NCBI GenBank assembly: GCA_000155715.1 | Contig: DS990598.1 | Coordinates: 115,456-179,455 of the forward strand | Reading direction: 5' to 3' | DNA from: a gamma proteobacterium HTCC5015 | Lineage (GTDB): Bacteria > Pseudomonadota > Gammaproteobacteria > HTCC5015 | Length of the DNA: 64,000 bases | In this document: positions 1-64,000 of the stretch, in pieces | Numbering within the stretch: the stretch's first letter is position 1 | How the letters are laid out: each line of letters begins with the position of its first letter | Translations under genes and position numbers: made by a program | Notes under the pieces: generated by a model | What the model saw: only the letters and a program-made list of their open reading frames with translations | What the model was told of the DNA's origin: nothing | The model's database searches: none

Positions 1-1
1 G

Positions 2-1405
2 ATGCGCCAAAAGTCGCTGGGCTTTGATCAATTGTTCGATGTGCGTGCGGTAAGAGTGATTGTCGATGACTTACCCCAGTGTTATCTCGCGTTGGGTTTG
101 TTGCATAGCCGCTGGCCCAATATTCAATCGGAGTTTGATGACTATATTGCCCAGCCCAAGGCGAACGGTTATCAGTCCCTACACACCGTGTTGGTGGGGC
201 CAGCTCAAAAGGCAGTTGAAGTGCAGATACGCAGCGCTGAGATGCACGATTTAGCGGAATCGGGTGTGGCGGCACACTGGAAGTATAAGGAACAGCATCG
301 GGGCGATAGCTCCCTCGATCGAAACATCGACAGTTTGCGCAAAATGCTCGATCAGGGCGAAGGCGACGACGAAAACTTGCTGGAAGCCTTTCAAGAATCC
401 ACAGATGGCCAGCGGGTGTACGTTTTCACTCCCGATGGTGATGTCATGGATTTGGCCGCCGGTGCAACGCCTGTGGATTTTGCCTACGCCGTGCATACAG
501 AAGTGGGGCACCGCTGCAAAGGCGCCAAGGTGAATGGTCGAATTGTGCCTTTGAGCTACAACCTCAAAGATGCCGATCGAGTTGAAATCATTACTGCGCG
601 CGAGGCGTCGCCGACCCTCGAGTGGCTTAATCCGCGCTCGGGATATCTGGCATCCACGCACGCACGAGCCAAAGTGCGAAATTGGTTTAATCGCCAAAAC
701 CGAGATCAGCACATTGCCTCGGGGCGCTTGATATTTGAGAGGGCATTAAACCGTTTGGCGGGGCGTGAGGTGAGCGATGAGCGTTACGCTCAGCACTTTT
801 CTTGTGCGGATGCAGAAGACATGTTCGCTCGCATAGGTCGAGGGCAAATTAATCAACACCAGCTTTCCAATGCGATTCAACAGCTAACCAAGCCGCAGGG
901 CAAGAGCGATCATTCGCCGTTGCTGGTTGACCCCCAGCTAGAGCACGGCCCCGCCGAGGGTATTAGCGTGTCTGGGGTCGGGAATCTTCTGACGCGCAGG
1001 GCGACCTGTTGCCAGCCTGTTGTTGGCGACCCTATTTCGGGTTTTATCACGCGGGGACGTGGCGTCTCTATCCACCACCGCGATTGCCAAAATTTGCAGC
1101 ATTTAGCGCAAGAAGAAGCCGACCGTATCATCCCAGTGGAGTGGGGTGTGGAGGAAAGTAATCGGGGGCAAATCACGTTGACCTTGGAGGCGTTTGATCG
1201 TGAGGGCCTGCTGCGCGATGTCAGCGGTGTGCTGTCTAAGGCGAAAGTACATCTTAGCGGCTTGCATACACAATCAGATGCCGAGGAGGGAACAGCCGCT
1301 ATGCAATTGATACTCGATTTACCGGATACGGGGTTGTTGGGAAAGTTAATAGACCAGCTCTACGACGTGCCTAACGTCATTGACGTCAAAAGAAGTGTGC
1401 GATGA
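2..1405 (+). CDS. relA: RelA (p)ppGpp synthetase, C-terminal part (5' end outside window)
   Basis: Ribosome-associated stringent-response synthetase that makes (p)ppGpp from GTP/GDP and ATP. The frame is open at the left edge, so only about 467 of roughly 745 residues are visible. In order they hold the end of the synthetase domain (FDVRAVRV, EFDDYIAQPKANGYQSLHT, and VEVQIR with its catalytic Glu), a TGS domain (about residues 138-200, starting RVYVFTPDGD), a zinc-finger-like segment (CCQPVVGD...HHRDC) and a C-terminal ACT domain (about 395-465). EFDDYIA and VEVQIR match RelA better than SpoT. Family role is established knowledge. The stop overlaps a tiny ATGA-coupled frame at 1402. The mazG gene that often follows relA is absent. 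Confidence 0.95.
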   Translation: MRQKSLGFDQLFDVRAVRVIVDDLPQCYLALGLLHSRWPNIQSEFDDYIAQPKANGYQSLHTVLVGPAQKAVEVQIRSAEMHDLAESGVAAHWKYKEQHRGDSSLDRNIDSLRKMLDQGEGDDENLLEAFQESTDGQRVYVFTPDGDVMDLAAGATPVDFAYAVHTEVGHRCKGAKVNGRIVPLSYNLKDADRVEIITAREASPTLEWLNPRSGYLASTHARAKVRNWFNRQNRDQHIASGRLIFERALNRLAGREVSDERYAQHFSCADAEDMFARIGRGQINQHQLSNAIQQLTKPQGKSDHSPLLVDPQLEHGPAEGISVSGVGNLLTRRATCCQPVVGDPISGFITRGRGVSIHHRDCQNLQHLAQEEADRIIPVEWGVEESNRGQITLTLEAFDREGLLRDVSGVLSKAKVHLSGLHTQSDAEEGTAAMQLILDLPDTGLLGKLIDQLYDVPNVIDVKRSVR

Positions 1406-1641
1406 GTCAGGGGAGTGTGGATAATGACGAAATTCCGCTTTTAAAAGACGACAAATGAGAATGTTTGTCATATAGCCTTGTATGTACTGGTTAATTTAAA
1501 TCAAATGGCTAGATTGTAGCCGTTTCAATCTTGCCTTAGGTGAAGCCGCTAGGGTATAAAGTAGCTATACAAATAGAGCTTTTGCTCTATGAAGCTTCAT
1601 AATTTTATAGAGACAGCCATACCAAAATCTTGGGGGGAACC
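1406..1641 (+). promoter_or_regulatory. Leader region of the DUF1302 operon with dyads
   Basis: This 236-bp gap upstream of the envelope operon is AT-rich and carries three dyads. They are GACAAA-N8-TTTGTC (1450-1469), a hairpin ATAGAGC-TTTT-GCTCTAT (1573-1590), and a perfect 14-bp palindrome TATGAAGCTTCATA (1588-1601) about 40 bp before the start codon. The last is a plausible repressor operator, for instance for the TetR protein encoded at the other end of the operon; that link is inference. No convincing -35/-10 pair was picked out. The gap also holds the 18-codon frame at 1402-1458 that starts in an ATGA overlap with relA. Confidence 0.4.
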
Positions 1642-3675
1642 ATGAAAAAAACGCAAGCCAGCGCGCTTTCGTCTTATCGACGCGCATTTAAGGTGTCGGC
1701 ACTTGCCGCAGCCATGACTCTTTCTATGAGTACGCCATCGCAGGCCGTGATCCTAGACTTCGGCGACAGTGGTTGGGAAGGTAGCTTAAATACGACATTG
1801 ACTTACGGCTTGGGTATCCGAATGGAAGACCCCGATGCCAGTAACATTGGTCGCGCCAATGGCGGAACGGCCTACTCGGTGAATGGCGACGACGGCAACC
1901 TCAACTTTGAAAAGGGCGATGTGTTTAGTAACGCCTTCAAAGTCAGTTCAGAGTTGTTGGTTGAAAGAGGCGGCTACGGCGCCTTTTTCCGTGTGAACGC
2001 TCTTTATGATGACGTGATTGCCAACGATCGAGTAGCCAGTCGTCCGCTAAATAACCGCAATCAAGGCTTCCCCCGAAATACCTCTGGTTCATTGATGGAT
2101 GGCAAAAAGCCGTTTTCCAGTGACTCGGTTGAATTGGCGGGCGAGCGCCTCGAGTTGTTTGATGCCTATGTGTTTGGCGGCTTTGATGTGGGCGAGCGCT
2201 ATGTCAGCTGGAAAGTGGGTAATCATGTACTCAGTTGGGGTGAGTCCACATTTATTCAAAACAGCATTAACCAAGTGAATCCATTTGATGTGTCAAAGCT
2301 GCGCGTTCCAGGCTCCGAGCTGAAGGACGCGGTGATTCCGGTTCCTATGGTGTCGGGTACCATTGACGTTACGCAGAACAGCACATTGCAGGCTTTCTAT
2401 CAGCTGCGTTCTGAGCCTTTCCGCATTGATCCCACAGGCTCTTACTTTAGTACCAACGATTTTGCGGGCGAAGGTGGTGGCGATCACGGTGTGTTCTTGA
2501 GCTTTGGTGATGCCCACGACAGTGGCAACGATGCCTTGCCTTTCCGTGTGACGCGCGATGACGACCGCGAAGCTGAAGACGATGGCCAGTTTGGCTTGGC
2601 GTATCGTGTCTTCGCGCCGAGTTTGAACGATACGGAGTTCGGCTTTTACTTTATGAACTATCACAGCCGTTTGCCTGTGATCAGCGGTCGCGCTGCTGAT
2701 GCGCAAACGGTACAGAATGCCTCGGCAGCTGCTGATGCAACATTCAATGCAACTGGCAGCAGGTCAGCTGCGGTGGGCGCTTACATCAATGGCTTGGTGA
2801 CCCATGCAGGCAACAATGAGCCCGCCCAGTACTACATTGAGTACCCTGAAGACATTCAGTTACTCGGCGTCAGCTTTAATACGAACTTGGGTCGCACCGG
2901 TGTTGCCTTACAGGGTGAGCTGTCCCACCGACAAGATGTCCCCATTCAAATTGATGATGTGGCTCTGTTGATCGCTGCCATTGCCTCTTCACAGGAAGAG
3001 GGCTGTAACAATGTAAATGATGTTGGTTCTGGCATTGCATGTACAGCCATGACCGATATTGCTAAGGGCGTTCAAATGGGAGCCTTTTCTGCAGGCGATA
3101 CGTTACCCGGCTATGTGCTTCGTGATGTGTCTCAGTTCCAGTCCACAGCTACTAAGGCCTTTAGCCGAGTAGCAGGTGCTGATCGTTTACTCTTAATTGG
3201 TGAAGTGGGCTTTAACTATGTGCACGATTTGCCCAAAAAAGACGAGCTGCTGTTCGAAGTTAACGGGACTTATTTGTCAGGCAATGATATGAGCTTGAAC
3301 GGTGCTACGCAGCCCCCCGGCTCTTATTTGCACCCTGATGATGCGAAAAACCCAGCCAATTTCCAGTCTAAAGATGATTTTGCCGATGATTTTTCATGGG
3401 GCTATATCATCGGTGGCCGTCTCGAATACTCGAACGTATTTAACAATGTTAACTTGAAGCCCAAGTTCTCTTATAAGCACGATGTTAAAGGCAATTCGCC
3501 CGGCCCTGGTGGCAGCTTTGTTGAAGACCGCAAAGCGGCGACGCTGGGTGTGGACTTCGACTATCACCAAGAGTGGTCTGGCGGTGTTAGCTATACAAGC
3601 TACTTCGGTGCAGAACATTTGAACTTGCTGCGCGACCGCGACTTCCTAGCCATGAATGTCCAGTACGCGTTCTAA
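1642..3675 (+). CDS. DUF1302 family outer-membrane protein
   Basis: A 677-residue exported protein. A signal peptide (Lys-rich start, hydrophobic 18-33, SQA cleavage near residue 35) precedes a long, Gly/Asn/Asp-rich sequence with alternating aromatic residues. It ends NVQYAF, a C-terminal aromatic typical of outer-membrane beta-barrels. The family (DUF1302, PF06980) is found beside DUF1329 genes in pseudomonads and hydrocarbon or steroid degraders; its function is not established. ATG 1642 is preferred because GGGGGG lies just upstream; an in-frame TTG at 1630 would precede that site. It is first of a four-gene operon, and the next gene starts 25 bp after its stop. Likely role: an outer-membrane channel or receptor for a hydrophobic compound (inference). 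Confidence 0.85.
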   Translation: MKKTQASALSSYRRAFKVSALAAAMTLSMSTPSQAVILDFGDSGWEGSLNTTLTYGLGIRMEDPDASNIGRANGGTAYSVNGDDGNLNFEKGDVFSNAFKVSSELLVERGGYGAFFRVNALYDDVIANDRVASRPLNNRNQGFPRNTSGSLMDGKKPFSSDSVELAGERLELFDAYVFGGFDVGERYVSWKVGNHVLSWGESTFIQNSINQVNPFDVSKLRVPGSELKDAVIPVPMVSGTIDVTQNSTLQAFYQLRSEPFRIDPTGSYFSTNDFAGEGGGDHGVFLSFGDAHDSGNDALPFRVTRDDDREAEDDGQFGLAYRVFAPSLNDTEFGFYFMNYHSRLPVISGRAADAQTVQNASAAADATFNATGSRSAAVGAYINGLVTHAGNNEPAQYYIEYPEDIQLLGVSFNTNLGRTGVALQGELSHRQDVPIQIDDVALLIAAIASSQEEGCNNVNDVGSGIACTAMTDIAKGVQMGAFSAGDTLPGYVLRDVSQFQSTATKAFSRVAGADRLLLIGEVGFNYVHDLPKKDELLFEVNGTYLSGNDMSLNGATQPPGSYLHPDDAKNPANFQSKDDFADDFSWGYIIGGRLEYSNVFNNVNLKPKFSYKHDVKGNSPGPGGSFVEDRKAATLGVDFDYHQEWSGGVSYTSYFGAEHLNLLRDRDFLAMNVQYAF

Positions 3676-3700
3676 ATTTGTTGTAAAGGGGATGAAAATT

Positions 3701-5077
3701 ATGATGAGCAAAACCGTTAAAACGCTCTGTTCAGTCGCTTTATTAGCGAGTGTCAGTGCGACTGCTCACGCCGCTATCTCGGAAACTGAAGCGAGAAAGT
3801 TGGGTAAGCAGTTAACGCCGATGGGTGCCATTCAGGCGGGTAATGCCGATGGAACGATTCCAGCGTGGACGGGTGGCGTTTCGTCGTCGCCCAAGGGATT
3901 CCGCACGGGGCAACACCATCCGGACCCATTCGCCAACGATAAGCCGCTGTTTAAGATTACTGCGCAGAACTACAAGCAATACGCTGAAAAACTGACGGTC
4001 GGTCAGATTCAGATGTTTGAACAGTATCCCGACAGCTTTTACATGAATGTGTATCCCTCGCGTCGCAGCGCGGCATACCCAGAGCGTGTCTATGAGGCCA
4101 CTCGTCAAGCCGCGACGAGTGCTGAACTGATTTCAAACGGCAATGGCGTGACGAAGTCGGCTAATTGGAGCGGTATACCGTTTCCAATTCCTTCAAGCGG
4201 TGTGGAGGTGATTTGGAATCACGTCCTTCGCTACCGTGGCACGGGTTCGGCGCAGCGCCAAATTGTACAGGCTGTAGTCAACCGCGATGGCGATTACAGC
4301 TTGGTGAAATTTGAAGACGAGTTCTATCCCATCTATGCCGATCCAGGCATTACTGAGGAAGAGCTAGATAACGTTCTGATTTACTTCAAGCAGGAAGTAA
4401 TCTCTCCAGCTCGTTTGGCGGGTGGTATCTTGCTGGTTCACGAAACTTTGAACCAAGAGAAAGAGCACCGCAAAGCGTGGGTTTATAACCCAGGTCAGCG
4501 CCGTGTGCGTCGCGCACCGAATGTGGCTTTTGACAACCCACGTGAAGCCTCTGATGGTTTGGCAACATCCGATCAGTTCGACATGTACAACGGCAGTCCC
4601 GAGCGCTACAACATGGAGCTGAAGGGACGTGAAGAGAAATTCATTTCGTACAACAACTATCGTTTGCACAGCAACGAGGTTAAATACGCGGATATTCTCA
4701 AACCGTTGCACGTTAACCCCGAGCTAGTTCGTTGGGAACTGCACCGTGTTCACGTTGTGGATGCCACGCTGAAAGATGGTCAGCGTCACATCTACAAGCG
4801 CCGCACTTTCTATGTCGACGAAGATTCGTGGCAAGTGGCTGCAGTGGATATCTATGATAACCGCGACAAGCTCTGGCGCGTGTCCTTCGGCCACATGATT
4901 GTCTACTACGACATTCCCGCCGCTTGGACGACGGTAGAAGAGCACATCGATCTTCAATCGGGTCGCTACCTCGTTATTGGCATGAACAATGAAGAGCCTT
5001 CAACCTACACATTTGGCTTGGATCGTTCAGCCGGTGACTACCGCCCGAGCTCGCTACGTCGTGCGGGTCGTCGATAA
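3701..5077 (+). CDS. DUF1329 family periplasmic protein
   Basis: A 458-residue exported protein of the DUF1329 family (PF07044), the usual neighbour of DUF1302. It has a signal peptide (MMSKTVKTLCS... ending ATAHA), then conserved-looking blocks such as LTPMGAIQAGNADGTIPAWTGG near the mature N-terminus and DSWQVAAVDIYDNRDKLWRVS toward the C-terminus. ATG 3701 sits 9 bp after AAAGGGG; the in-frame ATGs at 3692 and 3704 are less well placed. The family is thought to have a LolA/LolB-like beta fold that could bind lipid, but no function is proven. It probably works with the flanking barrel and the downstream propeller and RND transporter (inference from the operon). Confidence 0.85.
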   Translation: MMSKTVKTLCSVALLASVSATAHAAISETEARKLGKQLTPMGAIQAGNADGTIPAWTGGVSSSPKGFRTGQHHPDPFANDKPLFKITAQNYKQYAEKLTVGQIQMFEQYPDSFYMNVYPSRRSAAYPERVYEATRQAATSAELISNGNGVTKSANWSGIPFPIPSSGVEVIWNHVLRYRGTGSAQRQIVQAVVNRDGDYSLVKFEDEFYPIYADPGITEEELDNVLIYFKQEVISPARLAGGILLVHETLNQEKEHRKAWVYNPGQRRVRRAPNVAFDNPREASDGLATSDQFDMYNGSPERYNMELKGREEKFISYNNYRLHSNEVKYADILKPLHVNPELVRWELHRVHVVDATLKDGQRHIYKRRTFYVDEDSWQVAAVDIYDNRDKLWRVSFGHMIVYYDIPAAWTTVEEHIDLQSGRYLVIGMNNEEPSTYTFGLDRSAGDYRPSSLRRAGRR

Positions 5078-5093
5078 AACGCAAAAGCACTCA

Positions 5094-5119
5094 AGCGGCC
5101 AGCACTCCAGCTGGCCGCT
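5094..5119 (+). repeat. Intercistronic hairpin in the envelope operon
   Basis: Perfect 9-bp inverted repeat AGCGGCCAG / CTGGCCGCT with an 8-nt loop. A third TGGCCGCTA copy lies about 30 bp downstream. There is no T-run, so it is not a standard terminator. It may be an mRNA-stabilising or processing hairpin that sets different levels of the DUF1329 and YCF48 products (inference). Confidence 0.6.
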
Positions 5120-5175
5120 ACTATATGGCCTAGTCGATTGGCCGCTATCTATTCTAAGAAATTTCAGGAACAGCC

Positions 5176-6192
5176 ATGAATAAGAAGCTCAGTGTGAAAG
5201 CACTTGTGATAGGGCTGGGGTTTTCTATGGCCCCAATTGTCGCTAGTGCAGCCGACGCATCAAACGCACCTGCCGTGGAACATGCCGTAAAGGCACCTCT
5301 TGCAGAGAAAAGCTTATTGTTGGACGTAGAGCGAGCAGGGGAGCGCCTTATCGCCGTCGGTGGTTACGGCAATATTGTGCTCTCTGATGACGAGGGCAGC
5401 ACTTGGCGTCAGGCTCAGTCAGTGCCCGCTCGAGTCACGCTAACCGCTGTGGATTTTGTCGATGAGAAACGCGGTTGGGCTGTAGGCCACGATGCCGTGA
5501 TATTGAAAACGATCGATGGTGGCGAGAACTGGACTCGGCAGTACTTTGCGCCGGAAGAAGAGCGCCCGCTACTTGAGGTGCAATTTCGAGAAAACGGTCG
5601 CATTGGCTATGCATTGGGTGCTTATAGTTTTCGTTTAGTGAGTAACGATGGCGGTAAAAGCTGGGTATCCAAAGATCTAGCCGATAATGCGGAAACGGAC
5701 TTGGGTATGCCCATTGAGTACCACCTTCACCAAGTCACTAAAGCCAGTAACGGCGTTTGGTATATGTCTGCCGAAGCGGGTATGGCGTATCGATCGTTGG
5801 ATAAGGGTGAAACATGGGATCGTATTCCCCCACCTTATGATGGCTCGTTCTTTGGCGCTTTACCCTTGTTGGGTGAAAGTGTGTTGATGTTTGGTCTTCA
5901 AGGCAGCATCTATCGAACGGATGACGGCGGGGATGATTGGACGGAGATTGCGAACGCTTCTACTGCAACTTTGAATTCCGGCTTGATTATGGACGATGGT
6001 ACGGTTGTTCTAGTTGGCAATGACGGCGCAGTGCTTGTGAGTAAGACGGGCGGCCAGAGCTTCCAAGCCAAAAGCTTGAATGATAGAAAGTCGGTAGCGG
6101 ATGCTATCGAAATTAGTGGTGGAAAATTGTTGTTGGTTGGCGAAATGGGTGCACGCACGATTACGCTGGGTCAACTTAAGGGGGATATCTAA
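5176..6192 (+). CDS. YCF48/BNR-repeat periplasmic beta-propeller protein
   Basis: A 338-residue protein with a signal peptide (hydrophobic 9-24, cleavage near ASAAD) and six Asp-box/BNR-like motifs: SDDEGSTW, TIDGGENW, SNDGGKSW, SLDKGETW, TDDGGDDW and the degenerate SKTGGQSF. This is the YCF48-type seven-bladed propeller fold; HCF136, a photosystem II assembly factor, is the best-known relative. In bacteria the family recurs between DUF1329 and MMPL genes, presumably as a periplasmic scaffold or assembly factor. Its stop codon overlaps the next start (TAATG), so it is translationally coupled to the transporter. Function beyond fold is inferred. Confidence 0.85.
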   Translation: MNKKLSVKALVIGLGFSMAPIVASAADASNAPAVEHAVKAPLAEKSLLLDVERAGERLIAVGGYGNIVLSDDEGSTWRQAQSVPARVTLTAVDFVDEKRGWAVGHDAVILKTIDGGENWTRQYFAPEEERPLLEVQFRENGRIGYALGAYSFRLVSNDGGKSWVSKDLADNAETDLGMPIEYHLHQVTKASNGVWYMSAEAGMAYRSLDKGETWDRIPPPYDGSFFGALPLLGESVLMFGLQGSIYRTDDGGDDWTEIANASTATLNSGLIMDDGTVVLVGNDGAVLVSKTGGQSFQAKSLNDRKSVADAIEISGGKLLLVGEMGARTITLGQLKGDI

Positions 6193-8558
6193 TGTTGGGT
6201 TCAGTCATTCGCGCCGTTGAAGGCTTTATTTTCTCCCAGCGCAAATTGGTTATTGCTGTATTTGCTGTTCTGACCGTCTTGATGGCGGCCTCGGCGACTC
6301 GGCTTGAGATTAAAGCCGGTTTTGAAAAGCTGTTGCCTCTCGAACACGAGTATATGCAAACGTACCTCGAACACCGAGATGAATTTGGTGGTGGTAACCG
6401 TATTTTGATTGCCCTAATGGCGAAAGATGATACGCCGGGCAGCATGTTTACAGGAGAGTACCTAACCGCTTTTGATGCTTTGACGAATCTTGTCTATGCC
6501 ATGCCGGGCATTGAGAAGGCCAAAGTAAAATCTATCTTTACGCCCAATGTTCGTTTCACGGAAATTACCGAAGACGGCATTGATGCGGGCAATGTGATTC
6601 CGCCTGACTACGATGCCGATGATCCCGGCGCGAGTGCGGAGAAAATCCGAAAAAACATATTAAAAGCCAATATTGTCGGCCGCCTCGTTGCCAATGATTT
6701 TACGGGTGCTGCCGTATCTGCACACGCTTTGGAGGTCAATCCAGAAACACAAGAGCCCTACAATCAAGTTGAGATTGCTCAACACCTTTCTCCCGATTTA
6801 ATTTTGCAGCAGATCGAAGAGAGTGTTGTGGCCAGTGGACACAGCTTCGATGCCAGTCAATATGAAGTCCGCGTCATTGGCTTTACCAAAGTGGTGGGCG
6901 ATATTACTGAAGGGGCGGGCAAAGTTGTTCTGTTTTTTGCCGTCGCTTTCCTGATTACTGCGATATTGGTTTACCTCTATTCGCAATCATGGAAGGTCAC
7001 CATTGTCCCTCTCGTTTGCTCGGTGACGGCGGTTATTTGGCAGTTGGGTATCTTGCCTCTCATCGGTTTTGGTATCGATCCCATGTCGATTTTGGTGCCA
7101 TTCCTAATCTTTGCGATTGGTGTGAGTCACGGCGTGCAAATGATTTCTGCCATTGGCTCCGAAGTCTTTAACGGCAAGAATATGTACGATGCGGCTCGCA
7201 AAAGTTTCCGCGTTCTCGCAGTTCCCGGCGGCATTGCACTTGCCAGTGACACGATTGGTTTTATCACCATCTTGTTGATTGATATTGGCATCATTCAAGA
7301 GATGGCGATTACGGCCAGCTTGGGCGTCGCCGTTATTATTTTGACGAACTTGATTCTTTTGCCGGTGCTGATGTCGTTCTTGCCGGTAGATGACAATCTT
7401 CGTGAAAAGTTAAAAACGCGCTCCATCAAACTCGACAAGCTGTGGACGCCCGTGTCGGCGGTAACTGAAAAGAAAAATGCCACCTTGATTGTACTGGTGA
7501 TGCTATTGCTCTTCGCGGTGGGTTACTGGAAAGGCCAAGATGTGCAAATTGGCGATTTGCACCAAGGGGTTCCGGAGCTGCGGGCGGATTCAGAATATAA
7601 CCGCGACACAGCCGTTATTACTGATAAATTCTCAATTGGTGTCGATGTATTAACGGTAATGGCCGAAACCAAATCGAGTGGTTGTAGTGACTACAACATT
7701 ATGACCAGCATCGATCGCTTTGCTTGGCATATGCAAAATGTCGAAGGGGTACAAACGGTTGGCAGTTTGCCGCAAGTGGTTAAAGTCGTGAACGCCGCTT
7801 GGAATGAAGGTTACATGAAGTGGCGAGAACTGCCCCGCAATCAATTTATGATGAACCAGTCATCGGGTCGAATTGATACGACCACGGGGCTTCTGAATAA
7901 AAATTGCAGCGTTATGCCTGTGTACATCTTTACCGAAGATCACAAGGCGCAAACGATTAACCGCATTACCGATGAAGTTAAAGCCTACAACAAAGCGCAT
8001 GGACACGAGGACCTTTCGTTTGAGTTAGCCTCGGGTAATGTCGGTGTTATGGCTGCTACAAACGAGGAAGTATCAGCGGCCCAGTTCAATATGCTGGTCT
8101 ATGTATTTGGTGCTGTGATTCTGATGTGCTTAATTACATTCCGCTCGCTGCGAGGCACGCTGTGTATTGTGATTCCTCTCGCATTGGTATCACTGCTGGC
8201 ATACGCTTTGATGTCGTTGCTAGAAATTGGCTTGAAGGTGAATACGTTGCCAGTAGTTGCGCTGGGCGTTGGTATTGGTGTCGACTACGGCATTTATATC
8301 TTTAGCCGTTTCCAAGAGTATTACCAAAATGGTGGCCACTCGCTTAAGGAGGCCTACCATCGTACGCTCAGTATTACCGGTAATGGCGTGGTCTTTACGG
8401 GTCTGACACTCGGTATCGGTGTTGCCACTTGGATTTTCTCACCATTGAAGTTTCAAGCGGACATGGGGATTTTGTTGACCTTTATGTTTGTTGTGAACAT
8501 GCTGGGAGCAATATTTATATTGCCGGCACTCGCACGCTTGCTCTATCGAGAGCGATAG
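6192..8558 (+). CDS. MMPL/RND-superfamily transporter
   Basis: A 788-residue inner-membrane protein with RND topology: one transmembrane helix near the N-terminus (about 18-36), a large periplasmic domain, five or six helices (about 245-400), another near 433-450, a second periplasmic domain, then a final helix cluster (about 645-785). GVGIGVDYGIYIFSRF near residue 696 resembles the RND helix-4/10 proton-relay region. It belongs with lipid- and hydrophobe-moving RND proteins (MmpL, HpnN-like), not with the larger HAE1 drug pumps. Overlap of one base with the upstream propeller gene implies coupled translation. An intrinsic terminator follows. Substrate unknown; export or movement of hydrophobic molecules between membranes is the likely job. 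Confidence 0.88.
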   Translation: MLGSVIRAVEGFIFSQRKLVIAVFAVLTVLMAASATRLEIKAGFEKLLPLEHEYMQTYLEHRDEFGGGNRILIALMAKDDTPGSMFTGEYLTAFDALTNLVYAMPGIEKAKVKSIFTPNVRFTEITEDGIDAGNVIPPDYDADDPGASAEKIRKNILKANIVGRLVANDFTGAAVSAHALEVNPETQEPYNQVEIAQHLSPDLILQQIEESVVASGHSFDASQYEVRVIGFTKVVGDITEGAGKVVLFFAVAFLITAILVYLYSQSWKVTIVPLVCSVTAVIWQLGILPLIGFGIDPMSILVPFLIFAIGVSHGVQMISAIGSEVFNGKNMYDAARKSFRVLAVPGGIALASDTIGFITILLIDIGIIQEMAITASLGVAVIILTNLILLPVLMSFLPVDDNLREKLKTRSIKLDKLWTPVSAVTEKKNATLIVLVMLLLFAVGYWKGQDVQIGDLHQGVPELRADSEYNRDTAVITDKFSIGVDVLTVMAETKSSGCSDYNIMTSIDRFAWHMQNVEGVQTVGSLPQVVKVVNAAWNEGYMKWRELPRNQFMMNQSSGRIDTTTGLLNKNCSVMPVYIFTEDHKAQTINRITDEVKAYNKAHGHEDLSFELASGNVGVMAATNEEVSAAQFNMLVYVFGAVILMCLITFRSLRGTLCIVIPLALVSLLAYALMSLLEIGLKVNTLPVVALGVGIGVDYGIYIFSRFQEYYQNGGHSLKEAYHRTLSITGNGVVFTGLTLGIGVATWIFSPLKFQADMGILLTFMFVVNMLGAIFILPALARLLYRER

Positions 8559-8568
8559 GTCTTAATAA

Positions 8569-8594
8569 GGGGCGCCTAGAGCGCCCCTTTTTTT
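8569..8594 (+). terminator. Intrinsic terminator of the envelope operon
   Basis: Stem GGGGCGC / GCGCCCC with a 5-nt loop (CTAGA), followed by seven T residues. It lies 10 bp after the transporter stop codon and closes the four-gene operon before the TetR gene. Confidence 0.93.
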
Positions 8595-8636
8595 GTTGTA
8601 GGGCCGATGAAAGTAGAGAGCCGTACTTATTGACGC

Positions 8637-9287
8637 ATGAAAACTAAAGAACGCATATTGCTGACCAGCTTGGACTTGTTTAATCGCTATGGAGAGCCTG
8701 CGGTGACGACGAATCACATCGCAGATGAAATGGAGATTAGTCCAGGGAACTTGTATTACCACTACCGCAATAAAGAAGACATCTTATTGTGTCTCTACGA
8801 GCGTTTTGAAGAGGCCTTACTAGAAGCGTTAAAGGCGCCGGAACCCGAGGCAGTTAAGCTCGAAAATATGTGGCTCTTTCTCCATCTTATTTTTGAAAAC
8901 ATTTGGCACTATCGTTTCTTTTATCGCGATCTCGACCATATTCTCTCCAAGAGTGAAAAGATAAAACGGCGCTATTCTCGCGTACTCCTTAAAAAAATTG
9001 ATACTGCAAAGTTGCTCTGCACGGGCTTGAGTGAGCGCGGTATTTTGGTGGCCAGTGCCAGTGAAATCGACGCTTTATCCCACAATATGGCCCTAACGGC
9101 GAGCTACTGGCTCAATTTTCAGTCAGCGTTGCAAAAGAGCCCCCAAGACGAACTGAGCGCTAAAGATATTAGCCTCGGCGTTTACCAGGTAATGGCGTTG
9201 ATTGCGCCTTATCTGCGCGATGAAGAGCGCGGTATGTTGCAGTCTTTAAGTCGCGTCTACCTCGGCGATACGCTCAGCAATGGCTAG
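8637..9287 (+). CDS. TetR/AcrR-family transcriptional regulator
   Basis: A 216-residue repressor-like protein. The N-terminal helix-turn-helix is clear: KERILLTSLDLFNRYG, then TTNHIADEMEISPGNLYYHYRNKEDIL (about residues 4-55). The C-terminal ligand/dimer domain is helical with aromatic clusters (HYRFFYRDLDHIL). It sits between the terminator of the envelope operon and the convergent fatty acyl-CoA reductase gene. Candidate targets are dyads upstream of both (1588-1601 and 11569-11605). The ligand is unknown; an acyl-CoA or other hydrophobic effector is plausible from context only. Confidence 0.9.
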   Translation: MKTKERILLTSLDLFNRYGEPAVTTNHIADEMEISPGNLYYHYRNKEDILLCLYERFEEALLEALKAPEPEAVKLENMWLFLHLIFENIWHYRFFYRDLDHILSKSEKIKRRYSRVLLKKIDTAKLLCTGLSERGILVASASEIDALSHNMALTASYWLNFQSALQKSPQDELSAKDISLGVYQVMALIAPYLRDEERGMLQSLSRVYLGDTLSNG

Positions 9288-9409
9288 GCTGCTCACCGTG
9301 GCGGTGTTTTTAATAGCACTTACGACGGTGGTTCAATAGATGCGACTTCATGATGTCGGCGCCTTAAAGCGGGCGAATGTTTTGTGTGCCATCTACTTGG
9401 TGTGGGCAT

Positions 9410-9437
9410 AAAAAAGGCAGCCGAGGCTGCCTTTTTT
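9410..9437. terminator. Bidirectional intrinsic terminator between TetR and FAR genes
   Basis: AAAAAA-GGCAGC-CGAG-GCTGCC-TTTTTT: a 6-bp GC stem with an A-run before and a T-run after it, so it can terminate from either side. The minus-strand reductase ends 25 bp away and the TetR gene ends about 120 bp before it. Confidence 0.88.
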
Positions 9438-9461
9438 ACTGCTGCGATTGCTGAGCAATTA

Positions 9462-11447
9462 TTACCAATGAATGCCGCGTGTGAGTTGGGCAAAGGCCAT
9501 TTGCTCGGCAGAAACGGCCGCCGCCTTGTCCGACTTCTCACCTCGCGCAGCTGCGGAATCGGGGAACAGTGTAAAGGCGGTGTTGAGTACCACTTCTGTG
9601 AGCTTGGGTGCCAAGGAGTGCATGACAGAAGCGGTGGTGCCAAGTCGCGTGGCAATGCGCTTGGGCCGTTTGATAATCGCTTCAGCGACCAAATCAGCCG
9701 CTTCCTCGGGGGTGTAGGTGGGCACGTGATTGTACATCTTTGTGGGAGCAATCATGGGTGTGCGCACCAGCGGCATATTGATGGTGGTAAAACGGATGTT
9801 GTCGCTAGAAAACTCCGAGGCAGCGCACTGGCTAAACGCATCTAGCGCCGCTTTAGAGGCGACATAGGCCGAGAAGCGGGGCGAGTAGCTGAGTACGCCA
9901 ATAGACGAGATGTTGATGACGTGGCCGCCGCGCTTTTCGATCATTTTGGGTAGGAAGCCCATCGTCAGGCGTAGACAGCCAAAGTAATTCAGTTGCATCG
10001 TGCGCTCGTAGTCGTGGAAGCGATCAAAGGAGAGCGCAACTGAGCGACGAATAGAGCGACCTGCATTGTTGATTAGAATATCGATACCACCGAGATCTTT
10101 GTTGACTTGTTCTGCCAAGCGATCGCAGTCATCGAGGTCTGAGATGTCGCAGGTGTAAATGTAGGCTTCGCCACCCACTTTCTTCATTTTTTCAGCAGTT
10201 GCTTTCAACTTATCGGCATTTCGAGCCACGATAACCACTTTGCCCCCCGCCTCTGCGAGGCGCAGTGCCGTGGCTTCGCCAATGCCCGAAGAGGCGCCTG
10301 TTACCATCACGACTTTTCCAGAGATGCGTCCGCCCAAGCTGCGATCAATAAATAGATCGGGGTCCATATTGCGTTCCCAGTAATCCCATAGGCGCCAGGC
10401 GTAGTCTTTGATGTCGGGGGCCTTGATACCCGTTCCTTTCAGTATTTTTCGGGTTTCTCGGTTGTCGAAGCGAGTGGGATGGTTGACGAATTTGAGCAGG
10501 TCGGCGGGAATACCCAAGTCGTTGCTGATGGCATTGATAAATCGCTGTACTGGCGGAATTTCAGCGACACCGCTGACGATGTACGAAGGAATAAAGGAAA
10601 ACATTTTTGCGTTGATGCGCATCGTCATTTGAGGAGCGTGAGCGGCATCGGCAAAAATGTTGATGACCTCGCCGATACGGCGTGGGTTGTCTTCGGTAAG
10701 GTGGAAGCACTGGCCGTTCAAGCCACGCTGGTGCGAGATGTAGGTCATTGCATCGACGACAAAATCCACCGGGACAATGTTCCAAGTACCGCCTTCTAGA
10801 CCGACGAGAGGCATCCACTTGGGCATGTTGTTGCGCAGTTTTTGCAGGCTCTTAAAGAGGTAGTAGGGGCCGTCGATTTTGTCCATCTCACCGGTTTTTG
10901 AATCGCCGACGACGACGCCGGGACGATAGACCCGCCATGGAATATCGCACTCTTTGCGTACGATGCCCTCGGAGTCGTGCTTGGTGCGGAAGTAGGGGTG
11001 ACCCAGACCCTCGGCCTCTTCGAACATGTCTTCGCGGAAAACGCCGGAGTAAGTGCCCGCTGCTGCGATGGAGCTGGTGTGGTGAAAACAGCCCGCCTCA
11101 ATGGCTTCGGCAAGCTGAATGGCATTGCGTGTCCCTTCGATGTTAGCGGTTTCCTGTGCCTCCGCGCTGGCGCTTAAATCGTAGATGGCCGCGAGGTGGT
11201 AAAAGTGCTTGATATTGCCCTTGAGCTCTTTGAGCTTAGCGGCGCTGACGCCCAGCTTGTTGCGAGACAGATCTCCGGTAACGGGGACGATACGGTCGCC
11301 GCCGCCCCATTGTTTGATCAGCTGATTAAGCTTTTTCTTTGAGCCACTGCGCGTTAGCACATAGATCGTGCCGCGCTTTTCATTGAGCAGTTTTTGAACG
11401 AGGCGTTTGCCAATAAAGCCGGTGGCGCCGGTAACGAAATAAGCCAT
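9462..11447 (-). CDS. Two-domain fatty acyl-CoA reductase (alcohol-forming, Marinobacter wax-ester type)
   Basis: A 661-residue NADPH-dependent enzyme expected to reduce long-chain acyl-CoA through the aldehyde to a fatty alcohol, the alcohol supply for wax esters. The N-terminal extended-SDR reductase domain has TGATGFIG (residues 7-14) and YxxxK (Y152/K156). The C-terminal classical SDR domain has TGASSGIG (383-390), NNAG (460-463), the catalytic Ser region ISSIG, and Y528/K532. Length and running sequence agree, as far as I recall it, with the characterised Marinobacter VT8 reductase Maqu_2507. AGGGGAAGG precedes the ATG. No wax ester synthase/DGAT is in the window, so the product's fate here is inferred. 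PHA genes lie upstream. Confidence 0.9.
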   Translation of the reverse strand: MAYFVTGATGFIGKRLVQKLLNEKRGTIYVLTRSGSKKKLNQLIKQWGGGDRIVPVTGDLSRNKLGVSAAKLKELKGNIKHFYHLAAIYDLSASAEAQETANIEGTRNAIQLAEAIEAGCFHHTSSIAAAGTYSGVFREDMFEEAEGLGHPYFRTKHDSEGIVRKECDIPWRVYRPGVVVGDSKTGEMDKIDGPYYLFKSLQKLRNNMPKWMPLVGLEGGTWNIVPVDFVVDAMTYISHQRGLNGQCFHLTEDNPRRIGEVINIFADAAHAPQMTMRINAKMFSFIPSYIVSGVAEIPPVQRFINAISNDLGIPADLLKFVNHPTRFDNRETRKILKGTGIKAPDIKDYAWRLWDYWERNMDPDLFIDRSLGGRISGKVVMVTGASSGIGEATALRLAEAGGKVVIVARNADKLKATAEKMKKVGGEAYIYTCDISDLDDCDRLAEQVNKDLGGIDILINNAGRSIRRSVALSFDRFHDYERTMQLNYFGCLRLTMGFLPKMIEKRGGHVINISSIGVLSYSPRFSAYVASKAALDAFSQCAASEFSSDNIRFTTINMPLVRTPMIAPTKMYNHVPTYTPEEAADLVAEAIIKRPKRIATRLGTTASVMHSLAPKLTEVVLNTAFTLFPDSAAARGEKSDKAAAVSAEQMAFAQLTRGIHW

Positions 11448-11568
11448 AAGTCCTTCCCCTTAATAATGGATTTATGCAATAGCTGTGCTTGAAAGCTACT
11501 GCTCCTGCTTGCTTTAAGCAAGCGCATAATCACATTTATTGGCGTGAAATCACTTGAACGATATGGCT

Positions 11569-11605
11569 AAATTAAAACAACTGTTTGAAACGATTGTTTT
11601 AATTT
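11569..11605. promoter_or_regulatory. 37-bp quasi-palindromic operator with tandem AAAC-N4-GTTT boxes
   Basis: Outer arms AAATTAAAACAA and TTGTTTTAATTT are perfect 12-bp inverted repeats; the inner part is GTTT-G-AAAC. Read another way, it holds two consecutive AAAC-N4-GTTT boxes (11575-11586 and 11588-11599). That resembles the fatty-acid-responsive PsrA (TetR family) box of pseudomonads as I recall it (G/C-AAAC-N2-4-GTTT-G/C). It lies about 120 bp upstream of the fatty acyl-CoA reductase start and 10 bp past the end of the PHA-system gene. A role as TetR-type operator is inference; AT-rich terminator is the alternative. Confidence 0.55.
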
Positions 11606-11615
11606 GCGTCAAAAG

Positions 11616-11903
11616 TTAAGAGGCTGCGTCATCAATGGCTTTATCGAGGCCCTCATGGATTTTTTGTTCGATAGTACTTTTCAGGGGGGACAGCATCATA
11701 CTGAGCTTTAATTGAACGTCGATCGTGTCATGGCTCAAGGCGATTTTACCGCTGGCGCCGCGGCCTTTAATGGCTAAATCATTGCCATTCCACTGGGATT
11801 GAATGCCCGCTTTGTCGCGCAGTCGATCTCTGAGCACTTCTAGGCGCTGTTTGGCTTCCTCGATGCTAAAGGGGTGTTTGCGGGCAATATGAATTTGGCT
11901 CAT
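11616..11903 (-). CDS. Polyhydroxyalkanoic acid system family protein (PHA_gran_rgn)
   Basis: A 95-residue protein beginning MSQIHIARKHPFSIEEAKQ, matching the small family annotated as a polyhydroxyalkanoate-system protein (PF09650/TIGR02610). These are small cytosolic proteins encoded near phasins; their molecular role is not settled. The central strand-rich segment (WNGNDLAIKGRGASGKIAL) and helical C-terminus (STIEQKIHEGLDKAIDD) fit the family. It is divergent from the phasin gene, with a 126-bp shared upstream region, and precedes the fatty acyl-CoA reductase on the same strand. Confidence 0.82.
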   Translation of the reverse strand: MSQIHIARKHPFSIEEAKQRLEVLRDRLRDKAGIQSQWNGNDLAIKGRGASGKIALSHDTIDVQLKLSMMLSPLKSTIEQKIHEGLDKAIDDAAS

Positions 11904-12029
11904 AAGTAATTCCTAATAGTTCGGGCTGTTGTGTGAAGCCCACTTTATGCTTTTAGTATGTTTATTCTAGAGGCTGCGTTTTACAATGTCGTCATATTAA
12001 TAGTTAGACAGCTGGAGTTATACCCGCCC

Positions 12030-12479
12030 ATGAATGCATTTGACGATATTAAAAATCGCGCAAAAGCGGTGACTGAACACGAGGTTTCAAAGAAAATCCA
12101 AGACTCTGCCAATAATGTTTTACAGGCGGGCCTCGGTTCGCTGGCCAAACAGCAGGAGGAAACGGGCAAAGTTTTTGAGGCCTTGGTGAAGCAGGGGCAA
12201 GACATCGAAGACCGTGCGCGCAGTGTCGTAAAACAGCAAATCCGCACAACGGAAGATCGTATCGAAGGCGTGCGTAAAGTGGCCCAAGAGCGCGTGGATG
12301 CCGTGCGTGGTCGCGCGACTGTATCCATTGATCGCGTTGAATCGGCAATTCAAGAGGGTGTGAGCCAAGCGATCGAAAATATTGGCATGATTACCAATGA
12401 ACAAATTGCCAAGCTCAACCGCCGCATTGATGAGCTTGAAAAAGCGCTCGATAAAGTCGAGAACAAGTTCAAAAAATAA
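12030..12479 (+). CDS. Phasin-family PHA granule-associated protein
   Basis: A 149-residue, almost wholly helical protein with the phasin pattern: VSKKIQDSANNVLQAGLGSLAKQQEETGKVFEALVKQG split over residues 19-56, then a charged coiled coil ending in a leucine-zipper-like ELEKALDKVENKF. Phasins coat polyhydroxyalkanoate granules and control their size. ATG 12030 follows CTGGAG; an upstream in-frame start at 11958 would add an unrelated hydrophobic stretch. The stop overlaps the next gene's start (TAATG), so the two are translationally coupled. Confidence 0.85.
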   Translation: MNAFDDIKNRAKAVTEHEVSKKIQDSANNVLQAGLGSLAKQQEETGKVFEALVKQGQDIEDRARSVVKQQIRTTEDRIEGVRKVAQERVDAVRGRATVSIDRVESAIQEGVSQAIENIGMITNEQIAKLNRRIDELEKALDKVENKFKK

Positions 12480-13225
12480 TGTCGGAAAAGCTTTCAAAGA
12501 AACAAGAAAACGCCCAGCGGCTCTACGAGCAGTTGAGCAAAGCGATAGAGCGTCATCGCCACCGCAAGCAAGACCTAGAACTAGAGCGGCAGGTGAAAGA
12601 ACTGGCTTATTTTCAAGCGAACCGCTTGCTAAAAACCTATGCCGATTTGTATCGCAATGAGTCCTATCGAAAAGCGGTATTGTTCTTTACCGATGATATG
12701 TACGGCCCCAAGGATTACAGCAAGCGCGACATGGATGCTAAAAAAGTCTACCCCCTAATGTCACGTGTTCTGCCGGCCGGCATGGTGGGGACACTCGCGA
12801 CGGTGATGGAGCTGAATACGCTGACCATGAAACTGGATGAAGAGATGGTGGCTCAGCTGAATCAGCTTGGAGGCACCGACGACATCACCGACGCCAGCTA
12901 TGTCGAGGCCTTCAGGCGCTGCGATAACCGAGCGCAGCGCGATTATCAACTCAAGCTTGTCGTTCGAGTGGGTAAGGAACTCGAGCGCTATGTGCGTATG
13001 CCCTATGTGTCAGGGGCGCTGAAGTTGGCCCGCAAACCCGCCCATCTATTGGGTTTGGAAGAGCTGCAAGACGTTCTAGAGCGTGGCTATGAGTGCTACA
13101 AAGCCATGGGCAAAGCTGACGAGTTTTTGTTCCAAATCGAAGATCGTGAGAGCAAGATCATGGATGCCATTTTTTCTGGGCAGGAAAAGCCCTTTTCAAT
13201 CGAAACCGTCCCTCTCAAGGCCTGA
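12479..13225 (+). CDS. Conserved protein of unknown function coupled to the phasin
   Basis: A 248-residue soluble protein, mainly helical, with no signal peptide or membrane segment. The most distinctive part is FFTDDMYGPKDYSKRDMDAKKVYPLMSR around residues 71-98, split here by an acidic/basic pattern that looks like a conserved motif; a helical bundle rich in Leu and charged residues surrounds it. I recognise the motif as a conserved hypothetical family but cannot assign a function. Its start overlaps the phasin stop (TAATG), so equal synthesis with the phasin is expected. A link to PHA granule biology is inferred only from that coupling. Confidence 0.75.
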   Translation: MSEKLSKKQENAQRLYEQLSKAIERHRHRKQDLELERQVKELAYFQANRLLKTYADLYRNESYRKAVLFFTDDMYGPKDYSKRDMDAKKVYPLMSRVLPAGMVGTLATVMELNTLTMKLDEEMVAQLNQLGGTDDITDASYVEAFRRCDNRAQRDYQLKLVVRVGKELERYVRMPYVSGALKLARKPAHLLGLEELQDVLERGYECYKAMGKADEFLFQIEDRESKIMDAIFSGQEKPFSIETVPLKA

Positions 13226-13364
13226 AATCGCTCTAGCAGCCTGCTAGCCCCTTTCGATTGAATCAGGCTATCAGCCCCATAGCCTCTATGGGGTAGACAC
13301 TCTTGAGCGGCCTTTTATAATGCATCCACGATCATTATTCACCGACACAAGAGAGGAGAATCTC
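13226..13364 (+). promoter_or_regulatory. Promoter region of the peroxiredoxin gene
   Basis: A perfect -10 hexamer TATAAT lies at 13316-13321, with GAGAGGAG (13351-13358) as ribosome binding site. No good -35 was found at 17 bp. Just upstream is CTAT-N7-ATAG-N3-CTAT (13268-13289) within the hairpin CCCCATA/TATGGGG (13275-13293). The ATAG/CTAT elements partly resemble an OxyR site but the spacing is incomplete, so activator control is only a suggestion. Confidence 0.4.
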
Positions 13365-13970
13365 ATGTCAGTACTAGTAGGCCGTCCGGCCCCCGACTTC
13401 ACTGCCGCTGCCGTTCTCGGCAATGGCGAGATTGTTGACGAATACAACTTTGCTGAAAAAACCAAAGGCAAATACGCCGTATTGGTATTTTATCCTTTGG
13501 ATTTCACGTTCGTTTGTCCCTCGGAGCTGATCGCTCTAGACAAGCGTACCCAAGAGCTCAAAGATCGCGGTGTTGAAGTGCACTCGGTGTCTATTGACTC
13601 TCAGTTTACGCACAACGCTTGGCGCAACACGCCCGTCAATGAAGGCGGTATCGGTGAGGTGTCTTACACCATGATTGCCGATGTGAAGCACGAAATCGCC
13701 AAAGCCTACGACGTCGAGCACCCCGATGCGGGCGTTGCCTTCCGCGCGACGTTCTTGATTGACCAAGAAGGCAATGTTCGCCACCAGTTGGTGAACGATC
13801 TGCCCCTCGGCCGTAACATGGACGAGCTGATTCGCTTGGTTGACGCGCTTCAATTCACTGAAGAGCACGGCGAAGTGTGCCCCGCAGGTTGGAATAAAGG
13901 CGATAAAGGCATGCAAGCCTCGCCCGATGGCGTTGCCGCCTACCTGTCCGAGGAAGCCGACAAGCTGTAA
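13365..13970 (+). CDS. Typical 2-Cys peroxiredoxin (AhpC/Tsa, Prx1 type)
   Basis: A 201-residue thiol peroxidase that reduces H2O2, organic peroxides and peroxynitrite, recycled by thioredoxin or AhpF. Peroxidatic Cys51 is in FTFVCPSE and resolving Cys172 in EVCPAGW, the Prx1-class spacing. GGIG (94-97) is present, but the C-terminal YF motif of over-oxidation-sensitive forms is not seen: the chain ends YLSEEADKL. ATG 13365 is chosen because GAGAGGAG sits 6 bp upstream; a TTG-type extension from 13320 is unsupported. It is monocistronic, with its own promoter region and terminator. Confidence 0.95.
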   Translation: MSVLVGRPAPDFTAAAVLGNGEIVDEYNFAEKTKGKYAVLVFYPLDFTFVCPSELIALDKRTQELKDRGVEVHSVSIDSQFTHNAWRNTPVNEGGIGEVSYTMIADVKHEIAKAYDVEHPDAGVAFRATFLIDQEGNVRHQLVNDLPLGRNMDELIRLVDALQFTEEHGEVCPAGWNKGDKGMQASPDGVAAYLSEEADKL

Positions 13971-13990
13971 GCGAGTCGCTTTCCCCCAGA

Positions 13991-14016
13991 AGCCCGCCAC
14001 CAAGGCGGGCTTTTTT
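13991..14016 (+). terminator. Intrinsic terminator after the peroxiredoxin gene
   Basis: Stem AGCCCGCC / GGCGGGCT with loop ACCAA, then a T-run. It begins 20 bp after the peroxiredoxin stop. Confidence 0.92.
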
Positions 14017-14141
14017 GTGGGCGGGATCGTTGGCTGTCTGCGAAGGGGCTTGATGATTGGCGTCAACGACACAGCTTGGCGCGTCTCGCCCTTTGTGTCT
14101 GCTGAAAGAGGGATTACTCTCAGAGCATTAGGGAGTGCTCT

Positions 14142-14669
14142 ATGAGTGTGATTCACCTAAAAACGCGCCGCCGCGGCCCCGTTGCCGTCGGCCAAAACCT
14201 CGGTGTTGAGCAGCACCTCAACGCCTATTGTCGATTCTTTGAGTCGCTGGATAAGCACGACTTTGATTTTCTCCGCGGTTACTTCAACTACCGCGTACGC
14301 TACTCCAATCCGCTGTGCGATGTGCGTGGTGTGGATCGCGTGCAAGCGGTTTTTGAGCGCCTCTACCGCCGCTGTGAAGCGCCCCAGCTCATTATTTGTG
14401 ATACCGCCGTTAGCGGCCAGCACGGCATGATTTACTGGAAATTCGTGCGTCACAAAAAGCGGCCCAACAGCACCGTAGTGACGGGAATGAGCCGAGTAAA
14501 ATTCGATGGCTATGGCCGCGTGGTATCCCACCGCGACATCTGGGATGCCAGCCACGCGCCGCGCCGTCCACTGGCGCGCTTGCGAGACGCTTGGCGTCGT
14601 TGGTTTGGCGCCCGCGAGCGACCCAAGCACTACCGCGCTAAACCGTTTCACGGCAGCCCGCCGTTTTAG
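14142..14669 (+). CDS. NTF2-like/SnoaL-type protein
   Basis: A 175-residue protein. Residues about 20-135 fit an NTF2-like fold with a SnoaL-type start (LNAYCRFFESLDKHDFDFLRGYF), central RYSNPLCDVRGVDRVQAVFERLY and terminal strands MIYWKFV / STVVTGMSRVKFDGYGRVVSHRD, where the last HRD-W segment is typical. It then has a basic Arg-rich tail (about 140-175). Such proteins often act as isomerases, cyclases or binding partners; no specific activity can be assigned. AGGGAG precedes the ATG. Its 3' end overlaps the convergent crotonase-family gene by 4 bp. Confidence 0.75.
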   Translation: MSVIHLKTRRRGPVAVGQNLGVEQHLNAYCRFFESLDKHDFDFLRGYFNYRVRYSNPLCDVRGVDRVQAVFERLYRRCEAPQLIICDTAVSGQHGMIYWKFVRHKKRPNSTVVTGMSRVKFDGYGRVVSHRDIWDASHAPRRPLARLRDAWRRWFGARERPKHYRAKPFHGSPPF

Positions 14670-15499
14670 AGTTTAGCCGTCGAGGGCTTGAGTCCTAGCT
14701 GATTAAAGTCGGCGCGACGTTTGTTGATAAAGGCGTCGATACCCTCGGCAAACTCAGGCTGTTGACTGCCTTGAGAAAAGTAACGCGCCTCTAGCGCGAG
14801 CTGCTCCTCCAATGAATGTTGGTCGCTCTGATTCAGAAGGGCTTTGGTGCGCGCAATGGCGTGAGTGGGCATGGCGAGCAAGCGCTCTAGCATGGACAGC
14901 AATTCAGATTCGAGATCGTCATCGGCCACCACGCGATTGATCAGCCCCATATCTAAGGCTTGCTTTGCGTTTAGGCGGTCGCTGAGCAAGGCGAGTTCCA
15001 TCGCCTTTCGCAGCCCCACGATACGAGGCAGGTGCCAAGTGCTGCCGCCGTCTGGTGTAATGCCAATTGTGGGATAGGCCAGTGTGAACAAGCTGGATTC
15101 GGCGGCAATGGCCAAATCGCAGCCCAGCATATAGCTCAAGCCAATCCCAGCACAGGCGCCATGAACTTTGGCGACGATCGGTTTGGGCATTTGGCGCATG
15201 ATCTCGACGGCGCCGTGAATTTCTTTAAACAAGGGCAGGGCTACTACTTCACCTTGGCGGTCGTCTTTACTGCCGATGAGCCCTTGAAAGTATTTTAAAT
15301 CGCCGCCGGCCATAAAGGCGCGGCCACTTCCCTCGAGTACAACGACGCGAATACGATCGTCTTCGGCTGCTTCTTTGAGTGCCGAGCACAGATCAAAGGG
15401 CAGTTGAGCTTCAAGACCATTAAGTGCTTCGGGGCGATTGAGTTCCACGCGGCCGATTGGGCCATCGCGGTGCAATAAGACAGTTTTTTGTTCGGGCAC
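14666..15499 (-). CDS. Enoyl-CoA hydratase/isomerase (crotonase) family protein
   Basis: A 277-residue acyl-CoA enzyme of the crotonase superfamily. The oxyanion-hole regions are present (SGRAFMAGGDLKYF; HGACAGIGLSYMLGCD). Both hydratase glutamates look replaced: by my alignment, E144 of rat hydratase falls on Ser and E164 on Tyr (TLAYPTIGITPDGGSTW). The Asp in TPDGG resembles PaaG-type isomerases (IPDCGGTW). Isomerase or other acyl-CoA chemistry is therefore likelier than simple beta-oxidation hydration. GTG start, with AGGAG about 9 bp upstream. Substrate unknown. Confidence 0.85.
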   Translation of the reverse strand: MPEQKTVLLHRDGPIGRVELNRPEALNGLEAQLPFDLCSALKEAAEDDRIRVVVLEGSGRAFMAGGDLKYFQGLIGSKDDRQGEVVALPLFKEIHGAVEIMRQMPKPIVAKVHGACAGIGLSYMLGCDLAIAAESSLFTLAYPTIGITPDGGSTWHLPRIVGLRKAMELALLSDRLNAKQALDMGLINRVVADDDLESELLSMLERLLAMPTHAIARTKALLNQSDQHSLEEQLALEARYFSQGSQQPEFAEGIDAFINKRRADFNQLGLKPSTAKL

Positions 15500-15651
15500 A
15501 GTGCAAGCTCCTAGTGAATCGTATCTGACTAATGTAACTAGATTGTTTGCTCTAGAAAACTACTTAAAACTGCGCTTCAAGTGAAATTAAGCGAAATTCA
15601 CTGAAACAGTTAAATTGTTGCTTACGAAAGAAACTCAAGAAGGGAAGAATC

Positions 15652-16227
15652 ATGGCGAATAAAGTGATTAAAGAAATCGAGTCCTACATTAAGAAGGGCG
15701 AAAAGCAGTTTGAAAAACTGACGAAAGATCTTAAGAAACAGCAAGAGTCTCAACAGAAGAAGTTGATGAGCGAAATTGAGAAGTACAAAACTCAATTGAA
15801 CAAATACAGCGATCAAGCGGCGGCCTATCCCGCGCAAATTCGCGAGCAAGTCGCCAAGCGTATTGACCCCGTTTTGCAATCGCTGAACGAGCTACTTGAC
15901 GATGTTCGCAAGAGCCTCGATGAGGTGCTCGATCAACTCGAAGACAGCGTGCCTGCGTTGAAAGATCGTCAAAAGCTGACGGCCGCTATTGAGCGCGCTA
16001 AGGCTGAGCTTGAAAAGCAAGCGGAAAAGCTGCGTGGCGCAACAGCCGCTCCTAAAAAGGCCTCTGCCAAGAAGAAGCCTGCGACTAAGAAGAAATCCGC
16101 TGCCAAGAAAAAGCCTACGGCTAAGAAAAAGGCAGCTGGTAAAAAAGCCGCCACTAAGAAAACAGCGAGCAAAAAGAAAGCTGCCAAGAAAAAGGCCGCT
16201 AAGAAGACTGCCGCTAAAAAAAGCTGA
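15652..16227 (+). CDS. Phasin/AlgP-like protein with histone-H1-like Lys/Ala tail
   Basis: A 191-residue protein in two parts. Residues 1-125 form an amphipathic coiled coil (KEIESYIKKGEKQFEKLTKDL, then heptads to about 120). Residues 126-191 are a low-complexity tail of KKKPA/KKKAA repeats. This layout is that of PhaF/AlgP proteins: a granule-binding or helical head and a histone-H1-like DNA-binding tail, which in Pseudomonas putida PhaF ties PHA granules to the nucleoid. A strong terminator follows. Tail length is prone to change by slippage in its repeats. The PHA role is supported by the phasin genes 3 kb upstream but remains inferred. Confidence 0.75.
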   Translation: MANKVIKEIESYIKKGEKQFEKLTKDLKKQQESQQKKLMSEIEKYKTQLNKYSDQAAAYPAQIREQVAKRIDPVLQSLNELLDDVRKSLDEVLDQLEDSVPALKDRQKLTAAIERAKAELEKQAEKLRGATAAPKKASAKKKPATKKKSAAKKKPTAKKKAAGKKAATKKTASKKKAAKKKAAKKTAAKKS

Positions 16228-16250
16228 TTTGAGTACAATCAGCTGAGACA

Positions 16251-16283
16251 AAAACGGGGCGCCCATCGGCGCCCCGTTTTTTT
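16251..16283 (+). terminator. Intrinsic terminator after the PhaF/AlgP-like gene
   Basis: Stem AAAACGGGGCGCC / GGCGCCCCGTTTT (13 bp) with loop CATC and a T-run; very strong. Confidence 0.95.
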
Positions 16284-16320
16284 GTCCGCCACTGAGTTGC
16301 GGAGCGCGCGGAGGGGCATT

Positions 16321-16393
16321 GTCATCGAGAGGAGGCGAAGCCGACGCGGCGATCTGCCAAACCGTTCCCGCAGATTGCGTTGCTCGCAATGAC
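16321..16393. repeat. GTCATTGCGAG-type dispersed inverted repeat
   Basis: Begins GTCATCGAGAGGAGGCGAAG and ends TGCTCGCAATGAC, so its ends are imperfect inverted copies. The centre holds CGACGCGGCGATCTG facing CAGATTGCG. It is related to the element at 29889-29943. Such GTCATTGCGAGGAGCGAAGC sequences are common intergenic repeats in many proteobacteria. It lies in a 232-bp gap between convergent genes. Confidence 0.7.
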
Positions 16394-16487
16394 CGCCCCC
16401 GCAGGAGCCTGCCTGCAGGCGAATACATACCGAGGCAGCCCCTTGTTCGCGGGCAGGCCCTATCCTCCCCAGAGTGACAGCCCCAAG

Positions 16488-16520
16488 TTCTCTGTGCGCT
16501 CTGTGTCCTCTGTGGCTAAC
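16488..16520. repeat. CTCTGTG-rich dispersed repeat, copy 1
   Basis: TCTCTGTGCGCTCTGTGTCC followed by TCTGTGGCTAAC. Further copies lie at 17085-17115 (inverted), 17324-17352 and 60617-60646. This copy supplies the stop codon of the minus-strand gene ending at 16516. Known as a frequent gene-end repeat in gammaproteobacteria; function unknown. Confidence 0.75.
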
Positions 16521-17067
16521 CCTGCATCCGCTCAAGTTCGTCCAGGATGGCTATGACCAGACTGGCGGTGCGCTCGTCCAAGGTTTGAGTGAGGCTGTCG
16601 GCGTGGCGCTCGCCATTGAGCAAACGGCGAAGCACTTGCGCAAAATTTTGCAGTTCGGGCACTTCGGAGTCCTGCATTTCTTTGTCCATGCTGGCAAGTA
16701 CTTGCAGCGCGTTTTCCTCGCCCTGTGCCGCTTCTTGGATGATGCCCGCCAAACCGCCGGGGGCGAGCATGGGATTCAGGTTTTGTTTGGGGTCGGGTAG
16801 AAAGCTGGGGTCTTCGATGGCCGCTAACATGGCGCGGACGATGGCCTCATCTTCGACATCCATGGGGGGCAGGGCATCAAAGTCGCGCTCGCCGTCAAGC
16901 AATTGGTAGACGGCGCGGCACAAATTGCCCCAGCCATTTTGCTCGGCCACTTTTAAATCCTCGCGCAAACGCGCCGCCAGAGACTCGTCGCCACATGCCT
17001 CCACTACCTCGACAATTAAAGAGGCGTGTTCCTGAATTAACTGATCTTGAATAGTGCTGTTCGTCAT
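16516..17067 (-). CDS. Hypothetical protein, acidic and helical
   Basis: A 183-residue soluble, acidic, helix-rich protein without signal peptide or membrane segment; I do not recognise the family. It looks internally repetitive: VYQLLDGERDFDALPPMDVEDEAIV (about 53-77) resembles LRRLLNGERHADSLTQTLDERTASL (about 147-171), both of the form LLxGER-x-x-x-L followed by a helix. That suggests two copies of one helical module. The gene lies between inverted copies of the CTCTGTG repeat, and its TAG stop falls inside one of them. It is upstream of nothing on its own strand, so probably monocistronic. Confidence 0.7.
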   Translation of the reverse strand: MTNSTIQDQLIQEHASLIVEVVEACGDESLAARLREDLKVAEQNGWGNLCRAVYQLLDGERDFDALPPMDVEDEAIVRAMLAAIEDPSFLPDPKQNLNPMLAPGGLAGIIQEAAQGEENALQVLASMDKEMQDSEVPELQNFAQVLRRLLNGERHADSLTQTLDERTASLVIAILDELERMQG

Positions 17068-17084
17068 GGGTTTGCCTTGTCAGT

Positions 17085-17115
17085 GTTAGCCACAGAGAGC
17101 ACAGAGTACACAGAG
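17085..17115. repeat. CTCTGTG-rich dispersed repeat, copy 2 (inverted)
   Basis: GTTAGCCACAGAGAGCACAG followed by AGTACACAGAG: the reverse complement of the copy at 16488-16520. The two copies bracket the hypothetical gene at 16516-17067. Confidence 0.72.
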
Positions 17116-17239
17116 TTTTTCGAGGTGACGCATGCTGTAGGGTGAATGTGGCGCAGCTATTTTCCGTCGTGGCCCTGTTTACACAGGGGCAGTATCGTCA
17201 AAGCGACATCTGGCCTCGAAGAACCTTGGCTATGTTGAT

Positions 17240-17266
17240 GGCGGAAGCGGTTTCACCGCGTCCGCC
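17240..17266. repeat. GC-rich intergenic hairpin
   Basis: Nested inverted repeat GGCGGA-A-GCGGT-TTC-ACCGC-G-TCCGCC. It resembles a dispersed GGCGGACGCGGTGAAACCGC-type repeat of Pseudomonas relatives. There is no T-run. It lies in the 290-bp gap between the hypothetical gene and the 3' end of valS; apart from the repeats I see nothing coding there. Confidence 0.6.
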
Positions 17267-17323
17267 CTACGGTACCGGAGATGCCAGATACGCCTTGCGG
17301 GCTTTCCGGCATGACGCCCACAA

Positions 17324-17352
17324 ATCTCAGTGCACTTTGTGACCTCTGTGGC
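17324..17352. repeat. CTCTGTG-rich dispersed repeat, copy 3
   Basis: A degenerate copy (CTCAGTGCACTTTGTGACCT then CTGTGGCT) immediately after the valS stop codon. Confidence 0.6.
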
Positions 17353-17357
17353 TGGTT

Positions 17358-20198
17358 TTACAACGCCGCGATTTTGTCGCGTTGCTGTTTCAGTTTTTCC
17401 AGTTGGTTGTCGATATCGCCCAGCTTATCTCGCTCTTTTTGTACGACGGCCTCGGGGGCTTTGTCGACAAAATTGCTGTTCGATAGTTTGCCAGTGGTTT
17501 GCTGTTGCTGTTTTTCTAGCTTTTGCAGCTCTTTGTCGAGTCGCGCGAGCTCGGCATCTTTATCGATCAGGCCAGCCAGCGGAATCAATAGCTCCATATC
17601 GCCAATTAAAGCCGTGGCCGCTTCGGGGGCATCGCCCTCTAGCGCATCCAGTGATTCGAGGCGCGCGATTTGACTCAGCAGTGCGCGGTTGTTGTCTGCA
17701 CGCGCTCGATCGCTATCGCTACCGCCTTGATACAGCACCGGCAATGGCTTGCCGGGAGCGATGTCCATCTCTGCGCGAATGCGGCGAATGCCGAGAATAA
17801 AGTCCTGTACCCAAGCCAGCTCTTCCAGTGCATCGTTGTCAATGCGTTGGGTGTCGGCCTCGGGGTAGGGTTGCACCATGATGGAGTCGCCGTTGACACC
17901 GGCTAGTGGAGCCACTTGCTGCCAAATTTCTTCGGTAATAAATGGCATGGTGGGATGGGCGAGACGCAGCAGAGCTTCAAGCACACGAACCAGCGTGCGG
18001 CGCGTACCGCGCTGTTGTTCGGCACTGGCTTGATCGTTGTTGAGCACGGGTTTGGCCAGCTCGATATACCAGTCGCAGTAGTCGTGCCAAGTAAATTCGT
18101 AGATTTCTTTAGACGCCAGATCAAATCGGTACGTCTCCATATGGCGGCTAACTTCCGCTTCGACCTGTTGCAGGCGCGATACAATCCAGCGGTCCGCCAA
18201 AGAGAGCTCGACTGCGGCGTTGTCATCCGCGCCCGTGTCTTGATCTTGGGTGTTCATCAAAACAAAGCGGCTGGCGTTCCACAGTTTGTTACAAAAATTT
18301 CGATAGCCTTCCATGCGACTTAAATCGAATTTAATGTCGCGACCCGTGGACGCCAACGAGGCCAGGGTAAAGCGCAGTGCGTCGGTGCCAAAAGCGGGAA
18401 TGCCATTGGGAAAAGATTTGCGGGTGGCGGCTTCGATCTTTTTCGCCATCTGCGGTTGCATTAGACCCTGGGTGCGCTTTTCCACCAAAGCGTCGAGGTC
18501 GATCCCGTCAATCAGATCCAGAGGGTCGAGTACGTTGCCCTTGGATTTAGACATTTTGTCGCCGTTTTCGTCGCGCACGAGACCGGTGATGTAGACATCT
18601 TTAAACGGTACTTCGCCGTCCATAAAGTGCAGCCCCATCATCATCATACGGGCAACCCAGAAGAAGATAATGTCAAAGCCCGTTACCAGTACGCTAGTCG
18701 GGTACCACTTCTCCAGTGCGGCGGTCTGATCGGGCCAGCCTAGGGTGCTAAAGGGCCACAGCGCGGAGGAGAACCAGGTGTCGAGTACATCGTCATCTTG
18801 CTGGAGCGCGATGTCGTCACTGAGACCGTGTTCGCGGCGAACCTCGGCCTCGCTGTGGCCAACGTAGACGCCGCCTTGCTCGTCGTACCAGGCGGGAATG
18901 CGGTGTCCCCACCACAGCTGGCGAGAAATGCACCAATCCTGAATGTCGCGCATCCAAGAGAAGAACATGTTTTGGTATTGCTCGGGGACAAAGCGAATGC
19001 GACCCGATTCCACCGCCTCAATGGCGGGTTTGGCCAGCGGTTCAGCGCGCACAAACCACTGATCGGTGAGCAACGGTTCAATCACGACGCCAGAGCGGTC
19101 GCCGTAGGGCGCCTTCAGGGCGTGGTCGTCGATGCCTTCCAACAGGTCGGCGGCGTCGAAGTCGGCGACAATTTTGTCGCGAGCGGCAAAGCGGTCGAGC
19201 CCCGCATACCCCGCGGGCATTGAGGTGTCGATGGTGTCGAGCACGTGGCCCGAAAAGTCGAAGGCCTGTGCCTGTTCGAGCAGGGCGGCATCGATATCGA
19301 GAATATTGATGAGCGGCAAGTCGTGGCGCTTGCCGACTTCGTAGTCGTTAAAGTCGTGAGCGGGGGTGATTTTGACGCAGCCCGTGCCGAATTCGCGATC
19401 CACATAGTCGTCGGCGACAATGGGAATGCGGCGACCGACGAGAGGCAGATCGACAAAGCCGCCAATCAGATTTTGGTAGCGCTCGTCCTCGGGGTGAACG
19501 GCAACGGCGGTGTCGCCCAGCATGGTTTCGGGACGCGTGGTGGCGACGACGATGTAGCGCTTGCCCTCGGCCGTTGTAGCACCGTCGGCCAGCGGGTAGC
19601 GGAATTGCCACAGCTTGCCTTTTTCATCCTTGTTTTCGACTTCTAAATCAGAGATGGCGGTATGCAGTTTGGGGTCCCAATTGACGAGGCGCTTGCCGCG
19701 GTAGAGCAGGCCCTCTTTGTACAACCGCACAAAGGTGTCGCTGACGGCTTTGGAGAGGCCGTCGTCCATGGTAAAGCGCTCGCGTTGCCAGTCGGGGCTC
19801 GTTCCCATGCGGCGCATTTGGCGCGTAATAGTGCCGCCCGACTGTTCTTTCCACTCCCAGACCTTTTCCAAAAAGGGCGCGCGGCCTAAATCGTGACGAT
19901 TCTGGCCCTCGGCGGCCAGTTGGCGCTCCACCACCATTTGCGTGGCGATGCCGGCGTGATCGGTGCCGGGCTGCCAAAGCGTGTTGTGGCCCTTCATGCG
20001 GTAGTAACGGGTCAGGGCGTCCATAATGGTTTGCTGGAAGGCGTGGCCCATGTGCAGTGTGCCCGTCACATTGGGCGGTGGCAGCATGATGCAATAGGGG
20101 TCGCCAGCGGCGTCGGCGTCGGTGTGAAAATAACCGCTCTGTTCCCATTGCTCGTACCAGCGTTTTTCGATGGCGTCGGGGGCGTAGGTTTTATCCAT
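17358..20198 (-). CDS. valS: Valyl-tRNA synthetase
   Basis: A 946-residue class I aminoacyl-tRNA synthetase charging tRNA-Val, with editing of threonine. Seen: HIGH-type motif in [14 protein letters not shown] (about 42-55), CP1 editing domain with [23 protein letters not shown] in [13 protein letters not shown] (about 550), anticodon-binding domain, and the C-terminal coiled coil ([25 protein letters not shown] split over the last 60 residues). The start [18 protein letters not shown] fits family N-termini; an upstream frame to 20264 adds an unlikely 22-residue extension. P. aeruginosa ValS is about 950 residues. Confidence 0.98.
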
Positions 20199-20235
20199 AC
20201 GGAAGGCACAGGCTTTAATGATTAAAAGGGGCGCA

Positions 20236-20241
20236 ATTATA
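20236..20241 (-). promoter_or_regulatory. Probable -10 element of valS
   Basis: On the minus strand this is TATAAT, 37 bp before the valS ATG. No convincing -35 is seen at 16-18 bp, so only the -10 is proposed. Confidence 0.4.
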
Positions 20242-20280
20242 GCGTTTCGGGGGCAATCTAGCACCCATGCTAATGCCCAT

Positions 20281-20305
20281 AAAAAAGGGGCGCTCTTGGC
20301 GCCCC
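20281..20305 (-). terminator. Intrinsic terminator of the lipoprotein gene
   Basis: Read on the minus strand: GGGGCGC / GCGCCCC stem with a 5-nt loop, then six T. It sits 13 bp after the lipoprotein stop and separates it from valS. Confidence 0.9.
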
Positions 20306-20318
20306 TCGGGTGGGTGGT

Positions 20319-21077
20319 TTATCGGGTCGATTGCAACTCAAAATAGGCTGCAAGGTTGTCGTTGTAAAGCAGGTAAATCAATGAGCCATCAACCAAGGAC
20401 ATATAGCCATCGTATGAACCGTCGGGCGCGTCGCAACCGCCACCGCCATTGAGCGTTACGGTAAAGCGATAGAGGTTGAGGCCGCTGTCCGGGATGGTAA
20501 TCGAGCCGGTCCCTTGGCAGGTACCGCCATCGTCAACATTAATGTTGCCGGAACTGTCAATATTGATTTCACCACTATCATAACTGCCGACAATCTGGTT
20601 GAAGGAGGCGCCAACATCGGAAGTCTGAGTATCGTAATTGAGATTATAGTCAGACAGCTTGGTGCCACTGTTGTCAAAAGATGAGCCTGAAAGCGTCTGG
20701 TTGGCGCTGCCGTAGTCGCCACTGACTGTGCCGGAGCCGTAACTTGCACCACTGGTGTCGTACTCGGTGCCAGAGCCGGTAAAGCTGCCGTCGTCGGCGA
20801 TGGTAATGTCACCAATAGTGATAGAACCCAGATTTTCACTTAAAAAGGCAACTGTGCCGCTGGGCGCGACGAAGCCCACAAGGGAGTCGGAGGTTTGTCC
20901 AACATCAGAGTTGGCCGTGTAATTGATGGTACCTGTATAAATGCCAGCGGCTTCTTGAGTGCTACTGCCGCTGCTTGAGTTGTTGCCCTCATTGTTGCCG
21001 TCATCGCTACCGCCGCCACCGCATGAGGCGATAAACAAAACGGTACTGGTGAGAAGCAGTGATCTTTTAAGATTCAT
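20319..21077 (-). CDS. Predicted lipoprotein, Ser/Gly/Asp-rich
   Basis: A 252-residue exported lipoprotein: signal peptide MNLKRSLLLTSTVLFIASC, with the lipobox Cys at residue 19 followed by GGGG and a Ser/Asn/Gly linker. The mature part is a beta-rich domain with repeated strand-turn units (GSITIGDITIADDGSFTGSG; SGEINIDSSGNINVDDGG) like a small beta-sandwich or barrel. Two Cys pairs near the end (GTCQG, GGGCDAP) could form a disulfide. No family recognised. ATG 21077 is preferred over an in-frame TTG at 21092 because GGGAG lies 8 bp upstream. Confidence 0.75.
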   Translation of the reverse strand: MNLKRSLLLTSTVLFIASCGGGGSDDGNNEGNNSSSGSSTQEAAGIYTGTINYTANSDVGQTSDSLVGFVAPSGTVAFLSENLGSITIGDITIADDGSFTGSGTEYDTSGASYGSGTVSGDYGSANQTLSGSSFDNSGTKLSDYNLNYDTQTSDVGASFNQIVGSYDSGEINIDSSGNINVDDGGTCQGTGSITIPDSGLNLYRFTVTLNGGGGCDAPDGSYDGYMSLVDGSLIYLLYNDNLAAYFELQSTR

Positions 21078-21360
21078 AATAATGTCTCCCAAGGTGTTCT
21101 AAGAGTTGTGTTACAAGCAATCGCTCAGAAAACACCGTGGGGCATTTGGTCGCAAATTTCAAACGTCCACCCATAGCCCACGCCAATCGTTTGGTGCAAC
21201 ACTCGCAAGCTCAGTGGGGGGATATGCCCGTGATTGGGGCTCGTTCCTCAATCTGGTGCGTCGATGCTGACTGTGGATGGAGGGTATGGTTGGTTACTGA
21301 TTCGCAAGGTTTTTTGATAAGTCATTGAAAATAAATAGAAATACAATTTCTTTTAGTGTT

Positions 21361-21377
21361 TTGGCACGGACTTTGTA
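21361..21377 (+). promoter_or_regulatory. Sigma54 (RpoN) promoter of the nitrate-uptake operon
   Basis: TTGGCACGGACTTTGTA matches the -24/-12 consensus TTGGCACG-N4-TTGCW at all fixed positions except C to T in the -12 element. Transcription would start near 21388, just before the leader hairpin. Sigma54 with NtrC is the usual control of nitrate-assimilation operons. TGGTGC half-sites upstream (about 21190 and 21255) might bind NtrC, but no clear dyad is seen. Confidence 0.75.
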
Positions 21378-21393
21378 TTGATTATTCCTGAAC

Positions 21394-21435
21394 GGCAGTG
21401 CAACGAGGCGCTACCCAATCCCTACAGCAAAGAGG
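21394..21435 (+). promoter_or_regulatory. ANTAR-type antitermination hairpins in the operon leader
   Basis: P1 (21394-21415) pairs AGTGC with GCGCT around the hexaloop AACGAG, which has A at position 1 and G at position 4, the ANTAR-target signature; two more G-C pairs extend the stem past one C/A mismatch. A weaker P2 (about 21420-21435) offers hexaloop ACAGCA, also A1/G4, with a bulged stem whose right arm enters the terminator stem. The NasT gene (22686) encodes an ANTAR protein expected to bind here. Structure is read from sequence; binding is inferred. Confidence 0.72.
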
Positions 21436-21463
21436 CTATGTCGATGGCGACATGGCCTTTTTT
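21433..21463 (+). terminator. Leader (attenuator) terminator of the nitrate-uptake operon
   Basis: AGGCTATGTCG / CGACATGGCCT forms an 11-bp stem (one G-T pair) with loop ATGG, then six T. It lies upstream of the first structural gene, so transcription must be antiterminated for expression. The left arm overlaps the right arm of P2, giving mutually exclusive structures. Confidence 0.85.
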
Positions 21464-21485
21464 GTTTTATTCAGGAGTCAATGCA

Positions 21486-22646
21486 ATGAATAAATTTGCA
21501 CTATTTATGGCCTCGTCTGCATTGCTGGCAGGAGTGCCTGCGGCCAATGCAGCGAGCGAGATTACACAGGCCTTAGAGGCCTCGGTACCCGTTTTAGATT
21601 TACGCGCGCGCTATGAAGTCAATGATGCCGATGATGCGGCCGATGCCGAAAAGGCGGAAGCTAGCACGCTGCGTACCCTCATAGGCCTTAAAAGCGGGCA
21701 GGCCTACGGCAGCTCGCTCTACTTGGAAATGGTCGATGTGTCCGCCCTGGATGCTGCGGATTATGGCCCGGGTACCGATGGCGTGGCCGATCCCGAGGGT
21801 AACGCTCTCAACCAAGCTTATGTGGAGCACCAGGTGGGCGATACCACACTGCGCTACGGACGCCAGCGCATTATTTACGACGGCGCTCGCTTTGTCGGCA
21901 ACGTTGGCTGGCGTCAAGACGAGCAAACCTACGATGGCGTGAGTCTAAAAGATACCACCTTTGATGGCGTGACTCTGCAGGCGGCGTATTTGAGTTCCAT
22001 TGATGGGATCAAGTTCAGCAAGGCCGACAGCGAGAGCATCCTCTTCAATGCCGCCTTTGACAGCGCGGGCCCTGGTCGTTTGGTGACATACGCCTACGCC
22101 CTCGATGATGGTAACGACAACACCAACGACACCCTAGGCGCGAGTTACAGCGGCAGTACGGCGGGCGAGACGGCCTTTCTCTACCACTTGGAGATGGCCT
22201 CACAGAGCGTGGAAAACGCAGCGGGAGGTGAGGCCGATGCGATTTATTCGCTGCTCGAGGCGGGCGTCAGGTTCCCGTCCGTCACGGCCAAGATGGGCCT
22301 AGAAGTGCTCGGCAGTGATGAGGGGCAATACGGCTTTCAGACGCCCCTAGCCACTAAACATAAATACAACGGTTGGGCCGACTCGTTTCTCGCCACGCCC
22401 GACGCCGGTCTGCACGATTTCTACGTATCTGTCGGTGGCAAAGTGGCCGACACCAAACTGATGGCTGTGTTTCACGATTTTACCGCCGACGAAGGCAGTG
22501 TGGATTACGGCTCAGAGCTGGATCTCTTGGCGCTCAAAAAATTGGGGCCGCATTACACAGTTGGCGCGAAATATGCTTCCTACAGCGCAGATACGGTTTC
22601 GGTCGATACCGACAAGTTCTGGCTCTGGGGTCAGGCCAGTTTTTAA
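21486..22646 (+). CDS. Alginate-export/porin-like outer-membrane beta-barrel
   Basis: A 386-residue exported protein: signal peptide MNKFALFMASSALLAGVPAA ending ANA, mature chain with barrel-like alternation, motif RYGRQRIIYDGARFVGNVGWRQDEQTYDG split near residues 120-150 that is typical of alginate-export-type (PF13372) porins, and C-terminal Phe (WGQASF). First gene after the NasT-controlled leader, so probably the outer-membrane pore for nitrate or nitrite supply (inference). ATG 21486 follows AGGAG; upstream in-frame starts lie in the terminator leader and are rejected. Confidence 0.85.
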   Translation: MNKFALFMASSALLAGVPAANAASEITQALEASVPVLDLRARYEVNDADDAADAEKAEASTLRTLIGLKSGQAYGSSLYLEMVDVSALDAADYGPGTDGVADPEGNALNQAYVEHQVGDTTLRYGRQRIIYDGARFVGNVGWRQDEQTYDGVSLKDTTFDGVTLQAAYLSSIDGIKFSKADSESILFNAAFDSAGPGRLVTYAYALDDGNDNTNDTLGASYSGSTAGETAFLYHLEMASQSVENAAGGEADAIYSLLEAGVRFPSVTAKMGLEVLGSDEGQYGFQTPLATKHKYNGWADSFLATPDAGLHDFYVSVGGKVADTKLMAVFHDFTADEGSVDYGSELDLLALKKLGPHYTVGAKYASYSADTVSVDTDKFWLWGQASF

Positions 22647-22685
22647 CGGCACAGGCTATCGAGCAGTCAATACAGAGGTGACACG

Positions 22686-23282
22686 ATGACATGGCTCAGA
22701 ACAGCAGTATTTAACGAACGTCCCGAATTGGACGAGGCCATTGCGGAAGGTTTGAATGATTCCGATTGCCGCATGATGGCCCGCTATTCGGACCTCGATA
22801 ACATGGCCGAACGCCTAGCCAAGTTAGATGCAGATGTGGCCATTATGGTGCTAAAGGCGCTGGACAGTGCGCGCGTCGAGCAGCTCAAGTCGGTGATTGC
22901 CGACAATGAGTTACCAGTGGCTCTTTTTGCCGACGATGCCGATCCCGGCATCATCGTCAAACTGGTCAAGGCCGATGTGGGGGCCTATGTCTACGACGGT
23001 TTCAGCCCTGAGCGCTTCCGAGCCGTTGTCGCCGTGGCCGTAGCGCGCTATGTCGAGATGCGAAAATTGCGGCAGACGGCCGACGATGCTACTCGCAAGC
23101 TTGAAGAGCGCAAGGCGGTGGAGCGGGCCAAGGGCTTGTTAATGAGCCATCACAAAATGAGTGAAGACGACGCCTATAAAACCCTGCGCCAGCTCGCCAT
23201 GAATCGCGGACAGCGCATTGTCGATACCGCTCACAACACCATCGACATGCTGGAGATGGTCGGTAAGGGCGCGAGTCGTTAG
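22686..23282 (+). CDS. nasT: NasT-type ANTAR response regulator (antiterminator)
   Basis: A 198-residue regulator. The N-terminal receiver-like domain (about 1-125) is atypical in its phosphorylation pocket. The C-terminal ANTAR domain has the expected pattern [19 protein letters not shown] followed by [18 protein letters not shown]. NasT binds A1/G4 hexaloop hairpins and prevents leader termination in nitrate-assimilation operons, normally held inactive by NasS. The matching leader is 1.2 kb upstream in the same operon, implying autoregulation. No NasS-like cytoplasmic partner gene is in the window. Confidence 0.9.
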
Positions 23283-23413
23283 CCAGTGAAGATTCGACAC
23301 ACACCAAAGACAGCGGTGAGCCAACGATGGCACATCATCAACGACGCAGTTGCTACCCCAAACCATCAAACCCGGGCGATCCGTACCACGGCGCCTACAG
23401 GAGGGTACATACC

Positions 23414-24772
23414 ATGCAACTCAAAATGAAAAATGCAGTAAAAACTACCGTCGTCAGCGCGCTGCTGGTGGCGAGCGGCTTCGCCCACGCCCTGACCGAG
23501 GGCGTGGAAAAACGCGATCTCAAATTCGGTTTTATCAAGCTTACGGATATGGCGCCTCTGGCCATTGCCTACGAGAAGGGCTACTTCATGGACGAGGGTC
23601 TATTCGTCAGCCTAGAGGCACAGGCCAATTGGAAAGTGTTGCTCGATCGAGTGATCGATGGCGATCTGGACGGTGCTCACATGCTGGCGGGACAGCCACT
23701 GGGGGCGACGATTGGCTTTGGTACAAAGGCTGACATTATTACCGCATTCAGTATGGATTTGAACGGCAACGGCATTACGGTTTCCAACGATGTGTGGGAA
23801 CAGATGAAGCCCCATATTCCCCACGAGGACGGCAAGCCGATTCACCCCATCAGCGCTTCGGCTCTGAAACCGGTGGTAGAGTCCTATCGTGATGAGGGCG
23901 AGGCCTTCAAGATGGGGATGGTCTTCCCAGTGTCGACCCACAACTACGAGTTGCGCTATTGGTTGGCGGCCGGCGGCATCCACCCCGGTTACTACGCACC
24001 CCACAAGGGCGACACCTCCGGCCAGATCGACGCCGAGGCGCTGCTCTCGGTCACCCCGCCACCGCAAATGCCATCGACCATGGAAGCCGGCACGATCCAC
24101 GGCTACTGCGTGGGTGAGCCCTGGAACCAGCAGGCGGTGTTTATGGGCATTGGGGTGCCGGTGATTACCGATTACGAAATCTGGAAAAACAACCCGGAAA
24201 AGGTGTTTGGCGTTTCCAAAGGCTGGGCCGAGGAGTACCCCAATACGCACAAGGCGGTGGTCAAAGCCTTGATTCGCGCGGCCAAGTGGCTGGATGCCGA
24301 CAATAATGCCAATCGACCCGAGGCTGTCGAGATCCTCTCGCGTCCGGAGTATGTGGGTGCAGACTACGACGTGATCGCCAACTCCATGACGGGTACTTTC
24401 GAGTACGAGAAGGGCGATAAGCGCCCAGTGCCCGACTTCAATGTGTTTTTTCGCTACCACGCGACTTACCCCTACTACTCGGACGCCATCTGGTATCTGA
24501 CGCAAATGCGTCGTTGGGGCCAGATCCCCGAACACAAGCCGAATGACTGGTACATGAAAATGGCCAAGTCGGTTTACCGCCCAGACATCTACCGCGAGGC
24601 CGCCGAGGAGCTGATTGAGGAGGGTCACCTGAAACCGTCCGAATTACCGGAGACCGAGGGTTTCCGTCCTCCGCAAACCGAATTCATGGACGGCATTACC
24701 TACGACGGCCGCAAGCCCAACGACTACCTCGAATCGCTGAAAATCGGCCTCAAGGTCGGTGACAAGCTGTAG
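23414..24772 (+). CDS. Nitrate ABC transporter substrate-binding protein (NrtA-type)
   Basis: A 452-residue periplasmic binding protein for nitrate/nitrite uptake. The signal peptide ([14 protein letters not shown]) is followed by the NrtA/CmpA hallmark [20 protein letters not shown]. Later blocks include [25 protein letters not shown] and [12 protein letters not shown], matching ligand-pocket segments of the family. ATG 23414 has AGGAGGG upstream. Presence of a signal peptide argues for NrtA and against the cytoplasmic sensor NasS. The gene is noticeably GC-richer than the flanking core genome. Confidence 0.92.
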
Positions 24773-24790
24773 GTACAGGAGATCATCCAC

Positions 24791-25813
24791 ATGGTGACCA
24801 AAGTAGCCAACAAACTGGAGATGACACCGGCGGCCTTTCTGGCACCGTTGCTGAGACTGATGGCTTGGGAGAATCCCAAACAGCAACTGTCGTCGATGTT
24901 TAACAGCGCTGGCCTGCCACTTATGGCCTTCCTGCTTTTTCTGGGCCTGTGGTCGGCGGCCGCATCCCGCATTGAAACGAGTCTGGGCAATGTGCCCGGA
25001 CCCGTTCAGGTGTGGGAGGAAGCGGGCAATCTCTGGAAGGAGCACCGGCGCGGTCGGGAGAAGGCCGAGGTGTTCTACCAAAGGCAGCGCGAGCTGAATG
25101 AACGCATACTGGCCAGTGACCCCGATGCCGAGGTTCGCATTCGCGACTACACCGGCCAGCCGACGTTTGTCGATCAGATTTTTACCAGCCTCTATACGGT
25201 ATTCACTGGCTTTTTGCTGGCGGCGTTGATCTCCATTCCGCTGGGGATACTCTGCGGCTTGAGTGAAAAGGTGAATTCGGCTCTGAACCCGTTGATACAG
25301 GTGTTCAAACCCGTATCGCCACTCGCCTGGCTGCCGATTGTGACCATGGTGGTCAGTGCGGTTTACGTCAGCGACGACCCCATGCTGGAGAAGTCCTTTC
25401 TCACCTCGGCGATTACGGTCACGCTCTGTTCCCTTTGGCCGGCGCTGATCAATACCACGGTGGGCGTTTCCTCGATTTCAGAGGATTTGATCAACGTCAG
25501 CCGCGTGCTGCGCCTGAAGTGGTACACCAAGATCTACAAGGTCGTACTGCCCGCCGCCATGCCCATGATGTTTACCGGATTGCGTCTGTCTCTGGGTGTG
25601 GGCTGGATGGTGCTGATCGCCGCCGAGATGCTGGCCCAGAACCCGGGTCTGGGCAAGTTTGTCTGGGACGAGTTCCAGAACGGCAGCTCCAGTTCCCTAG
25701 GTCGAATTATGGTCGCGGTCTTTACCATCGGTTTTATCGGTTTTCTGCTGGATCGCGTCATGTTGATCCTACAGCGCTTCTTTTCATACGACGACGGGGC
25801 CGCCATCCGCTGA
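24791..25813 (+). CDS. Nitrate ABC transporter permease (NrtB-type)
   Basis: A 340-residue inner-membrane permease of the NrtB/SsuC family. One helix near residues 40-58, a cytoplasmic or periplasmic charged insert (about 75-125), then five helices. The EAA-type loop KIYKVVLPAAMPMMFTGLRL (about 246-265) contacts the ATPase. Residues GVGWMVLIAAEMLA fit the family. Lies 18 bp after nrtA. Confidence 0.93.
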   Translation: MVTKVANKLEMTPAAFLAPLLRLMAWENPKQQLSSMFNSAGLPLMAFLLFLGLWSAAASRIETSLGNVPGPVQVWEEAGNLWKEHRRGREKAEVFYQRQRELNERILASDPDAEVRIRDYTGQPTFVDQIFTSLYTVFTGFLLAALISIPLGILCGLSEKVNSALNPLIQVFKPVSPLAWLPIVTMVVSAVYVSDDPMLEKSFLTSAITVTLCSLWPALINTTVGVSSISEDLINVSRVLRLKWYTKIYKVVLPAAMPMMFTGLRLSLGVGWMVLIAAEMLAQNPGLGKFVWDEFQNGSSSSLGRIMVAVFTIGFIGFLLDRVMLILQRFFSYDDGAAIR

Positions 25814-25838
25814 TGGTGCGCCCCTACGGGAGACGAAC

Positions 25839-26636
25839 ATGGGTATGTCCTATCTCAATATCGAACAGGTGGCCATCGATTTTCCCACCAAGTCTGGTCC
25901 CTTTCGCGCCCTCGACGGGGTGCAGCTGCGCATCGACCAAGGCGAGTTTGTCTCGTTGATCGGTCACTCGGGTTGTGGCAAGTCGACGGTTCTCAACATT
26001 GTGGCCGGTCTCTACCAGGCCACTGACGGAGGCGTGGTGCTCGACGGCAAGGAAGTGAACGACCCCGGCCCGGATCGGGCCGTGGTGTTCCAGAACCACT
26101 CGCTGCTGCCCTGGCTCACCGTCTACGGCAATGTGCAGCTGGCGGTGGATCAGGTGTTTGCCAAAACCATGAACAAGGCCGAGCGGCACGACTGGATCAT
26201 ACAAAATTTGGAGCTCGTGCATATGGCCCACGCCGCCGACAAGCGGCCCGCTCAAATTTCCGGCGGCATGAAACAGCGCGTGGGCATTGCTCGCGCTCTG
26301 GCCATGCGGCCCAAGGTGTTGTTGATGGACGAGCCCTTTGGTGCCCTGGATTCCCTGACCCGCAGCCACCTTCAGGACGCGCTTATGGAGATTCAGGCCG
26401 AGCTGCAAAATACCGTGATTATGATCACCCACGATGTCGACGAGGCGGTGCTGCTCTCGGACCGTATCGTGATGATGACTAATGGCCCCGCGGCCAAAGT
26501 GGGCGAGATTCTCGAGGTGGACTTGCCCCGGCCCCGGGAGCGCCTAGCGCTGGCCCGGGATGAGCGCTACAACGAATACCGCTCGGAAGTGCTGCGCTTC
26601 TTGCACGAGCGCCACGACCGCAGTCAGGTCGCTTAG
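25839..26636 (+). CDS. Nitrate ABC transporter ATP-binding protein (NrtD-type)
   Basis: A 265-residue ATPase: Walker [10 protein letters not shown] (about 43-51), Q-loop [17 protein letters not shown], signature [15 protein letters not shown], Walker [13 protein letters not shown] and the switch His in [13 protein letters not shown]. It lacks the NrtA-like C-terminal extension of NrtC. It energises the NrtB permease. Shares the high-GC codon use of its neighbours. Confidence 0.94.
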
Positions 26637-26649
26637 GAGGTCGGAAGCC

Positions 26650-27927
26650 ATGGCACGCAAAAAACTGGTGATGGTGGGCAACGGCATGGCCGGCGTGCGG
26701 GCGCTGGAGGAACTCCTGCGACTGGCGCCTGACCGCTACGACATTACCGTGTTTGGTGCCGAGCCCTGCGGCCACTACAACCGCATCATGCTCTCGCCGG
26801 TACTGGCCAACGAGATGGACATCGACGAGATTTTTACCCACCACCCGCGCTGGTACGAAGAGCAGGGCATTACCCTCTACACCAGTAAGGTGGTCACGAA
26901 AATCGACCGCCAGCGCCAGTGTGTGATCGCCGATGACGGCACCGAGGCGCACTACGACCGGTTACTGCTGGCACTGGGTTCGCTGCCACGGGTGCTGCCG
27001 ATTTCCGGCAATACGCTCGACGGTGTGACCACCTATCGCGAAGTGCGCGATGTGCACCACATTATGAACGCGGCGAGAAAGCACCGGCGGGCGGTGGTTA
27101 TCGGTGGTGGCCTGTTGGGTCTGGAGGCGGCCTATGGTCTCAGCCGCCACGGCATGGAGGTGACCGTGGTGCACCTTAACGAGTGCGTGCTGGATCGGCA
27201 GCTCGATGGAAAGGCCTCTCGCCTTTTGCAGCAGTATCTGAAACATCAGGGGATAGAGTTTTTATTGTCTAGACAGGTGGCGGCACTGGAAGGACGGGAT
27301 CGGGTCGAGTCGGTACGCTTTGACAGTGGCGAGCAAATCTCTGCGGATTTAGTGGTCATGGCAGCGGGTATTCACCCGCGTATTGCGCTGGCGAAAGAGG
27401 CGGGTTTGCACTGTAAGCAAGGTATCGTTGTCGATGATTGTCTACAAACTTTTGACCCCAAAATTTATGCGGTTGGCGAGTGTGTGCAGCATCGTGGCCA
27501 AGTGTATGGATTGGTTGCGCCTCTGTATGAGCAAGCGAGAGTGTGTGCCAACCATTTGGCTGAGATTGGCATCTCGCGCTACGAGGGCAGTGTGCTATCC
27601 ACCAGTTTGAAAGTGACTGGAATCAGTTTGTTTTCTGCAGGGGACTTTAAAGGCGATGAGAGTACTCGTGAGATTGTCTTCTTCGATGTGGCTGATAGCG
27701 TCTATAAAAAGCTGGTGGTCAAAGACGACCGCTTAATAGGAGCGCTTTTGTATGGCGAAACAAACGATAGTCGCTGGTATTTGGACTTGATACGCTCCAG
27801 TCGATCGATTGCGGCGATTCGAGAAAATATGGTGTTTGGCAGAGTTTTTTGTGAATCGGATGAGGTGTCTTTCCAAAACATGGATACGGACCCAAACCAC
27901 GACAGCGCCCAAACCTCTTGGCAGTAA
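26650..27927 (+). CDS. NirB-like FAD/NAD(P)H oxidoreductase, lacking siroheme domains (possibly truncated)
   Basis: A 425-residue flavoprotein equal to the N-terminal half of assimilatory nitrite reductase NirB (about 850 residues): FAD motif VMVGNGMAGVRALEEL, NAD(P)-binding VVIGGGLLGLEAAYGL (about 155), second FAD motif AVGECVQHRGQVYGL, then an NADH-rubredoxin-reductase-like C-terminal domain. The ferredoxin-like, siroheme and 4Fe-4S domains are absent, and the chain ends in an unrelated polar tail. GC content falls from about 61% (27001-27240) to about 50% (27241-27720) by hand count, hinting at recombination. It could be an electron-transfer partner for a reductase elsewhere, or a remnant. 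Confidence 0.8.
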   Translation: MARKKLVMVGNGMAGVRALEELLRLAPDRYDITVFGAEPCGHYNRIMLSPVLANEMDIDEIFTHHPRWYEEQGITLYTSKVVTKIDRQRQCVIADDGTEAHYDRLLLALGSLPRVLPISGNTLDGVTTYREVRDVHHIMNAARKHRRAVVIGGGLLGLEAAYGLSRHGMEVTVVHLNECVLDRQLDGKASRLLQQYLKHQGIEFLLSRQVAALEGRDRVESVRFDSGEQISADLVVMAAGIHPRIALAKEAGLHCKQGIVVDDCLQTFDPKIYAVGECVQHRGQVYGLVAPLYEQARVCANHLAEIGISRYEGSVLSTSLKVTGISLFSAGDFKGDESTREIVFFDVADSVYKKLVVKDDRLIGALLYGETNDSRWYLDLIRSSRSIAAIRENMVFGRVFCESDEVSFQNMDTDPNHDSAQTSWQ

Positions 27928-27988
27928 GCGTCTCGCCTTTTGCTTTTTTGTGCTGGGGATACAACGAGTCATGCGCTAAAATCCGCCC

Positions 27989-28678
27989 ATGAATATACTG
28001 GCACTCGATACTTCTACGGAAGTGTGTTCCGTCGCTTTGCAGTTGGGTGAAGAAATTTACACGCGGTTTGACGACTCTGGCGCGCGCAATACCGATATTA
28101 TTTTGCCCATGATTGATCATCTCATGGGCGAGACCGATACGTCGCGCTCGGCACTGGATGGCATCGTTTTTGGCCGTGGCCCAGGCAGCTTTACCGGTGT
28201 GCGCGTTGCCACGGGCATCACTCAGGGGATTGCGTTTGCCTTGGATTTACCGGTGTTGCCGCTGTCTACACTTTTGCTGTTGGCAGAAGGCGTACGCTTG
28301 CGTGAAAACGCCGAGTGTGTGGCGACCGTTAACGATGCGCGAATGAAAGAAGTATACAGCGCAGTGTGGCAATTTACGGGTGAGGAAAATGCGCTGGGTG
28401 GTTGGCAGGCTCTGCAAGAGGAGCGCGTGCAGCCGCCTCAAAACTGGACAATGGAGACGGTGCCGTCAGCACTCTGGCTATCGGGCAGCGGTTGGGCGGC
28501 CTACCCCGAAGCGCTGGTGCGACCTGAGCGGGCCACTTTAGCGGAAGCGGTGACTCCCAGAGCCGAATACGCCCTGCACCTCGCACAGCGCATTCCCATA
28601 AATTATTGGAAGCCCGTCGAACAGGCGCTACCCGTTTATTTGCGCGACAATGTGGCTAAGAAAAAAGGCGAACGTTGA
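27989..28678 (+). CDS. tsaB: tRNA threonylcarbamoyladenosine biosynthesis protein TsaB
   Basis: A 229-residue ASKHA-fold protein that dimerises with TsaD for t6A37 modification of ANN-decoding tRNAs. Seen: N-terminal MNILALDTSTEVCSVAL, then IVFGRGPGSFTGVRVATGI (about 63-81), the family signature, and ATVNDARMKEVY. It lacks the metal-binding HxxxH of TsaD, as expected. Follows the flavoprotein gene after 61 bp with its own likely promoter. Confidence 0.96.
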   Translation: MNILALDTSTEVCSVALQLGEEIYTRFDDSGARNTDIILPMIDHLMGETDTSRSALDGIVFGRGPGSFTGVRVATGITQGIAFALDLPVLPLSTLLLLAEGVRLRENAECVATVNDARMKEVYSAVWQFTGEENALGGWQALQEERVQPPQNWTMETVPSALWLSGSGWAAYPEALVRPERATLAEAVTPRAEYALHLAQRIPINYWKPVEQALPVYLRDNVAKKKGER

Positions 28679-28748
28679 TCGCCGTCTATGATGGGTAGGA
28701 ATGACGCGCAGAGGCCAGCGGCGTTAGTATAGGGGGCGCTGGGGTCGG

Positions 28749-29807
28749 GTGGATCTCACCGTCTTACTGGATGCCGTACTAGGAGTACCAACATTGACGC
28801 TACTGATTATTTTTGCCGCCGTGTCGGTGGGCTTTTCATTTTTATGTTCTATTTTAGAAGCGGCTCTGCTCTCGGTGACGCCGAGCTACATCGCGGGGTT
28901 GCGAGAATCGCAGCCTAAGCTCTACAAAAAACTGCGCGAATACAAAGACGATATCGACAAACCGCTGTCGGCGATTCTCACGTTAAATACGGTCGCGCAC
29001 ACCGTGGGGGCGACGGGCGTAGGGGCTCAGGTAGCGGTTGTGTTTGGAGAGGCCTGGCTCGGAGCGGCCTCGGCGATTATGACCTTTGTGATTCTGGTGT
29101 TCTCGGAGATTATTCCCAAAACCATCGGCGCTAAATATTGGCGCTCTCTAGCTCCGCTGCTGCCCTCCATATTGCAGTTCATAATGATGAGTTTGTTGCC
29201 ATTTGTTTGGCTATCTAAGCTCATTACCAGTCGCATCGGTGGCGGCGGTCACGATGTTGAGGTGCGCGCAGAGATTCGGGCACTAGCGGATATGGGCAAA
29301 GATCAATCGGCATTAGCGGAAGATGAGTACCGAGTGATTCACAACATTTTGCGTTTGCACGGCATCAAAGTGGGCGCCGTGATGACACCGCGTTCGGTGT
29401 GTCGAACCGTGGCGCCCGACACCACGCTGGCGGCGTTTCTCGACAATGAGCAGAACAAACCCTTCTCGCGATTTCCCGTGATGTCGCCTAAAGGTGAAGC
29501 GGTGGGCTATATTCATAAATCCGATTTATTGGGGTGTTCGGGCGATCAGCTGATTGGAGAGCTCGCTCACGAGGTGACGATTGTTCCCGCTAGCATGGGT
29601 ATCGACAAGTTATTTCATGTGATGTTAGTTCAGCGGCAACACTTATTCATGGTGTACGACGACCACGGAACATGGCTGGGGTTGATTACGCTGGAAGATA
29701 TTTTAGAAAGTATCATCGGCCGAGAAATCATGGATGAAAGTGATTCCGTGGCAGATTTGCGTCTCTACGCACGGCACCGTTGGAATCGGCATCTAAAGAA
29801 ATCTTGA
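28749..29807 (+). CDS. CNNM/CBS-domain membrane protein (HlyC/CorC family)
   Basis: A 352-residue inner-membrane protein. A CNNM (DUF21) transmembrane domain covers about residues 1-165 with four hydrophobic segments and the family block LTLNTVAHTVGATGVGAQ. Two CBS motifs follow (VGAVMTPRSVCRTVAPDTTLAAF; then MLVQRQHLFMVYDDHGTWLGLITLEDILESIIGREIMDE, split). Such proteins are Mg2+/Co2+-linked exporters or regulators. It lacks the C-terminal CorC/HlyC transporter-associated domain. GTG start at 28749; no ATG is better placed. Confidence 0.88.
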   Translation: MDLTVLLDAVLGVPTLTLLIIFAAVSVGFSFLCSILEAALLSVTPSYIAGLRESQPKLYKKLREYKDDIDKPLSAILTLNTVAHTVGATGVGAQVAVVFGEAWLGAASAIMTFVILVFSEIIPKTIGAKYWRSLAPLLPSILQFIMMSLLPFVWLSKLITSRIGGGGHDVEVRAEIRALADMGKDQSALAEDEYRVIHNILRLHGIKVGAVMTPRSVCRTVAPDTTLAAFLDNEQNKPFSRFPVMSPKGEAVGYIHKSDLLGCSGDQLIGELAHEVTIVPASMGIDKLFHVMLVQRQHLFMVYDDHGTWLGLITLEDILESIIGREIMDESDSVADLRLYARHRWNRHLKKS

Positions 29808-29888
29808 TGGTGCTGTTTTTGACTCGGCCATTAAAAACACAAAGTGCTTAGGGAATTCCTGTACAGGCCGTGATCACTTTTTTCTGCT

Positions 29889-29943
29889 GTCATGGCGAAC
29901 ACAGCGACAGATTGCCGCGTCGGCTGTGCCTCCTCGCAATGAC
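29889..29943. repeat. GTCATTGCGAG-type dispersed inverted repeat, second copy
   Basis: GTCATGGCGAACACAGCGAC at the left faces TGCCTCCTCGCAATGAC at the right. Same family as 16321-16393 and as the ends of the 124-bp duplicated repeats that follow. Confidence 0.7.
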
Positions 29944-29974
29944 GAGTTTTAAGCCTTGCCTACTTAACGAATGA

Positions 29975-30098
29975 GTCATTCCCGCGTAGGCGGGAATCCA
30001 GCGTCTTTAAGTGAGGGTAGTAAAGCCACTGGGCTCCCGCCTGCGCGGGAGCGACGGTGTGGGGCTGCATGCGAAGTTCGGCGGCGCTCGCAATTGAC
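29975..30098. repeat. 124-bp direct repeat, copy A (two ATTCCCGC/CTCCCGC hairpins)
   Basis: Starts GTCATTCCCGCGTAGGCGGG and ends GCTCGCAATTGAC. Contains hairpin ATTCCCGC-GTAG-GCGGGAAT and hairpin CTCCCGC-CTGC-GCGGGAG. It resembles ATTCCC-N8-GGGAAT repeats known from Neisseria (dRS3) and many proteobacteria. The short frame that crosses it is not coding. Confidence 0.85.
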
Positions 30099-30170
30099 GG
30101 CGCACTGTCGGCCCGAGGCGGGCCTCCCACAGGTACTGCTGATTATACCTTGCGGATAACCCAAGCCATC

Positions 30171-30293
30171 GTCATTCCCGCGTAGGCGGGAATCCAGCGT
30201 CTTTAAGTGAGGGTAGTAAAGCCACTGGGCTCCCGCCTGCCCGGGAGCGACGGTGTGGGGCTACATGCGAAGTTCTGCTGCGCTCGCAATGAC
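30171..30293. repeat. 124-bp direct repeat, copy B
   Basis: Near-identical to copy A at an offset of 196 bp, with about five substitutions and one indel. The second hairpin has a G-to-C change (CTGCCCGGGAG). The 72 bp between copies is unrelated GC-rich DNA. The whole 505-bp gap 29808-30312 is built of such repeats and holds no gene I can support. Confidence 0.85.
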
Positions 30294-30312
30294 AAAGACC
30301 CGTGAATAGACC

Positions 30313-30549
30313 CTAAGACACGCCCGCTTGAGAGAGCACGAGCTTAACGATGAGCACTAGGCCGAGTACCAATAAAATAGTGAGAACCAAGCCGATGACA
30401 ATAAAGTGAATCGGTTTGCCTTTTTCAAAATCTCGCTCGCGAACGGAGCCACGCTGTACGCCGAGGAACGACATTAATACGCTGGCTACCATCTGCCAAA
30501 AGGTGACTTTGTCTTGGTCGTGTTGTGAGGGTTGCTGTTGATCGCTCAT
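30313..30549 (-). CDS. DUF2970 family small membrane protein
   Basis: A 78-residue protein with one C-terminal transmembrane helix (IHFIVIGLVLTILLVLGLVLIVKL split, about 48-72) preceded by the DUF2970 pattern VTFWQMVASVLMSFLGVQ, then RERDFEKGKP. Function unknown. ATG 30549 is preferred to upstream frames reaching into psd. It is last in the SCO-PCuAC-psd operon, 16 bp after psd. Confidence 0.8.
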   Translation of the reverse strand: MSDQQQPSQHDQDKVTFWQMVASVLMSFLGVQRGSVRERDFEKGKPIHFIVIGLVLTILLVLGLVLIVKLVLSQAGVS

Positions 30550-30565
30550 GGTGTAGATACTCGTT

Positions 30566-31423
30566 TTAATCGTTGTAGCGGCCAATGCTTTGGCCCATTT
30601 TGATGCTGGCGTCGGCGCTAAAGCCAAAATCCCACTGGACATTGGCACCTGTGAGTAAGATGACTGTCGAGCCCATATTAAATCGGCCCATCTCTTGGCC
30701 TTTTTCCAGCGTTGGGGCCTGCTCTTCGTAGTGAAAGCTGTGGATGGAGCGGCCTCGCCCCGGTGTGATTAAGCCCGCCCATACCGTCTCAATGGCGGCG
30801 ACATTGATGGCTCCGACCAAAATCATGGCGATGGGGCCGCGCTCTGTTTCGAATACAGTGACAACGCGCTCGTTGCGGGCAAAGAGTCGAGGAACAGTGC
30901 GCACTGTGTGCCCCGCAACGGAAAAAAGTCGCCCGGGGATATAGATCATTTTTTTCAACACGCCTTTGGTGGGCATGTGAATACGATGGTAATCGCGCGG
31001 CGACAAATAGAGCGTGGCAAACTGCCCACCGTTAAACGCTTGGGTGAGTTCGGGATCGCCGCCGAGCAATTCTAACGTGGAAAAGTATTGGCCTTTGGCT
31101 TGGAAAATACGGCCATCTTTGATTTTTCCCGATTGACTGACAGTGCCATCGACAGGGCTGGCAAGAGTGGACTCGCCCTCGGCAATGGGGCGCGCCCCCG
31201 CTTTGAGCGCACGGGTAAAGAAGTCGTTAAAGCTGTCGTAATCCTCAATCGATTCGCCGACCGCCTCGCTCAAATCAATGCCAAAGGCTTTGATAAAGAG
31301 TTCGCCTACGGGATTTTTGAGAGGTGTTTTTTGCCGCGTCGCCCAGAATACCAGCCTCGAAATTAAGTGGTGGGGCAGGGGGTAGAGAGGGAGAGATTTG
31401 GCGTAGTCAGACAGCTTGCTCAT
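30566..31423 (-). CDS. psd: Phosphatidylserine decarboxylase proenzyme
   Basis: A 285-residue inner-membrane enzyme converting phosphatidylserine to phosphatidylethanolamine. It self-cleaves at a Gly-Ser bond to form the pyruvoyl group; here the site is FNMGSTVILL (LGST in E. coli, MGST here). SPVDGTVSQSG, YLSPRDYHRIHMP with catalytic His, and VGAINVAAIET are all present. Lies 8 bp after the PCuAC gene and 16 bp before DUF2970, so likely one transcript with copper-delivery genes. Confidence 0.97.
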   Translation of the reverse strand: MSKLSDYAKSLPLYPLPHHLISRLVFWATRQKTPLKNPVGELFIKAFGIDLSEAVGESIEDYDSFNDFFTRALKAGARPIAEGESTLASPVDGTVSQSGKIKDGRIFQAKGQYFSTLELLGGDPELTQAFNGGQFATLYLSPRDYHRIHMPTKGVLKKMIYIPGRLFSVAGHTVRTVPRLFARNERVVTVFETERGPIAMILVGAINVAAIETVWAGLITPGRGRSIHSFHYEEQAPTLEKGQEMGRFNMGSTVILLTGANVQWDFGFSADASIKMGQSIGRYND

Positions 31424-31431
31424 GGGGCGTC

Positions 31432-31884
31432 TCAGTGATGGTGGCTATGGTTGTGGTGGTGTTGGGTTTGTCGCGCTTTGACTGTAGCGGTTGTGGATTG
31501 CTGGCGACCATTGGCGAATGTCATGTTGAGTTCGACGCTATCTCCCATTGAAAGTGGCGCGCTGGGTTCGAACATCATCAAGTGCAGTCCACCTGCTTCG
31601 AGGGCGATTTGAGCGCCTGCGGCAATGTCGATGGACTTGACCGCGCGCATGCGAGCGACGCCGTCTTCCATGCGACTTTCGTGCATTTCAATGCGTTTGA
31701 AGTGGGGACTGTCGAAGGCAATAACGCTGACATCGTTTTCGCCGGTATTCTCAAGCGTCATATAAGCGGTGAGAACGGGGGCCGTGGGTGGCGCGGCGGG
31801 GATGTGGGCATGGTCAACGCGCAAGCTATCCGCCCAGCTGGGTAGGGCGAGGAACAGCATTAACAAAGTGATGAAATAACGCAC
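31432..31884 (-). CDS. PCu(A)C-type periplasmic copper chaperone
   Basis: A 150-residue exported protein (signal peptide MRYFITLLMLFLALPSWA). The Cu(I) motif H-x10-M-x21-H-x-M appears as IEMHESRMEDGVARM and GLHLMMF, in a cupredoxin-like domain. It ends in a His-rich tail (QTQHHHNHSHHH) that could bind extra Cu(II). It works with SCO proteins in CuA assembly of cytochrome oxidase. GTG start overlaps the stop of the SCO gene by one base (TAGTG). Confidence 0.92.
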   Translation of the reverse strand: MRYFITLLMLFLALPSWADSLRVDHAHIPAAPPTAPVLTAYMTLENTGENDVSVIAFDSPHFKRIEMHESRMEDGVARMRAVKSIDIAAGAQIALEAGGLHLMMFEPSAPLSMGDSVELNMTFANGRQQSTTATVKARQTQHHHNHSHHH

Positions 31885-32531
31885 TAGTAGGCCTCCATCA
31901 TGGTGAGTAAATCGCTGGCCATCGCCTGGGGTAGGTGGGGCGCTGACATTAAGGCGTGGCGGCGACCATCGGGGTTTAACACAAACACAGCACCGCTGTG
32001 ATCGACTTGGTAGTTGCCGTGTTCATCGGCCTCTTGCTTTTTATAAAAGATATCCATGCCATCGGCTAGCTGCTGCAGCTTGTCTTCACTGCTGGTTACA
32101 CCGATAAAATCGGGATCGAAGTACTGCACATAGCTACCGAGTTTATCGAGGCGGTCGCGCTCGGGGTCGACGGAAATAAAAACCACTTGAACATCTTGTT
32201 GGCGCTCTCCCAGTTGCTGATAGGCGTCCGCCATAACGGCCAGCGTGTTGGGGCACACATCGGGGCAGTGGGTAAAGCCAAAAAACAACAGCGTCCAGCG
32301 GCCCTTGAGGTGGGCATTGGTAAAGGCACTGCCATCGTCCGCGGTGAGTCTGATCGTCGGGAAGGGGCGGAAATCTTCGGGGTAGAGAGTGGCGTTTTCA
32401 AGCTCCAGTGGCGCTTGGCGCTCGCTGTACTCGCGCAGCGCGTAGCCGCCACCGAGAGCCACGGCGGCGACTAGGATCGCGGTGATCAGGCGTCGCCCAA
32501 AAGACGTGTTGGAGGCGTTGTTTTGCGTCAT
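31884..32531 (-). CDS. SCO1/SenC family copper-delivery protein
   Basis: A 215-residue membrane-anchored thioredoxin-fold protein (helix about 14-31). Copper ligands are the CxxxC in THCPDVCPNT and the distal His in YQVDHSGAVFVLN. It inserts Cu into the CuA site of cytochrome c oxidase. ATG 32531 is preferred over a longer upstream frame that overlaps the divergent prmB promoter. First gene of a minus-strand operon with PCuAC, psd and DUF2970. Confidence 0.94.
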   Translation of the reverse strand: MTQNNASNTSFGRRLITAILVAAVALGGGYALREYSERQAPLELENATLYPEDFRPFPTIRLTADDGSAFTNAHLKGRWTLLFFGFTHCPDVCPNTLAVMADAYQQLGERQQDVQVVFISVDPERDRLDKLGSYVQYFDPDFIGVTSSEDKLQQLADGMDIFYKKQEADEHGNYQVDHSGAVFVLNPDGRRHALMSAPHLPQAMASDLLTMMEAY

Positions 32532-32658
32532 GTTGTAGGGTTCCAGTGATAGAAGTGCGCACCGTGTGACGATCAAACCGTGCAATAGTTTCTGGACGCT
32601 GCCGAAACCGACGGCGATAATGCGCGCCAAGTTTACCACCGAATTCGAAAGGACTGCA

Positions 32659-33516
32659 GTGACACTGGCCGAACTGATTGAAAATGCCGCCGCCCGTCTA
32701 GGGCAAGCCGACCTGTACTATGGCCACGGTACGGACAATGCTTGGGATGAGGCGGTTTGGCTGGTGCTTCACGCACTGGGGCGCTCGCCGGCCGAGCCGA
32801 TTGAAGACGCCGATATCGTCCTCAGCGAGGATCAGCAGCAGGCGGCTTTCGATTGGCTGCAGCGACGCATCGACACTCGCAAGCCAACGGCGTATCTGAC
32901 GGGGCAAGCGTGGTTTTGTGGCCTGCCATTTGAAGTGACTGAAGACACGCTGATTCCGCGTTCGCCGATCGCAGAGTTGATCCAGCAGCAATTTTCGCCG
33001 TGGCTGCCGAGGCCACCCCAGCGAGTCTTAGATTTGTGTACGGGAGGTGGCTGCATTGCCATTGCCTGTGCCTACGCCTTCCCCGATGCTCAGGTCGTGG
33101 GCACGGACATCTCCGAAGCCGCACTGGCAGTGGCGCGTCGCAATGTGGCAGCCCACCAGTTGCAAGGTCGAGTTCAGTGCCTTTCCAGCGATGTATTTTC
33201 CAACGTCGAGGGCTGTTTTGATCTGATCGTCAGCAACCCGCCCTATGTCGATGCCGAGGATATGGCAGCGCTGCCAGCAGAGTATCGCCACGAGCCCGAG
33301 TTAGCGCTGGCCTCCGAGCGCGATGGCCTAGGCATAACTCGGCGAATTTTAGCCGATGTGGGCAACTACCTAAGCGACGATGGCGTGTTGGTGCTTGAAG
33401 TGGGTAACTCCGAAACCGCGCTGGTCGAGGCCTACCCCGATCTGCCCTTTACATGGCTTGAGTTTGAATGGGGTGGTCACGGTGTTTTTTGTTTACAAAA
33501 AAGCGATCTGATTTAA
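32659..33516 (+). CDS. prmB: Ribosomal protein L3 N5-glutamine methyltransferase
   Basis: A 285-residue SAM-dependent methyltransferase that modifies a Gln of ribosomal protein L3. Seen: YYGHGTDNAWDEAV, TPRSPIAELI-type region (TLIPRSPIAELI), SAM site VLDLCTGGGCIAIACAYAFP, catalytic NPPYVDAEDM and C-terminal DGVLVLEVGNSE. GTG 32659 with AAAGGA upstream fits the family N-terminus; ATG 32620 is an alternative. PrmB is near aroC in pseudomonads too. Confidence 0.95.
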   Translation: MTLAELIENAAARLGQADLYYGHGTDNAWDEAVWLVLHALGRSPAEPIEDADIVLSEDQQQAAFDWLQRRIDTRKPTAYLTGQAWFCGLPFEVTEDTLIPRSPIAELIQQQFSPWLPRPPQRVLDLCTGGGCIAIACAYAFPDAQVVGTDISEAALAVARRNVAAHQLQGRVQCLSSDVFSNVEGCFDLIVSNPPYVDAEDMAALPAEYRHEPELALASERDGLGITRRILADVGNYLSDDGVLVLEVGNSETALVEAYPDLPFTWLEFEWGGHGVFCLQKSDLI

Positions 33517-33593
33517 AGCATTTCTGATGCGTTCCCATTGTCACGACGAAGCAGTAGACTGCGACTATTCGTTGACTGGACACGGACATCATC

Positions 33594-35477
33594 ATGCATC
33601 AAAAACCCTCGGCTCTTTTGCGCCAGCGCCGCTTTGGTCCCTTTTTTCTCACGCAGTTTCTCGGTGCCTTTAACGACAATGTGTTTAAGAACGCATTGGT
33701 GATACTCGTCACCTTCCAAGTGGGGAAGGGCGCAGATATGGATTCCGATCTCTTGGTAAATCTGTGCGCAGCACTCTTTATTTTGCCATTTTTTCTCTTT
33801 TCGGCGACGGCGGGACAGGTCGCCGACAAGTACGAAAAAAGTGGTTTGATACGCAAGATTAAGCTGTTGGAAGTGGCCATCATGGGCTTGGCGGCGATCG
33901 GCTTTTGGCTCGACAGCGTCTATTTTTTGATGGGCGTATTGTTTTTAATGGGCACGCAGTCGACCTTTTTCGGGCCGATTAAGTACGGCATTTTGCCCCA
34001 ACATCTACACGAGTCGGAGTTAATCGGCGGTAATGCCTTGGTGGAGATGGGGACGTTCCTCGCCATTTTATTGGGCATCATCGCCGGCAGTAAGTTAATT
34101 GGTATCGAGGGTCTGGGAGCGCTGGCGGTGTCGGCGACGGTGATCGGCGTCGCCCTAGTAGGGGTGGTGTTTAGCCGTATGATTCCCAGTGCCGCGGCGG
34201 CGGACGCTCAACTGAAGATGAACCTCAACCCCCTGACGGAAACGTGGCGCACCATCGGCTACACCCGCGAGGTGGATTCGGTCTTTAAGTCTGTTCTCGG
34301 CATTTCTTGGTTTTGGTTCTTTGGCGCTACGCTGCTGACGCAGCTGCCCAATTTCAGCAAAACGGTGCTGTACGCGGGGGAAGATGTCTACATTGTGTTG
34401 TTGGCGATGTTCTCTGTTGGCGTCGGCCTAGGTTCGATTTTGTGTGAAAAGCTGTCGGGTGATGTGGTCGAAATTGGGCTCGTGCCCATTGGCTCTTTTA
34501 TGCTCACGGTGTTTTGCGCCGATTTGTATTTTTCGAGCGATTTTCCTGTGCGCGAGACACTGATGGATTGGCCCACCTTCTGGGCCGCCTCTGGTAGCTT
34601 GCGCGTGCTACTCGATATCGTCTTAATCGGTGTGTTCGGCGGCTTTTTTATTGTCCCGCTCTACGCTCTAGTACAACAGCGCAGTGTGCCCAGCCACCGC
34701 TCGCGAGTGATTGCGGGCAATAACATTCTCAACGCCCTGTTTATGGTGTTGTCGGCGGTGATGGCCGTGGTGGTGTTAAAACTGGGCTTTAGTATTCCCG
34801 AACTGTTTTTGATCACTGCCGCACTCAACGTGTTGGTGGCGGCTTACATCTTTACCCTAGTGCCCGAATTCATGATGCGTTGTTTGATTTGGTGCATTGT
34901 TAACACGATGTATCGCGTACGCAAAGAGCACTTGGATCGCATTCCAAGAGAGGGCGGCGCACTGATCGTTTGCAATCATGTCAGCATGATTGACGCTCTG
35001 GTCATTGCCGCCTGTACCCGCCGCCCGGTGCGCTTTGTCATGTACTACAAAATTTTTCAGGTGCCCGTGCTGAGTTTTATTTTTAGAACGGGCAAGGCGA
35101 TTCCCATAGCAGGGCGCAAGGAGGATCCAGAGATGATGGATGCTGCCTTTGATCGGATTTCTGAGGCCCTTGGTCAGGGCGATTTGATTTGTATTTTCCC
35201 CGAGGGCAAGCTCACTGGAGACGGTGATATGGATGTATTTCGACCTGGTGTTGAGCGCATTCTCAAAGCCAATCCAGTCACTGTTGTCCCTATGGCACTT
35301 CGCGGCTTGTGGGGCAGCTTTTTCAGTCGAGAGGGCGGCAGTGCCATGCGTCGTCCCTTTAGGCGAATCTGGTCGAGAATTACGCTCAGCGTCGGTGAGC
35401 CCATTACAGCAGAACAGGCGAGCGCAGAGTATTTACATACAACGGTCTTGGCACTCAGGGGGGATCGTCAAAAGTAA
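33594..35477 (+). CDS. MFS transporter fused to PlsC-type acyltransferase
   Basis: A 627-residue inner-membrane fusion. Residues 1-425 form an LplT-like MFS domain with about 12 helices (LTQFLGAFNDNVFKNALVIL; TAGQVADKYEKS). Residues about 435-625 are a 1-acylglycerol-phosphate acyltransferase domain with H-x4-D (CNHVSMIDA), an IPIAGR-type motif and IFPEGKLTGDG. It resembles LplT-Aas fusions but has no acyl-ACP synthetase domain. Likely role: flipping and re-acylating lysophospholipids (inference). Twelve bases separate it from the next gene, so it probably shares a transcript with the tandem paralogs. Confidence 0.9.
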   Translation: MHQKPSALLRQRRFGPFFLTQFLGAFNDNVFKNALVILVTFQVGKGADMDSDLLVNLCAALFILPFFLFSATAGQVADKYEKSGLIRKIKLLEVAIMGLAAIGFWLDSVYFLMGVLFLMGTQSTFFGPIKYGILPQHLHESELIGGNALVEMGTFLAILLGIIAGSKLIGIEGLGALAVSATVIGVALVGVVFSRMIPSAAAADAQLKMNLNPLTETWRTIGYTREVDSVFKSVLGISWFWFFGATLLTQLPNFSKTVLYAGEDVYIVLLAMFSVGVGLGSILCEKLSGDVVEIGLVPIGSFMLTVFCADLYFSSDFPVRETLMDWPTFWAASGSLRVLLDIVLIGVFGGFFIVPLYALVQQRSVPSHRSRVIAGNNILNALFMVLSAVMAVVVLKLGFSIPELFLITAALNVLVAAYIFTLVPEFMMRCLIWCIVNTMYRVRKEHLDRIPREGGALIVCNHVSMIDALVIAACTRRPVRFVMYYKIFQVPVLSFIFRTGKAIPIAGRKEDPEMMDAAFDRISEALGQGDLICIFPEGKLTGDGDMDVFRPGVERILKANPVTVVPMALRGLWGSFFSREGGSAMRRPFRRIWSRITLSVGEPITAEQASAEYLHTTVLALRGDRQK

Positions 35478-35489
35478 TCGAGGTGTGTA

Positions 35490-36677
35490 ATGACAGCAGT
35501 TGCGGAACCGAATGTGGCACAATCGCCGATGTTTACCATTCAGTCTTTGTGTCAGTTTATTAAGGACAACGACGCCAGTGCGATCGAGCGCATTAGCGTT
35601 GAATCACTGCCCGCCAACCTTCCCGATAATCTCTCCCAGTATGTCAGCGAAGAGAAGCGCGGCGCGGTAGAGAGCCTCGTATTTGAAGCCAGCGCCTTTC
35701 AGTTGCGACGCAATGCGGAAATTGAAGAGCGTTTTGGCGCCGATGTACTGGCTGCAGTGCAATCGGCTAGTGGCAAAACAGACAGTGGCGACCATATTCA
35801 GTTTAAGATGCATTTGAAGCGTCTCGTCGACACTTACCAGGCGAGCCGCGATAAATCCAATAGAGAACAAGCTGAACTTTACGCGCCGCTATTAAGCACG
35901 CTCGAAGAGTTGTCGGTACCCGTGAAAGATGAAATGGGCGAGGCCGCTCGCGGTGGCTACGAGCTCAATCAATGCTTGGCCGACGCCGGTGCGCTAGCGG
36001 GTGAAATGCAGGCCGCAGCCGAAGCCCTCGATAAGCGCTTTACCTCGATTGAGCGCACCATGAACCTCTATCACTATGTGCGCATTATGATGGCCTGCGC
36101 CGAAATGCAGAAAGTGCGAGAAGAGGCGGGTAAGCTGGATGGTCGGGCACGTGTTCTCCAAGTGCAGATCAACGCTTGTCGAGAAGAGTTAAAGCGTTTG
36201 CAATCGCGCCGAAATTTAAGCGGCAAAGAGAAAGAGCGCGAGGACAGCTTGCGCTCACAAGTATCTGATTTCGTCGAGCAGCTGCAAGATTATGAAGTAC
36301 TGATATCTGAGACAGATCTGATTGATTGGCTGGATGTCATTGTCGAGGCTTCAATTAGCAATTATGTGAATAAGCGAGCGGGGCAGGCCATCCGCTCGGG
36401 GCGTCTAACGCTGTTCAATTTGCTGCAAAAATACTGCGAGCTGCAAGAGGCGGCGGCGTCGCAAGTGGCGCGCAACCCCTTTGCGACATCCGATCCTAAA
36501 AAAACCATCGAGTTTATGATGCAGTCCGAGCAGTTTATTCTTGACTACTTCTCGCGCAAGAAGAGTTCGATGGCGGCCTGGCTGGGCGGCGCGGCGGAAG
36601 AGAAAGTGCGCAAGCTGGCCTCGCTGCAAAAAGATTTGCTGAGTGAAATGGAATCCAACCGAAAAAAACTGAGATAG
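35490..36677 (+). CDS. Conserved protein of unknown function, tandem paralog 1
   Basis: A 395-residue soluble, helix-rich protein with coiled-coil stretches (about 205-270) and no signal peptide or membrane segment. It shares with the next gene FxxIERTMNLYxYV, SYEVxISE-type segment (QDYEVLISETDLIDWLDVIVEAS), LFNLLQKYCELQE, VARNPF, DPKKTIEFMM, SEQFILDYFSRKK and WLGGAAE. Conservation is strongest in the C-terminal half. I do not recognise a named family. Location between an MFS-acyltransferase and aroC suggests an operon with membrane-lipid remodelling, but function is unknown. Confidence 0.8.
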   Translation: MTAVAEPNVAQSPMFTIQSLCQFIKDNDASAIERISVESLPANLPDNLSQYVSEEKRGAVESLVFEASAFQLRRNAEIEERFGADVLAAVQSASGKTDSGDHIQFKMHLKRLVDTYQASRDKSNREQAELYAPLLSTLEELSVPVKDEMGEAARGGYELNQCLADAGALAGEMQAAAEALDKRFTSIERTMNLYHYVRIMMACAEMQKVREEAGKLDGRARVLQVQINACREELKRLQSRRNLSGKEKEREDSLRSQVSDFVEQLQDYEVLISETDLIDWLDVIVEASISNYVNKRAGQAIRSGRLTLFNLLQKYCELQEAAASQVARNPFATSDPKKTIEFMMQSEQFILDYFSRKKSSMAAWLGGAAEEKVRKLASLQKDLLSEMESNRKKLR

Positions 36678-36745
36678 CGCCACATCGCTTGCGCTTTGCC
36701 TAGCCAGTTTTTACACTGCTTTGATCGTAGTCGTGAGCAGTAATA

Positions 36746-37918
36746 ATGGCCTACACCCCAGAGAAAAAACTCAGCATGGCGCAGTTCGAAGCGCTGATCC
36801 ATCGAGCGACACCCAAGCAGTTGTCGCGTCTCGCCGTACGGCAGTTGCCCGATAACATCCCCGACAGTTTGGCCGATGAGGCGCCCATGGAAGTGCGCTC
36901 TGTGGTTGAGGAGCTGATTTTTGAAGCGACCGCCTACCAAGTGAATTTACAGATTGAGCTAGAGAGCCAGTTCGGCACGGATATGCTCAGTGCAATGGCG
37001 CTCTCTCAGCAAAGTGGCGACTCGCGGTCCCATCTTTTATTCAAGTCTCGTGTACGCAAAATGGTGGATATGTACACGCGAAGCAAAAAAGACCCACGCT
37101 TATTAAAATCGGAAGACTTCTTGCAACTCGAGTCGGAAGCCAAGCGTTTGCTGGAAGATTTGCGCCAAGAGACGGGTGCCTTAGCGTTTGCTCGCCATAC
37201 GATTGAGGGCAATGTATTGGCCGCGGGCCCTAAATTTATTGGCCTGTTTAAGGAGGCCTTAAGTATCTTGACGAAGCGCTTTCAAGAAATTGAGCGCACC
37301 ATGAATCTCTATTTTTATGTGAGCGTCATGATTGCGGCCAATGAAATGAACTATGTGCGCGATCATATTATTCATGTCGAGCGAGAGGCCAGCGCGATCA
37401 AAATACAGGTGGATGAAAAGCGCGAAACGCTGGCACAAATGCAGAGCAACCCCATTTCTCGCCGCACCAAAAAAGCTTTGATTAGCGAGTACCAAGAGAG
37501 CATTACCCAAATGCTCGCTGAGCTGAAGAGCTACGAAGTCGTGATTTCGGAGAATAAACTGCTCGAGTGGCTCGATGTGGTCGTCGAGGCGAGCCTGTCC
37601 GCCTATGTGAAAAAGCAGGCGGGCTCGATTATTCGCACGGCGCGTCTCGGATTGTTTGGTTTGCTGCAAAAATACTGCCTGCTTCAAGAGGACTCCGCTC
37701 GCCAAGTAGCGCGCAACCCATTTTCGCAGGTAGATCCTAAAAAAACGATTATGTATATGTTGCGATCGGAGCAGTTTATTCTCGATTATTTCGCCAAGAA
37801 AAAAGAGAGAATGACCTCATGGCTCGGTGGCGCCGCGCAAAATCGAATCGATAGTCTGGCCGTTTTGGAGCGGCAACTGATCAGCGAAATGCGAAAAAAT
37901 CAGAAGCGTGTGACCTGA
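36746..37918 (+). CDS. Conserved protein of unknown function, tandem paralog 2
   Basis: A 390-residue paralog of the preceding protein, colinear over its length. Shared blocks: EIERTMNLYFYVSVMIAANEM, KSYEVVISENKLLEWLDVVVEAS, LFGLLQKYCLLQEDSARQVARNPFSQVDPKKTI (split), SEQFILDYFAKKKERM and WLGGAAQ. N-terminal halves differ more, though both share a QLPDNIPDSL / SLPANLPDNL segment and ExLxFEAxAxQ. The duplication is old. The pair may form a hetero-oligomer through the helical middle region (inference). Confidence 0.8.
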   Translation: MAYTPEKKLSMAQFEALIHRATPKQLSRLAVRQLPDNIPDSLADEAPMEVRSVVEELIFEATAYQVNLQIELESQFGTDMLSAMALSQQSGDSRSHLLFKSRVRKMVDMYTRSKKDPRLLKSEDFLQLESEAKRLLEDLRQETGALAFARHTIEGNVLAAGPKFIGLFKEALSILTKRFQEIERTMNLYFYVSVMIAANEMNYVRDHIIHVEREASAIKIQVDEKRETLAQMQSNPISRRTKKALISEYQESITQMLAELKSYEVVISENKLLEWLDVVVEASLSAYVKKQAGSIIRTARLGLFGLLQKYCLLQEDSARQVARNPFSQVDPKKTIMYMLRSEQFILDYFAKKKERMTSWLGGAAQNRIDSLAVLERQLISEMRKNQKRVT

Positions 37919-37960
37919 TTGTGATCCCAAGGCCGATGAGATTCGGTTAGAATAGCTGCC

Positions 37961-39067
37961 ATGTCAGGAAATACACTTGGAAAACTGTTTACGGTGACCA
38001 GCTTTGGCGAGAGCCATGGCTTGGCGATTGGTTGCATTGTCGACGGCTGCCCGCCGGGGCTGGCGCTTTGCGAAGCCGATATTCAGCGCGATTTAGATCG
38101 CCGTCGCCCGGGCACCTCACAGTTTGTGACTCAGCGAAAAGAGCCCGATCAGGTCAAAATTTTATCGGGCGTATTCGAAGGTAAAACGACCGGTACGCCG
38201 ATTGCCTTAATGATCGAGAATACCGATCAGCGCTCCAAAGATTACGGCAATATCGCCGAGCAGTTCCGCCCGGCACACGCCGACTACACCTATTACAAAA
38301 AATACGGTTTTCGCGATTACCGTGGTGGCGGGCGTTCCTCGGCGCGCGAAACGGCGGTTCGGGTCGCCGCGGGCGCGATCGCTAAAAAATACTTGGCCGA
38401 GCATTTTAATATTTCTGTACGCGGCTATCTGTCTCAGCTGGGCCCTATCCGCTTCGAGCAATTTGATTGGAGTGAAGTCGACAACAATCCATTTTTTAGC
38501 CCCGATAAAGCGGCGGTTGAAAAAATGGAAGACTTTATGAAAAAGCTGCGCAAGGAGGGCGATTCGATTGGCGCCGAAGTCACCGCTGTCGCCGAGGGCG
38601 TGCCAGCGGGCTGGGGTGAACCCGTCTACGATCGCATCGATGCGGATATTGCCTTTGCCATGATGTCGATTAACGCCGCCAAGGGCGTTGAAATTGGTGC
38701 GGGCTTTGACAGCGTGACACAGCGCGGCACAGAGCACCGCGACGAAATGAGTCCCGACGGTTTTCTGAGTAACCACGCAGGCGGCACCTTAGGTGGTATT
38801 ACCAGTGGGCAGAATATTGAGGTGAAGGTCGCTATTAAGCCGACTTCCAGCTTGCACCTGCCGGGTCAGAGCGTTGATGTCCACGGACAGCCGATTGAAG
38901 TGCGTACAATGGGGCGCCACGATCCCTGTGTGGGCATTCGTGCGACGCCTATCGCCGAGGCCATGTTGGCATTGGTGTTGATGGATCACATGATGCGCCA
39001 CCGCGCTCAGTGCGCGGATGTTGAAACGGCGGTGACCGTGCCGCCCCGCGCCCCTGAATCGTTATAA
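37961..39067 (+). CDS. aroC: Chorismate synthase
   Basis: A 368-residue FMN-dependent lyase making chorismate from EPSP, last step of the shikimate pathway. Seen: N-terminal [47 protein letters not shown] and C-terminal [18 protein letters not shown]. All are family signatures. Length is normal. Confidence 0.98.
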
Positions 39068-39091
39068 ACCTGTAAGACAACGGAGAGCAAA

Positions 39092-39526
39092 ATGATGAAA
39101 CGCGCGTTAGTGATGGTGAGCATCACTGTAACCAGTCTCGTATTGAGCGCCTGTGCCATGCTTCAAGGCGGTGGGCAGGAGGGCAATCAGGCAGCTCCTT
39201 CAATGATGGCGAGTATTGTGCAGCAGCGCATTGAGGCCAAGGGCCCCCAAATGTTTTGCTCTCAGCCCACCTATCAAAAATGCACGGGCCTAGAGCAGGC
39301 TCAATGTGAAATGGAAATGCAAAGCTTTGCCGATCGTTGCTTTGATGTGGCACAACAGCAAACGGGCGGTGCGGGCGTGAGCTCAGCGGCCTTTGCCTCA
39401 TCTTATGCGTCTTGCATGACAGTCAATCACGCCCTAATGCATCCCGAGCAGGCGGAGCAAATTAAGAGTTGCGTGGCGGATGCGGAGTTTGACTACGGCG
39501 CTATGCTGCGCTCGGCTTTATATTAA
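39092..39526 (+). CDS. Cys-rich predicted lipoprotein
   Basis: A 144-residue lipoprotein. The signal peptide ends in lipobox LSAC (Cys about 21). The mature part has six further Cys (in MFCSQ, YQKCTG, AQCEM, DRCFD, ASCMT, KSCVA), likely three disulfides in a helical domain. No family recognised. ATG 39092 or 39095 can start; the second ATG is equally plausible. It follows aroC by 24 bp and ends at a bidirectional terminator. Confidence 0.8.
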   Translation: MMKRALVMVSITVTSLVLSACAMLQGGGQEGNQAAPSMMASIVQQRIEAKGPQMFCSQPTYQKCTGLEQAQCEMEMQSFADRCFDVAQQQTGGAGVSSAAFASSYASCMTVNHALMHPEQAEQIKSCVADAEFDYGAMLRSALY

Positions 39527-39546
39527 AGCGCGTTACTGCATTACAT

Positions 39547-39577
39547 TAAAAAGGCGAGCCACGGGCTCGCCTTTTTT
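39547..39577. terminator. Bidirectional terminator between lipoprotein and LysR genes
   Basis: Stem AAGGCGAGCC / GGCTCGCCTT with a 3-nt loop, preceded by an A-run and followed by six T. Serves both convergent genes. Confidence 0.93.
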
Positions 39578-40454
39578 ATTTAGTGCGATAGGCGTCGAGG
39601 ACTTTCATTAAGTGCGAAGCGGCGTTGGAGAGTGTGCGTTCGCGGTGAATGACGGTGCCGAGGCCGCGACGGATGTTGAGGCCTTTGACGTCGGCGCTGA
39701 TTAAATCGCCGTCGATCATGTTGGTGGGCAGCGCACTCCAGCCCAGCCCAATCGACACCATCATTTTAATCGTCTCTAAATAATTGGTTTCTAGACTGAC
39801 TTGTAACTGGGTGCCCATCTCGGCGCTGGCTCGTTCGATAATATTGCGAGTAAAAGTGCCTTTGGCGGGCAGAATCGCGTTGTGTTCGGAGAGCATAGCC
39901 AGTGTCAGCGGCGGCTTGTGTTGAGCCAGTGGATGGTTGGGGCCCATGACGATGGCCAGTGGGTCGTCCCAAATTTGTTCGGTCAGCAGCTTGGGCGAAG
40001 GGCTGGAGGGCAGGGTGACCATGGCCAATTCAAGGGTGCCCGTTTCGACCATATAGCAGCCCTCTTCGGAGTCGAGAAAGCGAATATCGAGTTGTACTTG
40101 CGGATATTTTTGCGTGAACTCTCGCAACACAGGCGCGAGTCGGTGTAGGCCGATGTGGTGACTGGTGCCGATGCTTAGGCGGCCGGTGACTTCGCCGTTG
40201 AGGTTGGTCAGCGCGCGCTCGGCGTCGTCGAGCTGTAGAAGGATGGCTCGGGCGCGAGGCAACAGTGCATAGCCCGCCTCTGTGAGTTGAGGTTGGCGCC
40301 CGATGCGGTCGAACAGCAGCGTATCAAGTTCGTTTTCCAGGGTAGAAATGCGCTTGCTCACTGCGGGCTGAGTAATATGGAGCAGCTCGGCGGCGCGTGA
40401 GAACGATTGGTGCTCGGCGACGGTGACAAACGCTTTTAGGTTTTGGCTTTCCAT
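39576..40454 (-). CDS. LysR-family regulator, divergent from leuC
   Basis: A 292-residue LysR-type regulator. The winged HTH is FSRAAELLHITQPAVSKRISTLE (split, about 18-40); the effector domain spans about 90-290. Same position as the LysR gene upstream of leuC in Pseudomonas aeruginosa, so it probably controls leuCDB with a leucine-pathway intermediate (inference). ATG 40454 has AAGGA upstream; longer frame to 40481 rejected. Confidence 0.9.
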   Translation of the reverse strand: MESQNLKAFVTVAEHQSFSRAAELLHITQPAVSKRISTLENELDTLLFDRIGRQPQLTEAGYALLPRARAILLQLDDAERALTNLNGEVTGRLSIGTSHHIGLHRLAPVLREFTQKYPQVQLDIRFLDSEEGCYMVETGTLELAMVTLPSSPSPKLLTEQIWDDPLAIVMGPNHPLAQHKPPLTLAMLSEHNAILPAKGTFTRNIIERASAEMGTQLQVSLETNYLETIKMMVSIGLGWSALPTNMIDGDLISADVKGLNIRRGLGTVIHRERTLSNAASHLMKVLDAYRTK

Positions 40455-40488
40455 TATATTCCTTCTTGGAATTGAGGGCATGAAAATT

Positions 40489-40503
40489 ATAAATTTGAGT
40501 TAT
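40489..40503. promoter_or_regulatory. Candidate LysR-type binding dyad in the leuC promoter region
   Basis: ATAA-N7-TTAT dyad (ATAAATTTGAGTTAT) in the 130-bp divergent gap between the regulator and leuC. It fits the loose T-N11-A LysR-box pattern. Position 35 bp from the regulator start would allow autorepression. Confidence 0.35.
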
Positions 40504-40584
40504 TTGTACAGGGAGCGCTACACTTTTTCCACTATTAAATGCTTTTGAGTGGGATCGAAAGCGATTGTGATGAGAGAGAGCACC

Positions 40585-42000
40585 ATGGCAAAAACTTTAT
40601 ACGATAAGTTGTGGGAGCAGCATGTTGTGCGCGTCAATGATGATGGCACGGCTCTGTTGTATATCGACCGGCATTTGGTACACGAAGTGACCTCGCCCCA
40701 GGCATTTGAGGGATTGCGTCTAGCGGGGCGTGAATTGTGGCGTCGCGAGAGTATCGTGGCAGTGCCCGATCACAATGTGCCCACCACGGATCGCGACCAA
40801 GCGATTGCCGACCCCGTGTCGCGCTTGCAGGTTGAGACGCTCAATGACAATGCCTCGGACTTTAACCTGACCTTTTTCAAAATGAACGATGTGCGCCAAG
40901 GCATTGTGCACGTGATCGGCCCGGAGCAAGGCGCCACTTTACCCGGCATGACGATTGTCTGTGGCGACTCCCACACCTCGACTCACGGTGCGATGGGGGC
41001 TTTGGCCTTCGGTATTGGTACCTCCCAAGTAGAGCATGTGATGGCGACGCAGACCTTGGTGATGCAAAAGTCCAAGAACATGCGCGTCACCATTGAGGGT
41101 TCTGTGGGAGCAGGCGTGACTGCCAAAGACATCGTGTTGGCCATCATCGGTGAAATCGGCACGGCGGGCGGCACGGGCTACACCATTGAGTTTGCCGGTC
41201 AGGGGATTCGCGACTTGTCGATGGAAGGCCGCATGACCGTGTGCAACATGGCCATCGAAGGCGGCGCGCGCGCGGGCATTATCGCCGTCGATGAAAAAAC
41301 CATCGACTATTTCAAAGGTCGCCCATTTGCGCCGAAAGGCGAGCAGTGGGAGCGCGCCGTCGAGGCCTGGCGCGATTTAAAATCGGACGAGGGCGCGGTG
41401 TTTGATCGCGAAATCGTCATCCAAGGGCGTGGTATTGCGCCGCAGGTGACCTGGGGAACGTCACCCGAAATGGTCGTGCCCGTGAGTGATCGCGTGCCCA
41501 ACCCCGCCGAGGCCGGGGACGAGGTGAAAGCGTCGGGCATGCAAAAGGCCTTGGATTACATGGGGCTGACAGCGGGTACTCCGATAGAAGAGATTGCGGT
41601 CGACAAGGTCTTTATCGGCTCTTGCACCAACTCGCGCATCGAAGATCTGCGTGCCGCCGCCGAAGTGGCCAAAGGCCGTAAAGTCGCTGGCAACATCGCC
41701 TTGGCGATGGTGGTGCCCGGCTCGGGCTTGGTCAAAAAACAGGCGGAGGAAGAGGGCTTGGACACCGTCTTTCTAGAGGCGGGCTTTGAGTGGCGCGAGC
41801 CCGGTTGCTCGATGTGCTTGGCAATGAATGCCGATCGCTTAGAACCTGGCGAGCGCTGTGCCTCGACGTCCAATCGCAATTTCGAGTCGCGGCAGGGATT
41901 AAATGGTCGCACCCACTTGGTCAGCCCCGCCATGGCGGCCGCGGCCGCGGTGACGGGCCACTTTACCGATGTCCGCCAATTGACAGCTCAGGAGGCCTAG
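40585..42000 (+). CDS. leuC: 3-isopropylmalate dehydratase large subunit
   Basis: A 471-residue aconitase-family subunit with a [4Fe-4S] cluster that isomerises 2- to 3-isopropylmalate in leucine synthesis. Cluster Cys residues are in GSCTNSR and [23 protein letters not shown] is also present. ATG 40585 after GAGAGAGAG gives the normal N-terminus [15 protein letters not shown]. Followed at 3 bp by leuD. Confidence 0.98.
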
Positions 42001-42003
42001 ATC

Positions 42004-42642
42004 ATGCAGGCATTTACACAATTAAGCGGGATCGTCGCGCCACTGGATCGTCCCAATGTAGACACGGACGCGATTATTCCGAAGCAGTATCTGAAGTCGA
42101 TTAAACGCACGGGGTTTGGCCCCAATTTGTTCGATGACTGGCGCTACCTCGATGCGGGCGAGCCGGGACAAGACCACTCTCAGCGGGCACTGAACCCCGA
42201 GTTTGTTTTGAACCAGTCGCGCTACCAAGACACACAAATATTGCTGGGGCGCGATAACTTTGGCTGTGGCTCATCGCGCGAGCACGCCGTGTGGGCGTTT
42301 ATGGACTACGGCATTCGCGTGATTATTGCGCCGAGCTTTGCCGATATCTTTTTTAACAACAGCTTTAATAACGGCTTGTTGCCCATCGTTTTGGATGAAG
42401 CGACCGTCGATGGCTTGTTTGACGAGGTCGAGGCGCAACCGGGTTACCAGTTAACGGTCGACTTAGAGGCCAAGTGCATTACCACGCCAAGTGGCCGAGA
42501 GATTGCTTTTGATGTCGATGAGTACCGTCGCTACCGCTTGCTGAATGGGCTCGACGATATTGGTTTAACCTTGCAGCATGCCGACGCGATTAAAGCCTAT
42601 GAAGCCCAGCGCCAAAAGACGGCGCCGTGGTTGTTTTCATAA
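42004..42642 (+). CDS. leuD: 3-isopropylmalate dehydratase small subunit
   Basis: A 212-residue swivel-domain subunit pairing with LeuC. Seen: [32 protein letters not shown] and [17 protein letters not shown], all family signatures. Spacing of 3 bp to leuC and 26 bp to leuB shows one operon. Confidence 0.98.
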
Positions 42643-42668
42643 AAGCTGCCAGAACAAGAGGATAAAAC

Positions 42669-43736
42669 ATGAATAAAATTGCCGTATTGCCCGGTGATGG
42701 CATTGGCCCCGAAATTATCGCCGAAGCACTCAAAGTGCTCGATGCGCTCAAGGCCGATGGTTTGGAGATCGAGTGGCAGGAGGCGCCCATCGGTGGCGCG
42801 GGCTACGACGCCGCGGGCAAGCCACTGCCCGATGACACCTTAAACTTGGCGCGCCAAGCCGACGCGGTATTGCTCGGTGCCGTGGGCGGTCCTCAGTACG
42901 ATACGCTGGAGCGAGATTTGCGTCCCGAGCGCGGCCTTTTGGCGATTCGCCAAGAGCTGTCGCTGTTTTCGAACCTGCGCCCAGCGATTTTGTATCCCCA
43001 GCTGGCGGATGCCTCGAGCTTGAAACACGACTTGGTGGCGGGGCTGAATATTATGATTGTCCGCGAGCTAACGGGCGGCATTTACTTCGGTCAGCCCCGA
43101 GGTATCCGCGACCTCGACAGCGGAGAGCAACAGGGCTATAACACCATGGTCTACAGCGAGAGCGAGATTGAACGCATTGCGCGCTCGGCATTTGATATTG
43201 CCCAAGTGCGGGGGAAAAAACTGTGTTCGGTCGATAAAGCCAATGTGCTTGAGGTGTCGGAGTTGTGGCGCGAGACGGTCGATCGCGTGGCCAAGGACTA
43301 CCCTGAAGTGGAAGTCAGTCACATGTATGTCGACAACGCGGCTATGCAGCTAGTGCGCGCGCCCAAGCAATTTGATGTCATGGTGACGACCAACTTGTTT
43401 GGCGACATCCTGTCCGATATTGCGGCAATGCTAACGGGTTCGATTGGTATGTTACCCTCGGCCAGTCTAGACGCGCAGGGCAAAGGCATGTACGAGCCCG
43501 TACACGGCTCGGCGCCAGACATCGCAGGCAAAGATGCGGCTAACCCGCTGGCAACGATTTTGTCTGTGGCCATGATGTTGCGCTACAGCTTGGGCGAGAC
43601 TGCCGCCGCCGACCGTATTGAAGACGCGGTGGGTAAAGTCCTATCTCAGGGCTTGAGAACAGCGGATATCGCCGCAGAGGGCGATAAAACCATTGGCACA
43701 AAAGCCATGGGCGACGCGGTTGTCGCCGCACTTTAA
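42669..43736 (+). CDS. leuB: 3-isopropylmalate dehydrogenase
   Basis: A 355-residue NAD-dependent oxidative decarboxylase. Seen: [10 protein letters not shown] at the N-terminus, [23 protein letters not shown], the Lys/Asp active site region ([40 protein letters not shown], split) and [17 protein letters not shown]. Ends leuCDB. Confidence 0.98.
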
Positions 43737-43807
43737 TTTCAACTTAAGTAAGATCATTTACCGCGGGCTGCAGCTGACAGCGCGCCCGCACAACAAGAGG
43801 AAAGAAA

Positions 43808-44833
43808 ATGTCTGATAAAAAATACGATGTTGCCGTAGTGGGTGCCACAGGTGCTGTCGGCGAAACTATGATGTCTATCTTGGCGGAGCGCAATTTCCCC
43901 GTTAACAATGTTTATCCTCTGGCCTCTGCGCGCTCAGCGGGGAAAAAAGTGCCTTTTGGCGATAAATATCTCACCGTAGAAGACCTAGATACTTTTGACT
44001 TTAGCAAGGTTCAAATTGGCCTGTTTTCAGCGGGTGGTTCAATCTCGGAAAAATACGCCCCTCGCGCCGCCGAGGCGGGTTGTGTCGTCATCGACAACAC
44101 TTCGCACTTCCGCTATGACGAGGACATTCCATTGGTTGTCCCCGAGGTGAATCCCGCAGCGCTTAAGGATTACCCCAATCGCAATATTATCGCCAATCCC
44201 AATTGCTCGACGATCCAAATGCTGGTGGCCCTCAAGCCTATCCACGATGCGGCTGGTATCGAGCGCATCAATGTGGCGACCTATCAAGCGGTATCGGGCA
44301 GCGGCGCTTCGGCGATTAAGGAGTTGGCCACCCAGACGGGCGAGTTGCTAAACGGTCGCGAGGCCAAGGCAGAAGTTTATCCCACGCGCATCGCCTTTAA
44401 TGCGATTCCGCAAATTGATGTGTTTCAAGACAATGGCTACACCAAAGAAGAGATGAAAATGGTCTGGGAAACCCAGAAAATTTTTGGTGATAAAGCTATT
44501 AAAGTAAACCCGACAGCGGTGCGCGTACCGGTGTTTTTCGGTCACTCTGAAGCGGTTCACATCGAAACTCGCGAAAAAATTTCCGCGGAAAAAGTGCGCG
44601 AATTGCTGCAATCGTCCGAGGGTATTGAGGTCGTTGACGAGCGTAAAGACGGTGGATACGCCACGGCGGCTATTGATGGCGCAACACAAGATCCTGTGTT
44701 TGTCAGCCGTATCAGAGACGACATCTCGCATGAGAGAGGGGTGAATCTCTGGGTGGTTGCCGACAATGTGCGTAAGGGCGCGGCCTTGAATAGCGTGCAA
44801 ATTGCGGAGCTTTTAATAAAAGACTATCTATAA
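43808..44833 (+). CDS. asd: Aspartate-semialdehyde dehydrogenase
   Basis: A 341-residue NADP-dependent enzyme making aspartate semialdehyde for lysine, methionine and threonine. Seen: VGATGAVGETM (NADP loop), active-site Cys in NPNCSTIQM, substrate-binding AVSGSGASAIKEL, and catalytic His in FGHSEAVHIET. It is of the Asd type found at this locus in pseudomonads. GAGGAAAG precedes the ATG. Confidence 0.95.
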   Translation: MSDKKYDVAVVGATGAVGETMMSILAERNFPVNNVYPLASARSAGKKVPFGDKYLTVEDLDTFDFSKVQIGLFSAGGSISEKYAPRAAEAGCVVIDNTSHFRYDEDIPLVVPEVNPAALKDYPNRNIIANPNCSTIQMLVALKPIHDAAGIERINVATYQAVSGSGASAIKELATQTGELLNGREAKAEVYPTRIAFNAIPQIDVFQDNGYTKEEMKMVWETQKIFGDKAIKVNPTAVRVPVFFGHSEAVHIETREKISAEKVRELLQSSEGIEVVDERKDGGYATAAIDGATQDPVFVSRIRDDISHERGVNLWVVADNVRKGAALNSVQIAELLIKDYL

Positions 44834-45005
44834 AGCCCTGTTAAAACATATTGTTAATGTTTTACATTTAAAGTACATTCTTAAAAAATCGCGCAGGTTA
44901 TGGTCTTTTATAGAATTTTCTGCGCTCGCACTGGAGCTTAAGTGTTTAAGCTCCAGTAGAGTGGGCCGACCTGCATTATGAGATAGGCAGCTAAGGGCAT
45001 CTACT
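44834..45005 (+). promoter_or_regulatory. fimV upstream region with strong dyads
   Basis: Contains AAAACAT-N7-ATGTTTT (44843-44863) and a perfect 11-bp inverted repeat CTGGAGCTTAA-GTGT-TTAAGCTCCAG (44931-44956). The latter has no T-run and sits 50 bp before the fimV start, so it is a leader hairpin or operator, not an ordinary terminator. No clear promoter hexamers chosen. Confidence 0.5.
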
Positions 45006-48000
45006 GTGCAAAAAAAGACTCTGACCTCCCTGCTATTACTGGCTTCTGCTCTTCCACTGAGTGCGCACGCACTTGGGCTTGGCAACATCGAGGTTTATTC
45101 CGCGCTCAACCAACCGTTGGACGCAGAGATTTTGATTACCTCTGCTAAGCCGGGGGAGACGGAAAACCTGATTGTTCAACTGGCTTCTGAACAGGCGTTC
45201 ATCAAAGCGGGCGTGCAGCGCCCCTACATGCTGAATAGCCTCGACTTCCAGAGCTCGATGCGACAAGACGGCACACCCGTGGTTAAGGTCACGACCAAAA
45301 AGCCAGTACGAGAACCCTTTTTGAACTTCCTCGTCGATATTGAGTGGCCGCGCGGCCGCTTAGTACGAGAGTTCACGCTGCTGTTAGACCCTCCCGGTTT
45401 TGCTGTGAGTCAGCCCAAGGCGGCTCCCGCAGCATCGAATACGCAACAGGCTGAGACAACAGCTGCGGGCTCTGCCCCCATCGAGCGCCAATCGGCGCAG
45501 GTGGCACCAAAAAAGCCCGAGCCTCAAACTGAACCCCAGGTACAACCTCAGCCTCAGCCAGAGCCCGCTGCTGTTGCACCTGAGCCCGAAGTGGCTAAGG
45601 CCACGCCTGATGCCTCTCAAGCTTCAGCGATGCCTGAGGAAGCGGTTCAGCCTGAGCCGTTGCCCGAAGAGCAAGTGCAGCCTCAGCCCATTGCCGCACC
45701 CGCTCCCGAAACCAGTGACAGCCCGTTTTCGGACTTGCTCAACGACCTAGAGGGCGAGCAGGCGGCAGCTTTGGATGACGGCGGCTATGCGGTTACTGAG
45801 CAACCAGCCGAAGTGCAGGCCTCGGATTCCATGGGCGCTGCATCGATGGCTTATCAAGACGATCAGCCCGTTGATGTCTCGGGTTTGGATAGCGAAACGC
45901 TGCCATCGGTAGATGTCGAGCTGGACCCCAATCAATCGTTCAATGCTGAGACTATTGTCGCTTCCGATGAAGCCTATATCGGCCCCGATATAGAACAGCT
46001 TTTCCAAGCACAGCAAGAACCCGTTTACCGCGAGCCCGCTCCTGAACCCGAACCGGTGATGATTGAGCCTGAGCCCATTCCCGAGCCCGAGCCTCGCCCC
46101 ACCGAGTACGCGGTACAGCAGGGCGATATCATGCTCAATATTGCTGAGCAGTTCCGTCCCGAAGATATCGATATCAATCAGGCCATGCTGGCCATTATGC
46201 GCGCCAATCCTGAGGCCTTTATTCAAGAAAATGTGAACTTGGTTCGCGAGGGCCAAGTGCTGCGCATTCCAGACGAGGCGTCTATGCGCTCGCTGGGGCA
46301 AGGTGAGGCCTTGTCTGAAGTCTTGGCACAAAACGCCTTGTGGCGTGAGTATAAGGCGCAAGTGGCGGGCTCTTCGGTGGTTGCTAGCGAAACGACTTCA
46401 GAGGCTCGTTCTGATAGCGCGGCAAGTACTGGTAAGGCAGACAGTGCCGCCACGGGTGAAGAGGGCACGCAGTTGTCTCTCGTAGCGCCCGATGATGGTG
46501 AGGCGGGCAGTAATTACACGGCCTCTGGCCAAGAGGGCGAAGCCAGCGAAGGTCGCTTGAAGCGCGATTTGAGCCTTGCCAAAGAAGATCTTGAAGCAAG
46601 CAAGTTAGAAAAGGGTGAGATTGAATCTCGCATCTCTGAGCTTGAGGGCATTGTCACCAAGTCAGAGGGTCTCATTGAGCTTGAAAACGAGAAGATGGCT
46701 CAAGCCCAACAGAATGCTGAGCAGGCCAATGCCTCGGGTAAGGCAGGCGAGAGCGAGACCGCTGAATTCGTCGATGACGCGATGGAAGACTTGGTGGGCG
46801 AAGGCGAAGCGGGTGAGCAAACGGCTCAAGCTGATGGCACTGAAACGGCTGCCGTCGACACCGACAGTGGTGAGGCCGAAGCTGCTTCTGATGACGCTGA
46901 TAATGCCGACGCGACTCAAGCAGTCGAGCAAGACCCAGCGACCACAGTCGCTGTAACGGACTCTCAGAGTGCGCGTCCCGATGGCATTGGTGGCGTTATT
47001 TACGACATCTTGCCCGAGGGTTTGCGCCCCAGCCTGCAGCCGTTGCTAGCCGGCCCCTTGGTCTGGCTGTTAGTGGCTCTACCCGTGATCATACTGCTGG
47101 CATTGGGCTTCTTGCTGCTGCGTAAAAAATCTTCCGATTCAAGCGACGAATTGGAAAACCTCGTGTTCGACGAGGAGAACAATGCAGCAGAAGCGCCTGA
47201 AGCCGAGAGCGCCGATGCTGAATCTGGCGGTGACGACTTAGAAGCGACCATGGTATCGAGCGCCGAGGATACGATGCAGGCGACGGCGATTATGTCGCCT
47301 GAAGGTGATGACGATTCGTCGTCTGATGCGTCGGCTGAGGCGGTTGCCTCGGACGAAGGCGAAGACGACGAGGCGGTGCAAACTGTACTCGCCGAGGCCG
47401 ATGTGTACATCGCGTACAACTTGATGGATCAGGCCGAGGAAGAACTCAATAAAGCCATTGCCGAGAACCCCGATGTACCGGCTTATCGCGGCAAATTACT
47501 CGAAGCCTATTTCAATGCGGGCAAAAAAGACGAGTTTATTGCCGCTGCGCAAGAATTAGAGTCTAAGGTAGACACGAACACCAGCCGCGTCTGGGAAAAA
47601 GCCGTGGTACTGGGCAAAGAGATTGCCCCAGAAAACGCTTTGTTCTCTGGTGCTGAGGTGAGTGGTGATCTGCAGGCGGCCGACTTTGCTGTTGAGCGTC
47701 CCGATACGCCGGATTTTGACATCGGTGCTGAAGAGGGCGGAGAAGCTGCGGCTGACTTCGATCTAGGCGACGATGGCGATATCGACCTCTCATCCGCGGA
47801 TATCAGTGATGACGCGGAATCGGCTGCTAGTGACGCAGCGGATGAAAATGAAGCTGAAGACATTACTGACAGCGTCTCGCTCGACGACGAGTTTAGCTTG
47901 GGCGATGTGGTTGCCGAGCTGGATGCTGATTCCGAAGAGAGCCCCGCGAGCGATGCAGAAGACGATGGAGAGCTCGACTTTGATGTTGAGGATTTTCTGA

Positions 48001-48737
48001 GCGACTCTGATGAGGCGTCGGCCGATACAGCATCCGCCGATGCGGATGATGAGTCGATTGAAGATATCGGTCTAGACTTGGATGACGATTCTGAGACTGA
48101 AGACGACTCCGATGCGGATCTCAGCTTTGATCTGCCCGAATCATCGGAAGAGGAGTCGAGCGAAGCGGATTCAGGCGATTTGGATTTCGACTTTGACGAA
48201 GCCGTTGACTCATCTGATGAAGAAAGTGGCGAGGTATCGCTCGACGAAGGGTCTGTCGATATCGACAGTGACTTCTCTCTCGATCTCGAAGAAGACAGCA
48301 CTGATTCAGCCGAAGACTCAAGCAGCGACGATCTCGAATTCGACCTAGAAGGGCTCGCGGACGAGGCCGACGACAATGACGAGAGCACTGGTGGAAGTGC
48401 GGATAGCGTTGACGACGGCTTTGACCTCGACTTTGATACAGGCGATGCCGATGAAGGCGAAGAAGAGGATGCCTCCGACGCCACCAGCATGATTGACGAT
48501 GCTGACCTAGAGACCATGATGGACGACCTAGGTGAAGAGGGCGATGTCTCTGACTTTGACGACCTTGATGGCGATCTTCCCGACAATCTCGATGAGGTGG
48601 GAACCAAACTCGATTTGGCCAAGGCCTATATCGATATGGGAGACGCTGAGGGCGCTAAAGCGAGTTTAGAAGAAGTCATTGAAGAAGGTGACGACGAGCA
48701 GAAAAAAGCGGCTAAAGATTTATTGTCGCAGATTTAA
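45006..48737 (+). CDS. fimV: FimV-type polar hub protein
   Basis: A 1243-residue inner-membrane protein that organises type IV pili, polarity and cyclic-AMP signalling in pseudomonads. Signal peptide ends SAHA, followed by the FimV N-terminal domain (LGLGNIEVYSALNQPLDAEI; about 20-130), a Pro/Glu/Gln-rich linker, a LysM-like segment (YAVQQGDIMLNIAEQF, about 365-415), a coiled coil (about 515-560), one transmembrane helix (about 678-702), a long Asp/Ser/Glu-rich cytoplasmic region with a TPR-like part (about 800-860), and the FimV C-terminal helix pair (LDLAKAYIDMGDAEGAKASL). Longer than P. aeruginosa FimV (about 919) owing to acidic repeats. GTG start. Confidence 0.93.
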   Translation: MQKKTLTSLLLLASALPLSAHALGLGNIEVYSALNQPLDAEILITSAKPGETENLIVQLASEQAFIKAGVQRPYMLNSLDFQSSMRQDGTPVVKVTTKKPVREPFLNFLVDIEWPRGRLVREFTLLLDPPGFAVSQPKAAPAASNTQQAETTAAGSAPIERQSAQVAPKKPEPQTEPQVQPQPQPEPAAVAPEPEVAKATPDASQASAMPEEAVQPEPLPEEQVQPQPIAAPAPETSDSPFSDLLNDLEGEQAAALDDGGYAVTEQPAEVQASDSMGAASMAYQDDQPVDVSGLDSETLPSVDVELDPNQSFNAETIVASDEAYIGPDIEQLFQAQQEPVYREPAPEPEPVMIEPEPIPEPEPRPTEYAVQQGDIMLNIAEQFRPEDIDINQAMLAIMRANPEAFIQENVNLVREGQVLRIPDEASMRSLGQGEALSEVLAQNALWREYKAQVAGSSVVASETTSEARSDSAASTGKADSAATGEEGTQLSLVAPDDGEAGSNYTASGQEGEASEGRLKRDLSLAKEDLEASKLEKGEIESRISELEGIVTKSEGLIELENEKMAQAQQNAEQANASGKAGESETAEFVDDAMEDLVGEGEAGEQTAQADGTETAAVDTDSGEAEAASDDADNADATQAVEQDPATTVAVTDSQSARPDGIGGVIYDILPEGLRPSLQPLLAGPLVWLLVALPVIILLALGFLLLRKKSSDSSDELENLVFDEENNAAEAPEAESADAESGGDDLEATMVSSAEDTMQATAIMSPEGDDDSSSDASAEAVASDEGEDDEAVQTVLAEADVYIAYNLMDQAEEELNKAIAENPDVPAYRGKLLEAYFNAGKKDEFIAAAQELESKVDTNTSRVWEKAVVLGKEIAPENALFSGAEVSGDLQAADFAVERPDTPDFDIGAEEGGEAAADFDLGDDGDIDLSSADISDDAESAASDAADENEAEDITDSVSLDDEFSLGDVVAELDADSEESPASDAEDDGELDFDVEDFLSDSDEASADTASADADDESIEDIGLDLDDDSETEDDSDADLSFDLPESSEEESSEADSGDLDFDFDEAVDSSDEESGEVSLDEGSVDIDSDFSLDLEEDSTDSAEDSSSDDLEFDLEGLADEADDNDESTGGSADSVDDGFDLDFDTGDADEGEEEDASDATSMIDDADLETMMDDLGEEGDVSDFDDLDGDLPDNLDEVGTKLDLAKAYIDMGDAEGAKASLEEVIEEGDDEQKKAAKDLLSQI

Positions 48738-48758
48738 ATCGCTCGAAAACGGAATAGA

Positions 48759-48783
48759 AAGGCCGGCACTGCCGGCCTTTTTT
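48759..48783 (+). terminator. Intrinsic terminator after fimV
   Basis: Stem AAGGCCGGC / GCCGGCCTT with loop ACT and a T-run, 22 bp past the fimV stop. Confidence 0.93.
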
Positions 48784-48887
48784 GTGTTTATTGCTAGCGC
48801 TCTTGCCCATCGAAAGAGCGCGTGTATGGCGCTCGAAGCCGATGGAAGAATTCGCTACCATTAATTACTGGCAAAGTGAGATCAGTT

Positions 48888-49673
48888 TTGAAAATAGCAC
48901 TAGGTGTAGAGTACGACGGCACGGCTTATCACGGTTGGCAGCGTCAAAATAACGGAATCAGTGTTCAGCAGGTACTAGAAGAGTCGCTGTCTAAAGTGGC
49001 CAACCACGGTGTGCAAGTACAGTGCGCGGGCAGAACGGACACGGGAGTCCACGCCACTCAACAAGTGGTTCACTTTGAGAGCTCTGCTCAGCGCAGTATT
49101 CGCAATTGGATACTCGGTGCCAATGCCAACTTGCCCTTTGACGTTTCCGTGCGTTGGGCGAAACAGGTTAGCGACGATTTCCATGCCCGCTTTAGTGCGC
49201 AAGGGCGCCGCTACCGCTATCTGATTCTGTCGCGTTACTCGCGCTCAGCCCTGTGGGGGCGTCGAGCTACCTGGACGCACAAACCGCTGGATCTTGAGGT
49301 CATGCAACAGGCAGCTCAGCACCTAGTAGGGCGACACGATTTCTCCTCCTATCGTGCGGTGCACTGTCAGGCTAAGTCCCCCGTGCGCACATTGCATTCC
49401 CTAGAAGTGGGGCGAGCGGGCGACTTTATTTACATTGATGTTCACGGTGACGGCTTTTTACATCACATGGTGCGCAACATTGCCGGTGTTCTCATGGCCA
49501 TCGGTGCGGGGGAAGCGGTTCCCGATTGGTCGCGCGAGGTATTGGAGCATCGCGATCGCCGTCTCGGAGGGGTCACGGCTCCCCCTTGGGGCTTATACTT
49601 TGTACACGCCGAATATCCAGAGGTCTTTGACTTGCCAAACTCGCCTCGCTGGCCCTATCTGACGGAGTGCTAG
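48888..49673 (+). CDS. truA: tRNA pseudouridine(38-40) synthase
   Basis: A 261-residue enzyme making pseudouridine at tRNA positions 38-40. Seen: LGVEYDGTAYHGWQRQ, catalytic Asp in CAGRTDTGVHATQQVVHF, and DGFLHHMVRNIAGVLM. The start is unclear: TTG 48888 (MKIALGVEYDG, GTGAG upstream) fits family N-termini; GTG 48876 is the alternative. The stop TAG is formed at the junction with a MITE-like element (49674-49936). Confidence 0.95.
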   Translation: MKIALGVEYDGTAYHGWQRQNNGISVQQVLEESLSKVANHGVQVQCAGRTDTGVHATQQVVHFESSAQRSIRNWILGANANLPFDVSVRWAKQVSDDFHARFSAQGRRYRYLILSRYSRSALWGRRATWTHKPLDLEVMQQAAQHLVGRHDFSSYRAVHCQAKSPVRTLHSLEVGRAGDFIYIDVHGDGFLHHMVRNIAGVLMAIGAGEAVPDWSREVLEHRDRRLGGVTAPPWGLYFVHAEYPEVFDLPNSPRWPYLTEC

Positions 49674-49936
49674 GGCCTGTTAACACAAATTTGATGGTCA
49701 CTGTTGTGACTAAAAAAGCGCCAATCAAGGCGCAAGGAGCGTGGTTTGGTGAATCCAAATGAGCGACGAGCAACGATGAGTGGCGTTTTTTTAGCCACAA
49801 CCCGAAGGGCTGGAGCTATTTTCCGCCCAGCTGCGTTATCAGTCGTTTGTGTAGACGTACTACACGGCACTCCTTCTGCCTTGCTGGGCAGGAAAATGGC
49901 TTCCAGCAGAGATCATAAAATTTGTGGTAACAGGCC
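49674..49936. mobile_element. MITE-like element with terminal inverted repeats and TA flanks
   Basis: A 263-bp non-coding element. Ends GGGCCTGTTAACACAAATTT and, reversed, GGGCCTGTTACCACAAATTT are inverted repeats with one mismatch over 20 bp. It is flanked on both sides by TA, the target duplication of IS630/Tc1-mariner-type elements. Inside is a second inverted repeat (TTTTCCGCCCAGC / GCTGGGCAGGAAAA). The left TA is part of the truA TAG stop. Similar GGGCCTGTTA elements occur as dispersed repeats in gammaproteobacteria (from memory). No transposase. Short frames in it are not coding. Confidence 0.75.
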
Positions 49937-50042
49937 CTAATATCGCAACAAAAGAGAGCGCGCGTACAAGCGGCGCAGTACCGCTTTATGTTAAGCTTGC
50001 CGACCCTGTATTAACGCATGGGCAAAGCCCGTCGGTATCAAC

Positions 50043-50669
50043 TTGAAACGAGTTCGCGTCAAAATTTGTGGCATTACTCGCCAGCAGGATGCGCAGGCTG
50101 CTGTTGCCTTGGGCGCGGATGCGTTGGGCTTTGTTTTTTATCGCCCCAGTCCCCGCTTCATCGAGCCCAGTGAAGCGGCGCGAATCATTCGCCAATTGCC
50201 CGCTTTTGTAACAACCGTGGGGCTTTTTATGGATGCCGACGCGACGTTTGTAAGGGACGCCACTCGCCACGCTTCCATTGATCTTCTGCAATTTCACGGG
50301 CGTGAAAGTGCCGAGTTTTGTCGCCAGTTTGACCAACCCTATATCAAAGCGGTACCCATGCGCGAGCGCATTGATTTGAACGCCTATGTTGAGAGTTTCT
50401 CCGACAGCCGCGGCCTGTTGCTGGACAGCACTCGATTTGGTGTAGCGGGTGGAAGTGGCGAGTGTTTTGATTGGTCTGAGGCGAAGGCTCTGTCCTCTTC
50501 CGAGCGGGCGATCATCATGGCTGGCGGTATCAAGGCGAGCAATGTTGCTAAAGCCGTCGCTGAGACGGATTGCTACGGCGTCGATGTCAGTAGTGGTGTA
50601 GAAGATCGGCCAGGCCATAAAAGCCCTTATAAGATGAAGCAGTTTTTTGACGCGCTAAAAGCGCAGTAA
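50043..50669 (+). CDS. trpF: Phosphoribosylanthranilate isomerase
   Basis: A 208-residue (beta/alpha)8 enzyme of tryptophan synthesis. Seen: general-base Cys in [40 protein letters not shown] with acid Asp, [10 protein letters not shown] and [10 protein letters not shown] with PGHKSP. TTG start at 50043; no good SD is seen upstream. The MITE-like element sits about 100 bp before it, so trpF expression may use a promoter in or after that element. Confidence 0.96.
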
Positions 50670-50679
50670 TGGTGAAATC

Positions 50680-51891
50680 ATGAGTGAAAAAATCGATTTC
50701 TTCGAATATCCCGACGCAAAGGGACGCTTTGGCGACTACGGTGGCCGCTTTGTGGCGGAGACATTGGTAGAGGCGTTGGACGAGCTAACCGAAGCCTATG
50801 AGCGCTACCGCAAAGAGCCCGATTTTATCGCTGAGTTAGAAGACGATTTAAAAAACTATGTAGGACGTCCCAGCCCGCTGTACCACGCCAAGCGCTGGTC
50901 GAGTGAATTGGGTGGTGCGCAGATTTTTCTCAAGCGCGAAGACTTAAACCACACTGGCGCCCACAAAATCAATCACGCTTTGGGGCAGGGATTGCTGGCG
51001 AAGCGGATGGGCAAAACGCGCATTATTGCCGAAACGGGAGCGGGCCAACACGGCGTGGCAACGGCTACGGTGGCCGCGCGTTTAGGGTTGCAATGCGTTG
51101 TCTACATGGGCGCAGAGGACATTCAGCGCCAGTCACCTAATGTGTTTCGCATGCGTTTGCTGGGCGCAGAAGTGGTGCCAGTGGAGTCGGGTTCACGCAC
51201 ACTGAAAGACGCGCTAAACGAGGCTATGCGCGACTGGGTGAGCAATATTGACGATACTTTTTACATTATTGGAACCGTGGCCGGCCCCCACCCCTATCCG
51301 GCGATGGTCAGAGATTTTCAAGCCATTATTGGTCGCGAGCTTCGCGGCCAAATGCAAGAGGCCGAAGGCGCCCAAGCGGATGCCTTAATTGCTTGCGTGG
51401 GCGGCGGCTCGAATGCGATCGGCTTGTTTTACGAGTTTTTAAACGACGATGGCATCGACATTTACGGCGTCGAAGCGGGCGGCGACGGCGTGGAGACGGG
51501 GCGCCATGCGGCGCCACTACAGGACGGTCGCCCCGGTGTTCTGCACGGTAATCGAACCTATTTGATGGAAGATGACAATGGTCAGATTATCGAAACGCAC
51601 TCGATCTCTGCAGGTTTGGATTACCCCGGTGTGGGCCCTGAGCACAGTTGGCTGAAAGACCAAAAGCGCGTTCAGTATGTCAGCGTGACAGACGATGAAG
51701 CGATGCAGGGCTTTCACGCATTAACGCGCATCGAAGGCATTATTCCCGCACTGGAGTCGAGTCACGCACTGGCCTACGCTATGAAACTGGCCCCTACCAT
51801 GCGCCCCGATCAACGCATTGTGGTCAATCTTTCAGGTCGCGGCGATAAAGACATCAACACAGTTGCCCAGCGCGAGGGCATTGAACTATGA
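50680..51891 (+). CDS. trpB: Tryptophan synthase beta chain
   Basis: A 403-residue PLP enzyme joining indole and serine. PLP Lys is in [13 protein letters not shown]; phosphate loop GGGSNAIG; E in [13 protein letters not shown]. Ten bases after trpF and overlapping trpA by 4 bp (ATGA), so the alpha and beta chains are translationally coupled. Confidence 0.98.
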
Positions 51892-52688
51892 GCCGCATTG
51901 AAAAGACGTTTTCTGCCTTAAAGAGCGAAGGCAAGACCGCTTTGATTCCCTATGTTACCGCTGGCGATAGAGAACCCAGCTGGACGGTGTCACTGATGCA
52001 TGCGCTGGTGGAAGCAGGCGCGGATGTGCTGGAGGTCGGCGTACCCTTTTCTGACCCCATGGCCGATGGCCCGGCGATTCAAAAGGCTTGCGAGCGAGCG
52101 CTACTCCATGGTGTCAGCTTGAGCCAAGTGCTCGATATAGTCGCCGAGTTTCGCCGCAGTGATAACAGCACGCCGGTGGTGTTGATGGGGTATCTCAATC
52201 CGATTGAAAGAATGGGTTACGAGACCTTTGCACACCGAGCGGGCGAAGTTGGCGTTGATGGCGTGCTCACTGTCGATTTGCCACCAGAGGAAGGGGCATC
52301 GCTCACTCAGTATTTAAAACCGTTAAACATTGACCCCATTTTCTTAGTGGCACCGACTAGCACCGAAGCGCGAATCCAGTCCATCGCCGATTTGGCCAGT
52401 GGCTTCATATATTACGTTTCGCTCAAAGGGGTGACAGGCGCCGCCAACCTCGACCGAGATGCCGTCAAAGCCAAGTTAGCGCAAATCCGTCAACACACCT
52501 CGCTGCCTCTCGGGGTCGGGTTTGGGATTCGCGATGCGGAAACCGCCGCCGCCATGGCCGAGTGTGGCGATGCGGTTGTCGTCGGTAGTGCACTGGTTAA
52601 TCTGATTGGCGATAGCGATTCATTGGAGGCGGCACAAGCGGCTGTATCCGCGCTATTATCAGAAATACGCCAGGCGATTGACGCTTAG
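51888..52688 (+). CDS. trpA: Tryptophan synthase alpha chain
   Basis: A 266-residue TIM-barrel lyase releasing indole for TrpB. Catalytic Glu and Asp are in [15 protein letters not shown]; also [24 protein letters not shown] and [10 protein letters not shown]. Starts within the trpB stop (ATGA). Confidence 0.98.
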
Positions 52689-52750
52689 GCCACGCGCGGC
52701 AATATGTTGCAAATATTCCAAAGCCCAATGACTCGGATTACACTGCGAAC

Positions 52751-53596
52751 ATGAGTTGGTACGAAAAACTAATGCCCGCCAAGGTGGGTTCGCGCAACAA
52801 AAGCCCGGTGCCAGAGGGAGTATGGGTGCAGTGTGAGTCCTGTAAGGTCACGCTCTATCGGAACGAGTTGGAAAAGCATCAAATGGTGTGCCCCAAATGC
52901 GAGTATCACCATCACATCAGTGCGCGCCAACGCCTCGACTGGTTTCTCGATGAACAGGGTCGCGAGGAGATAGGTGCAGATCTCAAGCCGCGAGATCTTC
53001 TCAAATTTAAAGACAGCAAGCGCTATAAAGATCGCCTGGTTCAGCAGCAGAAAAAATCGGGTGAAGAGGAAGCGCTACTGGCCTTTAAAGGGACGCTAGA
53101 GCAGCGACCTGTTGTCGCAACGGCGTTTGAATACAATTTTATCGGCGGCTCTATGGGTGCTGTCGTGGGAGAGCGTTTTACGCTAGCCGCGGAAGTAGCC
53201 CTCGCCGAAAAACGGCCCCTGATCAACTTCTCCGCAAGTGGCGGTGCCCGCATGCAAGAGGGATTGACCTCGCTGTTTCAGATGTCGAAAACCAGTGCGG
53301 CACTAGGTCGACTGTCGGAGGCGGGTATTCCCTACATCTCTGTGCTCACCGACCCCACCATGGGAGGCGTCTCTGCAAGCTTGGCGATGCTGGGCGATAT
53401 CAATTTGGCAGAACCCGGTGCCCTGATTGGCTTTGCGGGGCCGCGAGTGATTCAACAAACGGTCCGCGAAACGCTGCCAGAGGGGTTTCAGCGTGCGGAG
53501 TTTTTGCTGGAACACGGCGCCCTCGATCAAGTGATACACCGTCACGAAATGCGCGCGAGTATTGTCCGCATACTGTCTCTTCTTATTAAATCCTAG
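52751..53596 (+). CDS. accD: Acetyl-CoA carboxylase carboxyltransferase subunit beta
   Basis: A 281-residue subunit that, with AccA, transfers the carboxyl group to acetyl-CoA for malonyl-CoA. N-terminal zinc ribbon has four Cys (CESC at about 28-31 and CPKC at about 47-50). The carboxylase core shows [21 protein letters not shown] and [17 protein letters not shown]. Followed at 6 bp by folC. Confidence 0.98.
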
Positions 53597-53602
53597 AACG
53601 CA

Positions 53603-54886
53603 ATGTCGGCACGCTTTGATTCGCTACAAGCATGGCTGAGTTGGCAAGGGCGTCTGCATTCCTCCGAGGTGGATTTAGGGCTCGATCGCATTCGCGCTGT
53701 TCTGGCGCGATTGTCTCTCGACTTTTCCCAATCAATCGTGGTTACGGTAGCGGGTACGAATGGTAAGGGTTCCACGCTAGCTTTTTTGGAATCCATCTAC
53801 CGTCAAGCGGGTTACCGAGTAGGGCTGTTCACCTCACCGCATTTTTTACATTACTGCGAGCGTATCCGCATCGATGGGGACAGGGTGTCAGAACAGGCTG
53901 TATGCGACGCCTTCGCCGCAATTGACAGCGTCCGCGGCGAGATTAGCCTGACTTATTTCGAATTTAGTACGCTAGCCGCTCTGTGGTTGTTTGCCCGCGA
54001 ATCACTGGCCGTGATACTTCTCGAAGTGGGGCTGGGGGGGCGTCTCGATGCCAGCAATGTGATCGATGCCGATGTGGGAATTGTGACGTCTGTATCGATC
54101 GACCACCGCGATTGGTTGGGCGATAACCGCGAGGATATTGGTCGCGAGAAAGCGGGAATTTATCGTCGCAATCGCATGGCGATTAGCGGCGATCCCCACC
54201 CTCCACACAGCTTGCGCGAAGTGGCTTCTATTAAAGGCAGCGACTGGCAGGGGCGAGGAGAGCAATTTGAAGTCTTCACCTCATCAGAGGACCGCGCGCG
54301 GTGGCGTTTGCAATGGCGCGGCGAGGATTTCGAATTTCCCTATCCAGAGCGATTAACCGCACCTATTCAACTCGATAATGCCGCCAGCGCCTTAGTCGCT
54401 GTTCTCGGTTTGAGGGCGCAGCGCCCCGTTGATAAAAGTGATATGGACCGAGGGCTTTGCCAAGCCGGCTTGCCGGGGCGCTTGCAGGTGATTGGGCAAA
54501 ACCCAGAAGTGATGTTGGATGTGGCCCACAACGAAGCGGCGGCGAAAGCTCTATTTGGTGCGGTTGCCGGGCGTAGCTACGAGCAAGTTCACCTGGTTTT
54601 AGGCATGCTGCAGGATAAGGAAGTGCGTGCAACGGCCTCCGTGCTAGAAGCCTTACAGCCTCACTGGTATTTGGCAACGCCCCAAAGTGAGCGCGCCATG
54701 GATTGCCGCGAGTTAGCGGCAATGCTACCGGGTAGCGCGGCCTCGGCATCGGTTTGTTACGCTAGCGTCACTGAGGCGTATCGCGCCGCGCTCGGGCGGG
54801 CGGGGGAGAACGATTTGGTGATTGTTACCGGCTCGTTTTTCACGGTCGCCGAAGTGATGGGATTAGATTCATCAGGTACGGTATAA
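53603..54886 (+). CDS. folC: Folylpolyglutamate/dihydrofolate synthase
   Basis: A 427-residue Mur-ligase-family enzyme adding Glu to dihydropteroate and folates. ATP loop VAGTNGKGSTLAFLE (about 50-64), TSPHFLHYCERIRIDGDRV, GLGGRLDASNV and VMLDVAHNEAAAKAL are all present. Position between accD and the SPOR gene is as in Pseudomonas. Confidence 0.97.
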   Translation: MSARFDSLQAWLSWQGRLHSSEVDLGLDRIRAVLARLSLDFSQSIVVTVAGTNGKGSTLAFLESIYRQAGYRVGLFTSPHFLHYCERIRIDGDRVSEQAVCDAFAAIDSVRGEISLTYFEFSTLAALWLFARESLAVILLEVGLGGRLDASNVIDADVGIVTSVSIDHRDWLGDNREDIGREKAGIYRRNRMAISGDPHPPHSLREVASIKGSDWQGRGEQFEVFTSSEDRARWRLQWRGEDFEFPYPERLTAPIQLDNAASALVAVLGLRAQRPVDKSDMDRGLCQAGLPGRLQVIGQNPEVMLDVAHNEAAAKALFGAVAGRSYEQVHLVLGMLQDKEVRATASVLEALQPHWYLATPQSERAMDCRELAAMLPGSAASASVCYASVTEAYRAALGRAGENDLVIVTGSFFTVAEVMGLDSSGTV

Positions 54887-54941
54887 TGCTCTGGCTTTTT
54901 GGTTCTGCAGCCGTGCTAAGTCGGCAACACGGGGTTCAATA

Positions 54942-55568
54942 GTGGACGAAGTTCTCAAACAACGCTTGGTAGGGGCCTCCGTGTGGGTCGTCCTGATCGT
55001 TGTTTTTCTGCCGCTGATATTCGATGGCGCCGGTGTCGAAAAGCGGGCGCAAAGTACGGAGCTGAGTTTGCCTGAGGACCATTCTACGGTGCTCATTTTA
55101 GAGCCCGAGTCGGTCGTCGCGAGTGAAGCTGAAACTCGCCCCGCCTCCCACGAAACTGATGCGCAAGCTGTTGCGCCCACTCAGCGCCAAAAGACCGACC
55201 CGCCCCAACAAAGCAACACGCCCTCCGAGCCTTCAAAACCGATCGCGACACCGACACCCCAAACGACATCGGCGAAAACCAAGCCTGAGCCATCGACTCA
55301 AACGGTTGCAGTAAAGGGCAAGGCAGAGGTCGACGAAGGTTGGATTGTGCAAATTGGCAGTTTTAGCAGCCGAGACAATGCCGACGGCTTGAGTAAACAG
55401 CTCGGTCGCGCGGGTTATCATAGCTTTGTCGAGGCGGGAGGCTCTGGGAGTAGCCGAGTTCACCGTGTGCGCATTGGGCCGATGGAAAGCCGCGAGCTCG
55501 CGGAGCAGACGCGACTCAAACTCAAACGCGAAGAAAAGCGCGATGGCCTCGTGATGGAGTATCCCTAG
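54942..55568 (+). CDS. SPOR-domain cell-division protein (DedD-like)
   Basis: A 208-residue membrane protein: one helix (about 9-29, VGASVWVVLIVVFLPLIF), a Pro/Thr/Lys-rich periplasmic linker (about 50-120), and a SPOR domain (about 128-205: GWIVQIGSFSSRDNADGLSK, VHRVRIGPMESRELAE). SPOR binds denuded septal peptidoglycan. GTG start. Ends overlapping cvpA (TAGTG). Confidence 0.92.
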   Translation: MDEVLKQRLVGASVWVVLIVVFLPLIFDGAGVEKRAQSTELSLPEDHSTVLILEPESVVASEAETRPASHETDAQAVAPTQRQKTDPPQQSNTPSEPSKPIATPTPQTTSAKTKPEPSTQTVAVKGKAEVDEGWIVQIGSFSSRDNADGLSKQLGRAGYHSFVEAGGSGSSRVHRVRIGPMESRELAEQTRLKLKREEKRDGLVMEYP

Positions 55569-56059
55569 TGCATTGGGTGGATGTTGCCATTGTTGTCGTC
55601 ATTGTCCTGTCGCTAGCAATTGCCTTGTTTCGAGGCTTTGTCAAAGAGGCCATCTCACTGGCGAGCTGGGTCGCCGCGTCTTGGATTAGTTTGCACTTTG
55701 CGCCAAAACTGGCGCCCCTGTGGCCAGAGGCTATTGCGGGCGATTGGCTGCGCCAGGGTTTGGCTCTGATCGTTTTGTTTATCGCCACCATGATCGTGGG
55801 TGGTTTAGTCAGTTTTATCGTGACCTCACTGGTAGAAAAAACGGGTTTAAGTCACACCGATCGAGCGCTCGGCGGTTTATTTGGCTTAATTCGAGGTGTC
55901 GTCATTGTTTGCGCGCTGGTATTGTTCGGCGCCTTTGTAGAATTAACGCGAGCGGACTGGTGGCAGCAGGCGGTGTTATTGCCGTACTTCCAAGCGCTCT
56001 CAGAATGGGTGATTTCGCTATTGCCGAGCGATGTCGCCGCAAAATTTGTTTTTCCCTAG
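55568..56059 (+). CDS. cvpA: CvpA-family membrane protein
   Basis: A 163-residue inner-membrane protein with four predicted helices (about 3-22, 25-45, 60-85, 100-122). Motif LFRGFVKEAISLASWVAA fits CvpA (colicin V production) family, whose gene usually precedes purF. GTG start overlapping the SPOR gene stop by one base. Molecular function is still unclear in the family. Confidence 0.94.
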   Translation: MHWVDVAIVVVIVLSLAIALFRGFVKEAISLASWVAASWISLHFAPKLAPLWPEAIAGDWLRQGLALIVLFIATMIVGGLVSFIVTSLVEKTGLSHTDRALGGLFGLIRGVVIVCALVLFGAFVELTRADWWQQAVLLPYFQALSEWVISLLPSDVAAKFVFP

Positions 56060-56078
56060 TGACTGAAGGTGGTAAACC

Positions 56079-57581
56079 ATGTGTGGTGTGGTCGGTGTTT
56101 ATGGTCTGAACCCTGTTAATCAGGTGCTTTACGACAGTTTGATTCTTCTGCAACACCGTGGACAGGACGCCGCCGGTATTATGACTTGTGACGAAACGGG
56201 TCGTCTGTTTTTGCGTAAATCCAATGGCTTGGTGCGCGATGTATTTCACACGCGCCACATGCTGCGTCTAAAAGGCAATATGGGGATTGGCCATGTGCGC
56301 TATCCCACCGCGGGCTGTTCGTCGAGTGCCGAGGCGCAACCCTTTTACGTGAACTCGCCCTTTGGTATCTCTCTCGGTCACAACGGCAACCTCATCAATG
56401 CAGAGCAGCTCAAGCAGGAGCTGTTTGAAGAAGATCGACGCCATATCAACACCTCATCCGATTCAGAAATTTTGCTCAATGTATTTGCCCATGAGTTGCA
56501 GCGCTACTGCACGGGCAAGCTAATGCCCGATGATGTGTTCTCCGCCGTAACCAATGTCTTTCGTCGCGCTAAGGGCGGCTATGCAGTGGTGGCGATGGTG
56601 GCGGGTCGAGGCATCTTGGCCTTCCGCGATCCACTGGGTATTCGCCCCTTGGTTTACGGCAAGCGTGAAACGGAGGCGGGCACCGAGTACATGGTGGCCT
56701 CTGAAAGTGTGGCGCTGGAAGGCAACGGTTTTGAAACGGTGCGCGATATCGAGCCCGGCGAAGCGGTGTTTATCGACAAAGCGGGGCAGATTCATACCGC
56801 GCAGTGCGCCGAGACAACGCGCAAATCCGTGTGTATTTTTGAGTATGTGTACTTCGCGCGCCCCGATAGCATTGTCGACGATGTCTCGGTTTACAAATCG
56901 CGCATGCGCATGGGGGAAAAACTCGGCGATAAGATTTTGCGAGAATTTCCCGACCACGATATTGATGTGGTGATTCCTATCCCCGATACCAGCCGCACTT
57001 CGGCGGCGGAGCTCGCCCAACATATTGGCGTGAAGTATCGCGAGGGCTTTATTAAAAATCGCTATATCGGTCGCACCTTCATTATGCCGGGGCAGAGCGA
57101 GCGCAAGAAATCCGTGCGCCAAAAATTGAACCCGATCTCGCTCGAATTTAAAGATAAAAATGTGCTGCTCGTCGACGACTCGATTGTTCGCGGCACAACG
57201 TCCCAGCAAATCATTCAAATGGCGCGGGAAGTGGGCGCTAAAAAAGTCTACATGGCCTCGGCGGCGCCTCCCGTGCGCTATCCCAATGTCTATGGCATCG
57301 ACATGCCAACGGCCAAAGAGTTTGTCGCCTACGAGCGCAGCGAGGAAGAAATTGGCCAAGCCATTGGCGCCGACCGCATTTTTTATCAAGATCTCGACGA
57401 TTTGATTGACGCCGTGCGCTACGGCAATCCCGATCTCACCGAATTTGATTGCTCTTGCTTTAACGGCGATTACCCCACGGGCGATGTCGACGATCAGTAC
57501 CTCGCTTTTATCGATAGCTTGCGCAACGACAGTGCCAAAAAGCGCGACGCCAGTGTGGATGTAGAAGACATCGAAGTGTAA
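56079..57581 (+). CDS. purF: Amidophosphoribosyltransferase
   Basis: A 500-residue enzyme for the first committed step of purine synthesis. The N-terminal nucleophile Cys follows Met (MCGVVGVYG). The Ntn glutaminase domain has [11 protein letters not shown] and HNGNLINA. The PRPP loop [13 protein letters not shown] is near residue 365. Stop overlaps the next start (TAATG). Confidence 0.98.
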
Positions 57582-58135
57582 TGAAAGGGATCGATGCCAC
57601 CGAGTTTGAACGCCTGGAAAGGCAGGCTGGGGAGCTGGGCATTGAACTCTCGGGTCGCTGGCTGTGGGTGCGGGGCCTTACGCAAACTCTCTCTCTGTGT
57701 CAGGGCGACAACGTATTGGCCAACTATTCGGTATCCACGGCTGAAAAGGGCTTTGGTTGCCGCGAGGGCTCCCACCAAACGCCGATAGGCTGGCATCGTA
57801 TCGGCGAAAAAATTGGCGCCGGCGAGACGCTCGGCCGCGTCTTTAAAGGTCGCCAAGCTCAAGCGGAGATCGCCGATATTTCTCATGGTACTCAATCGAC
57901 GGGGCGAGATTGCATCACGAGTCGCATTCTCTGGCTAGAGGGCCAAGAAGAGGGGCTCAATCGCGGCGGCGACGTCGATAGTCACGATCGCTACATCTAT
58001 ATTCACGGCACTCACGAAGAGGGGCGCATTGGTCAAGCGGCCTCTATTGGCTGTGTACGCATGAAAAACGCGGAAGTGACCGAGCTGTTCGAGCGCGTCG
58101 ATGTCGGCGCCCCCGTATTTATTCAAGCCGATTGA
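57581..58135 (+). CDS. L,D-transpeptidase (YkuD) domain protein without signal peptide
   Basis: A 184-residue protein with a YkuD domain: catalytic motif IYIHGTHEEGRIGQAASIGC followed by VRM, with His and Cys as expected (about 142-164). No signal peptide or transmembrane segment is seen at its N-terminus, although known L,D-transpeptidases act in the periplasm. It starts inside the purF stop (TAATG). It may act in the cytoplasm, perhaps on recycled muropeptides, or be exported in another way; both are inference. Confidence 0.85.
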   Translation: MKGIDATEFERLERQAGELGIELSGRWLWVRGLTQTLSLCQGDNVLANYSVSTAEKGFGCREGSHQTPIGWHRIGEKIGAGETLGRVFKGRQAQAEIADISHGTQSTGRDCITSRILWLEGQEEGLNRGGDVDSHDRYIYIHGTHEEGRIGQAASIGCVRMKNAEVTELFERVDVGAPVFIQAD

Positions 58136-58289
58136 AGCATTGCTACCTGTTCGCAGCTTGTGCCCTGTGGCGTAGCGGAGTAGGATTAGACCAAGCGCTG
58201 ATTTGACCGCCGGACACTGTGTGAGGGGCCAGCTTGCGAGCGCTTTATAAATGCCGCTAAAGCGAGAGCTGATGAACACTGATGTCTAG

Positions 58290-58320
58290 GCCCGCTTTAG
58301 TTTTTGAAGCGGGCTTTTTT
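58290..58320 (+). terminator. Intrinsic terminator between the transpeptidase and metZ genes
   Basis: Stem GCCCGCTT / AAGCGGGC with a 9-nt loop and six T. It is 55 bp before the metZ start, so it ends the purF transcript or attenuates metZ. The rest of gap 58136-58374 shows no gene. Confidence 0.88.
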
Positions 58321-58374
58321 ATGTTCTATGCCCGCGGGTGCCACCAAATATTGCCGAAAAGGCAGGAGAACACC

Positions 58375-59553
58375 ATGAGTAGCTTTGATTGGGGTGAGTT
58401 TCAGGATCAAACCATTGCCGTGCGCGCGGGGCACGAGCGCACTCAATTTCGCGAGCACAGCGAGCCCGTTTTTCTAACATCGAGCTTTGCCTACGACTCT
58501 GCCGAGCAAGCCGCCGCCTGTTTTGCAGGCGAAGAGGATGCCTGTATTTACTCGCGTTTTACCAACCCTACTGTCAGCGTCTTTGAAGAGCGCCTAGCGG
58601 CACTGGAGGGTGGCGAGAGTTGCGTCGCGACGGCATCGGGCATGGCGGCGATTACCGCCACTTGTCTGGGCCTGCTCAATCAAGGGGATGAAATCGTCGC
58701 CTCGCGCAGTATCTTTGGTTCGACAACGGTGTTGTTCAACAAGTTTTTGCCACGCTATGGCATTGCGGTGCACAGCGTTTCGCAGACGGATATCGGCGAG
58801 TGGGAGCGCACGATTACGCCCAATACAAAGCTGCTATTTGTGGAGACGCCATCCAACCCACTGACAGAGGTGGCGGACTTAAAGGCACTGGCGGCACTGG
58901 CCAAAAAACACCAGTGTCTGCTGGTTGTCGATAATTGTTTTTGTACCCCCGCACTGCAAAAGCCCCTCGCTCTGGGTGCGGACATCGTGATTCACTCTGC
59001 GACCAAATATCTCGACGGCCAAGGCCGCGCGCTCGGTGGCGCCGTGGTGGGCGATAAAGAGAATGTGGGCGAAAAGGTCTACGGCTTTTTGCGCACGGCG
59101 GGACCTTCGATGAGCCCCTTTAACGCCTGGGTATTTATCAAAGGCTTGGAGACACTCAATCTGCGTATGAAAGCGCACTCTGAATCGGCGCTGGCGCTGG
59201 CGCAGTGGCTGGAGCAGCAGGAGGCGGTGGAGCGCGTCTACTATCCTGGTCTTGCCTCACATCCCCAGCACGATTTGGCGCGCCAGCAGCAAACGGGTTT
59301 TGGCGGCATTGTGAGTTTCGTCGTCAAGGGGGGGCAAAAAGCGGCGTGGGAATTGATGAACCGCACACAGTTGCTTTCAATTACCGCCAACTTGGGCGAT
59401 GCCAAAAGCACGATTACCCACCCCGCGAGTACCACCCACGGGCGTTTGTCGCCCGAAGAGCGCGCCGCCGCCAGCATTGATGACGGTCTGGTGCGCATCG
59501 CCGTTGGCCTAGAAGACATCGAGGACATCAAGGCCGACCTACACTTTGGGTAA
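58375..59553 (+). CDS. metZ: O-succinylhomoserine sulfhydrylase
   Basis: A 392-residue PLP enzyme making homocysteine from O-succinylhomoserine and sulfide. Seen: YSRFTNPTVSVFEERLAALEG, VETPSNPLTEVADL, PLP Lys in HSATKYLDGQGR, and TITHPASTTHGRLSPEER. ATG 58375 with CAGGAG upstream; the longer frame runs back through the terminator and is rejected. Position after purF matches Pseudomonas metZ. Confidence 0.95.
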   Translation: MSSFDWGEFQDQTIAVRAGHERTQFREHSEPVFLTSSFAYDSAEQAAACFAGEEDACIYSRFTNPTVSVFEERLAALEGGESCVATASGMAAITATCLGLLNQGDEIVASRSIFGSTTVLFNKFLPRYGIAVHSVSQTDIGEWERTITPNTKLLFVETPSNPLTEVADLKALAALAKKHQCLLVVDNCFCTPALQKPLALGADIVIHSATKYLDGQGRALGGAVVGDKENVGEKVYGFLRTAGPSMSPFNAWVFIKGLETLNLRMKAHSESALALAQWLEQQEAVERVYYPGLASHPQHDLARQQQTGFGGIVSFVVKGGQKAAWELMNRTQLLSITANLGDAKSTITHPASTTHGRLSPEERAAASIDDGLVRIAVGLEDIEDIKADLHFG

Positions 59554-59558
59554 AGCGT

Positions 59559-60602
59559 ATGAGTGACGTGTTATCGCGAGTTATTGTCTGGCGCGGCGAC
59601 GCGCTGGAGTTGCTCGATCAGCGCGGCTTGCCGCAGCGCGCGGAGCGGCATCTGTGCCACCACGCCAGTGATGTCGCCGAAGCGATAAAAAATATGGTGG
59701 TGCGCGGCGCGCCCGCCATTGGCATTGCCGCTGCTTATGCGGTGGTGCTGGCGGCACAAAAGATCGATTGGAACACCCACCGCGTCGACCAGTGGAAAGA
59801 GGCGCTCGAACCGGATTTTGCTCGGCTCAACCGAGCGCGACCTACGGCGGTGAATTTGCGGTGGGCGCTACAGCGCATGCAGACCGTAGAAGCGGGTGAC
59901 GCGCGTGGGCTGATAGACAACCTATTGCAAGAGGCCGATCAAATTCGTTTGGAAGAGGTCGAGGCCAACGCCGCTATGAGTGCCTATGGCGCGGCTTTGA
60001 TTGCACCGAACAGTACGGTAATCACACACTGCAATACGGGCACACTGGCCACCACGGGCGCTGGAACGGCGCTGGGAGTGATTCGCCATGCGCACCGCGA
60101 GGGCAAGTTGCATCGCGTCTACGCGGGGGAAACCCGCCCCTGGCTACAAGGCGCTCGTCTCACCGCTTGGGAGTTGCAGCAGTCGGGAATCGATGTGCGC
60201 TTAATGTGCGACAGTGCCGCGGCCAGTGTGATGGCACGAGAAAAGGTCGACTGGGTGATTGTCGGCGCCGACCGAGTGACGGCGAACGGCGATGCGGTGA
60301 ACAAAATTGGCACGTATTCTCTGGCGGTACTGGCGAAACACCACGGGGCTAAGGTCATGGTGGTGGCGCCGCAGAGCACGCTGGATAACAATACGCCAAC
60401 GGGGCGGGATGTGCCTATTGAACAGCGCCCCGGCCACGAGGTCACGCACTGGCTGCAATTGAGCGACAGCCCGACACAGGGGGGGCACGCCCCCGAGGGC
60501 ATCGCCGTCGAGAACCCCGCCTTTGATGTGACGCCCCGCGCGTTAATTGATGTGTTCGTCAGCGAGACAGGCGTGACTCACTACCACCCTGAGAGCAAGT
60601 AG
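59559..60602 (+). CDS. mtnA: Methylthioribose-1-phosphate isomerase
   Basis: A 347-residue eIF2B-like enzyme of the methionine salvage pathway. Seen: MVVRGAPAIGIAAAYAV, catalytic Cys in THCNTGTLATTG, acid Asp in GADRVTANGDAVNKIGTY, and FDVTPRALIDVFVSE. It is 5 bp after metZ, linking salvage to methionine synthesis. Confidence 0.97.
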   Translation: MSDVLSRVIVWRGDALELLDQRGLPQRAERHLCHHASDVAEAIKNMVVRGAPAIGIAAAYAVVLAAQKIDWNTHRVDQWKEALEPDFARLNRARPTAVNLRWALQRMQTVEAGDARGLIDNLLQEADQIRLEEVEANAAMSAYGAALIAPNSTVITHCNTGTLATTGAGTALGVIRHAHREGKLHRVYAGETRPWLQGARLTAWELQQSGIDVRLMCDSAAASVMAREKVDWVIVGADRVTANGDAVNKIGTYSLAVLAKHHGAKVMVVAPQSTLDNNTPTGRDVPIEQRPGHEVTHWLQLSDSPTQGGHAPEGIAVENPAFDVTPRALIDVFVSETGVTHYHPESK

Positions 60603-60616
60603 TCACTCATAAAGCC

Positions 60617-60646
60617 TCGGTGCTCTCTGTGTTCTCTGTGGCTAAG
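60617..60646. repeat. CTCTGTG-rich dispersed repeat, copy 4
   Basis: CTCGGTGCTCTCTGTGTTCT then CTGTGGCTAA, 15 bp past the mtnA stop. Closest match to copy 1. Confidence 0.75.
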
Positions 60647-60750
60647 GCTATAAGTGGGCCGAGAAAAAACGCGCTGAAATGCCATGAGAGCGTATAGAGT
60701 GCTTTAAAAGTCGCTCTAAACTGCTTGTTTTTAAAGCCGAAAGCGATTTA

Positions 60751-60784
60751 GGCGCTCTGAGAGCCTTTCTGAGCGGCGTTTTTT
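60751..60784 (+). terminator. Probable intrinsic terminator after mtnA
   Basis: CGCTCTGAGA pairs with TTTCTGAGCG (one T/T mismatch, one G-T pair) around loop GCC, then GCG and six T. Weaker than the others in the window. Confidence 0.55.
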
Positions 60785-60953
60785 CTTTTGTCGTATGCAC
60801 CACTGCTCTGCCAGATGCTGAATGTTTGTGGTAAAATTTCGCCTTTATAAAAACTGCGAGTAAACCGCGCTGTGGGTCGGTGGCGAGAGGCGTTTTGTTC
60901 AATTGTGAACAGGGCGAGGGCGCCGCACAAAACAGCCGCACAAGGACATAACA

Positions 60954-63557
60954 ATGGCCGATTTTGCCAAAGAAGTATTTCCAATTAATTTAGAAGACGA
61001 GATGCGTCAGTCCTATTTGGACTACGCCATGAGCGTGATTGTCGGTCGGGCCTTACCCGATGTGCGCGACGGGCTCAAACCCGTTCATCGCCGCGTACTC
61101 TACGCCATGAGCGAGCTGGGTAACGATTGGAATAAATCCTACAAAAAATCGGCGCGTATCGTCGGTGACGTGATCGGTAAATACCACCCCCACGGCGATT
61201 CGGCGGTTTACGACACCATGGTGCGTATGGCCCAAGATTTCTCCATGCGCTACATGCTGGTCGATGGGCAGGGTAACTTTGGTTCGGTCGACGGTGATGC
61301 ACCCGCTGCCATGCGTTACACCGAAGTGCGTATGGCCAAGCTGGCCCACGAAATGCTGGCGGATATCGATAAGGAAACGGTCGATTTCGTCGACAACTAC
61401 GACGGCTCAGAGTCTGAGCCCACCGTGTTTCCCACGCGCTTGCCCGCGCTGCTCGTCAATGGCGGCAGCGGTATTGCTGTGGGTATGGCCACCAACATTC
61501 CCCCGCACAATATCAATGAAGTTATCGATGGCTGTGTCGCCCTAATCGACGAGCCAGAGCTCGATGTGATGGGCTTGATGGAGCACATCCCCGGCCCCGA
61601 CTTCCCCACGGCGGGGATTATCAATGGGGCGCGCGGTATTCGCGAGGCCTATCGCACGGGGCGCGGTCGCATCTATATGCGCGCTCGCGCCAGTGTCGAA
61701 GAGGACAAAAACGGCAAGCCCTATATTGTCGTTACCGAAATCCCCTACCAAGTGAACAAAGCCCGCTTGCTGGAAAAAATTGCCGAGCTAGTTAAAGAGA
61801 AAAAAATCGAAGGCATCACGGGCCTGCGCGACGAGTCTGATAAAGACGGCATGCGCATTGTCATCGAGCTGCGCCGCGGTGAAGTGGGCGAGGTGATTCT
61901 GAACAACCTCTACGCCCAAACCCAGCTGCAAACCGTCTTCGGCATCAACATGGTGGCCTTGGACAAGGGCCAGCCGCGCTTGATGAACCTCAAGCAAGTG
62001 TTAGAGGCCTTTATTGCCCACCGCCGCGAAGTGGTCACGCGCCGCACACTCTACGAGCTGCGCAAAGCGCGCGAGCGCACGCATATTTTGGAGGGGCTGG
62101 CGGTTGCACTGAGCAACATCGACCCGATCATCGCTATGATCAAAGCCTCGACCAACCCCGCCGAGGCGCGTCAACAGTTGATCGACACAGTGTGGGAGCC
62201 CGGCGTGGTCAGTGGCATGTTGGAGCGCGCTGGCGCCGACGCCACTCGCCCCGATACGCTGGAGGACGGCTTGGGTCTGCTCGACGATGGCTACCATTTG
62301 TCGCCAGCACAGGCACAGGCCATTCTCGACCTGAAACTGCATCGCCTCACGGGGCTTGAGCAGGACAAAATTGTCGAAGAGTACGGCGAGCTGCTGGAAA
62401 AAATTGCCGAACTGCTGAATATTTTGCGCAACCCAGATCGCCTGACAGAGGTGGTGCGCGATGAACTGGTCGAGCTGCGCGATAGCTACGGCGACGAGCG
62501 TCGCACGGAGATTTATCAGAATCAGTCCGACCTCACCGTTGAAGATTTAATCAACGAGCAAGATGTGGTCGTGACACTGTCTCACGCGGGTTACGCCAAA
62601 GCGCAGCCGCTAGACGATTACAAAGCGCAAAAGCGCGGTGGTCGCGGTCGCTCGGCAACCAAGATGAAAGACGAGGACTTCATCGAGAAGCTGTTCGTCG
62701 CCTGTACCCACGATACGCTGCTGTGTTTTTCGAGTTACGGCAAGGTGTATTGGAAAAAGGTTTACGAGCTACCCATCGGCAGCCGCAATGCTCGAGGCAA
62801 ACCCATTGTCAATTTGCTGCCGCTAGAAGAGGGCGAGCGCATCAGCGCGGTCTTGCCGGTGCGCGAATTTACGGATGACGAGTTCGTCTTCATGGCCACG
62901 GCCAACGGCACGGTTAAGCGCACGGCGCTCTCGAATTTCTCACGCCCGCGCTCCAACGGCATTATTGCCTTGGATATCCGCGATGGCGACCGCTTGGTGG
63001 GCGTTGCGCGCACCGACGGTCAGCGCGACATCATGCTATTTGCCGACAGCGGCAAGGCCATTCGATTTAACGAGCAAGATGTGCGTCCTATGGGGCGCAC
63101 GGCCGCGGGTGTGCGCGGCATTCGACTGTCGGATGAACAAACCATGGTCGGGCTGATTATCGTTGAAGACGGCGATATTTTGACGGCGACCGTCAACGGC
63201 TACGGCAAGCGCACGGCGATTGAAGACTACCCCACCCAGGGTCGCGGTGGCAGCGGTGTGCTGTCGATCAAAACCAGCGACCGCAACGGTGGCGTCGTCG
63301 GCGCCGTTCAAGTGGCCACGGAAGACGAGATCATGTTGATTTCTAACGGCGGTGTGCTGGTGCGCACTGCGGTGGAAGATATTTCTGTCATGAGCCGCAA
63401 CACCCAAGGTGTGCGCCTGATCCGACTCGACGACAAGGAGCAGTTGGTGGAGTTAGAGCGCATTCCCTTCTTAGGCGATGAAGACGAAGAGGCGGGTGGC
63501 GACGACGGCGATGATAACGCTGGCGAGAACAGCAGTGCGAGCGGCGAAGAGGAGTAG
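60954..63557 (+). CDS. gyrA: DNA gyrase subunit A
   Basis: An 867-residue topoisomerase subunit. The quinolone-resistance region [11 protein letters not shown] has the wild-type Ser83 and Asp87 of E. coli numbering. The catalytic Tyr is in [10 protein letters not shown] (about 122). The C-terminal beta-pinwheel follows, with a GyrA-box variant QKRGGRG near residue 560. The protein ends in an acidic tail rich in Asp, Glu, Gly and Ser (last 30 residues). The following serC order matches Pseudomonas. Confidence 0.99.
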
Positions 63558-63604
63558 CCGCTCCACCAACCCCTTTCATTTTTAAACTTAAGTTTGGAGT
63601 AAAC

Positions 63605-64000
63605 ATGTCGAGAGTATTTAATTTCAGCGCGGGCCCCGCCATGCTGCCCGAGGCAGTACTGAAGCAAGCCGCCGACGAAATGTTGGATTGGCACGGCAGC
63701 GGTTCATCCATCATGGAAATGAGCCACCGTGGCAAAGAGTTTGTTTCCGTTGCCGCCGAAGCCGAGCAAGATCTGCGCGATTTAATGAACATCCCCGACA
63801 ACTACAAAGTGTTGTTTTTGCAGGGTGGTGCCACAGCGCAATTCACCGCAGTACCTATGAATTTACTGCGCGGTAAAACCACGGCGGATTACATCAACAC
63901 CGGTGCTTGGTCGAAGAAGGCGATTGCCGAAGCCAAACGCTTTTGCGATGTGAACGTGGCGGCTTCGAGTGAAGCGCAAAACTTTTCTACCGTGCCCGAT
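63605..64000 (+). CDS. serC: Phosphoserine aminotransferase, 5' part (runs off window)
   Basis: The first 132 residues of Ser[49 protein letters not shown] and [14 protein letters not shown], all diagnostic. PLP enzyme of serine and pyridoxal phosphate synthesis. The ATG follows TTGGAG by 6 bp. The 3' end lies outside the window. Confidence 0.97.

Follow-up and report, generated by a model that had tools for sequence, protein, structure and literature searches.

Cassettes of the kind analysed here have been met by at least four groups, as the phn island and its nanopods, as AmeABCD, as the Tween 20 genes of Pseudomonas putida and as the 'Nanopod' cluster of a benzene degrader. In Castellaniella defragrans 65Phen, AmeABCD, with accessions CDM25259-CDM25262, was described by Puentes-Cala and Harder (2018) as a trans-envelope system for hydrophobic molecules, for which a role in export was proposed (PMC6394551). 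Deletion of ameABCD lowered the tolerance to monoterpenes (limonene) and slightly raised Nile Red accumulation, the latter only with CCCP; the mutant grew poorly on hydrocarbons but normally on the more polar perillyl alcohol (PMC6394551). In P. putida the same four families are found in two loci, AB and CD (PP_0765, PP_0766, PP_2018 and PP_2019), and all four genes are required on Tween 20, a laurate ester; AlphaFold co-folding predicted a strong C-D contact and weak A-B and B-D contacts (PMC10866462). The consecutive genes DelCs14_1756-1758 of the Delftia acidovorans Cs1-4 phn island encode DUF1302, DUF1329 and phnL/YCF48, the same A-B-C families, and were read by their authors as a vesicle or nanopod trait for phenanthrene, with no RND gene mentioned in the text covered here (PMC3110197, PMC3958437). 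Nanopods contain DelCs14_1756 and 1757, the DUF1302 and DUF1329 proteins (PMC3110197), and disruption of phnL (1758, YCF48) reduced vesicles, delayed growth on phenanthrene and caused metabolites to leak (PMC3958437). In ORM2a (Candidatus Anaerobenzenivorax), an anaerobic benzene degrader reported in 2026, a porin-like protein, DUF1329, YCF48 and MMPL are encoded together, as in the locus described below, with two extra genes between B and C, one of them for a universal stress protein; the set is highly expressed, and a role in benzene movement was proposed, the direction being left open (PMC13101534). This last paper credits Shetty and Hickey (2014) with a DUF1329 deletion (DelCs14_1722), while the 2014 paper names phnL (Delcs14_1758, YCF48), which is followed here. 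Our literature search found no paper joining all four names of the cassette. Taken together, these studies open the direction of transport, and with it the way in which Gram-negative cells carry very hydrophobic food through the periplasm, to direct testing. New here are this joined literature, the lipase and beta-oxidation context of the clade to which our locus belongs, a candidate divider between the B and C genes, and invariant putative relay residues in the transporter.

The window, a stretch of 64,000 nucleotides of contig DS990598.1 of the gamma proteobacterium HTCC5015, carries four plus-strand genes at 1642-8558, as read from the sequence and its open reading frames. An earlier note on this DNA had assigned them to DUF1302, DUF1329, YCF48 and MMPL, and strong Pfam matches were obtained for all four. 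The ameA-like gene (1642..3675), preceded by an RBS-like GGGGGG at 1632-1638, encodes a 677-aa predicted outer-membrane beta-barrel (DUF1302/PF06980) ending in Phe. The ameB-like gene (3692..5077) encodes a putative periplasmic LolA-fold carrier of 461 aa (DUF1329/PF07044); its start is most likely at 3692, with AGGGG upstream, since the alternative at 3656 would run into ameA. The ameC-like gene (5176..6192), for a putative periplasmic Asp-box propeller of 338 aa (YCF48/BNR), follows after 98 nt, and its stop overlaps the start of the ameD-like gene (6192..8558), for a putative HAE3/MMPL RND inner-membrane transporter of 788 aa, in a TAATG at 6190-6194. The N termini of AmeA, AmeB and AmeC are signal-peptide-like as read directly from the sequence. 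A rho-independent terminator at 8567..8596 on the same strand (9-bp stem at 8567-8589 with 7 G-C pairs, then a T run) closes the cassette, which is flanked by relA and by a plus-strand TetR-family gene (8637..9287; PF13972, 1.9e-44); the signal peptides, the coupling of the last two genes and the terminator had all been noted before and are confirmed. Further on, at 9462-11447, lies a gene for a 660-aa fused reductase (NAD_binding_4 + adh_short, PRK07201) that resembles fatty acyl-CoA reductases and adjoins phasin and FFLEE-motif genes.

Judged by its family set and gene order, the cassette appears to be of the AmeABCD type. Four families, order and an HAE3-lineage RND are shared with C. defragrans, the comparison being of families, order and lengths, which are similar (605/451/316/787 aa for A/B/C/D in C. 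defragrans vs 677/461/338/788 aa here), not of sequences. In C. defragrans the genes lie in a monoterpene-degradation island and are monoterpene-induced, whereas in the window they lie on the chromosome next to relA and have no genes for monoterpene use adjoining them. The cassette is thus an already described set, real and well conserved, and the view taken in the earlier note of these families as a recurring set of undefined function is out of date, because it overlooked the AmeABCD, Delftia, P. putida and ORM2a studies. Its proposal of one trans-envelope system for hydrophobic molecules agrees with the 2018 model, which comes with a deletion phenotype (PMC6394551), and with the contacts between the parts predicted for P. 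putida (PMC10866462).

AmeA matches DUF1302 at E=1.6e-175. AF2 models of AmeA and AmeB were built with 20-21 homologues, and that of AmeA is a barrel (pLDDT 77, pTM 0.78) for which Foldseek returned the porin-like barrels AlgE, Occ and OmpF, at low query TM (0.3-0.38). A FadL/Toluene_X channel was considered for AmeA and set aside: PF03349 is absent, DUF1302 is the sole Pfam match, and the top structural matches are porin, Occ and AlgE. AmeB matches DUF1329 (9e-147) and LolA_like PF17131 (1.4e-8), and is predicted by its model (pLDDT 87) to adopt a LolA superfamily fold; the best Foldseek match is LolA3 of Porphyromonas gingivalis (9tp6, TMt 0.85), followed by the DUF1329 protein 4z48 (0.73), 3bk5, LolA and LolB. 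The candidate role of a true LolA lipoprotein carrier was rejected, as its partners in the cassette are an RND protein and a barrel, not LolCDE/LolB, and AmeB would be at most Lol-carrier-like in its working.

AmeC matches PSII_BNR/YCF48 (9.9e-24) and, by profile, the Ycf48 structures 2xbg, 5ojr and 5oj5 (E 1e-31). Of the six Asp-box motifs reported previously, five are canonical and the sixth is degenerate (SKTGGQSF). These repeated boxes and the profile match point to an Asp-box propeller of the Ycf48 kind, though not to Ycf48 itself, since AmeC scores 89 bits against the NCBIfam Ycf48 equivalog, the cut-off of which is 326. AmeD matches MMPL PF03176 (7.8e-25); its closest NCBIfam model is HAE3 TIGR00921 at 167 bits, under the model's 352-bit cut-off, and a profile search found MmpL5/4/3 and HpnN (5khn) as its kin in the PDB. 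D296, S312, H313, Q316, D698, Y699 and Y702 are invariant in 106/106 AmeD sequences. D698-Y699 lies in TM10, and the position in TM4 is held by S312-H313, with D296 nearby; when the two repeats are aligned by eye, S312-H313 aligns with D698-Y699, so that an unvarying S-H takes the place of the D-Y found in the TM10 repeat. HpnN and MmpL3/4/5 share with AmeD the RND/HAE3-MMPL architecture and the D-Y pair of TM10, a relay in MmpL3; AmeD differs from them in its S-H, and to our knowledge they have no DUF1302, DUF1329 or YCF48 partners. With its MMPL domain and conserved charged residues in TM4 and TM10 that may form a proton relay, AmeD fits a putative HAE3/MMPL RND transporter. A periplasmic Cys pair (C498 in 100/106 and C572 in 92/106 sequences) perhaps forms a disulfide.

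At the thresholds used, 39 of 231 genomes sampled evenly across the class had a strong DUF1329 and 35 a strong DUF1302; the propeller was present in 34 and the RND protein in 37. DUF1329 and RND occurred together in 37 of the 39 genomes with DUF1329, DUF1329 alone in two, in one of which (G163) the locus is cut by a contig end, and RND alone in none; the co-occurrence of the four families gave Fisher p values of 1e-33 to 1e-41, computed on genomes that are related, not independent. Related loci numbered 100, of which 20 came from the class sample and 80 from genome contigs of several phyla. The exact ABCD order is kept in 84 of them, and most of the others are shortened by contig ends. The families therefore do not scatter independently, in line with the co-occurrence claimed earlier. 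Rearranged sets are found in G080 and G190 (B-A-D-C) and in G199, where AB lies apart from CD; two tandem ameB genes occur in L097, L118 and L108, the first coding for about 630-660 aa in L097 and L118, and the A-C-D cassettes of L134 and L143 (Nitrospirillum) have no ameB alongside. In the genome that contains the window (2.6 Mb, estimated 98.9% complete), DUF1302, full-length DUF1329 and AmeD are each present once, and the other RND/MMPL proteins are 20-26% identical to AmeD. The complete genome G002, from the same family, lacks the cassette, which is therefore an accessory trait.

That the four genes form a single uniform operon can only be presumed, since the 98-nt gap between ameB and ameC holds a strong hairpin at 5094..5119 on the plus strand (AGCGGCCAGC-ACTCCA-GCTGGCCGCT), a candidate expression divider that has no T run. 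The gap folds with an MFE of -31 kcal/mol (z = -2.8), and no promoter-like match was found in it. Across the 84 loci the median gaps are 14 nt for A-B, 53.5 nt for B-C and 3 nt for C-D. Among the 57 relatives with a B-C gap of at least 30 nt, a terminator-like hairpin is present in 36 (2.2 in mononucleotide shuffles) and a stem of at least 8 bp in 39 (9.4 in such shuffles), and 40 of the 53 gaps of at least 45 nt, the window's included, fold at z < -2 against dinucleotide shuffles. In the relatives (L064-L163) the hairpin is often followed by a T run, and its sequence varies by group while its position is kept. This recurrence suggests that more A and B than C and D are made. The spectral counts of the ORM2a cluster, uncorrected for protein size or membrane location, agree with such a ratio (barrel 106, DUF1329 158, YCF48 65, MMPL 60; PMC13101534), and the division of the P. 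putida genes into AB and CD loci agrees with a divide at this point.

The genes next to the cassette in relatives point toward lipid use. Directly upstream of the cassette, and on its strand, 10 loci have a VolA/Pla-1 lipase gene, at distances from a 46 nt overlap to a 57 nt gap; those tested match TIGR03502 or PF12262, and that of L074 is broken into two frames. FadB-FadA lies directly upstream of the cassette in L082, L085, L145 and L152, an acyl-CoA ligase-FadB-FadA-acyl-CoA dehydrogenase group directly downstream in L084 and L089, and an acyl-CoA ligase adjoins it in L064, L081 and L085. Combined arrangements are FadB-FadA-VolA-ABCD in L074, VolA-ECH-ABCD-ligase in L081 and FadB-FadA-ABCD-ligase in L085. 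A lipase or beta-oxidation-type gene within 3.5 kb was counted in 21 of the 100 loci, a raw count uncorrected for background. In the tree, the ameD of the window belongs to a clade of 26 sequences (SH-aLRT 99), and 10 of the other 25 members (L064, L070, L071, L074, L081, L082, L084, L085, L087 and L089) have a VolA-type lipase, an acyl-CoA ligase or FadBA as neighbours, among them both its nearest row in the tree (L064) and the most identical sequence (L085). The association looks recurrent, because several regions of the tree that lie apart show it, and it supplies a concrete candidate substrate, fatty acids, with named relatives. The suggested arrangement, a surface lipase with an outer-membrane channel for hydrophobes, recalls the VolA-FadL pair of Vibrio; in V. 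cholerae, VolA releases fatty acids that FadL then imports (PMC12208996).

Other surroundings were less informative. Plasmid ABCD copies annotated in Massilia, Azoarcus and P. putida also fall in the AmeD tree, the C. defragrans AmeD being outside the alignment. Divergent plasmid copies are embedded in catabolic clusters whose genes encode dioxygenases, aldehyde dehydrogenases, acyl-CoA dehydrogenases and CoA transferases or ligases; in the gene table of plasmid pBHB only the D gene appears, among transposases. Since plasmid copies sit in aromatic or other catabolic clusters, membership of the family does not by itself reveal the substrate, and the plasmid surroundings were discarded as a clue, being catabolic but of mixed substrates. 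In 27 loci, largely of marine Gammaproteobacteria (Alteromonas, Shewanella, Colwellia), pepN and gdhB flank the cassette, with a downstream 336-aa gene; this is a housekeeping context that gives no functional signal.

The lipid or hydrocarbon role suggested in the earlier note drew on wax and PHA genes next door, a connection that was not borne out. The acyl reductase and phasin genes lie beyond the terminator and the TetR gene as seen from the cassette, and among the 100 related loci neither has a homologue beside the cassette, apart from L064 and L127, which show partial SDR matches, nor has TetR at E<=1e-10. No wax ester synthase (WS/DGAT) was found in the genome, by a search that gave no match in control genomes either. 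Fatty-acid and lipid catabolism offers a better context, although the cassette has no lipid-catabolic gene next to it in the window. The single VolA-like PF12262 protein found in the genome (954 aa, with a lipobox-like N terminus) is encoded about 7 kb upstream of ameA (L166 7700-10564, C30). One FadL homologue is encoded in the same genome, and the cassette is thus not the sole possible fatty-acid route; FadL is not known to work with an RND, LolA-like or propeller partner.

By analogy with the described relatives, the cassette would take part in the transport of hydrophobic molecules and in tolerance to them. We think it probably is a proton-driven, LolA-carrier-mediated hydrophobe transporter that serves the use of lipids or fatty acids (or hydrocarbons) by uptake or retention. 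The AmeA barrel would provide the route through the outer membrane, AmeB would shield the molecule across the periplasm, and AmeC would act as the periplasmic partner of AmeD. Here and in close relatives the substrate would most likely be fatty acids or other acyl lipids freed outside the cell, lipid use being probable in this organism because close relatives repeatedly adjoin lipases and fatty-acid-burning enzymes; uptake or retention seems likelier than pure efflux. An outside lipase and inside ligase or beta-oxidation genes flanking the cassette in relatives favour this lipid reading, as do growth defects on the hydrophobic substrate beside normal growth on more polar ones (perillyl alcohol, pyruvate), and they are not decisive. 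Neighbouring genes give no direct evidence of a substrate, and the relA/TetR flanks and the FadL homologue of the present genome speak against it. A more specific version, to be held tentatively, is that AmeABCD systems are importers driven by the proton motive force, the RND protein drawing, together with a LolA-like carrier and a barrel, surface-released fatty acids or hydrocarbons inward for acyl-CoA activation and beta-oxidation, with AB and CD made unequally by way of the recurrent intergenic terminator or hairpin. If true, RND import of this kind would contrast with the known exporters of the superfamily.

The published AmeABCD model places the system in the opposite direction, AmeD expelling toxic free fatty acids, terpenes or hydrocarbons from the inner membrane via B, C and A to the exterior, to the protection of cells that live on these compounds. 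The sole study of a whole-cassette mutant favours such export through lowered limonene tolerance and slightly higher Nile Red (PMC6394551), the solved RND relatives that were found, MmpL3/4/5 and HpnN, are exporters, and catabolic neighbours would equally suit self-protection during growth on a compound. However, the Nile Red difference is small and confined to CCCP, poor growth on hydrocarbons with normal growth on perillyl alcohol suits an uptake defect too, and a lipase directly upstream with acyl-CoA ligase or FadBA alongside points to acquisition; moreover, neither the membrane-fusion adaptor nor the TolC-type channel of HAE1 (AcrAB-TolC type) systems is encoded in the cassette. We regard an efflux or tolerance pump as rather unlikely here. 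Quite improbable, in our judgement, is a system that would bring to the outer membrane or to vesicles either a lipid made by the cell itself (wax, hydrocarbon, sterol- or hopanoid-like) or a lipid cargo. The Lol-like carrier logic, the kinship with HpnN and, in Delftia, the nanopod location and the phnL phenotype (PMC3110197, PMC3958437) would accord with it, as would L080 (12580-15187), possibly a lipid-linked variant of the cassette, where a WS/DGAT gene begins 4 nt after ameD and is followed by an HMG-CoA reductase gene. Such a neighbour occurs in this one locus only, the window's genome yielded no WS/DGAT in a search whose controls were silent too, and a same-family genome lacking the cassette (G002) argues that a general envelope lipid does not depend on it.

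Besides the cassette analysed above, the same genome carries at L169 2927-5869 (C21) a TetR gene together with genes for a 275-aa LolA-like protein (weak DUF1329) and a 450-aa signal-peptide protein. From its gene content, this trio gives the impression of a second carrier cassette, smaller and with no RND gene beside it. Similar groupings of RND, LolA-like and DUF1302-like genes occur elsewhere, for instance in G055:C2.

Follow-up and report, generated by a model that had tools for sequence, protein, structure and literature searches.

The window analyzed here is a stretch of 64,000 nucleotides from the genome of the gammaproteobacterium HTCC5015. Its forward strand carries a nitrate-uptake operon preceded by a short leader. 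As an earlier note on this DNA had described, the leader lies ahead of a porin gene and the gene for an ANTAR protein is next in line.

21361–21376, + strand: sigma54-type −24/−12 promoter TTGGCACGGACTTTGT, read directly, with GG and GT ten bases apart
21394–21415, + strand: P1 hairpin GGCAGTGC-AACGAG-GCGCTACC, hexaloop with A1 and G4 and a C:G closing pair, from direct reading and folding
21426–21437, + strand: P2 hairpin core AGC-AAAGAG-GCT, hexaloop with A1 and G4 and a C:G closing pair, from direct reading and folding
21434–21463, + strand: intrinsic terminator, arms GGCTATGTCG (21434–21443) and CGACATGGCC (21448–21457) around an ATGG loop, then TTTTTT
21473–21477, + strand: ribosome-binding site AGGAG of the porin gene, by eye
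21486–22646, + strand: outer-membrane porin gene (Pfam Alginate_exp, E 4.9e-9)
22686–23282, + strand: nasT-like gene, degenerate receiver plus ANTAR domain (ANTAR E 3.6e-18)
23414–24772, + strand: nrtA-like gene (NMT1_2) for an exported nitrate-binding protein (solved NrtA 2g29, E 6.3e-55; export signal by eye)
24791–25813, + strand: nrtB-like permease gene (TIGR01183, 166.9 bits, under the cut-off of 209.05)
25839–26636, + strand: nrtC/D-like ATPase gene (TIGR01184, 360.2 bits, over the cut-off)
26647–27927, + strand: FAD reductase gene similar to the N-terminal portion of NirB (TIGR02374 positions 1–390 of 794, under the cut-off)

The leader contains the parts of an ANTAR-type attenuator. 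The A1/G4 hexaloop hairpin of the earlier note is P1, whose AACGAG loop occurs in the right order on the + strand. The AAAGAG hairpin P2 is, as the note had said, the weaker of the two because it has just three contiguous pairs, or five with one mismatch over 21423–21440. Both loops are closed by C:G pairs (C21401–G21408 in P1 and C21428–G21435 in P2), and a C:G loop-closing pair was selected by NasR in SELEX (PMC7496416). The linker between the hairpins measures 10 nt (21416–21425) when the outer P1 pairs are included and 13 nt when only the inner five are counted. Linkers in eut leaders are about 5 to 12 nt long, with 3 or 14 nt causing impairment (PMC3369931), and the 10-nt linker is within this range. 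P2 agrees with the eut consensus AGCAANGRRGCUY (PMC3369931) at 12 of 13 letters; the 13-mer is not significant alone, as the window contains 4 copies with at most one mismatch against 2.45 expected. The 3′ arm of P2 falls within the 5′ arm of the terminator. The terminator itself is present, but its stem has ten contiguous pairs rather than the 11 previously claimed; the predicted fold has 15, gained by pairing the P2 loop with the U run.

Folding predictions were made for RNAs of increasing length. RNA from 21388 to 21440 was predicted to fold into exactly P1 and P2, and RNA extending to 21457 or 21464 into P1 and the terminator. With the 3′ end at 21443 or 21447, a long-range structure had the lowest energy, and it was neither P1 with P2 nor the terminator. 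Evaluated alone, the terminator has an energy of −16.7 kcal/mol vs. −1.8 kcal/mol for P2. By predicted fold energy, P2 and the terminator are mutually exclusive, an arrangement already known from EutV, NasR, and NasT (PMC3369931, PMC7496416). The region 21385–21470 was also more stable than expected by chance (z = −3.89), with none of 200 shuffles as stable. A structural scan for a dual A1/G4 hexaloop with an overlapping terminator scored the leader at 30.6 and listed no other place at 20 or above on either strand of the 64-kb window. Shuffling the window 60 times with dinucleotide content preserved gave two matches of at least 20 (the highest at 21.7) and none of 25 or more. The combination and placement of the parts are significant; single parts alone are not.

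Searches with sequence and covariance models gave less clear-cut results. An Rfam search of the window returned no family at the gathering threshold. A covariance model (R1) was built from seeds chosen by the structural scan, the window included, and a second (R2) from the same seeds minus the window row. R1 gave the window leader 33.0 bits, a circular value as the window is among the seeds. The covariance search for the ANTAR motif that had been suggested beforehand gave a borderline result: with default filters, R2 did not report the leader in either the window or the genome, where 150 of 867 candidates were scored, but with filters off it placed the leader at the top of 20 kb with a marginal 12.6 bits (E 0.076), and an unrelated place scored 12.2 bits. 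When R2 was used with default filters to look for a second target in the organism's own genome, the best E was 0.147 and none was convincing among the 150 of 867 candidates that were scored. In the seed alignment (A2), 91.5% of cells are paired and 52 cells are changed on both sides; these counts are circular and offer no proof, since pairing was a criterion in choosing the seeds. Of 18 seeds, 13 have a P2 loop ending in GC and 12 a P1 loop ending in GC; both window loops end in AG. A tight double-hexaloop pattern occurred at two places in the genome, the window leader and C17:37597 (minus strand), a count that means little because a backwards control pattern also matched once. A weak two-hexaloop resemblance was seen at 23313–23351, in the nasT–nrtA gap, a position at which a second leader occurs in some relatives. 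It was considered as a decayed second leader (R2, 8.4 bits) and rejected, its fold being no better than shuffles (z −0.02).

The setting was then compared across related organisms. Within the organism's own order, represented by four genomes (its own included), one other genome carries the porin; in two others the ANTAR proteins lie, by eye, beside histidine-kinase-like or ABC-binding-like proteins and not beside nitrate genes. A NasT query against genome contigs confirmed no relative. The comparison was widened to the class because these close relatives are uninformative for a nitrate-linked nasT. In the class sample of 369 genomes, porin homologues were found in 83 (E ≤0.001) and NasT-profile matches in 91 (E ≤1e-25). 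Among 137 loci, 83 held 86 porin places; removal of one with <250 bases upstream and of 14 duplicates left 71. Seventeen of these have nasT just downstream of the porin gene, 6 have it just upstream, and 48 have neither. A leader combining a hexaloop and a terminator precedes the porin gene in 7/17 porin-then-nasT places, 5/6 nasT-then-porin places, and 2/48 of the remainder. Both exceptions in the last class look like ANTAR leaders: in L128, nasT and nasS lie further upstream, and L011 belongs to a genome (G130) with NasT on another contig. R1 added one leader among the 17 (L078) and one among the 6 (L042, which is the L019 site). The earlier view that a porin is a less usual first target was not supported, given the frequency of leaders before porins at these nasT-linked loci. 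When R1 was applied to 80 named nrtA loci, L121 and L132 among them being contigs that also gave seeds, 36 matches (E ≤0.1) were obtained in 30 of the 80, all on the nrtA strand.

Gene order differs among these systems. The nasT gene lies behind the leader in the window, G121, and G031, so read-through should make more NasT. In several relatives the leader follows nasT, and there NasT is made before the switch. The leaders also differ at position 6 of the P2 loop, which is A or G in all seven porin-first leaders and C in all five nasT-first leaders. By this split, noticed after the fact, the AAAGAG loop of the window fits the porin-first subgroup; the split may come from pairing of the loop with the terminator U run.

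The sigma54-type promoter claimed ahead of the porin gene is present. TTGGCACGGACTTTGT differs from TGGCACNNNNNTTGCW by one mismatch and has the −24 GG and −12 GC/GT with ten bases between them that characterize sigma54 promoters; from the promoter spacing, transcription is predicted to start near 21388. The pattern alone is not significant, as 39 sites with at most two mismatches were seen in the window against 40.8 expected. Upstream of the porin gene, a sigma54-type site occurs in 11/17 porin-then-nasT places, 0/6 nasT-then-porin places, and 2/48 places lacking a nearby nasT, counts that reflect a pattern widened after the sequences had been inspected; an earlier, narrower pattern gave 7/17, 2/6, and 7/48 in the same three classes. 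Shuffled controls for the 17 porin-then-nasT loci averaged 0.13 sites, with a maximum of 1. In Methylophaga, a Porticoccaceae metagenome-assembled genome (MAG), and Halioglobus, as in the window, porin-first operons often open with a sigma54-type site followed by an attenuator.

No NtrC palindrome with three or fewer mismatches to the consensus was found near the promoter; the sole NtrC-like trace, noted by eye, was a TGGTGCA half-site at 21192–21198. The promoter at 21361–21376 was therefore not assigned to the NtrC-activated class. The proposal of control by nitrogen status thus keeps its recurring sigma54-type site but lacks the palindrome near the promoter, and such control, if it operates, rests on the promoter. 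Sigma54-type sites were also found in a second nitrate cluster of the genome (L036), at 2627 (before a moaD-like gene), 5709 (before an MFS transporter gene), and 9149 (before a nirB-like gene); a single promoter type seems common to the nitrate genes of the organism. By analogy, sites before the porin, MFS, and nirB-like genes would fit general nitrogen control of the kind described for Klebsiella (PMC5424462). In Burkholderia, nasT expression is reported to fall in an ntrC mutant (PMC5491218), and in one survey, genes of the ANTAR group COG3707 accounted for 66 predicted sigma54 promoters, most of them in beta- and gammaproteobacteria (PMC12316311). In this second cluster (L036, L006), neither the structural scan nor R1 listed an attenuator. 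The contig that carries the operon has another NasT-like gene there (L006 7021–7614; C30, ~432 kb), with 35% identity to the first, in a nirBD-nasA cluster between HemD-like and moaA-like genes; no NasS, attenuator, or partner was found beside it.

The leader is, very probably, an ANTAR-type transcription attenuator of the nitrate-uptake operon, with the NasT-type protein as its presumed antiterminator. The NasT-like protein, a receiver plus an ANTAR domain, matches 1s8n over residues 19–182. In the mechanism proposed, sigma54 RNA polymerase would start near 21388, with P1 and then P2 forming during transcription. In the absence of active NasT, P2 would be displaced by the downstream arm, which would form the terminator and leave a short RNA of ~75 nt. 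A NasT-type protein bound to both hexaloops would instead preserve P2 and block the terminator, allowing transcription of porin-nasT-nrtABC-reductase. Read-through would in turn raise the amount of NasT, giving positive feedback.

What activates NasT is less readily explained. NasT normally works with NasS, a cytoplasmic relative of NrtA that lacks a signal sequence (PMC3795266). The genome encodes one PF13379 protein, the NrtA of this operon, and its N-terminus is by eye a signal peptide. NasS was not found in the genome, which is 98.86% complete in 30 contigs, so that a nasS gene could lie in a gap; with no cytoplasmic NasS found, the system was not assigned to the NasS-NasT class. No NIT domain was found in the genome at E ≤0.1, nor any homologue of the proteins that adjoin nasT in G347 and G162. 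The proposed control by nitrate through NasT is therefore doubtful, because the genome shows a single, exported protein of the NasS/NrtA family, no NasS, and no NIT-domain protein.

Relatives fill this position in different ways. In G093, G121, G135, G247, L163, L170, and L174, a second NMT1_2-like protein with no signal peptide by eye is encoded between nasT and nrtA. In L083, L141, L150, and L171, a NIT-like protein is encoded before nasT. The L083 example (4634–5497), between porin and nasT, is a free-standing NIT-like protein with a Pfam E of 0.0041, under the cut-off, and the other three were called by their 39–44% identity to it. These Methylophaga-type operons, ordered porin, NIT-like gene, nasT, look as if NasR had been split in two. 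A protein that weakly matches YkuI_C is present in G347; at L039 (6524–7477), such a protein, 317 aa long, occupies the place of NasS between nasT and nrtA, and G139 has a homologue of the YkuI_C-like protein on a contig other than that of its nasT. Among the 17 porin-then-nasT loci, no sensor gene lies between the porin, nasT, and nrt genes in the window, L008/L040, L010/L084, L077, or L078; the L078 sequence ends just after its nrtA match begins, and two other places in that genome match PF13379 more weakly. In a set of 27 genomes, nine have a single PF13379 protein, and an export signal was seen by eye in 8/8 inspected (G055 was left out). A speculative reading of these arrangements, of low probability, is that the porin-nasT-nrtABC attenuator operon is a chassis with a swapped sensor (NasS, a free-standing NIT-like protein, a YkuI_C-like protein, or, as here, none recognizable), and that NasT here may read an undescribed input, perhaps the transporter, together with positive feedback through its own attenuator.

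Another possibility, which we hold with similarly low confidence, is that the leader is an ANTAR attenuator but that NasT, with no NasS, is always active and does not respond to nitrate, so that sigma54 alone would set the response and the attenuator would match expression to the amount of NasT. The single, exported PF13379 protein in a nearly complete genome, the lack of a NIT-domain protein, and the lack of homologues of the G347 and G162 neighbors are all consistent with it. The receiver also lacks its phosphoacceptor Asp, having V opposite the D of 1s8n, and a Paracoccus nasS mutant is described as constitutive (PMC3795266). A working attenuator would, however, then have little to sense, and leaders persist in some relatives, such as G005 and L077, whose only PF13379 protein is exported, which suggests that some input exists. 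In a further reading, another protein, most simply the operon NrtA before export, would replace NasS and keep NasT inactive as long as no nitrate is bound. NasS is a relative of NrtA (PMC3795266), and nrtA directly follows nasT here, whereas nasS and then nrtA do so in G093, G121, G135, and G247; still, the signal peptide should take NrtA out of the cytoplasm, and the idea is a guess from gene order that we consider unlikely.

It could also be argued that no regulatory RNA is present, and that 21434–21463 is a plain intrinsic terminator of upstream transcription or of a short RNA, with the hexaloops arising by chance. The weakness of P2 and the bare detection of the leader by the leave-one-out model R2 are compatible with this reading. 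Against it stand the shuffles, none of which reached a score of 25, the corresponding leaders that other lineages have at this position, and the ANTAR gene within the operon, which together make it very improbable. An attenuator acted on by the NasT-type protein remains the best explanation.

ANTAR-type attenuators are a known kind of regulator, and nitrogen control joined to nitrate antitermination is the plan of Klebsiella nasF. The nasF/NasR system of Klebsiella oxytoca shares with this locus Ntr control with nitrate antitermination (PMC5424462) and a two-hairpin A1/G4 motif followed by a terminator (PMC7496416). It differs in that NasR has its own NIT sensor domain, whereas the protein here combines a receiver with an ANTAR domain and no sensor was found, and in that the first gene here is a porin gene. 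The NasS-NasT systems with a nasA leader in Paracoccus and Azotobacter resemble it in their NasT-kind receiver-ANTAR protein, nitrate gene targets, and leader RNA (PMC3795266, PMC5424462), but no NasS was found here, and nasT lies downstream of the attenuator, whereas nasTS is described as preceding it in Paracoccus. Enterococcus eut leaders likewise have dual A1/G4 hexaloops and a P2 that overlaps the terminator (PMC3369931); EutV, however, is described as phosphorylated by EutW, and the receiver here has no Asp. The closest counterparts are in Methylophaga (L083/L121, L171), the Porticoccaceae MAG (L170), and Halioglobus (L163), which have a sigma54-type site, a hexaloop overlapping a terminator, and porin, then nasT and nrtA. 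Unlike the window, these operons encode a NIT-like or NasS-like protein beside nasT. L163 has one hexaloop and no clear P1, and the first hairpin of L170 is not a clean hexaloop. Among the literature matches listed, no description of an ANTAR leader before a porin gene was found; the supplementary target table of PMC3369931, which lay outside that search, could list porins.

With these results, an outer-membrane porin joins the genes subject to ANTAR-type attenuation, in an arrangement that recurs in several gammaproteobacterial lineages. The point of interest is the apparently missing sensor. If it is truly missing, this operon would allow a test of how an ANTAR regulator is switched without NasS or phosphorylation, and would show whether nitrate can be signaled to an RNA-binding protein by a transport protein.
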